The notes beneath the pieces were generated by a model. It saw only the letters and a program-made list of their open reading frames with translations, did not search any database and was not told the DNA's origin. Positions 1 through 46,911 of a DNA stretch of 46,911 nucleotides are shown here, piece after piece. Every line of letters begins with the position of its first letter. Position 1 is the first letter of the stretch. Location of the stretch: contig JASIAM010000115.1 of assembly GCA_030041985.1 (NCBI GenBank), positions 1 through 46,911 on the forward strand, written 5' to 3'. A program made the position numbers and the translations under genes. This stretch comes from Bryobacteraceae bacterium. Its GTDB lineage: Bacteria; Acidobacteriota; Terriglobia; Bryobacterales; Bryobacteraceae.

Positions 1-41
1 AGCTTTCGCGTGAATCAATAACGGCATCGTGCGGCCGCGGC

Positions 42-1856
42 TTAGCGTGGGAGCCGCGGCCGATCCAGCCGCACTTTTTGGAGCAGCGCCTGAAACCGTG
101 GTGCACCACGCAGGGAATCGTAAATCGGGTGGGTTGCGATAGAAGTCACCGACATTTCGTGGCGCTCGCAGCCTCTTTCCAGCCAGTCGAGGGCCTGTTC
201 GGTTTCTCCCAAGCCGAGGTGCACGACCGCGAAACAGGTACAACTAATGTGGCGTTCTCTCGCACGCGACTCGAGGCGCGCCAGAACTCCGCGAGCGCTC
301 TCCCGATCGCCGGACAGTCCGAAAATCTGGCCCATAGCGGCCAGAATGGTTGGCATTTCCTCTTCAATGGCCCGCGCTTTCTCGAGCATCGCCAGCGCCT
401 CTTCATACTTGCCCTGAAGACCCAGCGCGCGGCCGATGGCGGCATACGGCCGGTATGAAGAAGGATCGAATTCCAGAATTTCGCGATAATTGCGGATCGC
501 CACATCGTATTCGCACCGCAGCAGGTGGAGGAAGCCCCGCGTTTCGTGAATGATGCTCGAAAGCGGATCTAACTCCAACGCAATTTCGATTTCGTCGAGC
601 GCCTCATCCAACCGGCCGAGCATAGCCAGGCAATCGCCACTCAACCAGAAGTGAGCGGTGGCGTATCCGGGGTTGAGCGCGATGGCTTTCCGGTAAAGCG
701 CTTCGCCCTCTTCCCACTCCCAATCCGATTTGGATCGAATCAATGCCAGCGAGGGATAAGCTTCCGCCAGGTGAGGATCAATCTCGATCGCGCGTTCGGC
801 AGCCGACTTGGCTCTGGGAATACCCTCAGCGGGGTGAGTCAGTCCATATTCCACCTCGAGTGTATAGGCGTCCGCCAAACCCGCATGCGCCAGGGCGGAG
901 CGGGGGTCGCTCTCGATTGCCGCTCGAAAATATTGAATGCTGCGCGCCAGATCGGCCGCGGTGCGCCGATGCCAATGATAGCGGCCTTTCAGGTAATAAT
1001 CGTAGGAACTGACGGTCGTCGGACTCGCGGCGCGCGACGTGGTTTCCTGGCCGCTAGCCAGTTGGATACGCAGCGTGCGCACAATGTTTCGGGCGATTTC
1101 CTCCTGGATCGCAAAAATGTCGCGCATCTGCCGCTCGAAGGTTTCCGACCACAGGTAGATTCCCGTTTCTTTCTCGATGAGCTGAGCCCGCACGCGCAGG
1201 CGCCCTTCGGAGATCCGCACGCTTCCGGTAAGCACATTGGCAACCTGAAGGCGATCCCAAAGCCGGTCGCGTGCCTCAGCCCGGTCCGGTTCCACATCGC
1301 TGCCTCGCAGGCGAACGGCGGAATTCCACGCCATCACCCGCATGCCGTTCACCTTGGTGAGTGCGTGGATCAATTCTTCCGTGAGGCCGTCGCTGAAATA
1401 ATCGTACTCACAACTGGCGCTCAGGTTGGCAAAGGGCAAAACGGCGACCGTGGGAACGGCCGGTGTCACGGGCGTGGGTGAAGCGGAAACTGCTCCATCC
1501 GGCTGGTTCTTCAAATGAATGCGCGGCGCATAGCTTCCCGCGACAAATTCGAAAACGATCCGATCGTTCCGTCCGTCGCCCTGGTAGTAGGCCTGCAGTT
1601 TCGACCGGAGGCGGCGCGCTTCGACGCGCACGATCGGATCCACCCGCGGATCATAGGAAGTCTTGCGGTCGAAAACCTCGACCCCGATCAGATATTCCTT
1701 GAGTTCGTCAGTCCGGCTTTGGAGGGTCCGTTCCACTGCCAGGCGCAAAAATCTACCCATGCGTTCGGAGCGCGCGAATAAACCATGGGCCAGTATCCTT
1801 TCGAGCTGCTCCCGAATCGCCGGGTGCTGAATTGTGGACTGCACCGGCAGTGTCAC
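42..1856 (-). CDS. TPR protein with TolB-like N-terminal region, possible transcriptional regulator
   Basis: This 604-residue protein has three parts. Residues 1-115 carry a conserved block ('LKEYLIGVEVFDR', 'DPIVRVEARRLRSKL') that in many acidobacterial and proteobacterial proteins stands where a DNA-binding or effector domain would be. Residues about 135-265 contain the 'VAVLPFANLS...YFSDGLTEELI' signature of the TolB/FlgO-like domain found in CadC- and adenylate-cyclase-like TPR proteins. The rest is a run of tetratricopeptide repeats ('YYLKGRYHWHRRT', 'ALAHAGLADAY', 'YATAHFWLSGDCL'), a protein-interaction scaffold. The start is GTG with a CGGAG five bases upstream. A CATAAT box lies about 25 bp upstream and could be a -10 element. 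No transmembrane segment is obvious, so it is probably cytoplasmic. Domain order is seen; a regulatory role is inferred. Confidence 0.8.
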   Translation of the reverse strand: MTLPVQSTIQHPAIREQLERILAHGLFARSERMGRFLRLAVERTLQSRTDELKEYLIGVEVFDRKTSYDPRVDPIVRVEARRLRSKLQAYYQGDGRNDRIVFEFVAGSYAPRIHLKNQPDGAVSASPTPVTPAVPTVAVLPFANLSASCEYDYFSDGLTEELIHALTKVNGMRVMAWNSAVRLRGSDVEPDRAEARDRLWDRLQVANVLTGSVRISEGRLRVRAQLIEKETGIYLWSETFERQMRDIFAIQEEIARNIVRTLRIQLASGQETTSRAASPTTVSSYDYYLKGRYHWHRRTAADLARSIQYFRAAIESDPRSALAHAGLADAYTLEVEYGLTHPAEGIPRAKSAAERAIEIDPHLAEAYPSLALIRSKSDWEWEEGEALYRKAIALNPGYATAHFWLSGDCLAMLGRLDEALDEIEIALELDPLSSIIHETRGFLHLLRCEYDVAIRNYREILEFDPSSYRPYAAIGRALGLQGKYEEALAMLEKARAIEEEMPTILAAMGQIFGLSGDRESARGVLARLESRARERHISCTCFAVVHLGLGETEQALDWLERGCERHEMSVTSIATHPIYDSLRGAPRFQALLQKVRLDRPRLPR

Positions 1857-1929
1857 CGAGACTCCGTTGTTAAACTATTATGCCGCTCCCCCCAAGCCGG
1901 CTGCAAATTGCAGTGTGCTCGCGCCTCGC

Positions 1930-3150
1930 TTACGAGCGCGCAATCACATCCCGGTAATAGCTTTCGTACTGCGGGATGATCTTGTCAGGACAATAGCGCT
2001 CGGCAGCGTTCCAGCGTCCGGTCTTCGCCATGCGATAGTGAAGCGAATCATCCTCTAAGAGAGCCGTTACGCGGCCTGCCTGCGCCTCAATATCGCCGGG
2101 CGCTTCCAGGTAGCCGTCTTCACCATCAGTAATCAATTCGGGAACTCCCCCGACTTTCGTGGCTACCGGCACTACGCCGCATGCCATGGCTTCGAGCGCT
2201 ACCAGGCCGAAAGACTCGAGCGTGCTGGGCATCAACAAGACATGGGCCAGAGGCATCAACCGCTCGACATGATTCCGCTTGCCTAGAAACGATACGTGCC
2301 GTTCCACCCCCAGTTCGCGCGCCAGGTGCTCGGCCGGGCCGCGTTCCGGGCCATCGCCGACCATCAGCAGATGCGCCGCAACCGATTGCCGCACTTCCAC
2401 CAGAATGCGTATACAGTCGAGCACGCGTTTCACCGGCCGGAAATTCGAAACATGGATCAGCAGCTTTTCTCTACCTGGGGAATACTGCGCCGCCCCGGTT
2501 TTCTCATTGTCCGGATGATACAACTCGCAGTTTACAAAGTTCTTGATGACCCGAATCTCGTTAGCCACTCCGAACACATTTACTGTCTCACGCCGCAGAT
2601 ACTCGCTGATCGAAGTAATACCATCGGATTTTTCGATTGAGAATTTAGTTATCGGGAAATATGAGCGGTCCACGCCCACCAGAGTAATATCGGTGCCGTG
2701 CAAAGTGGTGATAATCGGCAACCGGCGCCTGCCGGAAGCCCCAGCCGCAAGCATCTGCTGTGCGAGCATCGCCGCAATCGAGTGCGGAATCGCGTAATGC
2801 ACATGCAGCACATCCAGCTCATAGGTCTCGGCAACTTCGGCCATGCGCGATGCTAGCGCCAGGCAATAGGGCGGATATAAGAAGAGCGGGTAGTTGGAGA
2901 CTTCGACTTCGTGATAATGGATGCGCGGCGTGCCAGGGTCGAGCCGGATGGGATTGGCGTAGGTGATGAAGTGCACCTCGTGTCCGCGAGCAGCAAGCTC
3001 CAGGCCCAACTCCGTCGCGACGATGCCACTGCCTCCGTAAGTCGGATAGCAGGTGATTCCTACGTTCACTTCGCCAGCGTAGCATTGATCGGCCCGGAGC
3101 GCCTGGAACCAGCTTTGAAACAGCCTTGACACTCCAGCGCGTTTCCCCAT
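1930..3150 (-). CDS. bshA: BshA, N-acetyl-alpha-D-glucosaminyl L-malate synthase (bacillithiol pathway)
   Basis: GT4-family retaining glycosyltransferase. It joins GlcNAc from UDP-GlcNAc to L-malate, the first step of bacillithiol synthesis, in the cytoplasm. Diagnostic blocks match the Bacillus enzyme: 'GITCYPTYGGSGIVATELG' at the N-terminus, 'HFITYANPIRL', 'HVHYAIPHSIAA', 'TTLHGTDITLVG', 'IHVSNFRPVKRV', 'LLMVGDGPE', and the donor-binding 'ESFGLVALEAMACGVVPVA' with its EX7E motif. The open frame extends to 3285, but homology begins only near a GTG at 3069. I chose the ATG at 3150 because AGGTGG lies nine bases upstream; the GTG is the alternative. The deacetylase and ligase genes (bshB, bshC) are not in the window. 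The next gene upstream (3192, plus strand) is divergent. Confidence 0.9.
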   Translation of the reverse strand: MGKRAGVSRLFQSWFQALRADQCYAGEVNVGITCYPTYGGSGIVATELGLELAARGHEVHFITYANPIRLDPGTPRIHYHEVEVSNYPLFLYPPYCLALASRMAEVAETYELDVLHVHYAIPHSIAAMLAQQMLAAGASGRRRLPIITTLHGTDITLVGVDRSYFPITKFSIEKSDGITSISEYLRRETVNVFGVANEIRVIKNFVNCELYHPDNEKTGAAQYSPGREKLLIHVSNFRPVKRVLDCIRILVEVRQSVAAHLLMVGDGPERGPAEHLARELGVERHVSFLGKRNHVERLMPLAHVLLMPSTLESFGLVALEAMACGVVPVATKVGGVPELITDGEDGYLEAPGDIEAQAGRVTALLEDDSLHYRMAKTGRWNAAERYCPDKIIPQYESYYRDVIARS

Positions 3151-3191
3151 AAGATGGTCCCACCTGCGCGGGCCTGGAAACGCGCTATCGG

Positions 3192-3986
3192 ATGAGAAAG
3201 GGATTTCTACCTGTGAAGATTTGGCAGAGCTCAATTTGGCGGAGTTTGATCTGGGGCGCCGTGCTGGCCGTGCCCGCTTCCTCACAATGGCTTAATTACC
3301 CGACTGCGGGCATTCCGCGAACGAAAGATGGCAAGCCCGATCTCTCCGCGCCCACGCCCCGCAAACCCGATGGCAAGCCCGATCTCTCCGGTATTTGGCT
3401 GGTCCCGGGCCTGAAGTACCTGATCAATGTTGCCGCCGACGTGAAGGACGTCCCCTTTCAACCCTGGGCCAGAGCCGAGTATCTGCAGCGTATCGACACG
3501 CGCGGAAAAGATGATCCCAACAATTTCTGCCTTCCTTCCGGATATCCAGAAAAGATCGCAGTGACCTCGCCCTGGAAAATCCTCGAAACCCCCGGCGTGA
3601 CCGTCATTCTTTACGAATCGCGTACCATCTTCCGCCAAATTTTCACGGATGGCCGCACGCTGCCTGAAGATCCCAATCCGTCATGGCAAGGCTACTCTAT
3701 AGGCCATTGGGAGGGCGACGACTTTATAGTCGAATCGGCCGGCTTTAACGGCAAGGCATGGATGGACACCAACGGCCATCCTACGACGGACGCCCTGCAC
3801 CTTCTGGAGCGCTACCACCGCCAAGATATGGGCCATCTGGAGGTAACGATCACCATCGACGATCCGAAAGCCTATACGAAGCCGTGGACAGTGCACGAAG
3901 TCGCTGAACTACAGCCTGATACGGAGCTGATCGAGTACATTTGCGAAGAGAACAACCGCGACGTAGGCCACTTCGTAGGGAAGTGA
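3192..3986 (+). CDS. Secreted protein of the 'PDGKPDLSG' acidobacterial family, function unknown
   Basis: This is a 264-residue protein with an N-terminal hydrophobic stretch (about residues 12-32) that fits a signal peptide. A duplicated motif follows, 'KDGKPDLSAPTPRKPDGKPD' and then 'LSGIWLVPG'. The body shares conserved blocks with the minus-strand gene ending at 23828: 'TPGVTVILYE', 'RQIFTDGR', 'GYSIGHWEGD', 'ITIDDPKAYTKPW', and the terminal 'ENNRDVGHFVGK' versus 'ENNRSLSHLVGK'. I recognise the family as common in Acidobacteriota but know of no assigned function. A GTG at 3213 is an alternative start that would shorten the signal-peptide n-region. It is divergent from bshA and convergent with the cytochrome gene that ends at 4003. 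Confidence 0.75.
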   Translation: MRKGFLPVKIWQSSIWRSLIWGAVLAVPASSQWLNYPTAGIPRTKDGKPDLSAPTPRKPDGKPDLSGIWLVPGLKYLINVAADVKDVPFQPWARAEYLQRIDTRGKDDPNNFCLPSGYPEKIAVTSPWKILETPGVTVILYESRTIFRQIFTDGRTLPEDPNPSWQGYSIGHWEGDDFIVESAGFNGKAWMDTNGHPTTDALHLLERYHRQDMGHLEVTITIDDPKAYTKPWTVHEVAELQPDTELIEYICEENNRDVGHFVGK

Positions 3987-4002
3987 GTTTACCGGTCACT
4001 CC

Positions 4003-4704
4003 TCAGGGGGCTGCAGTACGCATGACAGGAGCGGTTCGGGGAATTTCTTCACCGCGATGACACGTATAGCAAGTGACATTTTTATCGCCCAAACTGGTTT
4101 TTAGCGTTTCCGCCACTTCAATCATTTTGCGCGCCATTGTCTTCATGGGATTCGCATCGCTGGCGAAGTCTCCCGGTCGATGGCAGAAGGCACAGTTCGA
4201 ACGAAGCGCGAAATTAAACGACCGCATCGTGCCGACCAGTTGCGAATTCCCCTTGAGTACCTTCAGATTCGTGTATTCGACCGGCGGCTTCTGGCGAACC
4301 CAGGCAGCTAGAGTCTGCCAGTCCGGATCGTTCCGCGATTCAAACTGGCGGCCGCCGGAATGAAACGGGTCCCCACCAGCTTCTGGCGCCAAGGGATGCA
4401 GCAGCAGCGGACTCGAATCAGGATCGCCTGGAGCGACGAGGCGTGATAAGACGGCATAATTGCGTTGTGATTGCTCCTCCGTCCAATCGGTGGTTCCAGC
4501 AGCGAGGGGCTGTAGACTGAAGCCGTTGCCCGCTCCGGAATGGCAGACAACACAACGAGCGTGGCCGGGCCTGTGCTTAAGGAAGATCGGCTGCACGCGT
4601 GTTTTGTAGAAGTCGTAGTCCGCCGATTGCGCTGCGGCGAACGGCAAGCTCGCTGCCCCTAGAATGATGGCGAATGCGTAGCCTATCAGCCGTCTTTGAG
4701 TCAT
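4003..4704 (-). CDS. Secreted multiheme cytochrome c (three CxxCH motifs)
   Basis: The protein is 233 residues from the ATG at 4704, which opens a good signal peptide ('MTQRRLIGYAFAIILGAASL' followed by AAAQ). Three covalent heme sites are visible: CVVCH near residue 50, CAFCH near 165 and CYTCH near 215. The last two sit in a block ('PMKTMARKMIEVAETLK...TCYTCHRGEEIPR') that resembles the diheme repeat of photosynthetic reaction-centre cytochrome c subunits, widespread as stand-alone electron carriers in Acidobacteriota. The first site lies in a 'FLKHRPGHARCVVCH' segment. The gene starts 16 bases after the stop of the YVTN propeller gene upstream, so the two are probably one operon. Export and heme attachment in the periplasm are inferred. 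A longer start at 4764 would overlap the propeller gene and bury the signal peptide. Confidence 0.82.
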   Translation of the reverse strand: MTQRRLIGYAFAIILGAASLPFAAAQSADYDFYKTRVQPIFLKHRPGHARCVVCHSGAGNGFSLQPLAAGTTDWTEEQSQRNYAVLSRLVAPGDPDSSPLLLHPLAPEAGGDPFHSGGRQFESRNDPDWQTLAAWVRQKPPVEYTNLKVLKGNSQLVGTMRSFNFALRSNCAFCHRPGDFASDANPMKTMARKMIEVAETLKTSLGDKNVTCYTCHRGEEIPRTAPVMRTAAP

Positions 4705-4720
4705 GAGGTAAGTTCGGCTC

Positions 4721-5728
4721 CTATGGTATGACCAACGTGGCGCTCCGCTTGGGTGTTTGGCCAACAGGAATGCGGGCTATTTCCCGGAACGTTTTTGTAT
4801 CAATGGCGGAAACGGAATTCGACCCGGAATTGGAAACGTAGACAACTTTGCTGTCCGGAGTAAACGTGAGCCAGTCCGGAACATCGCCGGTGACTGTATG
4901 TCCCAATAGCTTTAGATCTGGCAATGAATAGATGAAGACTGCGCCAGCCACTGAGCTATTCACCCAAAGAGTTTTGTTGTCCGGCGACACCGCGATACCG
5001 TGGGACGGAGCGCCGCTTTCCGCTCCCACAATGCTGACGGGTTCATTGGGAAGTTTGATGCTGGTCACTTTTTCGTGCGTCTTGAAATCGTACACCTCAA
5101 AACCGTGAAGGCTGGAAAGTTGCACAAACATCCGGCTGGTTGAGCCGTCTGGGCCCTTTTCAAAGGCCACGGGACGAACGCCGGAATCGAATTTGTATGT
5201 CCAGACCGGCTCCAGCGTGGCTTCGTCGATGATGGTGATGACCTTACCACCCACAGAAGTAGCGGCCACATATTTGCCGTCCGGCGTCAAATAGGCGTAG
5301 TGAACGGCGCCTTTCACAGGGATCGTCTTGGTTCTGGTCATCGATGCCGTATCGATGACATCGACGCCGCCCGGCCCTTGCGCGATCGCTACGAAAACAT
5401 ACCTTCCATCGCGGCTCGTCGAAATGCTATTGGGGCGTCCCGTCAAGGCTACCTTACCCTTGATTTTTCCGGTTGCGCGGTCCACGAAATCCAGGGTTCG
5501 CTCCCCTTCGCAACTGAAATAAACGGTTTTCGCATCAGGCGAGAAGTCGACGCCGCTAGGTATCTCGATTCCCGTAATCTCCTGGACGACTTTATTTGTC
5601 GCAGGGTCGATCACATGAACCCGGTCGCCGGCGGCGTTCGTGACGTAGATTCGAACTGTGCTCGCGGCCAAAGGGAGCACGGCCAAGATACCCACAAAGC
5701 CGATACAAATCGAAAACGCGCGCTTCAT
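4721..5728 (-). CDS. Secreted YVTN/NHL-type beta-propeller protein
   Basis: This 335-residue protein has an N-terminal signal peptide (residues 1-23, ending in LAAS) and about seven repeats of 35-45 residues built on the YVTN pattern: 'RIYVTNAAGDRVHVIDPATN', 'TVYFSCEGERTLDFVD', 'YVFVAIAQGPGGVDVID', 'TLWVNSSVAGAVFIYS', 'VVYVSNSGSNSVSAIDT'. Such repeats form a beta-propeller, used for binding or electron-transfer partnering outside the cytoplasm. The start is very well supported: AGGAGG stands eight bases before the ATG. It is followed by a multiheme cytochrome gene 16 bases downstream, so the pair may form an exported redox or substrate-binding complex. That pairing is an inference from gene order. 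Confidence 0.85.
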   Translation of the reverse strand: MKRAFSICIGFVGILAVLPLAASTVRIYVTNAAGDRVHVIDPATNKVVQEITGIEIPSGVDFSPDAKTVYFSCEGERTLDFVDRATGKIKGKVALTGRPNSISTSRDGRYVFVAIAQGPGGVDVIDTASMTRTKTIPVKGAVHYAYLTPDGKYVAATSVGGKVITIIDEATLEPVWTYKFDSGVRPVAFEKGPDGSTSRMFVQLSSLHGFEVYDFKTHEKVTSIKLPNEPVSIVGAESGAPSHGIAVSPDNKTLWVNSSVAGAVFIYSLPDLKLLGHTVTGDVPDWLTFTPDSKVVYVSNSGSNSVSAIDTKTFREIARIPVGQTPKRSATLVIP

Positions 5729-5852
5729 TGAAAAACCTCCTGGACAGGTGGAGTATATCTCAATCGCGATCGACTTTCCACGGCGCCACGGAACTTTGCG
5801 AAGTCCGGCCAGCCGACGGCCGTGCCGGCCTTTGTGAAGTAGCCGCAGCGGA

Positions 5853-8800
5853 TCAGAAGATTATCTTGAGCGCGATCTGTACGAGGCGTGGAGGGGCGGC
5901 GCTGACGACGTGGCCAAAATTGGGACTGCTAATGTTGCCGTCCACCGAAGCAGGGCCGTAAAACTGAGCGTGATTGAAGGCATTAAAGGCCTCCAGGCGA
6001 AATTCGAAGGCCGTTACATCGGTGAGCTTCAAATTCTTTTGCAGAGTCAGATCGTAGTTATCGATTCCTGGTCCGGAAAATAACCTTCGGCCGCTATTCC
6101 CGATCGAACCGAGAGGGGGCAGACTAAACAGGGAGGTATTGAAGTATGCGTTTCCATTGCGCGGGTTGTGATTGAAGTCAAGCGGACCCGGCTGATATTG
6201 CAGTTCGTCCAAAGTCAGATTGTTAATCCCGTTCCCTTGCGTTCCCAGCAGCGAAGTATCCTCGTAATTATAGAAAGTGACCGGGAAGCCACTACTGTAA
6301 TGCGTGATACCGGAGATCGACCAATTATCAGTCCAACGGTTTTGCGCCCGGAAGAGCCGGCCGATGGGAAGCCGGTAGCTATAACTCGCAACGAAGTTAT
6401 GACGCATGTCAAAAGAGGAGATTCCCCGAGTGAGGTTGGGATTGAATGGGTCTACCTGCTCGCCCAGATTCGAAGATTGATCGATGGATTTGCTGTAAGT
6501 GTAGCTGAGTAAGATCTCCATGCGGCCGGTGGTATGGCGAAAGCTGGCTTCGAAGGCGTTAAAATCGGAATTGCCGATGCTGTTCTGGTAGCTGATGCTG
6601 CCGAAATCAGGCCCGAAGGGCCCCCGTGTCCCGTTAATTACCTTTCCGGACGCACTGGTATACATCGTGTTCTCGCCGAATGGTCCACAGGTAGGGGAAC
6701 CGGCTGCGACTTCACTGGGCTGGCTCAAGCTCAGGCAGAGCGCGGGATTGCCTGGGTTCGCTTCTTCCAGGACAAGCAGATGATGAGCCTGATTGCCAAC
6801 GTAGCTCATGCTCAGCAGCGTATTGGTTCCGATCTGCCGTTCGAGTGAGAGCATGTACGACTCAGTGTAGGGAATCTTGTTCGTGGGTTCGTAGCCAGGT
6901 ATAGTACTGATCGGCTCGAATTGAGAAAAGTCGACATTTGAGTCCGGATTACTGGCGGATACGTTTAACGGAGCAATTTGAGCTGGAAACCGCTGGCCTT
7001 CCACATTGCCCGTGGCGGCGTCAATAAAAGGCGTAGCAAACAGCGGCGGCGCGGGACTTGTGTAGGTAAATCCGTAGGGCGCATTATCACTGATCAGCCC
7101 CAAAGTCTCTCCCGGAACCGAGGCGTAAAAGATACCATAACCGACCCGGATGCTGGTTTTGCCGCGGTCTCCCAAAATTTTGCCTAGAAGAGAATCCGGC
7201 CGTGCAGCGGGAGAATAAGCCAAACCGAGGCGTGGGGCAAAATCGCGATTTCCGGGCGGACCTAACGTGCGCGAGATTCCGGGATCGCCGGGATACACGA
7301 TGCCGGCCGGCGCCGTCGGGAAGACAGTTGACTGCTCGCCCGGCACAAAAGTGATGTTATTGTTGTATTTCTCATACCAGGGTTCAATCCGGTCCCATCG
7401 CAGACCGTAATTCAGCGTCAGGCTGCGATTGATGCGCCAGGTATCCTGCCCGAAGAGGCCGATGTACTTATTACGCCCGTAGAAAGGACGAAGATCGTTC
7501 TGAGTGTATTGGCTGGCGATGCCCAACAGAAAATCAGCAAAGTCGAGGCCAGTCTCCGTACCATAGAAGTTGAAGCTGCCATTCAAATCGGCATAGGGAT
7601 CGGTGTTGATCTGATCGTAATCTAGCTGGGCCCCGAATTTTAACGTGTGCGATCCCGTCACCTTGGAAAAATTGTCATTCACCTCATAATCATTATTAAT
7701 CTGATAGAAACGATCCGGATCGGAACCGATAGTGAAGTTATTAAAGAAGACGTTTTCCACGCCCTGGTTTTGGGCCGCCAACGGCACGACACCTAGTGTC
7801 CCGGCTCCAGTCACAAAACCTTGAGAAGCCAGACTGACACCCAACCCTCCTACGGGCTTGCCTAGATCGTTGGCGTCGCGCGTATAACTCAGGCGGAATT
7901 CATTAACTGCGCTAGGCCCGATTGTCTTGGTATCACCGAGAACTGCTAATTGTGAGCGGCCTAAGTTCAGGGCGTTAAATCCGGGTACGTTGGCCCCTCC
8001 CTGAGCGGTTGGGTAAGGGTTATTCTGTGTGTAATCATCCAAGGTATAGTAGCCGAATATAGTGCCCCAACGCGTATTGGCGTCGATTCGCTCCCCAATT
8101 TTCTCGTCATGCAGAATCTCATCGTATGCCGAAGTGGAGAAATAATTACCTGGAACATTCGGTGTGGGAATATATTGGAGCAGATTCGAAGCAGGAGCAG
8201 ACCAGGCGCTCCGCGGAATGGCAGCATTCGGCAGAACGCACTCAGAGGGGCTGGTGCACCCCGGCGTGTAATACGGCTCGCCTACCGAGACGCCATAACC
8301 AAGTTTCTGAGATAAGAGATTGGCCCAGTAGGGGCCACTTACCGTTCCCGTAAGCAGGCTAGCCTCGTCGGATAAGTTGCCTGCCCGGTCCTGCAAAGAC
8401 GGCACTGGAATCAGGCCGGTATCCTGGCCTTCGGTTTGCCGGGTACCTTGATAATCAGTGAAGAAGAAAACTTTGTCGTGAACGATGGGGCCGCCGAAAG
8501 TGCCGCCATACTGATTTTGTAAAAACGTGCCGCGCGTGGGAGAGAAGAAATTGCGCGCGTCGAGATCCGTATTACGGAGAAAGTCGAAGGCATCTCCATG
8601 GAATTTATTGGTTCCCGATTTGGTGATGACGTTGATTTGCCCCCCGGTATAGCGGCCGTACTCCGCGTCGAAGTTGGATGACAAGATGCGGAATTCAGCG
8701 ATGGAATCGAGATTGGGAACAATCGCTGCAGCCATGCTTCCGGTCTCTTCGGCATCCGCGCCGTTGATCATGAAACCGTTGGCGGATTCTCTCTGGCCGT

Positions 8801-9434
8801 TAATCGAGAGAATTCCCGGGTTCAAATCGCCGGAAGGAGAAAATACGCTCTGTCCCAATCCTTGAACGGTGAGTGACGTGATCGATGTAGCCGGCATTAC
8901 GCCCGGTTGTAGCGCCAGGAGGTCGGTATAGCTGCGGCCATTGAGCGGCAATGCCTCCACGTGATTGCCAGGAATGACATCGCCCAGTTGCGTACTCGCT
9001 GTGTCGGCTTGCACCGCTGATTCATTTACCGTGATCCGTTCCGAACGCTCACCCAACTGAAGTGATACGTCCACCAGCAGGGCGCTGTTTATATCGAGAG
9101 TTATGTTGGCGCGCCGGTATGGTTCAAAACCAGCGGCAGCCACATCAATATCGTAGTGGCCAACCACTAAACTGGGAAATGAGTACCTTCCGGTTGTATC
9201 CGTTCGTATTATCTGCCGCGCGCCTGTTTCCGTATTGGCCGCTGTTACGGTGGCTTTCGGAACCACGGCGCCGCTGCTATCTGTGACAGTTCCCGAAATG
9301 CTTCCACCTGCGGCGGCGCGCACCAACTGCGAAAACTGGCACAGCCCGGCACAGACAAGACACAATACAAACACGAACCTAGGGGCTCGAGTGGACCATC
9401 CGATATCGTTGCTTGTGCACGCTAGAAACCTCAA
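5853..9434 (-). CDS. TonB-dependent outer-membrane receptor with carboxypeptidase regulatory-like domain
   Basis: This is a 1193-residue protein of the large acidobacterial TonB-receptor type. After a hydrophobic leader (about residues 18-40) comes a carboxypeptidase-regulatory-like beta-sandwich ('GGSISGTVTDSSGAVVPKAT', 'TDTTGRYSFPSL'). The plug domain follows ('LPLNGRSYTDLLALQPGV', 'ILSINGQRESANGFMINGAD', 'EYGRYTGGQINVITKSGTN'), and then about 950 residues of aromatic-rich alternating strands forming the barrel. It ends in a C-terminal aromatic residue (IALKIIF), as outer-membrane barrels do. The frame opens with TTG at 9434; an internal GTG close to the hydrophobic leader is an alternative. 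Substrate is unknown; the size and domain order resemble oligosaccharide or organic-polymer receptors. It lies 137 bp downstream of the sensor kinase gene on the same strand. Confidence 0.9.
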   Translation of the reverse strand: MRFLACTSNDIGWSTRAPRFVFVLCLVCAGLCQFSQLVRAAAGGSISGTVTDSSGAVVPKATVTAANTETGARQIIRTDTTGRYSFPSLVVGHYDIDVAAAGFEPYRRANITLDINSALLVDVSLQLGERSERITVNESAVQADTASTQLGDVIPGNHVEALPLNGRSYTDLLALQPGVMPATSITSLTVQGLGQSVFSPSGDLNPGILSINGQRESANGFMINGADAEETGSMAAAIVPNLDSIAEFRILSSNFDAEYGRYTGGQINVITKSGTNKFHGDAFDFLRNTDLDARNFFSPTRGTFLQNQYGGTFGGPIVHDKVFFFTDYQGTRQTEGQDTGLIPVPSLQDRAGNLSDEASLLTGTVSGPYWANLLSQKLGYGVSVGEPYYTPGCTSPSECVLPNAAIPRSAWSAPASNLLQYIPTPNVPGNYFSTSAYDEILHDEKIGERIDANTRWGTIFGYYTLDDYTQNNPYPTAQGGANVPGFNALNLGRSQLAVLGDTKTIGPSAVNEFRLSYTRDANDLGKPVGGLGVSLASQGFVTGAGTLGVVPLAAQNQGVENVFFNNFTIGSDPDRFYQINNDYEVNDNFSKVTGSHTLKFGAQLDYDQINTDPYADLNGSFNFYGTETGLDFADFLLGIASQYTQNDLRPFYGRNKYIGLFGQDTWRINRSLTLNYGLRWDRIEPWYEKYNNNITFVPGEQSTVFPTAPAGIVYPGDPGISRTLGPPGNRDFAPRLGLAYSPAARPDSLLGKILGDRGKTSIRVGYGIFYASVPGETLGLISDNAPYGFTYTSPAPPLFATPFIDAATGNVEGQRFPAQIAPLNVSASNPDSNVDFSQFEPISTIPGYEPTNKIPYTESYMLSLERQIGTNTLLSMSYVGNQAHHLLVLEEANPGNPALCLSLSQPSEVAAGSPTCGPFGENTMYTSASGKVINGTRGPFGPDFGSISYQNSIGNSDFNAFEASFRHTTGRMEILLSYTYSKSIDQSSNLGEQVDPFNPNLTRGISSFDMRHNFVASYSYRLPIGRLFRAQNRWTDNWSISGITHYSSGFPVTFYNYEDTSLLGTQGNGINNLTLDELQYQPGPLDFNHNPRNGNAYFNTSLFSLPPLGSIGNSGRRLFSGPGIDNYDLTLQKNLKLTDVTAFEFRLEAFNAFNHAQFYGPASVDGNISSPNFGHVVSAAPPRLVQIALKIIF

Positions 9435-9571
9435 TTAAGAATCGACGCCCCTGTGTCTGTAATGAAGCCTTATCCTGTACAACTTTACAATCGCTCTGGC
9501 CCTGGATGATGTAACGATCTTGTAAAACCTGCAATTCAGCAGCAGGATAGAATCGGTATGCTTTCATTCGA

Positions 9572-11434
9572 TTAGACGGCCTGCGCGATTTTCTCGAAGC
9601 ATGGCAGATGCAGGGTAAAAGTACTTCCGCGGTCAGGTTCGCTCATAACGGTTAGCCGCCCTTTCATTGCTTCCGCGATGCTCTTGGATAAGGGAAGGCC
9701 GAGGCCGGTCCCATGAATTTGCGCGACCCGGACCGACGGACTCCGGTAGAACGGTTCGAAAATGTGAGGCAGGTCTCCTTGACTGATTCCGATCCCCCGG
9801 TCCGATATGCTGATCCGAACTTCTTTAGATGCCGAACCATGCTGGCACACACTGGCTCGAATACCCATCCAGCGTTCTTCGCTGCCGTACTTCAACGCGT
9901 TGGTGATTAGATTCTGGAGGCACTGAGAGAGAGCAGAAGCATCGCCCAAAACCTGAGGCAAATCCTGCTCGATGTCGCATTCCACGGTAAAGTGACTCGC
10001 TTCGATAAGTTCAGCAGAGCTTCCGAGCGCGGCATCAATGACTTCCTGAACTTCCAAGGGTTGAAAAGTATAATGTTGGCGCCCCTGGCGGGTGGCGGCG
10101 AAGAGTAGAATCCGCTCCACTAAACCGAACAGGTGTCTGGCCTGATTGCCGATTACCGATCCGTACTGCACCATCTGTTGCGTTGTCCCCACTACGCCGT
10201 TACGAATGTTATCAGCACCCGATATGATTACCGTCAAAGGCGTTCGCAACTCGTGGGAAACGGCGGTAACGAAATCCATCTGGAGTTGCGCTAAGCGTTG
10301 GGCCCGGTGGCTTGTGACAATCAGCATGGCCATATTCACCACCAGTACGATCAGCACTCCAAAGCCAATCGCAAGATCCCGGCGGTGCATTTCGTTTACG
10401 AAGGCTCCCAATGCGCCGCCCCGCCGGTGTCTCACTACCAGCCGCCAATCCTGTCTCTCCGGAATTTCGCGAAGAAATGGAAACCAGGATATCTTCATTG
10501 AAGCATCCGGACCTTTATTGTCGGATGGTGTGTGAAATACATGCACGGGGGAACGTAGCGACTTGTCTTGAACATGGCCGAACAGGTCGATGATTCCGTC
10601 CGCATCAAGAGCCTCCGAGTTGCCAAAGCCAGGGTCCGAAGAGTACATCACACGGGGGGGCTTGCTTCCAGAGACCACGGCAACTAAGTAATCCAGTCCG
10701 TCCGTACCCTGAAAGTAAGTTCGAGATAAGTCGGAAAAAATGCTCTTCTGAATCTCATGCTGATCCAATTCAATCGCGATCCAGTCGACCGGCCGGCCTT
10801 TCCGCGAAAACGGAACACCCATCGTGACCCGGTGAAATATCGCAGGAATTTCCGGTTCGAACCACCAACCGGCTATAGGATCGCTCAGGTCGAGACGTCC
10901 ATAGGCTTCCGGCTCGCTGGGAGCAACAGATGTAGTTTCCAGCAATGTCCGGCTATTGGCGGCCAGAGCGGGATTGGGCAGAGGCTCCGCGGAGATCCTG
11001 GCCAAATCTGGACGCAACGGCTCGAACTGGGCCGGCCAATCCTGGGATTCAAACTGGCGAGTCTGCGTATTCAGGCGAAGCGCCGGGGGGCGCACGGCGC
11101 TATCCGGCTTTAGCACGTAAAAGTTTGAGACCATCTTCGGATACTTCGCCGCCGCCCTCCATTCGGCAAACCGCCGGATATACTGACTGATATTGCCTGA
11201 CTGATCATCGATTGGATCGATGCGCAGGGCCAAGCCGACCTCTGAGAAGTATCGGAAGAAATCTTTCTGCCAATTGATCATTGACATCTGCAGGCTGTCG
11301 GCGAGCCGTATCGCCGTGGCCTCGCTGATGCGGCTGCTCCACCGATATTGCAACACCCCGAGCGCAATCACAATCAGAGCGCTCGGGATAATGACAACCG
11401 TGGAAACCGAATGTTCCCGGAACGGTATTTTCAT
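9572..11434 (-). CDS. Membrane sensor histidine kinase with large extracytoplasmic domain
   Basis: This 620-residue kinase has a transmembrane helix at about residues 12-31 and a second at about 355-376 ('IGFGVLIVLVVNMAMLIV'). Between them lie about 320 residues of extracytoplasmic sensor region that I do not recognise. The cytoplasmic part carries HisKA with the phospho-acceptor H-box 'AVSHELRTPLTVI' and an HATPase domain with the N-box 'LQNLITNALKYG', the G1 box 'ISDRGIGIS', the F-box 'IFEPFYRSP' and the G2 box 'GTGLGLPLSK'. There is no HAMP domain. The ATG overlaps the response-regulator stop by four bases (ATGA), so the two are translationally coupled and form a cognate pair. No Cache or PAS motif is obvious in the sensor. 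Confidence 0.9.
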   Translation of the reverse strand: MKIPFREHSVSTVVIIPSALIVIALGVLQYRWSSRISEATAIRLADSLQMSMINWQKDFFRYFSEVGLALRIDPIDDQSGNISQYIRRFAEWRAAAKYPKMVSNFYVLKPDSAVRPPALRLNTQTRQFESQDWPAQFEPLRPDLARISAEPLPNPALAANSRTLLETTSVAPSEPEAYGRLDLSDPIAGWWFEPEIPAIFHRVTMGVPFSRKGRPVDWIAIELDQHEIQKSIFSDLSRTYFQGTDGLDYLVAVVSGSKPPRVMYSSDPGFGNSEALDADGIIDLFGHVQDKSLRSPVHVFHTPSDNKGPDASMKISWFPFLREIPERQDWRLVVRHRRGGALGAFVNEMHRRDLAIGFGVLIVLVVNMAMLIVTSHRAQRLAQLQMDFVTAVSHELRTPLTVIISGADNIRNGVVGTTQQMVQYGSVIGNQARHLFGLVERILLFAATRQGRQHYTFQPLEVQEVIDAALGSSAELIEASHFTVECDIEQDLPQVLGDASALSQCLQNLITNALKYGSEERWMGIRASVCQHGSASKEVRISISDRGIGISQGDLPHIFEPFYRSPSVRVAQIHGTGLGLPLSKSIAEAMKGRLTVMSEPDRGSTFTLHLPCFEKIAQAV

Positions 11435-12183
11435 TGCTGCTGATCTCTGGCCTGGGTCGCGTCAAGGACCTCCGGCCGGAATTTGTAGCCTAAGCCCTGC
11501 ACGGTGAGAATGAATTGCGGTTGCTTGGGATCGTCTTCCAATTGCTGGCGCAGGCTCGCGACGCGCATGTCGACGGTTCGTGTCTGGATCTTCGCGCCAT
11601 ATCCCCATACGTCCCGCAGCAGCACGTCCCGCGAAAGAGTCTCGCCACGGTGTTCGATGAAAAAACGAAGAAGTTGGAACTCACGCGCCGATAGATTGAC
11701 AACCTTGCCGTTGCGAGTGACCTCCGTCCCGAGCAGGTCTACACGGATTGATCCGAATCTGAAGATGTGGGGTTGCGGAGCGCCGCTCGCGGGAGCACGC
11801 CGGAGTAAGGCAGCCACCCGGGCCATCAATTCTCCCATATTGAATGGCTTCGTGACGTAATCATCTGCGCCGATCTTCAATCCTTTGACAGTGTCCTCAA
11901 CCTGGCTGCGGGCCGTCAGCATGAGAACCGGCGTAAGACGCCCCGCCGCACGGAGTTCCCTACAAACTTCGAATCCGTTCCTGCGCGGTAACATGATGTC
12001 CAAAATGATCAGATCGACCGGCAGACGCGCCGCTTTCTCAAGGGCCTCATGCCCATCGGAGGCGTGCTCGACAGCGTACCCCTCGTTTCGCAGGCTATCG
12101 CCGATGAACAGGCGAAGGGCCTCTTCGTCTTCGACCAAAAGGACAAGGCTATTCACGGCCGTCTGTGTGTGTTTTGACGTCAA
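11431..12183 (-). CDS. OmpR/PhoB-family response regulator
   Basis: This 250-residue regulator has a receiver domain at about 12-128, with acidic pocket 'VEDE', phospho-acceptor Asp62 in 'DLIILDIMLPRRNG', Thr in 'MLTARS' and Lys in 'YVTKPF'. A winged-helix DNA-binding domain at about 140-238 carries 'LSAREFQLLRFFIEHRGETL' and 'RTVDMRVASLRQQLED...GLGYKF', which are typical of the family. The first codon is TTG and overlaps the TGA of the upstream quinoprotein gene (TTGA); a GTG ten codons in (VNSLVLLVED) is a possible alternative. It is presumably phosphorylated by the kinase encoded next. Candidate targets are the flanking quinoprotein and TonB receptor genes, which is an inference from position. 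Confidence 0.92.
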   Translation of the reverse strand: MTSKHTQTAVNSLVLLVEDEEALRLFIGDSLRNEGYAVEHASDGHEALEKAARLPVDLIILDIMLPRRNGFEVCRELRAAGRLTPVLMLTARSQVEDTVKGLKIGADDYVTKPFNMGELMARVAALLRRAPASGAPQPHIFRFGSIRVDLLGTEVTRNGKVVNLSAREFQLLRFFIEHRGETLSRDVLLRDVWGYGAKIQTRTVDMRVASLRQQLEDDPKQPQFILTVQGLGYKFRPEVLDATQARDQQQ

Positions 12184-14030
12184 TCCACGCCAAACGCCAG
12201 CAGCACATTGCCGGAGTTCGCTCCGGTTACGGCATAGCCTGATCCGACGAAGAGCATGCCGCCGGCAATCGCCGGGCCGGCGGAACTGATCGCGCCGCCA
12301 TGCGCGGGAACCTGGTTGACCGTCTGAAAAGTTTTGGCGGTTTCCACTTCCCAGATCTCTTTGCCATCGGCGGTGGAGAGCGCGTGCACGCGGCCGTCGG
12401 ATCCTCCTACGAAGGCCACACCGGAAATGGCGCTGGTAGCGGCGGCGTTATTGACGCGCGTGCCCGGCTTGGCGAGCGGTGTGTACCAGAGCCGTTCACC
12501 GGTGGTCAATTGCAGTGCAATCATGCCTCCGCGGCTCAGGCCGTAATAGAGGCTGCGATCATCGGCGGCACCGCCCCACACGATGCCGCCCAACCGCGCG
12601 AGAAATGCGGCCGGACCCTTTGCATTGGGATCGGCAGGGGAAACGTTGGTCTTCCAAACCACCGCGCCGTTGTTATCGGGATCGAGCGCGATCACATTGC
12701 CATCTTTGGTGGCCGCTACCAGCACCCGCTTGCCGCCCGGCAGCGTTTTCAAAATGGGCGAATTGCCGATGTCCAGATCCGGCCCGTTTTCTGACGGGCA
12801 ATTGTCGGTCTTGCTCGCGCCATTACAGCCGCCCAGAAACGCATCATCGGCATGGGACTGATAAACCCAGAGCATCTTGCCGGTCTTGATATCGACTGCC
12901 ATGATGGCATCGGTGGTCTTCGGAGCAGGTTCGGTTTCGCCATCGCCGGTCCCGAAATAGACTGCGTTGCGCACCGGATCGACGGTAGGGGAATTCCAAA
13001 CCGAACCGCCCGCAGGCGCATAATTCTGCACGCCCTTGGAATTTTTCTTGGTGGGCTTGGGCTCATCCATCACGAAAGTCTTCCAGATGCGGTCCCCTGT
13101 ACTGGCGTCAAGCGCCACCACGCTGCCGCGCGACGTGCAGCAGGGATAATCGAGCGTCGCGGCGGTGAACTCTTCGGAAGAGGAAACGGGCACGTACAGG
13201 CGGCCATCATAATATGTTGGCGCCGCCGTGATCCGAGCCACGAAGTGATCGTCTACTTTAGTGGTCCACAGCAAGTGCCCATCCTGCGCATCGAGTCCAT
13301 AAACATTGGCATGCGCATCGCCGAAGAACACTCCGTAGCGCGTAGCACCGCGCCCCTTCACTGCTCCGATACTCATGGCATTGCGGACCGCGCCCTTTGT
13401 CTGGTAGGACCAATAGACGCATCCGGTTTTCGCATCGAGGGAATAGATGTAGCCGACATCGGTCCCTACGAACACGCGGCCGGATACCACGGAAGGTTGC
13501 CCATAAGCAGACAAGCCTGTGGGAAAACCGAATGCCCATTTGAGCTTGAGGCGCGGCACATCGGCGGGAGCGAGGCCGGCGTCCTTAGCGGACTGGAAGC
13601 GCGTGTTGGCGATGGTCACGCCCCAGCCATTCCATTCCGGCGCCGATGACGGATCGGAGAGCGGCGGATTGCCGGAGCACTGGTTAGGCATGCTTTTGGC
13701 ATCACCTTGCTGCAAACTGCCCAGCGGACGGCCACTCATGAAGGTTGCGACCATGCGCCGCTGATCTTCCGTGAGGGCATCTCCCTGCCCCTTCATCACT
13801 CCCGTGGTGAGCGCCTGGTAGATTCGTTCCGGCGTCATCTCGCGAATAGCGGCAGGAGATGGCGCGCGCTCGACGTTCGGGTTACCGTGGCAGCCCATGC
13901 AGCGGCCCTGAAACACGGCAAAGCCTGACTCGGTCCCAGCCGACTGTGTAGCCGGGCGCGCAGGAGGTTGCGAGTACAGTGCTCCATAAGTGCACAACCC
14001 AGTGATCACTAGCAGAGAGATTTGTCTCAT
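12180..14030 (-). CDS. PQQ-type quinohemoprotein, polyvinyl-alcohol-dehydrogenase-like
   Basis: This is a 616-residue exported protein with a signal peptide (residues 1-22). A cytochrome c domain spans about 35-105, with the heme motif CMGCH and the candidate distal Met in 'GVMKGQGDALTEDQ'. An eight-bladed PQQ-type propeller follows ('GYIYSLDAKTGCVYWSY', 'ALDASTGDRIWKTF', 'AVDIKTGKMLWVYQ', 'ALQLTTGERLWYTPL'). A vicinal cysteine pair in 'YPCCTSRG' matches the disulfide that stacks on PQQ in such quinoproteins. The cytochrome-first order and the YPCC motif resemble polyvinyl alcohol dehydrogenase, but substrate cannot be told from sequence. It would act in the periplasm and pass electrons from PQQ to its own heme. 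A GAGG-type ribosome site precedes the ATG. Its stop overlaps the start of the response regulator gene. Confidence 0.87.
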   Translation of the reverse strand: MRQISLLVITGLCTYGALYSQPPARPATQSAGTESGFAVFQGRCMGCHGNPNVERAPSPAAIREMTPERIYQALTTGVMKGQGDALTEDQRRMVATFMSGRPLGSLQQGDAKSMPNQCSGNPPLSDPSSAPEWNGWGVTIANTRFQSAKDAGLAPADVPRLKLKWAFGFPTGLSAYGQPSVVSGRVFVGTDVGYIYSLDAKTGCVYWSYQTKGAVRNAMSIGAVKGRGATRYGVFFGDAHANVYGLDAQDGHLLWTTKVDDHFVARITAAPTYYDGRLYVPVSSSEEFTAATLDYPCCTSRGSVVALDASTGDRIWKTFVMDEPKPTKKNSKGVQNYAPAGGSVWNSPTVDPVRNAVYFGTGDGETEPAPKTTDAIMAVDIKTGKMLWVYQSHADDAFLGGCNGASKTDNCPSENGPDLDIGNSPILKTLPGGKRVLVAATKDGNVIALDPDNNGAVVWKTNVSPADPNAKGPAAFLARLGGIVWGGAADDRSLYYGLSRGGMIALQLTTGERLWYTPLAKPGTRVNNAAATSAISGVAFVGGSDGRVHALSTADGKEIWEVETAKTFQTVNQVPAHGGAISSAGPAIAGGMLFVGSGYAVTGANSGNVLLAFGVD

Positions 14031-14488
14031 AACACCCTCGGAATGACATTTATCATCTGGCGCTCACGGACGCAGGCCGGGACGGAGACGGTACGAGGGG
14101 AGGCATTGCACGCTGCAGTCGTGAATTTTTGGAAGCTGCTTGATTTGTGTAAGTTGCGGAGATAGCCGCGATCCGGGAGACGCATTTCGGGGTGGTTATG
14201 GCAAGATCCGTCCAAGGCTGAAGCCCCTCCCTTCCGGCCGGCGCCCGGAATGGGGCGTTCGGGGAAACACGCGCGGCGGTGGTGGCAAAGCATGAGTGCC
14301 TCATGAGTGTATCAGGTCCTCTCGGGGTTAGTATCGCTTGGGAGGAGGATGGATTTCGGCTGGCGTGGCGGTAAGCATAAGAAGGAACGGCGAAAAAGTT
14401 TTGGAAAAATGGCGAACGCACTAAGGGCGTAGCGCCGGGCAGAAGCCCGGCGGCGGGCCGGAAGGCCCGGCCCCACAAGTCCGGCAGG
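14031..14488. other. 458-bp intergenic region
   Basis: No convincing gene lies here. Frames of 88-141 codons exist on the minus strand but have no family resemblance and change frame relative to each other. The left side must hold the promoter and leader of the quinoprotein gene that starts at 14030 (GAGGGT stands just before its ATG). I could not single out a confident -35/-10 pair. The right side holds two GC-rich hairpins just after the stop of the SMP-30-like gene, listed separately. Confidence 0.6.
14434..14469 (-). terminator. Twin GC-rich hairpins after the SMP-30-like gene
   Basis: Two perfect stem-loops stand three bases apart: GCCGGGC-AGAA-GCCCGGC (14434-14451) and CGGGCC-GGAA-GGCCCG (14454-14469). 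They begin about 20 bases after the stop codon at 14489 on the minus strand. This position suits a transcription terminator or an mRNA-stabilising 3' structure, but no T-run follows directly; the nearest is about 30 bases on. They could equally be an interspersed palindromic repeat, since the flank (TGTGGGG on the minus strand) is shared with the hairpin at 24834. Confidence 0.5.
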
Positions 14489-15517
14489 CTATTTCGGGCT
14501 TCCCTTGAGACCCTGCGCCAGCACGGGGATCGTGTAGACTGTCATGGCCGTGTTGCGCACGCCCTCAGGCGTCCGGAATTCCTGGCCATTGGGCAGCGTC
14601 TCTCCCATCTGGGCGACGTAAAGCGTCTTTCTGCCGGGTCCCGAGAAGGCCACGCTGATGCAAGCGCGCGGCGTAGGAATGAGGCCCAGAGTCTTACCGT
14701 CCGGCGCCAGCACGGTAACGCCCGGGTTACTGCCGCCCGTGGTGACATAGACGCGGCCGGCGGCATCGACCGTCATGCCATCACCTCCGCCATCGAGTTT
14801 TCCAAACGTGCGCTGGTTCTTGAGGGAGCCGTCCGGTTGCACGTCGAAGGCGACGACCTCGGAGCCATTGGTAACGTACAGCGTCTTCTCGTCGGGACTG
14901 AGGTTAATCCCGTTGGTGCGCAGGTTCTCGCCGGCCTCGGTGACCTTGCCGTCCGGACTCATGTGGAACAGGCCGTTGCTGGTGAAATACACGTCGCCTT
15001 TTTTGCTGGCAACCAGGTCGTTCACGCGCCCCAGTCCTTTCCCATCTACGCTCGAAGCGAGAACTTTCCGTTCGGGCGTAAGCTGCGCCACGTCCGTTGG
15101 TTCCTTGCAATCCGCGGGTTTGATGCCCATATGGCCGCCGGGATCGGTACAGGTTCGCTCTACCACCAGAATGCGATCCTTCGGCCCGAAAGTAATCGCG
15201 CCTGGCCCATGGGGAGTGGCGAGGTAATCGGAAGCTTTGTTGTTGCGGTCGAGCTTCATGATCTTATTGGTCTGCTCCTGAGCGAAGAGCAGGCCGCCAT
15301 CTCTAGAGCCGACGATGCCATCGGCAGTGGCGTCGCCCTGCCAGACCTTGGTCCATTTCGCGCCGGCATCGATGACGCCGGTGATTGCGGTAACCGTTAC
15401 CTCACGCGGGGGCCCGGGCTGCGCAAAGCCGCGCCCGCGGCCGGCAGGCGGGCCCTGGGCAACAAGCGGACCGCTCACCAGAGCGCATAAAGAAATGAGT
15501 TGAAGTTTCGAAGGCAT
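14489..15517 (-). CDS. Secreted SMP-30/gluconolactonase-like propeller protein
   Basis: This 342-residue protein has a signal peptide (residues 1-20, ending in VAQG) and a short glycine/proline-rich linker. A six-bladed SMP-30/LRE-like propeller follows: 'DGIVGSRDGGLLFAQEQTNK', 'HGPGAITFGPKDRILVVER', 'GRVNDLVASKKGDVYFTSNG', 'TNGINLSPDEKTLYVTNG' and 'DGMTVDAAGRVYVTTGG'. The N-D-L and N-G-I-N-L-S-P segments sit where metal-binding residues occur in gluconolactonases, so a divalent-metal lactonase or esterase role is plausible but unproven. It is probably transcribed alone, with hairpins after the stop and a VOC gene 41 bases upstream. The exported location is unusual for classical SMP-30 but common for acidobacterial members. 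Confidence 0.82.
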   Translation of the reverse strand: MPSKLQLISLCALVSGPLVAQGPPAGRGRGFAQPGPPREVTVTAITGVIDAGAKWTKVWQGDATADGIVGSRDGGLLFAQEQTNKIMKLDRNNKASDYLATPHGPGAITFGPKDRILVVERTCTDPGGHMGIKPADCKEPTDVAQLTPERKVLASSVDGKGLGRVNDLVASKKGDVYFTSNGLFHMSPDGKVTEAGENLRTNGINLSPDEKTLYVTNGSEVVAFDVQPDGSLKNQRTFGKLDGGGDGMTVDAAGRVYVTTGGSNPGVTVLAPDGKTLGLIPTPRACISVAFSGPGRKTLYVAQMGETLPNGQEFRTPEGVRNTAMTVYTIPVLAQGLKGSPK

Positions 15518-15558
15518 GCTGATAGTTATATCAGTCCCATGCCAGGCGCGGCGCAGGG

Positions 15559-15966
15559 CTATTCCTGCTGCCGCAGCTCCCAGGAAAAATCATAGAATAC
15601 GCGCAGTTGATTGCCGTCCAGATCGGCTACCCGGAATTCGCGCAAGTGCCACGGCTTATCCTCGGGCTCAGCGAGGATTTTGGCGCCGGCTTCCCGCCAG
15701 CGGTGGTACAGTTCGTCGACTTCCAGTTTGCTATGAAGATTCAGCCAGACCGCGGCCACCCCGCCGGTGCCGTAGTATCGGCGAAAGAGCGCGTTGGTCA
15801 GGAACATCCGGCAATCGCCCTGCGAGATGCCGCCGATGCCGCCGCGGTCATCACCCCAATCGAAATGGAAGCCGAGCACATTTACATAATACGCAGCGGC
15901 CTTCTCCACATTGGCGACGGGAATTTCCGGAACGGCCTGGGGAAATTGCGCGAGCATGTGGTCCAT
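15559..15966 (-). CDS. VOC-superfamily (glyoxalase/bleomycin-resistance-like) protein
   Basis: This is a 135-residue protein from ATG 15966. The fold signature is clear: 'VPEIPVANVEKAAAYYVNVL' and 'GFHFDWGD' open the first beta-alpha-beta-beta-beta unit, and 'WLNLHSKLEVDELYHRWREA' with 'HLREFRVADLDGNQLRVFYD' form the second. The glutamate and arginine of 'REFRVADLDGN' are typical of the metal-binding or substrate-facing strand. Specific activity cannot be assigned; members include glyoxalase I, dioxygenases and antibiotic-binding proteins. The reading frame continues upstream to 16299, but that part overlaps the 388-residue gene and shows no VOC homology, so I trimmed the start. It follows that gene after 44 bases on the same strand. 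Confidence 0.83.
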   Translation of the reverse strand: MDHMLAQFPQAVPEIPVANVEKAAAYYVNVLGFHFDWGDDRGGIGGISQGDCRMFLTNALFRRYYGTGGVAAVWLNLHSKLEVDELYHRWREAGAKILAEPEDKPWHLREFRVADLDGNQLRVFYDFSWELRQQE

Positions 15967-16010
15967 GTTACGCCAGTCGAAGCGGGAGAATGTCTCGCCT
16001 GTGAGCGGGA

Positions 16011-17177
16011 TTATGCCGCATAGCGGGGCGCGGGCCGCGCCATGGCAGGCACAACACGAAGGAACTCCAAATGGAGCCACGTCCGCTGCGTGTCTTCTTC
16101 CCAGCGGGAAACGCGCCATTCGCGTCCGAACAGATCCATGGTCTGCGGGAAAGATACCGAACCGTTCCAACGCAGCCGGGTCTCCGGCCAGGGCACCGGC
16201 AGCCGCGCATGATCGGCCGAATAATCGATGCGCAGCCGGCCCATGGGACGATACACGATCGAATCGTTTTCGCCGTAGCACACCCGCTGCGACTCCCACC
16301 AGCGGCCATCCATGGTCATGAGGAAGGAGCCGATGTGCAAGTGGTCTTCTTTTAGAATCTCGCGAATGTCGGTGGCGGGGAGCGGAACATGCAGTTCTTC
16401 AGACGCCGCCCGCACGACCAGGCGCGCATGGCGCACGGCTTCAGCAAAGTTCACCGGCAGAGGCGCACGAGGCGAAACACACAGCAACACGGCTGGCATC
16501 ACGGGCGGCGCGGGCGCCTCGACCCGGCCCAGCAGCGCCAACACTACATCCGATAGTATTTCCGCATCGGCGGGATACACCGACTGCGGGGCAAACAGGC
16601 CGGGCTGCAGCAATAATTCCAGCGTGCCCGGAGAGAGGCGTTCCCGGAGCAGCAGGCGCTCGAGCGCGCGGGCAGTAGCCAGCACCGGGATGCCCTCGCC
16701 CTGCCACATCGGCGAATCGCCCTCGTCCACCAGCAGACGAGCCACTTCCACCGGCAGCCACTCGTTCAACAGGCGGCCTATATATGGCGCGACCCACTCC
16801 GGATCGAGCTTGACGCGAACGGGATCCTGTTTTTGTTGCTGGGGCTGGGGCGGCGTGCCACCCCGCAGAAGGGTCTCTTCGATCCAGGCCTGAAGCTCGA
16901 GGAGGACCGGACGCGCAGAATCACCGTTGGGGAATTGTTCGAGGAGAGCCTGCCGCAGCAGGCGGTCGAGCCGCTTCCACCACGCAAGGTCATGCCCGCG
17001 GCTGTAAACCGCCTTCAGCCAGTAAGAAACCAGTACCGGTAGGGTCTCGGGATACCATCGCCTCCGGATGCGGGCAAATAAAGCCGCGAGATCCTTCTCC
17101 ACGCTAGCTACTTTTGTCCGGCGGACAAATCCGGCACGGAAGGGAATCGCCACGCCTCGCTTAGTTGCAATACTCAT
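16011..17177 (-). CDS. Hypothetical protein, 388 residues, no family recognised
   Basis: I do not recognise this protein. It is uninterrupted, uses codons like its neighbours, and has no signal peptide or membrane segment, so it should be cytoplasmic. The N-terminal third is helical and rich in W, R and L ('YWLKAVYSRGHDLAWWKRLD'), followed by a short Q-rich linker ('PQPQQQKQD', about residues 108-116). The middle is alanine/leucine-rich and helical. The C-terminal third looks beta-rich, with repeated tryptophans ('MTMDGRWWESQRVCYGENDS', 'DLFGREWRVSRWEEDTQRTW'). Proteins of this shape can be lineage-specific. It precedes the VOC gene by 44 bases and may be cotranscribed. Start at ATG 17177 has only a weak TTGGA upstream. 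Confidence 0.6.
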   Translation of the reverse strand: MSIATKRGVAIPFRAGFVRRTKVASVEKDLAALFARIRRRWYPETLPVLVSYWLKAVYSRGHDLAWWKRLDRLLRQALLEQFPNGDSARPVLLELQAWIEETLLRGGTPPQPQQQKQDPVRVKLDPEWVAPYIGRLLNEWLPVEVARLLVDEGDSPMWQGEGIPVLATARALERLLLRERLSPGTLELLLQPGLFAPQSVYPADAEILSDVVLALLGRVEAPAPPVMPAVLLCVSPRAPLPVNFAEAVRHARLVVRAASEELHVPLPATDIREILKEDHLHIGSFLMTMDGRWWESQRVCYGENDSIVYRPMGRLRIDYSADHARLPVPWPETRLRWNGSVSFPQTMDLFGREWRVSRWEEDTQRTWLHLEFLRVVPAMARPAPRYAA

Positions 17178-17267
17178 TCCAAGATCAGCCTCAACTACTG
17201 AGTGCTTCTTAACGCACTCATACTATGAGACGCAGTAACGGGACACGCGATACATAGAAACGTGTAT

Positions 17268-17317
17268 GTCCACACATGCGGTGTCAACTGTCGACGCTGG
17301 TAGACGCGCGTGTGGAC
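17268..17317. repeat. Inverted repeat between the 388-residue gene and the VWFA gene
   Basis: Arms GTCCACAC (17268-17275) and GTGTGGAC (17310-17317) are perfect inverted copies separated by 34 bases. Pairing continues imperfectly for five more positions inward. It lies 13 bases beyond the stop of the minus-strand VWFA gene, so it could be part of a 3' hairpin or a protein-binding site upstream of the 388-residue gene. No T-run is present. Function is unknown. Confidence 0.35.
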
Positions 17318-17329
17318 AGGGTGAGACGG

Positions 17330-18409
17330 TCAGCGGGCGTCCGGGTAATAGCCGTCCCGGGACTGTACGGCGAAGCCCTTCGGCTTTACCGTAAGGACGA
17401 TTTTGCGGTAGCCGCTTCCGGTGGGCTGATCGGAGGTGTAGCCCAAGCTGTACTGATTGCGCAGCTCCTCCTGGATCTGGGAATAAATCTTGTCGATGGT
17501 TTCCTTTTTGGAGGCGGCAAAGAAGCCTCCACCGGTTTCGCGTGCAAGTTGTTGCATCACTTTTTTGCCGTCCGGGCCCTCGGATTGGGGGTAGCGCGGC
17601 ATGGGACCGCCGAAGCCTCCGCGGCGGCGGCCATATCCGGGATTAAACGGGTATTCTTCTTCGTCGGCAAACAGGATGGTATAGACCAACGTGTCGGCTC
17701 GCTGGGCGGATTCGATCGCCTGGCTCATCGGTTCCTTGCTGCCGGTATCTTTGCCATCGGAGAGGACAATGAGGGCCTTGCGGCCCTTTTGTTTGGACAT
17801 CAACTCGTTGGAGGCCAGGTAGATGGCGTCATAGAGCACTGTTCCGCCGCGGCGCCGGCCTCCCGGATACTGGCCGCCGCCTCCGCCGTTCGGGTAACCG
17901 CCTCCGCCGTTCGGGTAGCTGCCGCCTTGCTGGTTGACTTGGAGCAGATCGCAGGCACGATCGAGTTTCTCGCGGGAGTTGGTGAGATCTTGCAGCAGCT
18001 CCACTTCGCGATCGAAATGCAAAACGAAAGCCTGGTCCTTATCGGGGCGGAGCACGTCTTCCAGAAAGACATGGCTGGCACCGCGCTCGTCGCCAATCAC
18101 GCGGCGCTCGCTGCCGCTGGTATCGACTGTCAAACCCAGGGTTAGCGGAAGATCGGTATCGCGCGAGAAATAGCGGATCGTCTGCGGCCTGCCATCCTCG
18201 GTGAGAACGAAATCGTCCTGCGTCAGATTATTGACAAGCTTGCCTTGTTTGTCCCGCACGGTAGCCAGCACATTCACCACTTTGACATCGGTGGAGAAGG
18301 TCGTATCGCTTTTTTGCGTGCCTTGTTGCGCGGCCAGGCGCAAGGCGGGTATGGCAGCCAGCAGGCTACGCCTGGAGATCCGATAATCGCCCACGGGTGA
18401 GAGATGCAT
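17330..18409 (-). CDS. Acidobacterial VWFA-related domain protein
   Basis: This 359-residue protein matches the acidobacterial VWFA-related family (TIGR03436 type). It starts with a twin-arginine-like leader 'ISRRSLLAAIPALRLAAQ' (residues 11-28), so folded export is possible. Next comes the conserved 'VKVVNVLATVRDKQGKLVNN' and 'LTQDDFVLTEDGRPQTI' entry segment. The VWA domain begins with the MIDAS metal site 'TVDTSGSE' (canonical DxSxS) and includes 'KALIVLSDGKDTGS'. A glycine/asparagine/proline-rich insert (about residues 165-195, 'YPNGGGGYPNGGGG') interrupts the domain before 'GTVLYDAIYLAS', and a second G/R-rich stretch follows 'EEEYPFNPGYG'. The C-terminal 'LGYTSDQ...YRKIVLTVK...SRDGYYPDAR' is typical of the family. 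It probably mediates extracellular or envelope protein contacts. It is divergent from the S4 gene. Confidence 0.87.
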   Translation of the reverse strand: MHLSPVGDYRISRRSLLAAIPALRLAAQQGTQKSDTTFSTDVKVVNVLATVRDKQGKLVNNLTQDDFVLTEDGRPQTIRYFSRDTDLPLTLGLTVDTSGSERRVIGDERGASHVFLEDVLRPDKDQAFVLHFDREVELLQDLTNSREKLDRACDLLQVNQQGGSYPNGGGGYPNGGGGGQYPGGRRRGGTVLYDAIYLASNELMSKQKGRKALIVLSDGKDTGSKEPMSQAIESAQRADTLVYTILFADEEEYPFNPGYGRRRGGFGGPMPRYPQSEGPDGKKVMQQLARETGGGFFAASKKETIDKIYSQIQEELRNQYSLGYTSDQPTGSGYRKIVLTVKPKGFAVQSRDGYYPDAR

Positions 18410-18451
18410 TGCGCCGGTTTGCGGTTACCGGAGGGAGTGGAAAATGCGATC

Positions 18452-18832
18452 ATGGGTCGCGTGAGGGTGGATAAGTGGCTGTGGGCCGCCCGATTCTTTA
18501 AAACGCGCGCGCTGGCTGCGCGGGCCTGCGACCTCGGCCGGATCGAGTATCAGGGCCAAAAGGCAAAGCCCGCCCGCGAACTACACGCCGGCGACCTGGT
18601 ACAGATCAAGAACGACTCGGGCGAGTTCACAGTGGAGGTGCTGATTCTGAGCGACGTGCGCGGTCCGGCGCCAGTGGCGCAGACGCTTTACCGCGAGACC
18701 GAAGTGAGCCGCGAGGCACGAATGAAGCTGGCCGAAGAGCGTAAGCGAATGCCGCGTTTCGATTCGCCGGGGGAAGGCAGACCGAGCAAACGGGATCGGC
18801 GGGTATTGCAGCGGCTGCGAGGCCGGGAGTAA
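18452..18832 (+). CDS. S4-domain RNA-binding protein, HslR (Hsp15) family
   Basis: This is a 126-residue protein starting 'MGRVRVDKWLWAARFFKTRA'. The S4 RNA-binding fold occupies about residues 1-65, with the family core 'RVDKWLWAARFFKTR...A...C..G.I...G...KP...L..GD.V'. A basic tail follows ('EERKRMPRFDSPGEGRPSKR'). In Escherichia coli the homologous heat-shock protein Hsp15 rescues stalled 50S subunits carrying nascent chains. The open frame reaches back to 18404, but this ATG at 18452 matches the family start. The last 88 bases of the gene are repeated at 21706-21792, marking the left edge of a tandem duplication. It is divergent from the VWFA gene, with 42 bp between the starts. Confidence 0.87.
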   Translation: MGRVRVDKWLWAARFFKTRALAARACDLGRIEYQGQKAKPARELHAGDLVQIKNDSGEFTVEVLILSDVRGPAPVAQTLYRETEVSREARMKLAEERKRMPRFDSPGEGRPSKRDRRVLQRLRGRE

Positions 18833-18900
18833 CCATCGGGGGTACACAATGACACAGTTTGCGCGGCGGAGCGGTTGAATTTGTTGGGTTTGGCGCGGCT

Positions 18901-20850
18901 ATGGAAATGCATGTTGCGCCTCGCATGTCTGCGCGCTGGATTGCCTTTGCTGCGTTGTTGGGAAGTTGGAAACTGATGGCGGGGGTCCCTGGGTTTCTGC
19001 TGGGGGTGGCGTCGTCAAGCCTGATTACTCCCCTGAACAGTCGAGGGTACGAAGCGGCCGTCGATGTTCAAGGCTCGGTGTACATTGCCTCCAACAATTC
19101 CATCGAAAAATTCACCGCGGACGGAGCGCTGGTCTGGAGCGCGAATCTTGGCAGTTCCTTCCAGGTCGCAGCAATTGCGGTGGACTCTTCCGGTAACGTA
19201 TATGCCGCTTCGATCCCTTTGGTGATCGTGAAAATTAATTCCGATGGCTCCGTCTCTTCTAGCGTGGCCCTCGGCGCCGGGCTCGCGGCGTCGCAGATCT
19301 TTGTCGATTCGAACGGCCGCGTCTGGATCGCCGGTACGACTCCTACCGGCATCGAAAACCCTCTCGCGACCACGCCCGGCGCCTATCAGACAACTCTTCC
19401 GAATGCCACTGTGTCTCACGGTTTTATCGTGCGCCTAAATGCCGCGGGAACCGGGATCGACTATGCAACGTACTTAGCGGGGAGCGCCCAGGACATCCCT
19501 GCGGGAATCGGTGTGGATAGTTCAGGGGCAGCGATTATCGCCGGATGGACGTTGTCCTCAGATTTTCCGCTGACTTCGCCCGCGAGCGTTCCGAGCACGA
19601 CGGGGGCTTACTTTCTGACACGGCTGACGCCAGCCGGCTCAGGCCTCGTTTACTCTGTGATCGTGGCGCCGGGCTATGGTAACGTAGCTCTAGCTGTGGA
19701 TGTGAGCGGCGACGCTACCGTGGATTATGGGCCGTTTGCGGCCTCCACATCCACAGTGGCGCATTTCAGTCCGCAGGGCGTGCTGATTTTCTCCAAGAGC
19801 GGAGAGGGTTCCGAGGTGGCGATGGACGCGGCCGGCAATACTTATGTAAGCGGAACTTTTGCCGGAAATCGCACCGTGCAAAATAGCGTCGCACCGTGCG
19901 GTTTCGTTTACCTGGATGTACTTTCGCCCATAGGAGACGTGCTACAAGCGACTTGGCTGCCAGGGGCGTTCCTGTTCCAACCGCTGGCAGTCACTGCGGG
20001 CCTCAACTCCGCTGTTTACGTCCTGACCCTCGCTGATTACCAGAACGCCGCAGCTTTCTGGTTAACCACATTCGCGCCCAACCCATCCGCTCAGCCGCTG
20101 GCGCTGGCTTGCCTCACGGATGCCGCGCTGTTTACGTCCGGCGCCGCGACGGGGATCGCTCCAGGCGAGATTGTCAGTTTGTTCGGACAAGGCCTCGGCC
20201 CACAGCAGGGAGTGCAACCGCAGGTCACCTTGCAAACCGGGTACCCGGGGCAGTTATCAGGGGTGCAGGTTCTTTTCGATGGACAACCCGCGACCCTGCT
20301 GTATGTGCAGAATCAGCAAGTCAATGCGATCGTGCCTTGGGAATTGACCGCGGGCAGCACTACCAATGTTTGCGTATCCTACGGCGGCACGGTGACTAAT
20401 TGTCTGACGGAGCCGGTGATACCGGCGGCGCCAGCCGTGTTCACGATCGATGGTGTTAATGCGGCTGCCCTCAATCAGGATGGAACGATCAATTCGGCTG
20501 CCCACCCTGCACCGGTGGGCAGCATCATATCGATATTTGCGACCGGACTGGGACCTATCACGCCAGCGATAACGGATGGCGCGATCATCGTTCCGCCATT
20601 ACCCACGGACACGCTCGGCGTCCAAGGATGGATTCCCCTTCCTTCGAGCGGCATCCCTGGCGCCTCCGGGCCAACGGCAATCCCGATGGCTATAACGTAT
20701 GCCGGTCCGGCCCCATTCGAAGTGGCAGGCCTCAGTCAGATCAATTTTCAAATACCGGAGGGGTTCACAAGCCCTAATCCGGCGGCAGCATACATCTCGG
20801 TTGGGAATGCCATCGGGTACTTCTCCGTGTACGTTGGCAGCACGAATTAA
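18901..20850 (+). CDS. Secreted beta-propeller protein with Solibacter C-terminal domain, copy 1
   Basis: This 649-residue protein has a signal peptide ('MSARWIAFAALLGSWKLMAG', residues 9-28), then an SBBP/NHL-like propeller region (about 40-400) with 'AVDSSGNVYAAS', 'FVDSNGRVWIAG', 'IDYATYLAGSAQD', 'GVDSSGAAIIAGWTLSSDFP' and 'AMDAAGNTYVSG'. From about residue 408 it carries the 215-residue Solibacter C-terminal domain (TIGR03437 type): 'GIAPGEIVSLFGQGLGP', 'GVQVLFDGQPATLLYVQNQQ', 'NAIVPWEL', 'GSIISIFATGLGP' and 'PFEVAGLSQINFQIPEG'. The domain resembles paired immunoglobulin-like modules and probably anchors or displays the propeller. Function is unknown. The frame is open from 18859 (TTG), but I chose ATG 18901 because it leads directly into the signal peptide. 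It is paralogous to 21861-23819. Confidence 0.85.
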   Translation: MEMHVAPRMSARWIAFAALLGSWKLMAGVPGFLLGVASSSLITPLNSRGYEAAVDVQGSVYIASNNSIEKFTADGALVWSANLGSSFQVAAIAVDSSGNVYAASIPLVIVKINSDGSVSSSVALGAGLAASQIFVDSNGRVWIAGTTPTGIENPLATTPGAYQTTLPNATVSHGFIVRLNAAGTGIDYATYLAGSAQDIPAGIGVDSSGAAIIAGWTLSSDFPLTSPASVPSTTGAYFLTRLTPAGSGLVYSVIVAPGYGNVALAVDVSGDATVDYGPFAASTSTVAHFSPQGVLIFSKSGEGSEVAMDAAGNTYVSGTFAGNRTVQNSVAPCGFVYLDVLSPIGDVLQATWLPGAFLFQPLAVTAGLNSAVYVLTLADYQNAAAFWLTTFAPNPSAQPLALACLTDAALFTSGAATGIAPGEIVSLFGQGLGPQQGVQPQVTLQTGYPGQLSGVQVLFDGQPATLLYVQNQQVNAIVPWELTAGSTTNVCVSYGGTVTNCLTEPVIPAAPAVFTIDGVNAAALNQDGTINSAAHPAPVGSIISIFATGLGPITPAITDGAIIVPPLPTDTLGVQGWIPLPSSGIPGASGPTAIPMAITYAGPAPFEVAGLSQINFQIPEGFTSPNPAAAYISVGNAIGYFSVYVGSTN

Positions 20851-20858
20851 ACGCGACC

Positions 20859-20911
20859 TTACTTGCCCACCAAATGCGAGAGGCTGCGATTATTTCCAGA
20901 CAAACAAACTC
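20859..20911 (-). pseudogene. 3'-end remnant of a 'PDGKPDLSG' family gene
   Basis: Reading on the minus strand, the last codons encode 'NNRSLSHLVGK' and stop, identical in protein to the end of the intact gene at 23828-24661. One base is deleted just upstream relative to the intact copy, which shifts the frame, and homology ends at about 20911. The remnant was left by the tandem duplication. The HigA stop codon lies on its outer edge. Confidence 0.82.
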
Positions 20912-21338
20912 AACCACGGCGGTCAAAGAACAGCTCGGGCGATACGTGGAATCGTTGGCTCAGTCTTTCGATATGAGACTTAGCCAGATCACGCTTTCCG
21001 TTCAGCACTTCAGAGGCAATACTCGCGGTTCCGAAGACATCGAGAAGATCGACCTGCCGCAAATTGTTGGCTTCCATAAGATGGCGCAGGATCTCTAATG
21101 GCGTGGCGCCCGCCACGGCATAAGACCTGGCTTCAAAATCCTCAATGAGAAGCGTCAATAGCTCTGTCAGACGGCTCTCTTCGGTAGTGCGGGTCTTCTG
21201 ATTGAGTAATACTTCGAGTGCCGCAATCGCGCGTTCGTTCTCTGCTTCGGTATGGATGACATGAGGCAGAACACTAGAAAGAAGTTTGGAGTATTCCTTC
21301 TCGTTTTCAACTTCCGAAACAGTACTCATTTCTTCCAT
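20910..21338 (-). CDS. higA: HigA-like antitoxin, helix-turn-helix protein
   Basis: This 142-residue protein has an N-terminal helical region (about 1-75, rich in E and L), followed by a Cro/C1-type helix-turn-helix ('TPLEILRHLMEANNLRQVDL', then 'LDVFGTASIASEVLNGKRDL'). It ends in 'ERLSQRFHVSPELFFDRRG'. Size, HTH position and downstream placement after a HigB-like toxin fit the HigA antitoxin family, which neutralises the toxin and represses the shared promoter. Its start lies inside the toxin gene: ATG at 21338 overlaps by 13 bases, and a second ATG at 21329 makes an ATGA overlap with the toxin stop. Its TGA at 20910-20912 touches the end of a duplicated-gene remnant, so the operon sits exactly at a duplication junction. 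Confidence 0.87.
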   Translation of the reverse strand: MEEMSTVSEVENEKEYSKLLSSVLPHVIHTEAENERAIAALEVLLNQKTRTTEESRLTELLTLLIEDFEARSYAVAGATPLEILRHLMEANNLRQVDLLDVFGTASIASEVLNGKRDLAKSHIERLSQRFHVSPELFFDRRG

Positions 21339-21634
21339 ACCCCCTTATCGTATTCGGCGTGTGTTACCACGTGGCGGATAAGCACGGTTTGATCCTTGTA
21401 GAAGATCTCCGTTATCAGCCTGAAGTTGTTGCCACAAATGTTAAATACTGTGAACACTTTTTTCCCGGCCGGAACGCCGTCAGCGTGGGAGTACGTCTGC
21501 CGAACATCGTCCAACGTTTTCCACCTGGCTGATTTTGCGATCCGAAACCAGGCGTCCAACTGGGCCGGCAGACTTTTGTACTCCTTGAATCGCTCGCCGG
21601 CTTCCAGAAGCTTTTTGCGGCTGATGATGTGCAA
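21326..21634 (-). CDS. higB: HigB-like toxin, mRNA interferase of the RelE superfamily
   Basis: This is a 102-residue protein. No ATG fits; a TTG at 21634 gives 'MHIISRKKLLEAGERFKEYK' (first codon read as Met), which agrees with the usual HigB beginning M-x-V/I-I-S-x-x-x-L. Further family marks are 'LDAWFRIAKSARWKTLDDVR' and 'SHADGVPAGKKVFTVFNICG', then 'NNFRLITEIFYKDQTVLIRH' and 'THAEYDKGVWKK'. The motif F-N-I-x-x-N-x-x-R-L-I and the H-A-E-Y-D near the end are characteristic. Members cleave mRNA on the ribosome. The open frame continues upstream to 21886, but that part is the remnant of the duplicated unit and is not toxin-like. Toxin-first order is the HigBA arrangement. Confidence 0.88.
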   Translation of the reverse strand: MHIISRKKLLEAGERFKEYKSLPAQLDAWFRIAKSARWKTLDDVRQTYSHADGVPAGKKVFTVFNICGNNFRLITEIFYKDQTVLIRHVVTHAEYDKGVWKK

Positions 21635-21659
21635 TTCGACCCGTCCCGCATCAAAACCA

Positions 21660-21688
21660 AGGTTCGCAAAATGCGAATCTTTTGTCAA
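21660..21688 (-). promoter_or_regulatory. Probable higBA promoter with palindromic operator
   Basis: On the minus strand a perfect -35 box TTGACA (21683-21688) lies 49 bases before the toxin TTG. A perfect 15-base palindrome TTCGCA-AAA-TGCGAA (21663-21677) fills the spacer that follows. The -10 region 17-18 bases downstream (about 21659-21665, GAACCT or AACCTT) is weak, as in many autoregulated promoters. HigA-type antitoxins bind such palindromes over their own promoter, so autorepression is likely. Sequence elements are seen; binding is inferred. Confidence 0.62.
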
Positions 21689-21705
21689 GTATGCAGTCAC
21701 GCGAG

Positions 21706-21792
21706 CGAATGCCGCGGTTTGATTCGGCTGGCGAAGGCAGACCGAGCAAACGGGATCGGCGGGTGTTGCAGCGGCTGCGGGGCCGGGAGTAA
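21706..21792 (+). pseudogene. 3'-end remnant of the S4-domain gene
   Basis: The segment repeats the end of the S4 gene at 18452-18832, including the codons for 'DRRVLQRLRGRE' and the stop TAA at 21790-21792. Compensating one-base indels and substitutions scramble the beginning. It has no start codon or S4 fold and is a duplication scar, located upstream of the higB promoter on the other strand. Confidence 0.82.
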
Positions 21793-21860
21793 CCATCGGG
21801 GGTACAAAATGACACAGTTTGCGCGGCGGAGCGGTTGAATTTGTTGGGCTTGGCGCGGCT

Positions 21861-23819
21861 ATGGAACTGCATGTTGCGCCTCGCATGTCTGCGCGATGGA
21901 TTGCCTTTGCTGTGTTGTTGGGGAGTTGGAAACTGATGGCGGGGGTCCCTGGGTTTCTGCTGGGGGTGGCGTCGTCGAGCCTAATTGAGGAGGGTCAGCC
22001 CATCGCCGTGGGCCTGAGTACAGTCGATGCTCAGGGATCTGTGTATCTGGTCGGCATTGGCTCCCTCGAAAAATTCACCGCGGACGGAGCGCTGGTGTGG
22101 ACCGCGTCTCTGGGCACGTTCGCGGTAGGCGCAATGGCTGTGGACTCCTCCGGTAACGTATACGCCGTCTCTTTCCCCCAGGACTTCGGCCCGTTGGTGA
22201 CCATGAAAGTAAATGCCAATGGCTCCCTCTCGCCCTCAAGCGCTACCTTTGGAATGGGCCTGAAGCCGTTAGGAATCACTGTAGATGCGAGTGGCCGCGT
22301 CTGGATCATTGGAAATACAACTCCTGGAGTCGCAAATCCGCTCGCAACTACGCCTGGCGCCTACCAGTCGACTCTTCCGAACATCACTTCGAGTCATGCG
22401 TTTGTCGCGCGCCTGAATACCGCGGGAACCGCGCTCGACTATGCAACCTACTTAGCGGGCAGCGCGCAGGATTATCCCGAGGCAATCGGCGTGGATAGTT
22501 CAGGGGCAGCGATTATCACTGGATGGACGTTGTCCTCAGATTTTCCGCTGACTTCGCCCGGAAGTGTTCCGAGCACCACGGGGGCTTACTTTCTGACACG
22601 GCTGACGCCCGCCGGCTCAGGTCTTTTGTACTCCGTAATCGTGGCGCCGGGTAGTGGCGGCGTGGCTCTGGCGGTGGGCGCAAACGGCGAGGCTGCAGTG
22701 GATTATGCGTACTCGCCCACGCTGGCATATTTCAGTCCGCAAGGCGTGTTGATTTTCTCGAAGAGTGGAGAAGGTGGCCTTTTGGCCGTGGATGCGGCGG
22801 GCAACGTTTATGCAAGCAGTGGTTCCGCCGGAAATCACACCGTGCAAAATAGCATCGCGCCGTGCGGTTCCGTTTACCTGGATGTTTTCTCACCCACCGG
22901 AGAGTTGCTACAAGCCACATGGCTGCCCAACTCTGTGGCGATCCAGCAGAACGCCCTGGCGATCGCTCTAGGTCCCAACTCCGCCGTTTACCTCCTGACC
23001 CTCGCTTCTTACCAGGACGCCGGAGCTTTCTGGTTAACCGAATTCGCGCCCAACCCATCCGCTCAGTCGCTGGCGCTGGCTTGCCTGACCGATGCTGCGC
23101 TTTTTACGGCGCCCAACACCCCCTTTTCTTTATCCGGCACAACCGCGGGGATCGCTCCTGGTGAGATTGTCAGTTTGTTCGGGGAAGGCCTTGGGCCGAG
23201 CGAGGGAGTGCAACCCCAGGTCACTTTGCAAACCGGGTACCCGGAGCAGTTATCGGGGGTGCAGGTTCTTTTCGATGGACAACCCGCGCCCCTGCTCTAT
23301 GTGCAGAATCAGCAAATCAATGCGGTCGTGCCTTGGGAACTGAGCGCGGGCAGCACTACGAATGTTTGCGTGTCCTATGGGGGCACGGTCACCAACTGCC
23401 TAACGGAGCCGGTCGTCCAGGCGGCACCGGCCGTTTTCACGATCGATGGTGTTCATGCGGCTGCGCTCAATCAGGATGGAACGATCAATTCGCTTTCCCA
23501 CCCTGCGCCGGTGGGCAGCATCATATCCATATTTGCGACCGGGCTGGGACCCATGACGCCAGCCGCAGCCGACGGCGTCATCGTTGTTCCGCCGCTTCCC
23601 GCAAACACGCTCGGAGTTCAAGCCTGGGCGTACGTCCCAGTCAATGGCGTACCTTATGCGGTCTCGCTTGCTGTGACGTATGCAGGCCCGGCCCCCTTCG
23701 AGGTGGCTGGCCTCAGTCAGATCAATTTTCAAATACCGGAGCAGTTCGCAAGCCTTAATCCGGACGCATACATCTCGGTTGGGAATGCCCGCGGGTACTT
23801 CTACGTATACGTAGATTAG
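21861..23819 (+). CDS. Secreted beta-propeller protein with Solibacter C-terminal domain, copy 2
   Basis: This is a 652-residue paralogue of the protein at 18901-20850, with the same order: signal peptide ('MSARWIAFAVLLGSWKLMAG'), propeller repeats ('AVDSSGNVYAVS', 'TVDASGRVWIIGNTTPG', 'LDYATYLAGSAQD', 'AVDAAGNVYASSG') and the TIGR03437-type C-terminal domain ('TAGIAPGEIVSLFGEGLGP', 'GVQVLFDGQPAPLLYVQNQQ', 'GSIISIFATGLGP', 'LSQINFQIPEQF'). It differs from copy 1 mainly in residues about 40-130, in blade loops, and in a short insertion 'APNTPFSLSGT' before the C-terminal domain. The signal peptide and C-terminal domain are nearly identical. The ATG at 21861 corresponds to the start chosen for copy 1. 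It is convergent with the gene ending at 23828, nine bases away. Confidence 0.85.
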   Translation: MELHVAPRMSARWIAFAVLLGSWKLMAGVPGFLLGVASSSLIEEGQPIAVGLSTVDAQGSVYLVGIGSLEKFTADGALVWTASLGTFAVGAMAVDSSGNVYAVSFPQDFGPLVTMKVNANGSLSPSSATFGMGLKPLGITVDASGRVWIIGNTTPGVANPLATTPGAYQSTLPNITSSHAFVARLNTAGTALDYATYLAGSAQDYPEAIGVDSSGAAIITGWTLSSDFPLTSPGSVPSTTGAYFLTRLTPAGSGLLYSVIVAPGSGGVALAVGANGEAAVDYAYSPTLAYFSPQGVLIFSKSGEGGLLAVDAAGNVYASSGSAGNHTVQNSIAPCGSVYLDVFSPTGELLQATWLPNSVAIQQNALAIALGPNSAVYLLTLASYQDAGAFWLTEFAPNPSAQSLALACLTDAALFTAPNTPFSLSGTTAGIAPGEIVSLFGEGLGPSEGVQPQVTLQTGYPEQLSGVQVLFDGQPAPLLYVQNQQINAVVPWELSAGSTTNVCVSYGGTVTNCLTEPVVQAAPAVFTIDGVHAAALNQDGTINSLSHPAPVGSIISIFATGLGPMTPAAADGVIVVPPLPANTLGVQAWAYVPVNGVPYAVSLAVTYAGPAPFEVAGLSQINFQIPEQFASLNPDAYISVGNARGYFYVYVD

Positions 23820-23827
23820 GGGCGAGT

Positions 23828-24661
23828 TTACTTGCCCACCAAATGCGAGAGGCTGCGATTATTTTCCTGGCAAACAAACTCGATCAGTTCCGTATTGGGC
23901 ATCAGTTGCTGGTTGAGCTGGATACTCCAGGGCCGCGTAAAAGTTTTCGGATCGTCAATAGTGATACCGATTTCGAGCGTGCCGTAATTAGGGCGTCGAA
24001 AGCGCTCGGTCATCTTGGCCGCGGAGGTCACCGGGGTGCCTTGCTCATCGAGCCAGCCCATGTCACGGAAACCGGTGGTTTCGGCCACCAGCGTATCGCC
24101 TTCCCATCTGCCCACGGAATAGCCGAACCACCACGGCTCCACATCCGCGGCGGCTGGCAGAGGACGCCCATCGGTGAAGATCTGCCGCAGCCCGTTGTTG
24201 GCTTCGTACATGATCAGAATAAGGCCGGGGGTTTGCATAATTTTGCGCGGCTGCGGATGGCTGTGAAGCTGCAACGGGTGGAGCGGTAGACAGTGAGCGT
24301 CAGGATGATCTTTGCTGTTTTCGGCGAGCCGCTGCTGGCGAAGAGACGCAGCCCAGGACTGGAATGGAAGGCCATCGGGGAATAGCGGCAGAAGACTCTG
24401 AAACGGCACCAGAACGCCCGGCTGTCCGAATGCCCGCGCCGGAGCCGGCGGAACACCTGGCGGGATTCCGCGATCCCAAACTCCCGATAAATCCGGATGC
24501 CCATCCGGCGTGACTGGCGCGGGGCCGGAAAGATCAATCCGGCCGTCAGGCGTTCGCGGCGCTTGGGGGGTTGCATGGCCGGGCCACTGGGCCGCCAGCC
24601 CTACCGGAAACGCAACCGCCACCACCGTTACTGCCATCAAAGAACACAGCCGCGCGCTCAT
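23828..24661 (-). CDS. Secreted protein of the 'PDGKPDLSG' acidobacterial family, function unknown
   Basis: This is a 277-residue protein from ATG 24661, beginning with a clear signal peptide ('MSARLCSLMAVTVVAVAFPV', ending GLAAQ). It has the same duplicated motif as the protein at 3192: 'RTPDGRIDLSGPAPVTPDGH' and then 'PDLSGVWDRGIPP'. Shared blocks include 'TPGLILIMYE', 'RQIFTDGRPLP', 'GYSVGRWEGDTLVAETTGF', 'ITIDDPKTFTRPWSI' and 'ELIEFVCQENNRSLSHLVGK'. The frame opens at a TTG (24724), but that adds an N-terminal stretch that spoils the signal peptide. Its 3' end was copied in the tandem duplication, leaving a remnant at 20859. Role unknown; probably periplasmic. Confidence 0.77.
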   Translation of the reverse strand: MSARLCSLMAVTVVAVAFPVGLAAQWPGHATPQAPRTPDGRIDLSGPAPVTPDGHPDLSGVWDRGIPPGVPPAPARAFGQPGVLVPFQSLLPLFPDGLPFQSWAASLRQQRLAENSKDHPDAHCLPLHPLQLHSHPQPRKIMQTPGLILIMYEANNGLRQIFTDGRPLPAAADVEPWWFGYSVGRWEGDTLVAETTGFRDMGWLDEQGTPVTSAAKMTERFRRPNYGTLEIGITIDDPKTFTRPWSIQLNQQLMPNTELIEFVCQENNRSLSHLVGK

Positions 24662-24795
24662 GGAGGAAGCCCCGCGCTCATCGAGCGATCCGAACAGTAT
24701 ATCGGATAACCATTGGCCGCCCAATCGGGGCAGCGATGTTACAGAGATTTCAAAATCGGGAACTCATCTTCCGATTTGCGGGAATGCTAGTGTAA

Positions 24796-25773
24796 GTGTT
24801 CACGAAATGGAAAGACAAAAAGCCGCGCTTCGCGGGGTTGGCAGGCGAAAGCGCCTACCCCACAAACACTAGTCCGACGACTTGTTTGTCAGTTGGGTTG
24901 GTGATTGGTCTCTCGCTGGCCTTCGGCCAAGCCGCGGTGGCGCAAAGCCCCGGCCCGGCAAAGAATGCCGTGGGCATGGAGTTCGTCAAGATTGCGCCCG
25001 GGGAATTTATGATGGGGTGCGCGGCGGATGATCCAGCTTGTGCCGCGGACGAAAAACCTGCTCATCGCGTGCAGATCACAAAAGCCTTTGAGATCGGAAA
25101 ATACGAAGTGACACAGGCGCAGTGGCAGGCGGTGATGGGAGCGAATCCCAGCACCATTAAGGGAGACAATCGTCCCGTGGAAACCGTATCGAAAAACGAA
25201 GCGCACGATTTTCTCGCCAAGCTCAACGCTCGCAACGACGGTTACCGGTACCGCCTGCCCACCGAAGCGGAATGGGAATACGCGGCGCGAGCGGGAAGCA
25301 GCGGGACACAACCATTAGATGAAGTCGCCTGGTATGCGGATAACTCCGGGGATGAAACCCACGCAGCCGGCACTAAGAAACCGAACGCCTGGGGAATCTA
25401 TGACATGTTGGGCAACGTGCGCGAATGGGTAGAAGACCTGTATGCGGCGAACTACTACAGCAACAGTCCGGTGGCCGATCCGGCCGGCCCCACGCCAGGG
25501 CAAGGCGGAGGTTTCGGACGCGGCCGCGGCGCGCAACAGCAAGGCCCAGGGCCGCAGCAAAACAACCAAGCCCAGCAGCAAGCGGGCGGGCAACAACAAG
25601 GCCGATTCCGCGGAGGCTTTCGCGGCAGAGGTGGCAGGCAACTCCCGGTAGTGCGCGGCGGCGGGTGGGACAACCCCGCCAATTTTGTCAGGCTCTCGGC
25701 GCGATACCACTACTACGGTCCCACTTTGAGAGTCAGCGACATCGGATTTCGCGCAGTCCGCGAACCGATCTGA
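24796..25773 (+). CDS. Sulfatase-modifying-factor-fold (SUMF1/EgtB-like) secreted protein with low-complexity insert
   Basis: The protein has 325 residues from GTG 24796. A hydrophobic leader ('LSVGLVIGLSLAFGQAAVAQ', about residues 31-50) suggests export. The FGE-sulfatase fold follows: 'GMEFVKIAPGEFMMGC', 'FEIGKYEVTQAQWQAVMGAN', 'RLPTEAEWEYAARAG', 'NAWGIYDMLGNVREWVEDLY', 'VVRGGGWDN' and 'DIGFRAVRE'. The segment after GGGW has no cysteine, whereas true formylglycine-generating enzymes carry their catalytic cysteines there, so this is probably a binding or other FGE-fold protein. About 50 residues rich in G, R and Q (about 229-280) interrupt the fold before 'VVRGGG'. The real start may be further in (TTG 24886, TTG 24898 or GTG 24901), because a hairpin repeat lies inside the first 25 codons. 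A DUF6152 gene follows 17 bases later. Confidence 0.8.
   Translation: MFTKWKDKKPRFAGLAGESAYPTNTSPTTCLSVGLVIGLSLAFGQAAVAQSPGPAKNAVGMEFVKIAPGEFMMGCAADDPACAADEKPAHRVQITKAFEIGKYEVTQAQWQAVMGANPSTIKGDNRPVETVSKNEAHDFLAKLNARNDGYRYRLPTEAEWEYAARAGSSGTQPLDEVAWYADNSGDETHAAGTKKPNAWGIYDMLGNVREWVEDLYAANYYSNSPVADPAGPTPGQGGGFGRGRGAQQQGPGPQQNNQAQQQAGGQQQGRFRGGFRGRGGRQLPVVRGGGWDNPANFVRLSARYHYYGPTLRVSDIGFRAVREPI
24834..24864. repeat. GC-rich palindromic repeat (REP-like hairpin)
   Basis: The sequence forms an imperfect hairpin around the stem AGGCG-AAAG-CGCCT, with outer GG/CC and GGGG/CCCC pairs. It ends in CCCCACA, the same flank that closes the twin hairpins at 14434-14469. It falls between the upstream-most start codon of the SUMF1-like gene and its hydrophobic leader, which suggests that stretch is untranslated. 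Membership in an interspersed palindromic family is inferred from two examples only. Confidence 0.5.
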
Positions 25774-25790
25774 CCGGATGGAGAATAGTA

Positions 25791-26231
25791 ATGAAGAAGA
25801 ATTTTTTCATGGCTACGCTGGCGGCTGGTGTCATGGCCGCTGCGCTCCCACTTTTTGCCCATCACTCGTTTCAGGCTGAGTACGACCAGTCAAAGCCGCT
25901 CACGCTGGTGGGAAGAATCACCAACGTGGTGGCAGATAATCCTCACGGTTGGATTTATCTCGATAGTAAGAACGCGCAGGGGAAGGTTGTGAATTGGGCG
26001 CTGGAGCTTCCCGCACCCAATGTGCTACGGCGCAACGGCTTTGACCGGAGTATTTACCAAACCTTGATGACATCCGGCGAGGAGGTCACGGTTACGGCCT
26101 ACGCCGCTAAGGATGGCTCCAAGCACGCATGGGCCGGGGGTTTAACGCGGGCGGATGGACAAACCGTAATTCCGCTGGGCGGGATTCCGCAACGCGGTTT
26201 TGGGCGCGGGCGGCAAGACAACAGTAACTAG
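25791..26231 (+). CDS. DUF6152 family secreted protein
   Basis: This 146-residue protein begins with a signal peptide ('MKKNFFMATLAAGVMAAALP', cleaved near LFAHH). The mature part starts with the diagnostic 'HHSFQAEYDQSKPLTLVGRI' and continues 'DNPHGWIYLDSKNAQGKVVN' and 'WALELPAPNVLRRNGFDR', which is the DUF6152 pattern. The C-terminal tail is G/R-rich ('RGFGRGRQDN'). The family is small, periplasmic and of unknown function. It follows the SUMF1-like gene by 17 bases with GGAG about nine bases before the ATG, so the two are likely one operon. The open frame upstream of 25791 is an antisense-like shadow within the previous gene. Confidence 0.85.
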   Translation: MKKNFFMATLAAGVMAAALPLFAHHSFQAEYDQSKPLTLVGRITNVVADNPHGWIYLDSKNAQGKVVNWALELPAPNVLRRNGFDRSIYQTLMTSGEEVTVTAYAAKDGSKHAWAGGLTRADGQTVIPLGGIPQRGFGRGRQDNSN

Positions 26232-26242
26232 GCCCGAGCGCT

Positions 26243-27055
26243 TTAATTACCGGGCGCGAGAGCGGACGGAGCGGGCGCTGCTTTGGCGTGGTGCAGATGG
26301 CGGCGAATATCGGGCCAGAATTCCCTTACAACCAGGGTTAGGGTGTCGTAGCCGACCTGGGTGCCCCAAACACTCGCGGTATTGGGAAAATTGCGGTCGC
26401 CTTTGGGGTGATAGCTATACGTCGATATGCCGGCCGACATCGCGCTGCCCAAGACCTCGGAAAAGTTGAACGTGCGATGGCCGCCATCTGTTCGCGTAAC
26501 CACAATGCGGCTCATAGCATAACCGGCACGGCGCCAAAAGCTCCCTTGGCCCATCTGGAAATACCGGGGATCCTGATGCAAGAGGGAGGGCAGGATGGCT
26601 GCGGTCATAAAGTTTTCAATGGTGCCGTCGGCAAAGTATGCGCCGTAGCGTTTCCCATACCCTAGCGCGCCTTGTCCAAATCCGGGTTCACTGTTTTCCG
26701 CCTGGCTCAGGCCCGATAGCGCGCCGTACCAGAAGAATTCTACGGGATCGAATGCGGTTCGGGCGGTGGTACCGAATTTTTCGCGCACTGTGAGCGGGGG
26801 GACCTCTCCCGCATTTTCCAGAGTGAGAAAGTTTGGCAGAGTGAAGAAAAGCCGGTCTTTGGATGTCCCACTGGGCTTTCCACTGGTTCCCGTGCCGCCG
26901 TCTGCTGCCGGCGCCAAGCCGGTTGACGGGGCCAGGGCAGGTGCGCCATCGGATTGGGCGGAATCCGCCGGTTGAGCAGCGGCACCCAGGGTACAGATGC
27001 CCCACAGGCTGGCCGTCAACACCAAGCGTTTCCATGCACTTGAACAATTACGCAT
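26243..27055 (-). CDS. Secreted acidobacterial protein of unknown function, paralogue A
   Basis: This is a 270-residue protein with a signal peptide (residues 1-27) and a P/A/G-rich linker (about 28-65). Its core runs 'LPNFLTLENAGEVPPLTVRE', 'FVEFFWYGAL'-like segments (read 'DPVEFFWYGALSG') and 'GYGKRYGAYFADGTIENFMT', then 'LHQDPRYFQMGQGSFWRRAG', 'YAMSRIVVTRTDGGHRTFNF', 'GSAMSAGISTYSYHP' and 'VWGTQVGYDTLTLVVREFWP'. The 'HQDPRY...FW.R..YA.SR.VVTRTD.G..TFN' core is shared with the neighbouring gene 27260-27910. I know the core as common in Acidobacteriota without assigned function. Aromatic and amphipathic patterning would allow an outer-membrane association. It is convergent with the DUF6152 gene, 11 bases apart. 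Confidence 0.75.
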   Translation of the reverse strand: MRNCSSAWKRLVLTASLWGICTLGAAAQPADSAQSDGAPALAPSTGLAPAADGGTGTSGKPSGTSKDRLFFTLPNFLTLENAGEVPPLTVREKFGTTARTAFDPVEFFWYGALSGLSQAENSEPGFGQGALGYGKRYGAYFADGTIENFMTAAILPSLLHQDPRYFQMGQGSFWRRAGYAMSRIVVTRTDGGHRTFNFSEVLGSAMSAGISTYSYHPKGDRNFPNTASVWGTQVGYDTLTLVVREFWPDIRRHLHHAKAAPAPSALAPGN

Positions 27056-27259
27056 GGTATGTATTTATTTGTACTATCGGCTGGCTGGTATTAGAGATCC
27101 TGTTGTCTTGCGAAACCTACCCCAAAAGAGTATTCGGACCCGGGGAAGCGGGAGTTCGAAAAAAACAGGTCCCGGGCCCACCAACCTCATTACTACGCTA
27201 ACACGGCGGGAGCAGGAAACACTCGGGAAATATTTCCGCGGTGGCGGCCGAATGGCGGC

Positions 27260-27910
27260 CTAATGACGGAAACGGCGTTTGATCCAACGCGCCAGGTCGG
27301 GCCCGAACTCGGGCGCGAGGTTGGTGAGACCGGCGCCCGCCACATTGGTGCCCCAATTCACTACGCCCACCTCCGGCGTCCGGCTCACCGGAGGATAGTA
27401 GGCGTTGGAGAGAGCAGCGCTCATCGCGCACCCCGTAACATTTGCCCAATTAAATGTTGTGGCACCCGAATCGGTTCGTGTAACCACGGCGCGGCTAATG
27501 GCGTAGGTCATCCGGGTCCAGAATCTGTGGGAAGGCCCACGGCGCACGTAGCGCGTGTCTTCGTGGAAAGCCGAGGCCATCACGAAATCGGCAAAAAAGT
27601 TTTGGCTGATGTTGTCACCGGCCGTTGCGCCCAGCCGTTTGAAGAACGCGGCCCTCCGCCAGAAATGCCTTCCGTACAAAGGAGCGGAGCGGGTTAGTTG
27701 CGAAGCGGTGGCATCCAGGCCGGCCGAGACCAGAGTTAGAGGAGTCAGGGTTTCGCTGACGAAAAATTCCCATTTCTCAGTAGGCGACGGCGGCGGGGAC
27801 GGAGGCGCTCCGGACGAGTCAGCATCCGGTTGCAAGGCATCTTGCGCGCGCGCGCACATTAACCCCAAGAACAACAGCGACCATAGAACACACCCGTGCG
27901 ATACTGTCAT
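27260..27910 (-). CDS. Secreted acidobacterial protein of unknown function, paralogue B
   Basis: This is a 216-residue protein with a signal peptide (residues 1-22, 'LLFLGLMCARAQ'). A proline/serine-rich linker follows, then the same core as the gene at 26243: 'FADFVMASAFHEDTRYVRRG', 'HRFWTRMTYAISRAVVTRTD', 'SGATTFNWANVTGCAMSAAL', 'YYPPVSRTPEVGVVNWGTNV' and 'EFGPDLARWIKRRF'. It lacks the 'GYGKRYGAYFADG' block of paralogue A but has 'RSAPLYGRHFWRRAAFFKRL' in that place. The 204-base gap to paralogue A contains an AT-rich stretch just before that gene's ATG, which probably holds its promoter. Function unknown. Confidence 0.75.
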   Translation of the reverse strand: MTVSHGCVLWSLLFLGLMCARAQDALQPDADSSGAPPSPPPSPTEKWEFFVSETLTPLTLVSAGLDATASQLTRSAPLYGRHFWRRAAFFKRLGATAGDNISQNFFADFVMASAFHEDTRYVRRGPSHRFWTRMTYAISRAVVTRTDSGATTFNWANVTGCAMSAALSNAYYPPVSRTPEVGVVNWGTNVAGAGLTNLAPEFGPDLARWIKRRFRH

Positions 27911-28029
27911 CGGCCCATCTCACCCAGGAAGAATTACTTCACTGTAGCATTGGCCGGGAGCATACAGGCCCGCGCCGGCGGGTTTGCTCAGGAGGGTTTG
28001 GCCAGGCCGGCTTGTTCAAGCTGGGTTGT

Positions 28030-28476
28030 TCAAGCAAGCCTGGCCCGCACCTTTTCGCTCAGGGCCTTGCCATCTACGGTTTTGCCTTTCAGCCGCGCTT
28101 GCGTTGCCTTCATCACCACGCCCATCTGCTTCTGCGCGGTGATGCCGGTTTCCGCCATGGCGCCGGCAATGGCGGCTTCGATCTCCGCTTCGCTGGCCGC
28201 CGCCGGGAGGTATGCTTCGATCAGGATACGCTCGGCATCTTCCTTTGCCGCCTGATCCTCGCGCCCGCCTCTGCGAAACATCTCGGCGGCATCGGCGCGC
28301 TGCTTGATCAACGATTTGAGTACCTGCATCTCCGCCGCGTCATCCAGCGGTTTGGGCGAATCCACCTTCTGTTTCATTAGCGCGGCCTTGATCATGCGGA
28401 GCGCGCTCAGCCGCGCTTCTTCGCGATTTTTCATGGCCGCTACCATATCCTGCTGCACTTGATCGATTAAGGCCAT
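28030..28476 (-). CDS. GatB/YqeY domain protein
   Basis: This 148-residue protein starts 'MALIDQVQQDMVAAMKNREE'. The YqeY fold is recognisable along its length: 'ARLSALRMIKAALMKQKVD', 'VLKSLIKQRADAAEMFRRGG', 'EILIEAYLP'-type segment (here 'ERILIEAYLPAAASEAEIEA') and 'QMGVVMKATQARLKGKTVDG'. YqeY resembles the tail domain of GatB, the tRNA-dependent amidotransferase subunit, and stand-alone members are thought to bind tRNA; the exact role is unsettled. The open frame extends eight codons further up to 28500, but ATG 28476 matches the family start. It is divergent from the aminotransferase gene, with 33 bases between the starts. Confidence 0.9.
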   Translation of the reverse strand: MALIDQVQQDMVAAMKNREEARLSALRMIKAALMKQKVDSPKPLDDAAEMQVLKSLIKQRADAAEMFRRGGREDQAAKEDAERILIEAYLPAAASEAEIEAAIAGAMAETGITAQKQMGVVMKATQARLKGKTVDGKALSEKVRARLA

Positions 28477-28509
28477 AGTGTCTGTTATTCTAAAGGACAA
28501 AGCACCGCC

Positions 28510-29679
28510 ATGTATATCCGCAAGCAGCGTTTGTTAACCCCTGGCCCGACTCCTTTATATCCGCCAGCCCTGCATGCCATGATGGCGTCGGATATTCATC
28601 ACCGCACGGAAGATTTCCGCAAGGCTTACCGCTCCTGCCTGGCGGATCTCAAAGAGGTTCTGGCGACCGCCAACGATGTGCTGCTGTTTGCGTCATCGGG
28701 CACCGGCGCCATGGACGCCACGGTCTCCAACCTTTTTTCGAAGGGTGACAAGGTAATCGTATGTTCGGCGGGTAAATTCGGCGAGCGCTGGGCGGAAATC
28801 GCCCAGGCTTATGGGCTCGATGCCACGGTGCTCTCCGCGCCTTACGGCAAGGTGGTGGCGCCCGCGGAGGTCGAGCGCGCGCTGGCGAAGGAACCGGCCA
28901 TTAAAGGCGTGTTCGTCCAGGCTTCCGAGACCTCGACGGGCGCCGCGCACGATGTGCGGGCCATGGGACGGGCAGTGGCGGCAACCGATGCGATTTTTGT
29001 TGTGGACGCCATCACTGGCCTGGGCACGATGCCGCTGGATATCGATGGCTGGGGCCTCGACGTCCTGATTGGCGGCTCGCAAAAGGCCTTCATGGTGCCG
29101 CCGGGTTTGGCGTTTCTGTCGATCAGCCCCAAAGCCTGGAAGTTCGCCGGCACTGCGACGCTGCCGCACTATTATTTCAACCTGAAGAAGGAGAAGAAGA
29201 GCGGCGATGGCGGCGAATCGAGCTGGACGCCAGCCACTTCTCTCGTCCTCGCGCTCGCCGAATCGCTGCGCTATATCAAACAGCTCGGGATGCCGAAGCT
29301 GATCGAAAACGCGCAGATTCTGGCACAAGCGACACGCGCCGCCGCGGTGCGCCTGGGCTTGGAACTGTTTGCTCCGGATGCGCCCGCCGCCTCGGCCACG
29401 GCTGTCAAGGCGCCGGAGGGGATGGATTCCGGCGTGATTGTCAAGGAATTTCGCAATCGCTTCGGCGCCATCATCGCCAACGGGCAGGGTTCCATGAAAG
29501 GGCAGATCTTCCGCATCGCTCATCTTGGCTATTTTGATTTTGCCGACCTGTTTGCGGTGATCGCCGGCCTGGAAATCATCCTGAACGCCAACGGATTCCC
29601 GGTGAATTACGGGGCGGGCGTCGCGGCCGTCGAGGAAGTCTACGAATCCGTTGCCATCCGCCAGCCGGTGGCAGTGTAG
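28510..29679 (+). CDS. Class V aminotransferase, probable phosphoserine or serine-pyruvate/alanine-glyoxylate type
   Basis: This 389-residue PLP enzyme has the N-terminal 'LLTPGPTPLYPPALHAMM' typical of alanine-glyoxylate and serine-pyruvate aminotransferases. Other marks are 'LLFASSGTGAMDATVSNL' (phosphate-binding loop), 'VVDAITGLGTMPLDIDGWGL' (Asp that holds the PLP ring nitrogen), and the Schiff-base Lys192 in 'GGSQKAFMVPPGL'. It lies directly before serA, 34 bases apart. Family members of this type can supply the phosphoserine aminotransferase step where a classical SerC is missing, so a role in serine synthesis (phosphohydroxypyruvate to phosphoserine, glutamate as donor) is likely. That role is an inference from gene order; a glyoxylate-linked function remains possible. 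An AAAGGA stands 13 bases before the ATG. Confidence 0.87.
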   Translation: MYIRKQRLLTPGPTPLYPPALHAMMASDIHHRTEDFRKAYRSCLADLKEVLATANDVLLFASSGTGAMDATVSNLFSKGDKVIVCSAGKFGERWAEIAQAYGLDATVLSAPYGKVVAPAEVERALAKEPAIKGVFVQASETSTGAAHDVRAMGRAVAATDAIFVVDAITGLGTMPLDIDGWGLDVLIGGSQKAFMVPPGLAFLSISPKAWKFAGTATLPHYYFNLKKEKKSGDGGESSWTPATSLVLALAESLRYIKQLGMPKLIENAQILAQATRAAAVRLGLELFAPDAPAASATAVKAPEGMDSGVIVKEFRNRFGAIIANGQGSMKGQIFRIAHLGYFDFADLFAVIAGLEIILNANGFPVNYGAGVAAVEEVYESVAIRQPVAV

Positions 29680-29713
29680 CCGTGGATTTCCAGGTCCCTG
29701 CCCTGCTCTGCCT

Positions 29714-31339
29714 ATGAATATTCTGATAGCCGAGCCGATCGCACCCGCTGCCATCGAATTGTTTCGAGCGCAGGCTGGCTGGAACACCATCGTTTCCACT
29801 CCCAAGGAATACGCGCAGCATCTGCCCCATGCGGATGCCCTGCTGGTGCGCAGCGCCGTTCAAGTGGATCGGGCCGTGCTGAGCAAGGCGCCTGGCCTGC
29901 GCGTCATCGGCCGCGCCGGGGTGGGCGTCGATAATGTCGATCTCGAGGCGGCCACGGAGGCCGGGGTGTTGGTGATGAATACTCCCGGGGGCAATGCGGT
30001 TTCTGTTGCCGAGCACACCTTGGCCCTGATGCTCGCCATGGCGCGCCATATTCCGCGCGCGGACTACACCACCCGTTGCGGCAAATGGGAAAAGAAAAAG
30101 CTGATGGGCAACGAGCTGCGCGGTAAGACACTGGGCGTGGTGGGGCTGGGCAGTATTGGCCGGGAAGTGGTGAAGCGCGCCCGCGCTTTTGAAATGCGCG
30201 TCACCGCGCACGACCCCTACGTTACCTCGAAAGTGGCGCAGGATTGCGGTGTGGAGCTGGTAGATCTGGCGCGGCTCTATAGCGAGAGCGACTACATCAG
30301 CCTGCATGTGGCGGCCACTCCGGAAACGCAGGGCATGCTTTCGCGCGAGGCTTTCGAGGCCATGAAACCGGGAGTGCGCATTGTCAATTGCGCGCGCGGC
30401 GAACTGGTGGATGAGAACGCGCTGGCGGAAGCGCTGGCATCGAAGAAGGTAGCGGGCGCGGCCCTGGACGTCTACTCCACGGAGCCACCGCCTTCCGGCT
30501 TCCCACTGCTCCAGTCTGAAGGAGTCATTGCGACACCGCATATCGCCGGGTCGACCGAGGAGGCCCAGGAGATCGTGGGGGTGCGGATCGCCGAGCAGGT
30601 GGTGGAATATCTGAAAACCGGTGTGGCCATCAACGCAGTAAACATGCCCGCGGTCAGCCCGGATCAGTATCGCGCTCTGAAACCATATCTAAAGCTGGCG
30701 GAACGGCTCGGCCACTTCGCCGCCCAGATAGCCAATGGCAATCCGGGAACGGTGCGGTTCGCCTATTTCGGGAAGCTGGCGGACAACAATACTAACCTGC
30801 TGCGCAATGCGGGATTGGCGGGGGTGCTGACGCGTTCTACCGAATATCGCGCCAACCTCGTCAATGCCATGCAGATCGCCGACCAGCGGGGCTGGAATAT
30901 CGCGGAGCGGCACGAAATGCGGTCCGGCCATAGCGACACCATTCGTATCGAGATCGAAGCCGGCTCCGGTGTCACTTCGGTAGAAGGAGCGCTGGTTTTC
31001 GATAAGCCGCGGCTGCTGCAGATTGATGGCATTCAATGCGAGGCCACGCTGGCGGGTTTTCTGACCTTGATGAAGAACCAGGATGTGCCGGGAGTGGTTG
31101 GCCACGTGGGTAGTGTGCTGGGACGCAACCGGATCAATATTGGCAACTTCTCACTCGGCCGCCGCGATGCCCCGCTGCAGCCGGGCGAGCCACTGGAAGC
31201 CATCGCGCTGGTCACCACCGATGAGCCGGTTCCCGAGGCTGTGCTGAATCAACTCCGCGAAAATCCGGCCGTGCGCTTTGCCCGGTCTGTGGAGTTCCGG
31301 GAGCAGGATTTCGAGAAGCGGCGAATCGGCGGAAAATGA
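29714..31339 (+). CDS. serA: D-3-phosphoglycerate dehydrogenase, long form with ACT domain
   Basis: This 541-residue enzyme is close in length to bacterial long-form SerA (about 525-530). Residues 1-100 and 285-315 form the substrate domain; the NAD-binding fold has '[20 protein letters not shown]'. Catalytic residues are visible as Arg in '[17 protein letters not shown]', a Glu in the following segment, and His in '[12 protein letters not shown]'. The intervening domain (about 320-455) and a C-terminal ACT domain ('[20 protein letters not shown]' then 'IGNFSLGRR') complete the long form. It oxidises 3-phosphoglycerate to phosphohydroxypyruvate, the first step of serine synthesis, and the ACT domain usually gives serine feedback. 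The frame starts at 29651, but ATG 29714 ('[11 protein letters not shown]') fits the family. It is probably cotranscribed with the aminotransferase. Confidence 0.95.
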
Positions 31340-31371
31340 TACCATGAAAAGTTCCAGAACCTGAGGTTTGC

Positions 31372-32073
31372 GTGGCGAGAATTACCCGTAAAGAGTTAAA
31401 AACCGATAAGTTTGCACTCGAAGTCGAGCACGGTCTCAGCTTTTTCGAAGAGTACCAGAATGAAATTCTCCGGTATGGCGGCATCGCCCTGGTGGTGATT
31501 GCGATTTTCTTTGCCATCCTCGGCTACCGGCGCCACCAGCAGACCGCGCGCGAGCAGCTCCTCGCCCGTGCCATCGCGGTTCAGGAGACTGCCGTGGGGC
31601 CTCCTTCGGCCAACGGAACCAACATGTTTCCGACGCAACAGGTGAAGGACGAAGCGGCGCTGGCGGCGTTCAAAGGAGTGGTGACCAAATACCCGGGTTC
31701 TGACGAAGCGGAGATTAGCCAGTACTACACCGCGTCGATTCACGCCGATCAGGGCAATTTGGCCGAGGCGGAGAAAGGCTTCCAGGAAGTGGCGCAAAAA
31801 GGTAACGAGCGTTACGCTTCGCTGTCCAAGCTGTCTCTCGCGCAGGTTTACTTTGCGGATGGCAAACCGGATCTCGCAGAAAAGACGCTGCGTGACCTGG
31901 CTGGCCATCCCACGCTGTTCGTCTCTGCCGACCAGGCGAATATCGCGCTGGCGCGCGGTTTGATGACCAGCAAACCGGCCGAGGCGCGCAAGCTTCTGGA
32001 TTCGCTCAAAAACCGGCAAGGCTCCGTGGGCCAGGTGGCGCTGACTCTATACGGCGAGCTTCCGCCGCAATAG
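31372..32073 (+). CDS. Membrane-anchored TPR-like protein, YfgM/PF09976 type
   Basis: This 233-residue protein has a cytoplasmic N-terminus ('ARITRKELKTDKFALEVEHG') and one transmembrane helix at about residues 35-53 ('YGGIALVVIAIFFAILGY'). TPR-like helices follow on the far side: 'ALAAFKGVVTKYPGSDEAEI', 'YYTASIHADQGNLAEAEKGF', 'YASLSKLSLAQVYFADGKPD', 'LAEKTLRDLAGHP'. This is the organisation of YfgM-type proteins, which associate with the Sec translocon and periplasmic chaperones in Escherichia coli. Start is GTG 31372 with GAGG eight bases upstream. It lies 32 bases after serA and 27 bases before the dGTPase gene, in what may be one transcription unit. Confidence 0.83.
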   Translation: MARITRKELKTDKFALEVEHGLSFFEEYQNEILRYGGIALVVIAIFFAILGYRRHQQTAREQLLARAIAVQETAVGPPSANGTNMFPTQQVKDEAALAAFKGVVTKYPGSDEAEISQYYTASIHADQGNLAEAEKGFQEVAQKGNERYASLSKLSLAQVYFADGKPDLAEKTLRDLAGHPTLFVSADQANIALARGLMTSKPAEARKLLDSLKNRQGSVGQVALTLYGELPPQ

Positions 32074-32100
32074 CCGGTGGGCGCTGCGCCTGGTACGGGA

Positions 32101-33234
32101 ATGCTTGCCCACCTCCGGTTTCCGGTAAACCGCAGCCGGGGCCGCCGGTATCCCGAGCCTCCGCATCCCTACCGCAACCCGTTCCAGCGCGACCGCGACC
32201 GTATCGTGCACTCTCGCGCCTTCCGCCGCCTCGAGGCCAAGACACAGGTGTTCACGCCGGGGATTTCGGATCATTTCCGTAACCGCCTCACCCATACGAT
32301 CGAGGTGGCGCAGATCGCACGCACCGTGGCTAACGTGCTCGAGCTCGATGAAGATCTCACCGAGGCGCTCGCTCTGGCTCACGACATTGGCCACCCGCCT
32401 TTCGGTCATGCCGGTGAATTCGAATTGAACCGGCAAATGGAGCGCTTTGGAGAGAAGTTCGATCATAACCTGCACGCCCTGCGGATCGTGGAAAGCTTTG
32501 AGCAGCGCTATGCCCGCTTTCCCGGCCTGAACCTCACCTTCGAAGTCCGCGAGGGCATCGTCAAACACTCGCGCGACTTCGGCCCCGGGGAAGCGCCGGA
32601 ACTCGATGCGTATCTGCCGGGCCTGAAACCGCCTTTAGAAGCGCAACTGATCGACCTGGCAGATGAGATTGCTTATAACACGGCGGATATAGATGACGCT
32701 TTCGAGGCAGAGATGCTGGCAGCGGAAGAAGTGGCCGCGGGCGTTCCGCAATATCGCGCCATTCTCGACGCGGTGAGCACGCAGTTCCCCGGTGCGACCC
32801 GGCGCGAACAATTTCAAGAAAGTCTCCGCCAGCTCATTGACCTGCTGGTTTCCGGCTTGATCGAAGGTACGGTACAGCAGGCGCGGAAAGAGGGAGCCGG
32901 AACGCCCGATGAGGTCCGGGAGCTTCCGCGCCGTCTGGCCTCTTTCACCCCGGAAACGAGTGAAACCAGCCGCGAGCTGAAACGTTTTCTGCATCGCCAG
33001 GTTTACGAGGCGCCGGCCCTTGTAGAGGGGCGACGCGAATCCGCGGCCATGATCGGGCAACTGTTTCAGCTTTTTCTCGAAAAACCCGCTCTGCTGCCGC
33101 AACCATATCGCGGCCAGGCCGGAGGCCCGCTGCATCGAGTAATTTGCGATTATATCGGCGGCATGACCGACACTTTTTTCCGGCGCGTTTATGAGCACGT
33201 GACAGGGCGCGCGACTACTCTTCCACGGCCGTGA
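32101..33234 (+). CDS. dgt: dGTPase-like HD-domain deoxynucleotide triphosphohydrolase
   Basis: This 377-residue protein of the Dgt family cleaves dNTPs to deoxynucleoside and triphosphate. N-terminal 'PYRNPFQRDRDRIVHSRAFR' and 'RLEAKTQVF' are the family opener. The HD metal site is read from His in 'NRLTHTIEVAQIARTVA', the His-Asp pair in 'ALALAHDIGHPPFGHAGE', and a later Asp in 'IDLADEIAYNTADIDDAF'. Length fits the short dGTPase-like subgroup that dephosphorylates several dNTPs. The start could be ATG 32101 or GTG 32077; I used the ATG because eight extra residues have no family match. The last 20 bases overlap the convergent 50-codon gene at 33215. Confidence 0.9.
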   Translation: MLAHLRFPVNRSRGRRYPEPPHPYRNPFQRDRDRIVHSRAFRRLEAKTQVFTPGISDHFRNRLTHTIEVAQIARTVANVLELDEDLTEALALAHDIGHPPFGHAGEFELNRQMERFGEKFDHNLHALRIVESFEQRYARFPGLNLTFEVREGIVKHSRDFGPGEAPELDAYLPGLKPPLEAQLIDLADEIAYNTADIDDAFEAEMLAAEEVAAGVPQYRAILDAVSTQFPGATRREQFQESLRQLIDLLVSGLIEGTVQQARKEGAGTPDEVRELPRRLASFTPETSETSRELKRFLHRQVYEAPALVEGRRESAAMIGQLFQLFLEKPALLPQPYRGQAGGPLHRVICDYIGGMTDTFFRRVYEHVTGRATTLPRP

Positions 33235-33367
33235 CGCTGGCCACTTCGGCTTCGCGTACGCCGTACAGTTTCAGCAGGCGGCGGCAGATCTCGTCACCGA
33301 TGCGCTGCGGGGCCTCCTCCGGATCATGTTCTACCTCGACTTTCAGGAACAAATACGTGCGGCTCAT
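33215..33367 (-). CDS. Small conserved-looking 50-residue protein
   Basis: This short gene was found by translating the gap after dgt. It encodes 50 residues: 'MSRTYLFLKVEVEHDPEEAP', then 'QRIGDEICRRLLKLYGVREA', then 'EVASVTAVEE'. The alternation of hydrophobic strand ('YLFLKVEVE') and amphipathic helix ('RIGDEICRRLLKLYG') with a final strand ('AEVASVTAV') suggests a compact alpha/beta fold. Codon use is as GC-rich at third positions as its neighbours. It has no signal peptide. It overlaps the 3' end of dgt by 20 bases on the opposite strand. I believe similar short proteins exist in other Acidobacteriota, but this was not checked, and no function is known. Confidence 0.65.
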   Translation of the reverse strand: MSRTYLFLKVEVEHDPEEAPQRIGDEICRRLLKLYGVREAEVASVTAVEE

Positions 33368-33431
33368 TCGTAGTTCTACTGTAGCCTGAGTTACCGGGTA
33401 GGTGACATAGGTGTTCCTCTATACTGGAAAA

Positions 33432-34070
33432 ATGGCTTGTGCTATTTGCAGCACGCGGCGCCCGAAGCGGTTTTGCCCGGGTGTCAACGGTGAGATCTGT
33501 CCCATTTGCTGCGGCACGGAGCGGGAAATAACGGTAAGCTGTCCGCTCAATTGTGAGTACTTGCAGGACTCGCGGCGGCACGAGAAGCCTGTTCTCTCCC
33601 ATCCCGTAAACCTGCCGGATCAGGACATTCGTGTGACCGATACTTTCCTGCGCGATCATGATGAGCTTTTGACGGCGCTCGCTGGGATCATTGCTGAGGC
33701 TGCTCTGGCGATACCGGGCGTGGTTGACTGGGACGTCCGGGATGCACTGGCAGCGCTGGTTCGCACTTACCGTACGCTTGCCTCCGGATTGTATTACGAA
33801 ACGCGGCCGGACAACACCCTGGCAGCACGCTTGTGCGCGGCCGTGCAAGAAGGTATTCAGGGGTTTCGTGCTGAGGAGCAGCGGCGGCTGGGGATGCCAC
33901 GAACGCGCGACTCGGATTTCCTGCAATGCCTGGTGTTTTTGGAGAGAGTGGAGTTCGATCATAATAATGGCCGGCGGCGGGGTCGCGCGTTTATCGATTT
34001 GCTGTCGAACCTTGCTCAATCGCTGGAGCGGACTTCGGCGCCGGGGGATTCGCTACTGGTGCTTCCTTAG
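33432..34070 (+). CDS. Zinc-ribbon protein of unknown function
   Basis: This 212-residue cytoplasmic protein begins 'MACAICSTRRPKRFCPGVNG', followed by 'EICPICCGTEREITVSCPLN' and 'CEYLQDSRR'. Several CxxC/CxxCC motifs in the first 45 residues form one or two zinc-binding knuckles. The rest is predicted helical ('FLRDHDELLTALAGIIAEAA', 'ALAALVRTYRTLASGLYYET', 'FLQCLVFLERVEFDHNNGRR') and resembles a family I have seen in Acidobacteriota without assigned role. The frame opens at 33411, but the ATG at 33432 matches the Cys-rich start. Its last 80 bases overlap, on the other strand, the end of fliM. Confidence 0.75.
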   Translation: MACAICSTRRPKRFCPGVNGEICPICCGTEREITVSCPLNCEYLQDSRRHEKPVLSHPVNLPDQDIRVTDTFLRDHDELLTALAGIIAEAALAIPGVVDWDVRDALAALVRTYRTLASGLYYETRPDNTLAARLCAAVQEGIQGFRAEEQRRLGMPRTRDSDFLQCLVFLERVEFDHNNGRRRGRAFIDLLSNLAQSLERTSAPGDSLLVLP

Positions 34071-35013
34071 GCGCCGATTCGCGTAACCGTTCGATCGCGA
34101 GAGCGCGTTTCGAGGCAGTGGCGACAATCTGCCCGGAATACTGCTCCCGGCCGTTTACCAAAAGGTCCACCGGGCTGCTCACCGGCCGGTCAAAAACCAC
34201 TACGTTTCCTTCGGAGAGATCTAGGAGATTTTGTACCGATAATTCCAGCCCTTCAAGACGCGCCTCCAGCGTCAGCGAGGCCTCCTGCAGCATTACCAGG
34301 AAGCGCGCCTGCTCGGTCTCGCTGGCAACGGTTTTGCGGACGGACCATTGCTGATCGAATTTCTGCCGCATCATTTTAATCACGATCGACGGGAGAGCAA
34401 TGTTCATCATGCCGACAGCTTCCGCGATCCGGATCTCGACCCCGATCGCCACCACCGCCTCGTTGGGCGCTAGCACATACAATAGTTGCGGCTCGGTCTC
34501 CATCGATTCGATGGTGAAATCGATTTCGGTGACGCCTTTCCAAGCCTCCCGTAAATCATTAAGAATGATCCGAAGCAATCCGTCCAGCAGTTTCTGTTCG
34601 ATTTCCGTAATGTCCCGCTGAATGGAGCCGGATTGTTTGCCGGTCCCACCCAACAGCATCTCGATAATGGGAAATACCAGGGAAGGATTCAACTCCAGGA
34701 CGCCATTGCCATCATAGGGGCGCAAGCCCATCGAGACCAGGCAGGTGGGCGAAGGCAAACCTTCCAGGAACTCGGAATAGGAAAGCTGTTCCACGCTCAC
34801 CAGGTTTACCGTGAGATAAGAGCGCAGGTACGCCGAAAGGCTCGAAACCAGATTGCGCGCGAAGACATCGTGCAGCAGATGGATCGCGCGGACCTGCGAT
34901 TTGGGAATGCGGTCGGGACGCCGAAAGTCGAATCGGGCGGCGGTAGATTCCCGTTTGCGGTCCTGCTTTTGAAACACTGCATCGATTTCCTGCTGCGAGA
35001 GTTGCCGGCTCAT
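33991..35013 (-). CDS. fliM: FliM, flagellar motor switch protein
   Basis: This is a 340-residue C-ring protein. The extreme N-terminus 'MSRQLSQQEIDAVFQKQ' is the CheY-phosphate docking motif (LSQxEIDxLF type). The central CheC-like domain carries 'FARNLVSSLSAYLRSYLTVN', 'LPSPTCLVSMGL' and the conserved 'MLLGGTG' that contacts FliG. The C-terminal SpoA domain is visible in 'LTLEARLEGLELSVQNLLDL...GNVVVFDRPVSSPVDLLVNG'. A proline/alanine-rich tail of about 30 residues ends the protein and encodes the overlap with the zinc-ribbon gene. No other flagellar gene is in the window; its neighbour is the divergent chemotaxis operon. A candidate FliA-type promoter lies at 35042-35069. Confidence 0.93.
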   Translation of the reverse strand: MSRQLSQQEIDAVFQKQDRKRESTAARFDFRRPDRIPKSQVRAIHLLHDVFARNLVSSLSAYLRSYLTVNLVSVEQLSYSEFLEGLPSPTCLVSMGLRPYDGNGVLELNPSLVFPIIEMLLGGTGKQSGSIQRDITEIEQKLLDGLLRIILNDLREAWKGVTEIDFTIESMETEPQLLYVLAPNEAVVAIGVEIRIAEAVGMMNIALPSIVIKMMRQKFDQQWSVRKTVASETEQARFLVMLQEASLTLEARLEGLELSVQNLLDLSEGNVVVFDRPVSSPVDLLVNGREQYSGQIVATASKRALAIERLRESAPKEAPVANPPAPKSAPAIEQGSTANR

Positions 35014-35041
35014 AATTCAGGCGATGGTCTCCTCGGTCTTC

Positions 35042-35069
35042 TAATCGGTTTGTTTCGGGCGCGGCTTTA
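35042..35069 (-). promoter_or_regulatory. Candidate FliA (sigma-28) promoter for fliM
   Basis: On the minus strand TAAAG (35065-35069) is followed, 16 bases after TAAA, by ACCGATTA (35042-35049). The FliA consensus is TAAA-N15-GCCGATAA. Six of eight -10 positions and the whole -35 core match, with one extra spacer base. Transcription would begin about 20 bases before the fliM ATG and would still include the GAGGAG ahead of it. Motif seen; function inferred. Confidence 0.42.
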
Positions 35070-35115
35070 GGCTGAACACGCTCGCTTTTTCTATAGTTTT
35101 TTCTGCGGCGGGCTA

Positions 35116-35141
35116 TTGAATTCGGTGGCTTTCGCCGATGA
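35116..35141 (+). promoter_or_regulatory. Candidate FliA-like promoter for the chemotaxis operon
   Basis: GCCGATGA (35134-35141) matches seven of eight bases of the FliA -10 box GCCGATAA. The -35 side TTGAATTC (35116-35123) is only partly similar to TAAAGTTT, and the spacer is one base short. The leader to the cheY ATG at 35162 would be about 14 bases and begin just ahead of the AAGGAG ribosome site. This is a suggestive rather than firm match. Confidence 0.35.
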
Positions 35142-35161
35142 ATTAGGGTGTAAGGAGACGA

Positions 35162-35551
35162 ATGGAATCCGACGTCTTGATTGTGGATGATTCAGCCGCG
35201 ATCCGCAAAATATTGCAGCGGGTATTGCGGCAAACAGGGATGGCGATCAATACGATTCATGAGGCCGGTGACGGGGAAGATGCTCTGAACCTGTTACGGT
35301 CGCATAAAGTTGATCTTGTCTTAACCGATATCAACATGCCAAAAATGGACGGGCTGGAGTTGCTGGCAGCGCTTAAGAAATCTCCCGAGTGGGTAAATGT
35401 GCCGGTGGTCATGATCACGACCGAGGGGGGTGAAACCAAAGTGGCGGAGGCCGTCCGGCTCGGGGCCGCCGGCTATGTCCGCAAGCCTTTTACAGCCGAC
35501 CAAATTAAGGAGAAGCTGGTTGGAATTTTGGAACCGGCGCTGCCATTATGA
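35162..35551 (+). CDS. cheY: CheY-like single-domain response regulator, first copy
   Basis: This 129-residue stand-alone receiver has the acidic pair in 'VLIVDDSAAIRK', phospho-acceptor Asp56 in 'VDLVLTDINMPKMDG', the switch Thr pair in 'VVMITTEGGE' and Lys in 'AGYVRKPFTADQ'. It has no output domain, so it should act by docking on FliM or another target. AAGGAG stands five bases before the ATG. It opens the chemotaxis operon and overlaps the CheX gene by four bases, so the regulator and its phosphatase are translationally coupled. Confidence 0.93.
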   Translation: MESDVLIVDDSAAIRKILQRVLRQTGMAINTIHEAGDGEDALNLLRSHKVDLVLTDINMPKMDGLELLAALKKSPEWVNVPVVMITTEGGETKVAEAVRLGAAGYVRKPFTADQIKEKLVGILEPALPL

Positions 35552-36069
35552 ACGTACAGAATCTAATCGTCGATTCGCTCCGGCATGCTGTCGAGGAAGT
35601 CTTCTCGACGATGCTCACTGGCGAAATCGAATTCCAGGAACTCACGCTCGAAAATGCCACTCCGGAGTTTAGCGATCGCGTGGTTTCTTTCATCGGAGTT
35701 GCCGGTACCTGGACAGGAACCGGAAGCGTGACCTGCTCGCCGGGGGCGGCTTGCCGCGTCTGTTCCCAGATGCTGATGGCGGATTATACTTCGGTCACCG
35801 AAGAAGTGCTGGATGCGGTGGCTGAGTTGACCAATATGATCATAGGGAACGTCAAAAGCGAGTTAGAGCGCCACTTAGGGCCGCTCGGTCTAAGCATTCC
35901 AACCGTGGTCTTCGGACGGAACTTCAAAACCAAGAGCGTCACTGCAGAATGGATCGTCCAGCGCTTTCGTTGGGAAGGCGATGAAGTGCTCTTGCGAATC
36001 TATCTTCGGCCTGGGGAAAGGACCTGTGCTCCAATGACTCAGCCCACCGACGTGGCGATGGAAGTCTAA
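35548..36069 (+). CDS. cheX: CheX-type CheY-phosphate phosphatase, first copy
   Basis: This is a 173-residue CheC/CheX/FliY-family protein. The catalytic E-x-x-N of the phosphatase helix is present in 'VLDAVAELTNMIIGNVKSEL' (Glu-Leu-Thr-Asn), and there is only one such motif, as in CheX rather than CheC. Flanking segments 'SDRVVSFIGVAGTWTGTGSV' and 'GLSIPTVVFGRNF' are typical strands of the fold. It removes phosphate from CheY and so terminates the signal, a role filled by CheZ in enteric bacteria. A C-terminal extension of about 20 residues ('GERTCAPMTQPTDVAMEV') lacks obvious homology. Confidence 0.85.
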   Translation: MNVQNLIVDSLRHAVEEVFSTMLTGEIEFQELTLENATPEFSDRVVSFIGVAGTWTGTGSVTCSPGAACRVCSQMLMADYTSVTEEVLDAVAELTNMIIGNVKSELERHLGPLGLSIPTVVFGRNFKTKSVTAEWIVQRFRWEGDEVLLRIYLRPGERTCAPMTQPTDVAMEV

Positions 36070-36091
36070 TCACATCTAAGGGAAAGCATCT

Positions 36092-36610
36092 ATGCCATCC
36101 ATTGTTGCTGAAAGCCAACCCGCACCCGTCACCTTAGGCGACGCGCGATCTGGGAAGTATCTGACATTCCAACTGGGGAGAGAAGAATTCGGCATTCGCG
36201 TCCTCAAGGTCCGCGAAATCATGGGCATTTTGGAGATTACTGCTGTGCCGCAAACGCCCTCTCACGTAAAGGGCGTTGTCAACCTGCGCGGCAAAGTGGT
36301 ACCTGTAATCGATTTACGCCTCAAGTTCGGCCTCCCAGCCGCCGAATATACGCAAAGAACCTGCATCATTGTGACGCAGATCAATGGAGAATCGGGAAAC
36401 ATTCTCATGGGGGTCATCGTGGATGGTGTTTCTGAAGTACTCAGCTTGACTCCCTCGGATATCGAAGATACGCCTGACTTTGGCGAAGAGATCACTGGCA
36501 ATTACTTGCTTGGTCTGGCAAAGGTTAAGGGCAAGGTCAAAATCCTGCTGGATATCGACAGGGTCCTTTCCGCACAGGATCTGCATCACCTGAAAAGCAT
36601 GCTGCAGTAG
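36092..36610 (+). CDS. cheW: CheW, chemotaxis coupling protein
   Basis: This 172-residue adaptor links receptors to the kinase CheA. The double SH3-like fold is clear: 'KYLTFQLGREEFGIRVLKVR', 'EIMGILEITAVPQTPSHVKG', 'VVNLRGKVVPVIDLRLKFGL', 'RTCIIVTQINGESGNILMGV', 'IVDGVSEVLSLTPSDIEDTP' and 'YLLGLAKVKGKVKILLDIDR'. The conserved 'NLRGKVVPVIDLR' sits at the receptor/CheA interface. The N-terminus has a short extra stretch of about 20 residues. It lies 22 bases after cheX with an AAGGGAAAG ribosome site and 23 bases before the receptor gene. Confidence 0.95.
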   Translation: MPSIVAESQPAPVTLGDARSGKYLTFQLGREEFGIRVLKVREIMGILEITAVPQTPSHVKGVVNLRGKVVPVIDLRLKFGLPAAEYTQRTCIIVTQINGESGNILMGVIVDGVSEVLSLTPSDIEDTPDFGEEITGNYLLGLAKVKGKVKILLDIDRVLSAQDLHHLKSMLQ

Positions 36611-36633
36611 AGGTTATTTAGTGGAGAAACGCT

Positions 36634-37776
36634 ATGCCTGAAGACAGAGTGCCTTTTTCAATGAAGCTTTCCATTTGCGCTGGGGCCAATCTGCTGCTGC
36701 TCCTGTGGCTAGCTTGGCTCGCGATGACGCCGGGACAGTCTTCGTCCCACTGGCTGGTTGGGCCGTTGGCCATCCTAGGAGTGATCGTGGCTGTAGTGGC
36801 ACTGTATGTCATTCATAGCGTAACCCGTCAGTTTCGACAGATCGCTGCTGGATTGCTCGACGGTTCGCGCCAGATGGCTGCCGCTTCCGGGCAGGTGGCG
36901 TCTGCGAGCAATGCACTGGCTCAAGGCGCCTCCGAGCAAGCGGCGGCACTCGAAGAGACGTCGTCATCAGCCACGGAAATAACTTCCATTACTCGGAAGA
37001 ATACCGAAAATACGCGCGCTGTCGCGGGTCTCATGGTGCAGGCGGCACAGGCAGTAAGAGACGCCAATCGAAATCTGGAAGAAATGGTCCGATCTATGAA
37101 AGAGATCACCGGTTCAAGCGAGAAGATTTCCAAGATCATTCGAGTCATCGACGAGATTGCATTTCAAACGAACATTTTGGCCTTGAATGCAGCGGTGGAA
37201 GCTGCGCGGGCTGGTGAAGCCGGCATGGGATTCGCCGTGGTCGCCGACGAAGTGCGCAATCTCGCCCAGCGCAGCGCGCAAGCCGCAAAGGATACAGCCT
37301 CACTCATTGAAGAATCCATCAATAAATCGAGCGAGGGAAGCGGAAAGCTGGACCAAGTTGCTAAGTCGGTAAATCAGATTACCGCCAGCACCTTAGAGGT
37401 AAAGACTCTGGTGGATGAGATTGCAGCCGGTAGCCAGGAGCAATCCCGTGGGATCGAGCAGATCGCCACCGCGGTGACCGAAATGGAGAAAATGACCCAG
37501 CAGGGCGCAGCCGGAGCGGAGCAAAGCGCTTCCGCCAGTGAAGAACTGGCGTCACAAGCCCGTAGCCTCTGCTCGCTGGCGGATAGCCTGGAGATTTTGG
37601 TCGGCAAACGTGACACGGTCGACGGCACTGATGTAGAGGGGAAGCCTACCCCATTCGAAACGGAGGCTGCGGTGGGGGCCATGCGCACCGGCACAGGCCG
37701 GCCCGCCACTATGTCGCACCGGCGAGGAATTGACCGCGCTGCCTTACCGCTAGAGGGAGAGGACAACCTTTTCTAA
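36634..37776 (+). CDS. Methyl-accepting chemotaxis protein without a sizeable sensor domain
   Basis: This is a 380-residue receptor. Two hydrophobic helices (about residues 10-32 and 41-62) are separated by fewer than ten residues ('TPGQSSSHW'), so almost nothing reaches outside the membrane. There is no recognisable HAMP. The signalling domain is well conserved, with the hairpin tip '[20 protein letters not shown]' then '[20 protein letters not shown]', and coiled coils on either side rich in the Q/E pairs that are methylation sites ('[20 protein letters not shown]', '[20 protein letters not shown]'). A 70-residue tail carries no CheR-docking pentapeptide. It may sense membrane state, or couple other inputs through CheW. 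The gene lies between cheW and cheA. Confidence 0.92.
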
Positions 37777-37785
37777 AGGCTCCTT

Positions 37786-39765
37786 ATGCCGCGCTACGTA
37801 GAATTACAACAACGGGTAGAAGATCTTGCCCTGCGCCTGGTGCTCGCAGGGACAGACAGCAGAGAGAATGTGGATAACTGGATCGAGGCGATCGGGGCGA
37901 TTCACAACGGTGCTGTCTGCGAAGGAGCAACCGAAGCTGCGGACGCCGCTACGGCCCTGATTGCAACGATCCAGGAGGGCGGGGCCACCGATCCGGCACG
38001 CATTTTGCAAGATGGGATCTCGCGACTCCAGCAGGCATTAGGGGTCCATCAACCGGCGGAAGCATCCCTGGCTCAGGATCCCGAACTACTCTCTGATTTC
38101 ATACTGGAAACCCGAGAGCATCTGGCAAGCCTCGAATCGCAGCTCCTCGTCCTGGAACGCGATCCGAGTAACGTGGAGGCGCTGCACGCCATTTTTCGGA
38201 GCTTTCACACCGTCAAAGGCTTGGCGGGGTTTCTGGAGCTACGGGAAATCCAGAAGGTGGCCCATGAAGTCGAATCCGTGCTGGATCTCGCCCGCAATTT
38301 GCGGTTCACGGTATCCCCCGAGGCCATCGATGTAATCCTGCTCAGTGGCGATTACCTCAAGGGATGGCTCGATCACCTGGAATCCGTCCTCCAGAAGCAG
38401 CCATCCCGCTGTCCCGATCCCGACCCGAATCTGCTCGCACGGATAGCAGCAATCCCTTCTTTGCAACTAGCTACTCCTCCGGGCAGTTTGGGCTCGCTCG
38501 CCGCCGCTGTGGAACAAAAGGGCCGTCCGCAGCTTACGGAAGCCCAGCCGTCTTTGCCGTCCGAAACCGCCGGGGAAATCCGGCGAGCAGAGGCCAAGGC
38601 AGTAAAAGTAGACACGGCGAAGCTGGATTATCTCGTCGATATGGCGGGGGAGATGGTGATTGCCGAAACCCTGGTCCGGCACGACCCGGAACTCGCCAAG
38701 GTCAAGAGCCCAAGGCTGCAACGGAATCTGGGGCAACTCACGCGGATCACCGGAGAATTGCAGAGGACCGCGATGGCCATGCGTCTGGTTCCCATCGGGC
38801 CCCTGTTTCGTAGGATGGCCCGCCTGGTCCGAGACCTGTCACGCCAGTTTGGCAAACCGGTCACGATGGAAACTGAAGGAGACGAGATCGAATTGGATCG
38901 GACCATTGTCGAGGAGTTGGCCGATCCCCTGATGCACATGGTGCGCAACTCTATGGATCACGGGTTCGAGCATCCCGATGCCCGCGAAGCCGCCGGCAAG
39001 CCCCTAGCAGGCCGGCTTTTGCTGAAAGCGCAACATCTGGCGGGTCAGGTCGTCATCGAACTTTCCGACGATGGCAGGGGGTTGAATCGGGAGAAGATCC
39101 TCGCCAAAGCGGTTGAGAAGGGCCTGATATCGGGCGAGGAGAACCTTTCTGAAAACGAAATCTCTGAACTGATTTTCAAGCCCGGCTTTAGCACTGCGGC
39201 TCAGGTGACTGACGTATCCGGGCGCGGCGTAGGCATGGATGTGGTCCGGAGACACATCGAGAAACTCCGGGGACGCATTGAAGTTCGTTCGGTAACAGGC
39301 CAAGGCACCACTTTCCTTCTGAAATTACCGCTCACTCTCGCCATAATTGACGGCCTGGTGGTGGGCGTGGGTGCCGAGCGCTATATCGTTCCGCTATTCT
39401 CTATTCATGAAATTTTCCGGCCAAAAGCCGATACTATCTGGACCGTACAAGAGCGAGCAGAAATGGCTTTAGTGCGTGGCTCCCTTGTTCCGGTTCTTCG
39501 GTTATACAGGAAATTCGGCGTGGTTCCCCGCTCGGAAGATCCCACGGAAGGAGTCCTGGTTTTGGCTGAAGTGGAATCGCAACGATTCTGCCTGTTGGTC
39601 GATGAGTTGATTGGCAAGCAGGAAATAGTGATAAAGAGCCTGGGCGAAACCTTCGCGGGAGCCGTAGGAATCGCCGGGGGCGCCATCCTCGGTGACGGTA
39701 GGGTGGGATTAATTCTCGATCTGGACCGGCTTTTCCGTGACAAAACTGGCGATGCCGCACACTGA
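37786..39765 (+). CDS. cheA: CheA, chemotaxis histidine kinase
   Basis: This 659-residue kinase opens with about 95 residues that I do not recognise. The P1 phosphotransfer domain follows, with the phospho-acceptor His141 in 'AIFRSFHTVKGLAGFLELRE'. There is no clear P2 CheY-binding domain; a P/L-rich linker leads to the P3 dimerisation helices ('KVDTAKLDYLVDMAGEMVIA'). The P4 ATPase domain carries the N-box 'LMHMVRNSMDHGFEHPDARE', the G1 box 'ELSDDGRGLN', and the G2 region 'VSGRGVGMDVVRRHIEKLRG'. The P5 CheW-like domain ends the protein ('LTLAIIDGLVVGVGAERYIV'). It phosphorylates CheY and CheB on signals from receptors. Its stop overlaps the cheR start. Confidence 0.95.
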   Translation: MPRYVELQQRVEDLALRLVLAGTDSRENVDNWIEAIGAIHNGAVCEGATEAADAATALIATIQEGGATDPARILQDGISRLQQALGVHQPAEASLAQDPELLSDFILETREHLASLESQLLVLERDPSNVEALHAIFRSFHTVKGLAGFLELREIQKVAHEVESVLDLARNLRFTVSPEAIDVILLSGDYLKGWLDHLESVLQKQPSRCPDPDPNLLARIAAIPSLQLATPPGSLGSLAAAVEQKGRPQLTEAQPSLPSETAGEIRRAEAKAVKVDTAKLDYLVDMAGEMVIAETLVRHDPELAKVKSPRLQRNLGQLTRITGELQRTAMAMRLVPIGPLFRRMARLVRDLSRQFGKPVTMETEGDEIELDRTIVEELADPLMHMVRNSMDHGFEHPDAREAAGKPLAGRLLLKAQHLAGQVVIELSDDGRGLNREKILAKAVEKGLISGEENLSENEISELIFKPGFSTAAQVTDVSGRGVGMDVVRRHIEKLRGRIEVRSVTGQGTTFLLKLPLTLAIIDGLVVGVGAERYIVPLFSIHEIFRPKADTIWTVQERAEMALVRGSLVPVLRLYRKFGVVPRSEDPTEGVLVLAEVESQRFCLLVDELIGKQEIVIKSLGETFAGAVGIAGGAILGDGRVGLILDLDRLFRDKTGDAAH

Positions 39766-40627
39766 CTCCATTCCGGCTCCCTGGACTGATCATCCAGTGC
39801 GCCCCCTCGGTGACCGGGAGTTCGAACAAATTCGCGATCTGGCGCGCCGAACGTTCGGCCTGGATCTGAGGGATGGTAAACAAGATCTGGTTACGGCCCG
39901 TTTACAGCGGCTAGTACGGGCAGGCGGTTTCCACTCCTATCACGAGTATTACCGCCACATTCTATCCGACTCTACGGGAGAATCGTTGCTGGCGCTCATT
40001 GACGCGCTCGCCACCAATCACACGGCGTTTTTACGCGAGGCCGCCCACTTCGATTTTCTGCGGCAACACGTAATGCCGGAGCTAGCGCGGAGGCCATCGG
40101 TGGACATCTGGAGCGCGGCATGTTCCACCGGAGAGGAAGTATGGACCCTGATACTCCTGTTGCGGGACGCCCTGCCCAGCAGCAAGTTGCGGGTTATCGG
40201 AAGCGACATTTCGCGCAAAGCTCTCGCAACCGCCGCCCGTGCGGTTTACCCCGCAGAGCGAGTTGGGGTGCTTCCGCCGGCATGGCGGGACATCGGCTTC
40301 GTCAAGGAACGTGGCCAACCGGATTTGTACAGCGTGAAAACGTCCATTCGCACGCTCGCCACTTTCCGGCGGTTGAACCTGATTGAACCAGTCCCATGGC
40401 CGATCCAGTTCCCGGTCATTTTCTGCCGCAATGTGATGATCTACTTCGATCCACCGACGCAGGCAAAGGTGATCGCCAACCTGAACGAGAGTCTGGAACC
40501 CGGCGGGTACCTTTTTGTGGGCCACGCGGAGAGTTTTTCAGGAATCCGGCACGCTCTCGAATACGTGCGGCCGGCTGTCTATAAGAAACCAATCGGTAAA
40601 CGAGGAGGATCGTGCCAAAAGTCGTAA
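39737..40627 (+). CDS. cheR: CheR, chemoreceptor glutamate methyltransferase
   Basis: This is a 296-residue SAM-dependent methyltransferase. The N-terminal helical domain ('EFEQIRDLARRTFGLDLRDG') leads to 'LIDALATNHTAFLREAAHFD', a divergent form of the NETxFFR motif (here N-H-T-A-F-L-R). The SAM-binding motif 'IWSAACSTGEEVWTLILLLR' and 'FPVIFCRNVMIYFDPPTQ' are standard. It adds methyl groups to receptor glutamates opposite CheB. GTG 39737 overlaps cheA by 29 bases; an ATG five codons on (39752) is an alternative start. The cheD gene overlaps its 3' end by 16 bases. Confidence 0.94.
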   Translation: MTKLAMPHTDSIPAPWTDHPVRPLGDREFEQIRDLARRTFGLDLRDGKQDLVTARLQRLVRAGGFHSYHEYYRHILSDSTGESLLALIDALATNHTAFLREAAHFDFLRQHVMPELARRPSVDIWSAACSTGEEVWTLILLLRDALPSSKLRVIGSDISRKALATAARAVYPAERVGVLPPAWRDIGFVKERGQPDLYSVKTSIRTLATFRRLNLIEPVPWPIQFPVIFCRNVMIYFDPPTQAKVIANLNESLEPGGYLFVGHAESFSGIRHALEYVRPAVYKKPIGKRGGSCQKS

Positions 40628-41139
40628 TCGGGATGGGGGACTGCGGCGTAACGGCAGATTCACAATCACTGCTGGTTACCTATGCCCTTGGATCGTGCAT
40701 AGGCTTGGCAATCTACGATCCAGTCGCAGCCGCGGGAGGACTATTGCATTTTATGTTGCCGGACTCAACTTTGTTTCCTAACAACGCACCGGAGAACCCG
40801 TATAAGTTCGCCGACACGGGCATCCCACTGCTCTTGGAAAAAGTGTGCGCGTACGGCGGCTCAAAGCGGCGCTTGATCGCGTATATGGCAGGGGGCGCCC
40901 AGATGCTGGATAAGGAGGGCATTTTCGAAATCGGGAAGCGGAACTGCCTGGCGGCACGACGCGTGTTATGGAAACATGGTTTGTTATTAGCGGGCGAAGT
41001 CGTGGGTGGCGTGAATTTCCGCACGGTCACTCTGGAGATCGCCACAGGCCGCTTTCTGCTTGAGGAAGCTGGGCGCCAACGTGAGTTGCTGCCGCCAACG
41101 CGTAAGAAAGGGGATTCGACGTGGCGTACCGTGTCTTGA
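40612..41139 (+). CDS. cheD: CheD, chemoreceptor glutamine deamidase
   Basis: This 175-residue enzyme deamidates receptor glutamines to glutamates and in some bacteria interacts with CheC/CheX phosphatases. The catalytic Cys29 lies in 'LVTYALGSCIGLAIYDPVAA', His46 in 'GGLLHFMLPDS', and a Thr in 'KFADTGIPLLLEKV'. The 'GGAQML' and 'RNCLAARRVLWKHGLLLAGE' segments are also typical. GTG 40612 is preceded by the strong site GAGGAGG, nested inside the end of cheR. The C-terminal 19 bases overlap the second cheY. Confidence 0.95.
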   Translation: MPKVVIGMGDCGVTADSQSLLVTYALGSCIGLAIYDPVAAAGGLLHFMLPDSTLFPNNAPENPYKFADTGIPLLLEKVCAYGGSKRRLIAYMAGGAQMLDKEGIFEIGKRNCLAARRVLWKHGLLLAGEVVGGVNFRTVTLEIATGRFLLEEAGRQRELLPPTRKKGDSTWRTVS

Positions 41140-41507
41140 TCGTGGACGATTCGCCGGCCATGCGCGCCTTCGTTCGGCGCGTGATGGAAATTTCGGGTTT
41201 CGACCTGGCAACTTGCCTGGAAGCATCCAATGGCGCACAGGCATTGGAACTGCTCCATACCGAATGGGTGGATGCCATTCTCAGCGATGTCAACATGCCG
41301 GAGATGGATGGGGAACAATTCTTGCGTCGTCTCGAAGCGGATGAAGCATTGCGGCATATTCCGGTCATCATCATCTCCACCGACGGGACCAGGTCCCGCG
41401 TCGAGCGAATGCTGGATTTGGGCGCTCGTGGCTACGTCATGAAGCCGTTCCGGCCGGAGGCTCTCCGCGCGGAACTGGAGCGCACGCTGGAGGTGTCCAG
41501 TGAATGA
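41121..41507 (+). CDS. cheY: CheY-like single-domain response regulator, second copy
   Basis: This 128-residue stand-alone receiver has 'VLIVDDSPAMRAFVRRVMEI', phospho-acceptor Asp56 in 'VDAILSDVNMPEMDGEQFLR', Thr in 'IPVIIISTDG' and Lys in 'RGYVMKPFRPEALR'. It differs clearly from the first CheY of the operon (for example STDG versus TTEG after the fourth strand), so the two are not recent copies. GTG 41121 lies inside cheD. It overlaps the following CheX gene by eight bases. Confidence 0.93.
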   Translation: MAYRVLIVDDSPAMRAFVRRVMEISGFDLATCLEASNGAQALELLHTEWVDAILSDVNMPEMDGEQFLRRLEADEALRHIPVIIISTDGTRSRVERMLDLGARGYVMKPFRPEALRAELERTLEVSSE

Positions 41508-41979
41508 CCAAACGCTGGCCCAGGCGCTGGCCGAATGCACGGAAGAGGTGCTGGAGCAAATGTTCTTCGTCCGCCCTCTCAGCGATGCCACCGACGAGGA
41601 TTTGCCTGCCTCACATCATTTGATTGCGGATGTGGATTTCGCCGGAGAACCTTCGGGACACCTTATCCTGTCGGTGTCCCAGCAGGCAGCCCGCTCGATC
41701 GCAGCGGATTTTCTGGCAGAGGAGGAACCAGTACTTTCTGAGCAGCAAGTGGGAGAAGTGGTTTGCGAGCTCGCCAACATCATTTGCGGCTCGGTGCTGA
41801 CACGTGTGGAGAGCAGCGCTCTATTCCGGCTCGGCTCGCCGCGCCTGCTGCCCCAAGGTCCGCAACCGAAGCCGCAACAGGGCGCCGTTCAGTCGCTGAA
41901 ACTCTGGAATGGTAATCTTACCGTGGCCATGAGCACGGAGTCTTCGCTATGTCCGGCAGAAAACGAATCCGAGTCCTGA
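41500..41979 (+). CDS. cheX: CheX-like phosphatase, second copy
   Basis: This 159-residue CheC/CheX-family protein has one phosphatase motif in 'VGEVVCELANIICGSVLTRV' (Glu-Leu-Ala-Asn, E-x-x-N). Upstream strands 'ADVDFAGEPSGHLILSVSQQ' fit the fold. It is shorter and more divergent than the first CheX of the operon. The start is GTG 41500 with GGAGGT five bases upstream, overlapping cheY by eight bases. Its last 31 bases overlap cheB. Activity toward the neighbouring CheY is inferred. Confidence 0.78.
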   Translation: MNDQTLAQALAECTEEVLEQMFFVRPLSDATDEDLPASHHLIADVDFAGEPSGHLILSVSQQAARSIAADFLAEEEPVLSEQQVGEVVCELANIICGSVLTRVESSALFRLGSPRLLPQGPQPKPQQGAVQSLKLWNGNLTVAMSTESSLCPAENESES

Positions 41980-43013
41980 TTGTTGACGATTCGGCGATCG
42001 TGCGGCGAATTCTGAACGATGCGCTGACTGGCGAACCGGATCTGGAAGTTGTGGGGACGGCTCCGGACCCTTACGTGGCTCGAGATAAAATTCTTGCGCT
42101 TGCGCCGGACGTGGTTACCCTGGATATTGAAATGCCGCGGATGGACGGGCTCACGTTTCTGCGCAAACTGATGCGCTACCGCCCCTTGCCCGTGGTGGTC
42201 ATCAGTTCGTTGGCTCAGGGTGCTTGCCAGGCGGCCCTAAAGGCGTTGGAACTCGGCGCAGTTGAGGTATTGGCCAAACCGGGGGGGCCACACTCGGTGG
42301 GAGAATTGCGGGAAACGCTGGCGTCGAAGATCCGCGCCGCCGCGGCATCCCGCATTAGCCGGAGCGTGCTGCCGGCAGCGGCGACTAGTTCTGTGCGTCA
42401 TGTCCTAGAGCCTCCCTCCGCGCCGGTTACGCAGGGGTCCAGCCGGCCTTCGCATGGCATTATCGCCATTGGCGCTTCCACAGGCGGCACCGATGCCATA
42501 GCCACCGTCCTCCGAGTCTTTCCCAAAGATGCCCCGGCAACGCTCGTGGTGCAGCACATCCCTCCGGGATTTTCGCGTGCTTTCGCCAATCGCATGAACG
42601 ATACGTGCGTGATCGATGTCAAAGAAGCCGAAGATGGCGATGTTCTTCGCCCGAACCTCGCGCTAGTCGCGCCGGGAGACTTCCATATGTTGTTGCGTAA
42701 GTCCGGCGGCCGGTACTTCGTGAATGTGAAATCCGGTCCGCGAGTGTGCTATCAGCGGCCGTCGGTGGATGTACTTTTCCACTCTATCGCTGAGGCCGCT
42801 GGCTCAACGGCGACGGCTGCGCTGCTCACCGGTATGGGATCGGATGGAGCTCAAGGTCTCTTAAAAATGCGGCAAGCCGGCGCTCATACGATTGCGCAGG
42901 ACGAAGCCAGTTGTGTGATCTTTGGGATGCCTCGCGAGGCCATCCAGCTCAGAGCAGCAGAGAAGGTGCTCCCGCTCGATCGCATCGCACCGGCATTACT
43001 GACCTGCATCTAA
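41949..43013 (+). CDS. cheB: CheB, receptor methylesterase/glutamine deamidase response regulator
   Basis: This 354-residue protein has a receiver domain (about 5-125) with 'VLIVDDSAIVRRILNDALTG', phospho-acceptor Asp59 in 'DVVTLDIEMPRMDG' and 'VLAKPGGPHS'. A linker leads to the esterase domain with catalytic Ser177 in 'IAIGASTGGTDAI', His203 in 'VVQHIPPGFSRAFANRMN' and Asp299 in 'LLTGMGSDGAQGLLKMRQAG'. It removes methyl groups from receptors and is activated by phosphorylation from CheA. It closes the operon, just before a decayed transposon fragment on the opposite strand. Confidence 0.96.
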   Translation: MSGRKRIRVLIVDDSAIVRRILNDALTGEPDLEVVGTAPDPYVARDKILALAPDVVTLDIEMPRMDGLTFLRKLMRYRPLPVVVISSLAQGACQAALKALELGAVEVLAKPGGPHSVGELRETLASKIRAAAASRISRSVLPAAATSSVRHVLEPPSAPVTQGSSRPSHGIIAIGASTGGTDAIATVLRVFPKDAPATLVVQHIPPGFSRAFANRMNDTCVIDVKEAEDGDVLRPNLALVAPGDFHMLLRKSGGRYFVNVKSGPRVCYQRPSVDVLFHSIAEAAGSTATAALLTGMGSDGAQGLLKMRQAGAHTIAQDEASCVIFGMPREAIQLRAAEKVLPLDRIAPALLTCI

Positions 43014-43018
43014 TAACC

Positions 43019-43113
43019 TCGGCATGTCGCATCCAGGGTTCCCACAGATCTTCCACCGCTTCGGAGAGGAAGCCATCGGCAAAATTGCGTTGCAGGCGCC
43101 GTGAGGCGATCAC
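43019..43113 (-). pseudogene. N-terminal remnant of an ISNCY-like transposase
   Basis: Starting at GTG 43113 on the minus strand the sequence reads 'MIASRRLQRNFADGFLSEAV' and then 'EDLWEPWMRHAEVI' (first codon taken as Met). This is the characteristic beginning of a transposase group usually filed under ISNCY. The homology stops after about 34 codons, at the end of cheB, so the rest of the element (over 400 codons) is lost. Recognition is by eye from the motif 'RLQ..FADG...E.V.DLWEPWM'. Confidence 0.6.
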
Positions 43114-43147
43114 GATTGCGCCCCCTGCTCTCTGGATTCGTCGCGGT

Positions 43148-43378
43148 CTAGGCGCGACAGGAACTGGTTGAGTTCGCTATAGCTTCCAGATTTCGCTTGC
43201 ACTGACCATAGTGATCCAACGCCTTGCGCACCTGGGGAATCTGATTGGGATGCAGGCTCAGTTGGCGGGTTTTTCCACCGGGATAGCCCACGGTAAGGAC
43301 CCAGAGGAGATGGCCCTCGCCGCGCCTCGGCGAGTTTTCTTCGCCGGGCACCGAGGGTTTCTCCAGTTTCCACATCAT
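43148..43378 (-). CDS. DUF6788-like mobile-element accessory protein, partial
   Basis: This is a 76-residue frame immediately upstream of the transposase remnant on the same strand. Its core 'GHLLWVLTVGYPGGKTRQLS' followed by 'LHPNQIPQVRKALDHYGQCK' and 'RNLEAIANS' resembles DUF6788 proteins ('GPY...GKT......P..V..VR.AI..Y'), which are commonly encoded just before ISNCY-like transposases. The usual CxC/CxxPxC segment before it is missing and the N-terminus is not family-like, so the copy looks truncated or frameshifted. Treat it as a decayed remnant rather than a working gene. Confidence 0.45.
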   Translation of the reverse strand: MMWKLEKPSVPGEENSPRRGEGHLLWVLTVGYPGGKTRQLSLHPNQIPQVRKALDHYGQCKRNLEAIANSTSSCRA

Positions 43379-43525
43379 CGTTCACACCACGCCGCCGCTG
43401 ATGCCCCGCCGGTATCAAAGACGTTCCCGGCAAACGCTGCGCCTGCCCGATTCGCCGATCGTGATCCCGCTTGCGGAAGTAATGGCGGAATAGCTAAGTC
43501 GCGGCGGTAGAATCGAAGTAGAGTC

Positions 43526-44713
43526 ATGCGCATTCTCCTGTTCAGTGGCAAAGGAGGCGTCGGCAAGACCAGCCTCGCCGCGGCTACCGGGCTGCAACTC
43601 TCCCGGCTAGGCTACCGGACGTTGGTGATGAGCGTAGATCCGGCCCATAGCCTGGCCGACGCCTTCAACCTGGAAACCGACCTCTTTCATGGCAATACCG
43701 GCGATCCCTATCCTATCAACGAGCGCCTCGCTATCCACGAAGTCAATATCCAGAAGGAGATCAAGCGCCACTGGCGTGAAATTTCCGCTTACGTGATTTC
43801 CGTGCTGCGCACCACCGGCATTAGCGACGTGGAGGCCGAGGAACTGGCCATTCTTCCGGGTATGGAAGAGCTCAGCGCCATGATGTGGGTCAACACTTTT
43901 CGCCGCGAACGGCGCTACGACGTCATCGTTCTCGATTGTGCCCCCACCGCCGAATCCATGCGCTTCGTTAGCATGCCGACCACGCTCGAATGGTACATGC
44001 GGCATATCTTCCCCGTGCAGCGCGGCGTGCTCAAGGCAGTGCGGCCGATTGCCAACCGTGTCTCGCCGATCGAACTCCCACCTGACAGTTATTTCGCCAA
44101 CGTGCAGGATCTGTTCGCCAAGCTGGACGGAATCGACGAGCTGCTGGAGGATCCGCGCGAAACCAGCGTCCGGCTGGTTACCAACCCGGAACGTATGGTG
44201 CTGCGCGAGACCCAACGCGCGTACGTCTATTTCTCACTCCATGGCCTTTCCGTGGATGGCATCATCGTAAATCGGGTTCTGCCGGCCGAGGTGAACGACG
44301 CCTGGTTCCAGGAGTGGCGCGACTCGCAGGCTCGGGTTCTCGAGGAAATCGAGGCCTATTTTGCCCCCGTGCCGGTGAAGCGTGTGGCACTGTTTACTCA
44401 TGAAGTGCTCGGCCACGATCGTCTGGAAGAGTTGGCCCGGGCGCTCTACCGGGAAGATGAAGACCCTGCGGCGGTCACCCGCACGGAAGCTCCTTTTGCG
44501 TTCGTCAAAAATGACGGCCATTATGAGGTGCGCATCAAGCTGCCCTTCGCAGCTAAGGGAGACGTCGGCCTCTTCAAGAAAGGCGATGAACTGGTAGTGG
44601 AAATCGGCACACTCCGCCGCCACGTCGGGCTGCCCACCAGTATGGCCAGCCTTTCTCCCACTCGGGCCAGGTTGGAAAATCGTGTTTTGACTGTGGAGAT
44701 GAAGGAGACTTGA
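43526..44713 (+). CDS. ArsA/Get3-family ATPase with C-terminal HSP20-like domain
   Basis: This is a 395-residue P-loop ATPase. The deviant Walker A 'LLFSGKGGVGKTSLAAATGL' opens the protein, switch I is 'MSVDPAHSLADAFNL' and switch II 'IVLDCAPTAESMRFV' (DTAPT in typical Get3). A helical region 'LPGMEELSAMMWVNTFRR' takes the place of the anion-pump insert. The C-terminal 80 residues ('FVKNDGHYEVRIKLPFAAKG', 'GDELVVEIGTLRRHVGLP', 'ENRVLTVEMKET') form the HSP20-like beta-sandwich found in bacterial ArsA-like proteins. There is no Cys-based arsenite site, so membrane-protein chaperoning or another targeting role is more likely than arsenic efflux. A small gene follows one base after the stop. Confidence 0.9.
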   Translation: MRILLFSGKGGVGKTSLAAATGLQLSRLGYRTLVMSVDPAHSLADAFNLETDLFHGNTGDPYPINERLAIHEVNIQKEIKRHWREISAYVISVLRTTGISDVEAEELAILPGMEELSAMMWVNTFRRERRYDVIVLDCAPTAESMRFVSMPTTLEWYMRHIFPVQRGVLKAVRPIANRVSPIELPPDSYFANVQDLFAKLDGIDELLEDPRETSVRLVTNPERMVLRETQRAYVYFSLHGLSVDGIIVNRVLPAEVNDAWFQEWRDSQARVLEEIEAYFAPVPVKRVALFTHEVLGHDRLEELARALYREDEDPAAVTRTEAPFAFVKNDGHYEVRIKLPFAAKGDVGLFKKGDELVVEIGTLRRHVGLPTSMASLSPTRARLENRVLTVEMKET

Positions 44714-44714
44714 G

Positions 44715-44936
44715 ATGGAAGAGAAAGTGGAAAACGTCCAAACTCCTCACGGCATGGGATGCTTCTTTTGCCAAACCGTGAGACCTTTCCTCGAGCGCAC
44801 CTGGACGGATGCGACTCGCGACCATTTTCGCAACTCCCGGCTGGAATTTCTGAAAGGGGTGCGCAGCCTTCTGGATGCGCGCATCTCACGGCTCGCGCGG
44901 GACGAACGCAAGGGAACGCACGTCGCTGTTGAATAA
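44715..44936 (+). CDS. Small CxxC protein coupled to the ArsA-like ATPase
   Basis: This 73-residue protein starts one base after the ATPase stop (TGA-G-ATG), so it is translated from the same message. The N-terminal part has 'QTPHGMGCFFCQTVRPFLER' with one CxxC, and the rest is a basic, helical segment ('HFRNSRLEFLKGVRSLLDAR', 'ISRLARDERKGTHVAVE'). The single CxxC could bind metal as a dimer or act as a thiol pair. I do not recognise the family. A partnership with the ATPase is inferred only from coupling. Confidence 0.72.
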   Translation: MEEKVENVQTPHGMGCFFCQTVRPFLERTWTDATRDHFRNSRLEFLKGVRSLLDARISRLARDERKGTHVAVE

Positions 44937-44945
44937 GTAGTAATC

Positions 44946-44971
44946 CCGGCCTGACTTACAGCGCAGGCCGG
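44946..44971 (+). terminator. Hairpin after the ArsA operon
   Basis: Perfect 8-bp stem CCGGCCTG/CAGGCCGG with a 10-base loop, beginning ten bases after the stop of the small gene. No T-run follows, so it may be a weak or Rho-assisted terminator or a 3' stabiliser. Confidence 0.5.
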
Positions 44972-45098
44972 CTCACCACCGCTGAATCCGCGGCGATTCG
45001 TGTAGGGAAGGGGCCGGGGCGTGAATCGGCTGGTGGGCTCACTGTAGTGAATTACACCCGAATGAGGTCTTTGAGATGGGCGTTCACGCGCCGCAAAC

Positions 45099-45755
45099 AT
45101 GAGACCTCTACTAATGCTCTTGCTTGGAGCAGTTTCACTCAATGCGCAATCGGTTATGTTCGGTGGGAAAGGTGGTGTGCCGGTTACGGGACTGTTGGAA
45201 GCGGGGACTGGCGCCAAGGCCTCCTATAGCAGCGTAACCAACCGGTACCTGATAGGAGCTACGGTGGAGGTGAAACTCCCATTCGGAATGAGCCTCGAAG
45301 TGGACGCGATTTACCGGCACTTCCGCTACACCTCCCAGAGCGGGCTTTCCGGCTTGGCATATGGGTACACCCACGCTGCCGGACACGCGTGGGAGATTCC
45401 CGTGCTCGCGAAGCGTCGCTTCGGAAACGGGACTGTGCGGCCATATGTAGACGGAGGGATTGGTTGGGACGTAGTGGGGGGCGAATCGAGCGCCACGAAT
45501 GTGCTGATCCCGCCAAGCCTGCCGCCCTCTCCGGTCGTCACCACAAACACAGGCGGGCTGAACCCGGCAAATGACGCAGTCTTCGGTGTCATCGGCGGTA
45601 GTGGCGTGGACGTTCGCTTCGGCAGCCTTCATATTTCGCCTGAAGTGCGCTACACACGCTGGCTCTCAAGGCACTTCACCCAGACCGGGTTCGAGTATGG
45701 AACCTTGGCCAGCAATCAAAATCAGGTGGAAATTCTGGTGGGCTTTACTTTCTGA
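45099..45755 (+). CDS. Outer-membrane beta-barrel protein
   Basis: This 218-residue protein has a short signal peptide ('MRPLLMLLLGAVSLNAQ', residues 1-17). The mature part alternates aromatic and polar residues in strands typical of an eight-stranded OmpA/OmpW-like barrel: 'VMFGGKGGVPVTG', 'YLIGATVEVKLPFGMSLEVD', 'AIYRHFRYTS', 'WEIPVLAKRRFGNGTVRPYV', 'LHISPEVRYTRWLSRHF' and the terminal 'NQVEILVGFTF' with C-terminal Phe. No enzymatic motif is seen. A 7-bp inverted repeat GAGGTCT/AGACCTC (45064-45070 and 45102-45108) spans the start codon and could fold over it. Confidence 0.85.
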   Translation: MRPLLMLLLGAVSLNAQSVMFGGKGGVPVTGLLEAGTGAKASYSSVTNRYLIGATVEVKLPFGMSLEVDAIYRHFRYTSQSGLSGLAYGYTHAAGHAWEIPVLAKRRFGNGTVRPYVDGGIGWDVVGGESSATNVLIPPSLPPSPVVTTNTGGLNPANDAVFGVIGGSGVDVRFGSLHISPEVRYTRWLSRHFTQTGFEYGTLASNQNQVEILVGFTF

Positions 45756-45810
45756 TCTGACACCGGAAGTCCCTGTAGGTTTAAATTGCAATCAGGGCTT
45801 CGGCCCGGCG

Positions 45811-46401
45811 CTACGCCTTCACGAACGTCGTCAACCCTCTGCGTTTGCGTTCGCGCAACTGGCACTCGCGCAAAGTGTCCGCCAGTTGCTCCAGATCGGG
45901 AATGCCGTAGAGGTAAAATTTCTCCAGCTCCGCATCGGAGGTGAACAGCCGCACCGCGCTCTGCCCCACTAGCCGCATGCCAACCGGCTTGTGCAGTTCG
46001 AAGTGATCGATGCGAAATAGCTCCAGGCTCTCCTGCACCTTTCCTAGCACGCCGCTTTCCTTCTTGATGCGCTGGGTCGTAATGCGGTAAGTGATACTCA
46101 AGCTCTTCCACCAATAGCAGAGAAAGACAATCCCCAGCGCTACCAGGCCGCCCGCTATCGACAGCGGAACATCCAGGTGGGCAACAATCGCTCCGGCCAC
46201 GGCCGCGATAATCAGAGGTATCCAAAGCAACTGCGAGACCGTGTAAAGCAATGCCGGATGCCCCACGAAGAGATCCTTTTCCGCCTCTGCCTCGGTTGCC
46301 GCCGTGTAGGCCGTTAAATCGGTATTGCAGAAGCGGCACTTGATGGCAACGGCCTTAATGGTTTCCCCGCATACAGGACAAGCTTTGGTGCCCTCCTCCA
46401 T
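45811..46401 (-). CDS. Zinc-ribbon membrane protein with bacterial PH domain
   Basis: This is a 196-residue protein from ATG 46401, which has the strong site AGGAGG five bases upstream. The N-terminus 'MEEGTKACPVCGETIKAVAI' plus 'KCRFCNTDL' forms a two-knuckle zinc ribbon. 'EKDLFVGHPALLYTVSQL' leads to two adjacent transmembrane helices (about 66-86 and 92-111). The bacterial PH (bPH2, DUF304) domain follows: 'SLSITYRITTQRIKKESGVL', 'ESLELFRIDHFELHKPVGMR', 'AVRLFTSD' and 'KFYLYGIPDLEQLADTLREC'. The basic tail 'QLRERKRRGL' is cytoplasmic. The family has no established function. The open frame extends to 46464, but the upstream part lacks homology. Confidence 0.84.
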   Translation of the reverse strand: MEEGTKACPVCGETIKAVAIKCRFCNTDLTAYTAATEAEAEKDLFVGHPALLYTVSQLLWIPLIIAAVAGAIVAHLDVPLSIAGGLVALGIVFLCYWWKSLSITYRITTQRIKKESGVLGKVQESLELFRIDHFELHKPVGMRLVGQSAVRLFTSDAELEKFYLYGIPDLEQLADTLRECQLRERKRRGLTTFVKA

Positions 46402-46514
46402 ATTTCCTCCTGCAACGAACGCCCTCGACAACCCGTTATACCGTAAAAGCGGCAGCTTGTGCATCCCGTCCCCAGCCCCTAATCGCCAGCCCCAGTAAAT
46501 GATATGCTATTCAC

Positions 46515-46911
46515 TTGACCTTCCTCGCACCCACGCGGCTCGTGCTCCTGTCCGTTGCGGCCGCGGCTGCCCCTTTGTATGTAGCCCACGCGCAGCAATC
46601 CTTCCTTCTGGACACCCTCTCGCAGGAGCTGGATCGCAATTTCGGCGTACTGAAGCAAAAAGGGGAACCAGCTCCCTATTTTATAAGTTACGAGGTTACC
46701 GAACAGGAATACCAAAGCGTTTCCGGAACGCTGGGCACGATCGCCTCCACCAACCAAGGCAAAGAGCGCGTTCTCGATGTCACCGTGCGCGTGGGCGATC
46801 CCAAGCTCGATAATTACCATCGCGTGCGCGGCGAGCGGCTGCAGTTTACCTCCGGCTCCATCCTCTCTTTCGAAGACAATGCCAACGCCATCAAACGGCG
46901 CGTGTGGCTCG
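46515..46911 (+). CDS. TldD/PmbA-like secreted protein, 5' part only
   Basis: The gene is cut by the window end after 132 codons. The first codon is TTG (46515), which opens a signal peptide ('LVLLSVAAAAAPLYVAHAQQ'); no in-frame ATG is available because nearby ATGs run into stops. The mature segment 'LDTLSQELDRNFGVLKQKGE' and 'PAPYFISYEVTEQEYQSVSG' followed by 'RVLDVTVRVGDPKLDNYHRV' resembles the N-terminal half of the TldD/PmbA (peptidase U62) relatives found exported in Acidobacteriota. The metal-binding HExxxH would lie beyond the window, so activity cannot be judged. Confidence 0.68.
   Translation, partial: MTFLAPTRLVLLSVAAAAAPLYVAHAQQSFLLDTLSQELDRNFGVLKQKGEPAPYFISYEVTEQEYQSVSGTLGTIASTNQGKERVLDVTVRVGDPKLDNYHRVRGERLQFTSGSILSFEDNANAIKRRVWL

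Follow-up and report, generated by a model that had tools for sequence, protein, structure and literature searches.

Two CheY-CheX pairs in one chemotaxis operon of a Bryobacteraceae bacterium: separately inherited cassettes and a possible fork in the output

The chemotaxis operon described here encodes two CheY proteins, each followed by its own gene of the CheX phosphatase family, which raises the question of what a pathway with one kinase does with two response regulators. The window, i.e. the whole analyzed stretch of 46,911 nucleotides, holds the genes in the order cheY1-cheX1-cheW-mcp-cheA-cheR-cheD-cheY2-cheX2-cheB with fliM divergent, as determined from open reading frames and domain searches (Table 1). 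We favor, at a probability of roughly 55%, a reading in which one kinase feeds two outputs, CheY1 acting on the motor and CheY2 serving as a phosphate sink or as a branch at the receptor array.

The layout given in the initial annotation was confirmed throughout: each cheY gene overlaps the cheX gene behind it (by 4 bases in the first pair and 8 in the second), one pair opens the operon, the other lies between cheD and cheB, and both CheX proteins keep the E-x-x-N motif. The start of cheY2 also overlaps cheD. The last operon gene, cheB, falls outside the range 35162-41979 which that annotation covered. Domain searches found no sensor domain in the Mcp protein and no match to the P2 family in CheA. 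FliM carries close to its N-terminus the sequence LSQQEID, which we take to be the CheY-binding motif; when 16 fliM ORFs from relatives were searched, 15 contained a similar motif, the exception (L156) being a fragment. In the source genome as a whole we detected one CheA and two CheX. CheC and CheZ, noted as missing from the operon, gave no match genome-wide either, although the CheZ control exceeded the threshold in no more than 1 of 14 genomes; since the assembly is 98.2% complete, these absences are not absolute.

Table 1. Position of the chemotaxis genes and of fliM in the window, with the domain matches of their products
Feature	Position	Strand	Domain matches and remarks
fliM	33991..35013	-	TIGR01397 232.7 bits (cut-off 219.6); PF02154 189.8 bits
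cheY1, putative motor-type CheY	35162..35551	+	Response_reg 109.9 bits
cheX1, CheX phosphatase family, E93/N96	35548..36069	+	PF13690 65.6 bits
cheW	36092..36610	+	PF01584 127.8 bits
mcp	36634..37776	+	PF00015 166.3 bits, residues 135-288
cheA	37786..39765	+	Hpt, H-kinase_dim, HATPase_c, CheW domains
cheR	39737..40627	+	PF01739 167.5 bits
cheD	40612..41139	+	PF03975 96.5 bits
cheY2, cluster-type CheY	41121..41507	+	Response_reg 102.4 bits
cheX2, CheX phosphatase family, E90/N93	41500..41979	+	PF13690 51.3 bits; GTG start
cheB	41949..43013	+	PF01339 205.8 bits; Response_reg 77.2 bits

As had been suggested, the pairs are divergent in sequence, CheY1 and CheY2 sharing 41% identity over 124 columns and CheX1 and CheX2 29% over 111 columns. 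Both CheX proteins score well above the PF13690 gathering score of 27 bits. CheX1 reaches 19.9 bits with the Pfam CheC model, which is under the cut-off of 22, and neither protein is the Thermotogales equivalog (NF041094, cut-off 280 bits; 53.7 and 22.4 bits). Compared by sequence with the PDB, CheX2 alone gave best E values of only 0.3 and 0.83, so that the assignment to CheX was decided by fold comparison. AlphaFold2 models were calculated from the window protein together with 22 of 24 CheX1 rows or 59 of 72 CheX2 rows. The predicted fold of CheX1 (pLDDT 85.9) matched T. maritima CheX with Z 20.2 (rmsd 1.9, 153 aligned residues), while the best CheC structure reached 13.6. For CheX2 (pLDDT 91.6) the corresponding values were 17.7 for the CheX-like protein 3h4y (rmsd 2.8, 138 aligned) and 10.8 for CheC. 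Judged from these models, both proteins have the CheX fold and are nearer to CheX than to CheC or FliM. The catalytic residues are conserved: 54/54 CheX1 have both Glu and Asn, and among CheX2 the Glu is present in 84/85 and the Asn in 85/85. Both proteins may form homodimers and are putative CheY-P phosphatases, the traits of the CheX family. A Cys three residues behind the Asn (Cys96 in the CheX2 of the window) was found in 84/85 CheX2 and in 0/54 CheX1. For this count the CheX2 genomes were picked by whole-protein or Pfam scores; an invariant Cys96 in another contig set was set aside, the search pattern used there already containing the Cys.

We analyzed the gene neighborhoods of both pairs, taking as the next gene the nearest ORF matching a window gene, within a limit of 400 bases for the pair counts. 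The cheY1 gene stands directly before the CheX1 gene in 50 of 54 genomes (53 of the 136 CheX1 genomes of the family, window included, and G131 of the same class). For the second pair the order is found in 85/85 (84 of the 107 CheX2 genomes of the family, window included, and G233 of the same class, outside the family search). Since cheY2 is next upstream in all 84 other genomes, its pairing with cheX2 is not due to chance. The pair is positioned behind cheD in 83 of these 84 genomes and in the window. In the fliM-containing stretches of the family the nearest recognized neighbor of fliM is cheY1 in 13 of 16 genomes and in none is it cheY2 or cheX2. A genome of the same genus (G318) retains cheY1-cheX1 beside fliM, but the body of its cluster is a different one, which lacks cheD and contributes a further CheY and CheX. 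The two pairs are thus separately inherited cassettes, one flagellar and one belonging to the sensing cluster. Among 75 named loci, cheD-cheY2-cheX2 was read in 68 of the 72 with a cheX2 call (none in L235, L246 and L247). The deviation of L177 and L208 comes only from ORF starts that overlap; in L201 cheY2 was not called, and in L244 the CheY is nearer to CheY1.

To count genomes, CheX1 was called present at 75 bits or more with the CheX1 query and CheX2 at 30 bits or more with the CheX2 query; one genome (G301, 32.8 bits) was excluded as ambiguous, the match lying at the same place as its only CheX, and a partial match (G255, 59.5 bits) was scored as CheX1-negative. Both types occur together in 94 of 200 sampled family genomes, 47 of which have exactly one CheA match, so the arrangement is no peculiarity of this operon; CheX2 without CheX1 was found in 13 genomes and CheX1 without CheX2 in 42. 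CheX1 is present in 129/176 genomes with FliM and in 7/24 without, CheX2 in 99/176 and 8/24, respectively; all these counts include effects of shared ancestry and assembly gaps. In ten genomes FliM and CheX2 are present while CheX1 is missing, and nine of these lack a CheY1-grade match; G285 has a CheY1-grade gene and no match to CheX1. Six of the genomes with neither CheX1 nor a CheY1-grade match (G250, G323, G380, G405, G413, G421) are 92 to 97% complete and form part of one genus, g146, in which the motor, as far as these searches indicate, must be served by CheY2 or by a CheY outside these pairs.

Which of the two regulators addresses the motor in the present organism was assessed from the output face. 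CheY1 has its best PDB match in 3olw (chain named CheY, 92.4 bits), presumably E. coli CheY. Both window proteins contain D9, D10, D56, T86 or S86, Y105 and K108; D9, D10, D56 and K108 are invariant across 50 CheY1 and 66 CheY2 sequences, and Tyr105 is retained in 98% of CheY2. At most conserved positions of the output face, however, the subfamilies differ. The position of E. coli Lys119, which pairs with FliM Asp12 according to Table 3 of PMC3774744, holds Lys in 98% of CheY1 but Glu in 69% of CheY2, including Glu118 in the window. CheY1, too, departs from E. coli at further contact positions (Lys92, Val108). These comparisons support a motor-type output face of CheY1 and a difference of CheY2 at one FliM-contact position. 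In some lineages, including all six g146 genomes, CheY2 has Lys at position 118. A coupling of CheY1 loss to this Lys was considered but did not hold up, as it also occurs in six genomes with CheX1; Lys118 is therefore a lineage trait. In a tree of 28 CheY1, 34 CheY2 and 9 CheY3, to which both proteins of the window and a CheB receiver were added, all CheY2 rows fall to one side of a branch with SH-aLRT 100. CheY1 is not one clade in the free tree, although its monophyly, when imposed as a constraint, was not rejected.

These observations are consistent with the following scheme. The single CheA would phosphorylate both single-domain regulators. CheY1~P would bind the N-terminus of FliM and be turned off by CheX1, FliM binding probably being restricted to CheY1. 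CheY2 would belong to the sensing cluster as its in-built regulator, and since its output face has changed, a non-motor branch is more likely in this organism: it may compete for CheA phosphoryl groups as a sink drained by CheX2, or act at the receptor array beside CheD and CheB. The operon may have arisen by placement of a flagellar cheY1-cheX1 cassette ahead of a cheW-to-cheB cluster that already had its own pair. We count in favor of this fork the single CheA and two CheX in a genome without CheC or CheZ match, the 47 genomes combining both CheX types with one CheA match, the integrity of the pairs, the joint absence of CheX1 and CheY1 in nine of ten genomes, the cassette in G318, the adjacency of fliM and cheY1, the split at the Lys119 position, the distribution of CheX1 and CheX2 over genomes with and without FliM, the conserved catalytic residues and the well-supported CheY2 branch; g146, G285, the retained Tyr105 of CheY2, the departures of CheY1 from E. 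coli at other contacts, the CheY1 rows not forming one clade and the correlation of cognate over crossed pairs, not significant by bootstrap, count against it. Of the initial proposal of one CheA feeding two output regulators, the following is supported: a single CheA in the genome, two CheY subfamilies that go with separate CheX subfamilies, a probable motor-type face of CheY1 beside fliM and a CheY2 differing at a FliM contact; the g146 genomes with FliM, in which only CheY2-CheX2 was found, speak against a fixed sink role of CheY2.

Those genomes, whose flagella seem to run without CheY1, also suit the reading that CheY1 and CheY2 both address the motor, differing in affinity or effect, and share the CheX proteins. 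Having kept Tyr105 and Lys108, CheY2 might bind FliM, and there is precedent in the several Rhodobacter CheY proteins that bind FliM (PMC2829493) and in two from Agrobacterium that do so with unequal affinity (PMC8225110). The divergent output faces, the reversed charge that most CheY2 show at the Lys119 position and the fact that in the stretches read neither cheY2 nor cheX2 is the recognized gene closest to fliM make this reading unlikely.

Somewhat less probable still is an adaptation feedback in which CheY2~P and CheX2 control CheD, like CheC and CheY-P in Bacillus subtilis. Apart from the position of cheD before cheY2, the distribution of CheD speaks for such a link: a CheD match was found in 106 of 107 CheX2 genomes, and among 154 CheA-bearing genomes CheD tracks CheX2 (106/110 vs 1/44) and not CheX1 (96/110 vs 35/44, p 0.22). 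A cluster type ending in cheX3 lacks cheD in 9/9 loci over 4 kb, 8 of them with further che genes, and none of the 8 genomes concerned gave a CheD match. This co-occurrence is, however, confounded by linkage, CheD and CheX2 being co-operonic, and in one CheX2 genome (G408) no match to CheD was found. CheC-CheD-CheYp coupling is documented, and Phe102 of B. subtilis CheD is described as always conserved in CheC-bearing species (PMC3513319). The CheD of the window retains Cys29 and His46, but its Leu99 takes the place of a Phe in T. maritima CheD; the equivalent of Phe102 is Phe in 0/84 CheD, Met being found at the 101 position in 24/84. The missing Phe and the fold scores, closer to CheX than to CheC, speak against the feedback, and on both grounds the idea that CheX2 is a CheC in disguise was rejected. 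That the two pairs are redundant leftovers of fused cassettes, one of them on its way out, is very improbable: either CheX can be lost, but nearly every member of either subfamily retains its catalytic and phospho-acceptor residues, and both CheX types are often found together.

Returning to the forked output, we infer a private phosphatase for each CheY. Partial distance correlations between CheY and CheX were 0.63 and 0.43 for cognate and 0.21 and 0.34 for crossed pairs, a tendency in favor of privacy; with a bootstrap interval of the difference of -0.02 to 0.37, which includes zero, coevolution was too weak to serve as proof of private pairs. More tentatively, a sink CheY and a motor CheY may each be insulated by their own CheX, which would set sink capacity apart from motor shut-off, in a conserved design rebuilt with another cluster body in G318 and not a chance fusion. 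If each CheX serves its own CheY only, the operon would be a natural case of insulated phosphatase specificity within one chemotaxis pathway. An evolutionary test is offered by comparing CheY2-CheX2 of relatives that have CheY1-CheX1 with that of g146.

CheX of Thermotoga maritima (1xko, 1squ) and the CheX-CheY complex of Borrelia burgdorferi (3hzh) show the same fold and the same E-x-x-N helix, whereas here two CheX and two CheY share one operon and CheX2 carries the additional Cys. As in the B. subtilis CheC-CheD-CheY-P module, a phosphatase gene of the CheC/CheX superfamily lies near cheD, but CheX2 is CheX-like and the CheD encoded here lacks the residue that marks species with CheC. In Sinorhizobium a second CheY acts as a phosphate sink, and to our knowledge CheX is no part of the two-CheY systems of Sinorhizobium and Agrobacterium. 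These resemble the present case in having two CheY proteins, one being the main motor ligand (PMC8225110). Vibrio cholerae CheY3/CheY4 is similar in that the second CheY is encoded in a cheD-bearing cluster; it does not bind FliM and was suggested to be a phosphate sink, but no phosphatase gene is listed for the cheY4 cluster, and each of the three clusters has a separate CheA (PMC3774744). In Campylobacterota cheX neighbors fliNO, much as cheY1-cheX1 neighbors fliM here, but it is apart from cheY and CheZ is present too (PMC9321776). A literature search, covering largely open-access papers, listed no title or abstract opening that deals with a single operon holding two CheY-CheX pairs, and no chemotaxis study of this soil lineage. 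As for copy number, two strains of Desulfuromonas are reported to carry three cheX per genome (PMC8235581), and Geobacter a single one (PMC2577667).

The initial annotation had described two CheY-CheX pairs within one chemotaxis operon, and this is confirmed by the gene order (cheY1-cheX1-cheW-mcp-cheA-cheR-cheD-cheY2-cheX2-cheB) and by the overlaps within the pairs: cheX1 overlaps the last 4 bases of cheY1, and cheX2, which begins with a GTG codon, the last 8 of cheY2. Purine runs recognized by eye upstream of cheY1 and of cheX2 are candidate ribosome-binding sites. Both CheX proteins score above the Pfam CheX cut-off and keep the E-x-x-N motif, and the divergence claimed for the pairs holds as well, with 41% identity between CheY1 and CheY2 and 29% over 111 columns between CheX1 and CheX2. 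The predicted structure of CheX1 (pLDDT 85.9) best matches T. maritima CheX (Z 20.2, rmsd 1.9, 153 aligned), that of CheX2 (pLDDT 91.6) a Desulfovibrio CheX-like protein (Z 17.7, rmsd 2.8, 138 aligned). CheC structures score lower, with Z 13.6 against the CheX1 model and 10.8 against the CheX2 model.

Features of the che operon and its surroundings in the window
Feature	Position	Strand	Remarks
fliM	33991-35013		divergent from the che operon
che operon, cheY1 start to cheB end	35162-43013	+	ORF calls, profile matches
MCP	36634-37776		signalling domain; hydrophobic N-terminal segments (by eye); sensor domain not found in Pfam search
CheA N-terminus	37786-38085		about 100 residues ahead of the Hpt domain, no Pfam family match
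cheD	40612-41139		
Cys96 of CheX2	41785-41787		N+3 position
GET3/ArsA-type ATPase	43526-44713		downstream of the operon; TIGR00345, 228.8 bits

The assembly to which the window belongs, as contig C76, comprises 6.0 Mb and is 98.2% complete. In it we found two CheX matches and one CheA match, and the reported lack of CheC and CheZ extends to the whole genome, neither giving a match. A Pfam search of CheA returned no match to the P2 (CheY-docking) family.

Among 200 genomes of the window's family, scored as positive from 75 bits with the CheX1 query and from 30 bits with the CheX2 query, 136 carry CheX1, 107 CheX2 and 94 both; 42 have CheX1 without CheX2, 13 CheX2 without CheX1, and 51 neither. 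Since exactly one CheA match is found in 47 of the 94 genomes with both types (at least two in the other 47), one kinase together with both CheX types is a recurrent combination. Both genes share one fetched stretch in 25 further genomes, on the same strand in 21 and in the window's order (cheX2 downstream of cheX1) in 18. A literature search, with subscription papers mostly outside its scope, retrieved nothing that treats CheX in this family or an operon with two CheY-CheX pairs. The kinds of components are already known; as far as searched, their conserved combination into a two-pair fork served by one kinase is a new variation.

cheX2 sits in a fixed block. When the nearest recognised genes are considered and the window is not counted, its upstream neighbour is cheY2 in 84/84 genomes, preceded by cheD in 83 (84/85 including the window). 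The exception, G408 (L273), is the one case without cheD among the CheX2 neighbourhoods read, and its whole genome is also without a CheD match. cheX2 is followed by cheB in 74 of these 84 genomes and by a CheX1-type gene in 3; in the other 7 no recognised gene follows, possibly just because the stretch or contig ends there. The block also occurs in records labelled Myxococcales, Polyangiaceae and Phycisphaerales (L231, L237, L239). The che operon of the window's family is also found under the record titles Arcobacter sp. and Bordetella parapertussis (L226, L236); these titles look wrong, the records having the same lengths as contigs G289:C23 and G179:C4 of that family.

The cheY1-cheX1 cassette is associated with fliM. 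cheX1 comes after cheY1 in 50/54 cases, and in many stretches it is solitary or adjoins fliM, in some it stands at the cluster head. In family stretches containing a fliM ORF, the nearest recognised neighbour of fliM is cheY1 in 13/16 genomes, and in no case is it cheY2 or cheX2. Across the family genomes, CheX1 goes with the presence of FliM (Fisher p 4e-5), and so, less strongly, does CheX2 (p 0.05), shared ancestry not being removed from either value. The window's FliM carries LSQQEID near its N-terminus, which we take to be the CheY-binding motif. In G318, a genome of the window's genus, cheY1-cheX1 still adjoins fliM, but a different cluster body lies behind, with cheA, cheW, mcp, a third CheY, cheB, cheR and a third CheX type (CheX3), and without cheD. 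This second kind of cluster, cheA-cheW-mcp-cheY-cheB-cheR-cheX3, was seen at L093 (that of G318), L101, L104, L109 and L111, no cheD being seen in such clusters. By hand count 31 of the 42 CheX1-only genomes have at least two CheX matches; a second CheX therefore often joins the flagellar pair there too.

The CheX subfamilies differ three residues past the catalytic Asn (N+3): CheX2 has Cys, a residue that may have a redox role, in 84/85, CheX1 has Ile, Val, Leu, Phe or Met (Cys 0/54), and CheX3, a subfamily of its own, has Gly or Ala (Cys 0/12). The catalytic Asn of CheX2 is kept in 85/85 and the Glu in 84/85; in G300 (L143) Gly replaces the Glu, either a genuine loss or an assembly error. 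The output face mostly reads T-T-E-G and K-P-F-T-A-x-Q-I-K-E-K-L in CheY1, and S-T-D-x-T and K-P-F-x-P-E-x-L-R-x-E-L-E in CheY2. Table 3 of PMC3774744 pairs Lys119 of E. coli CheY with Asp12 of FliM, and this position holds Lys in 98% of the CheY1 (n = 50) and Glu in 69% of the CheY2 (n = 66). PMC8225110 lists eight FliM contacts of CheY; since both subfamilies are unlike E. coli at two of them, Lys92 and Val108, the comparison is suggestive only. CheY1 needed three changes in the free CheY tree, and a single clade was not rejected (p-AU 0.767).

The arrangement fits a forked output: CheA would phosphorylate CheY1, which would act on FliM and be reset by CheX1, and would likewise feed CheY2, reset by CheX2. 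The simplest non-motor role of CheY2 would be that of a putative competitor or phosphate sink, with its own phosphatase draining it. A parallel is V. cholerae CheY4, which according to PMC3774744 belongs to a cheD-bearing cluster, is unable to bind FliM and has been suggested to be a sink. A link of CheY2-CheX2 to CheD is suggested by co-occurrence, confounded by operon linkage: CheD is present in 106/107 CheX2 genomes, and among CheA-bearing genomes CheX2 is found in 106/110 with CheD versus 1/44 without. The catalytic Cys and His of CheD are kept in 83/84. However, at the equivalent of B. subtilis Phe102, described in PMC3513319 as marking CheC-containing species, Phe occurs in 0/84 of these CheD.

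The proposal of one CheA with two outputs and private off-switches is partly supported: the single CheA and two distinct CheY-CheX cassettes stand, but other results run against it. Distance correlations in 30 genomes favour the cognate pairs, with 0.83 (CheY1-CheX1) and 0.75 (CheY2-CheX2) versus 0.71 and 0.73 for crossed pairs, but zero lies within the bootstrap interval of the difference (-0.02 to 0.37). Genus g146 includes FliM-bearing genomes in which only CheY2-CheX2 was found, so CheY2 is not inherently non-motor. CheY2 in those genomes has Lys at the 118 position (E. coli Lys119), as it does in six genomes of g146 and g183 that carry CheX1.

FliM and CheX2 occur without CheX1 in ten genomes, six of them from g146 and 92 to 97% complete; incomplete assembly may account for some absences (G403 is 88% complete). 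With the CheY1 query, nine of the ten gave best matches of only 83 to 108 bits (43 to 45% identical), and since these adjoin CheX2 they represent CheY2. A CheY1-grade match (159 bits) was found only in G285, a genome without a CheX1 match; around this gene (L252, contig G285:C822) a FliS-like protein and cytochrome-oxidase-like genes were recognized by eye.
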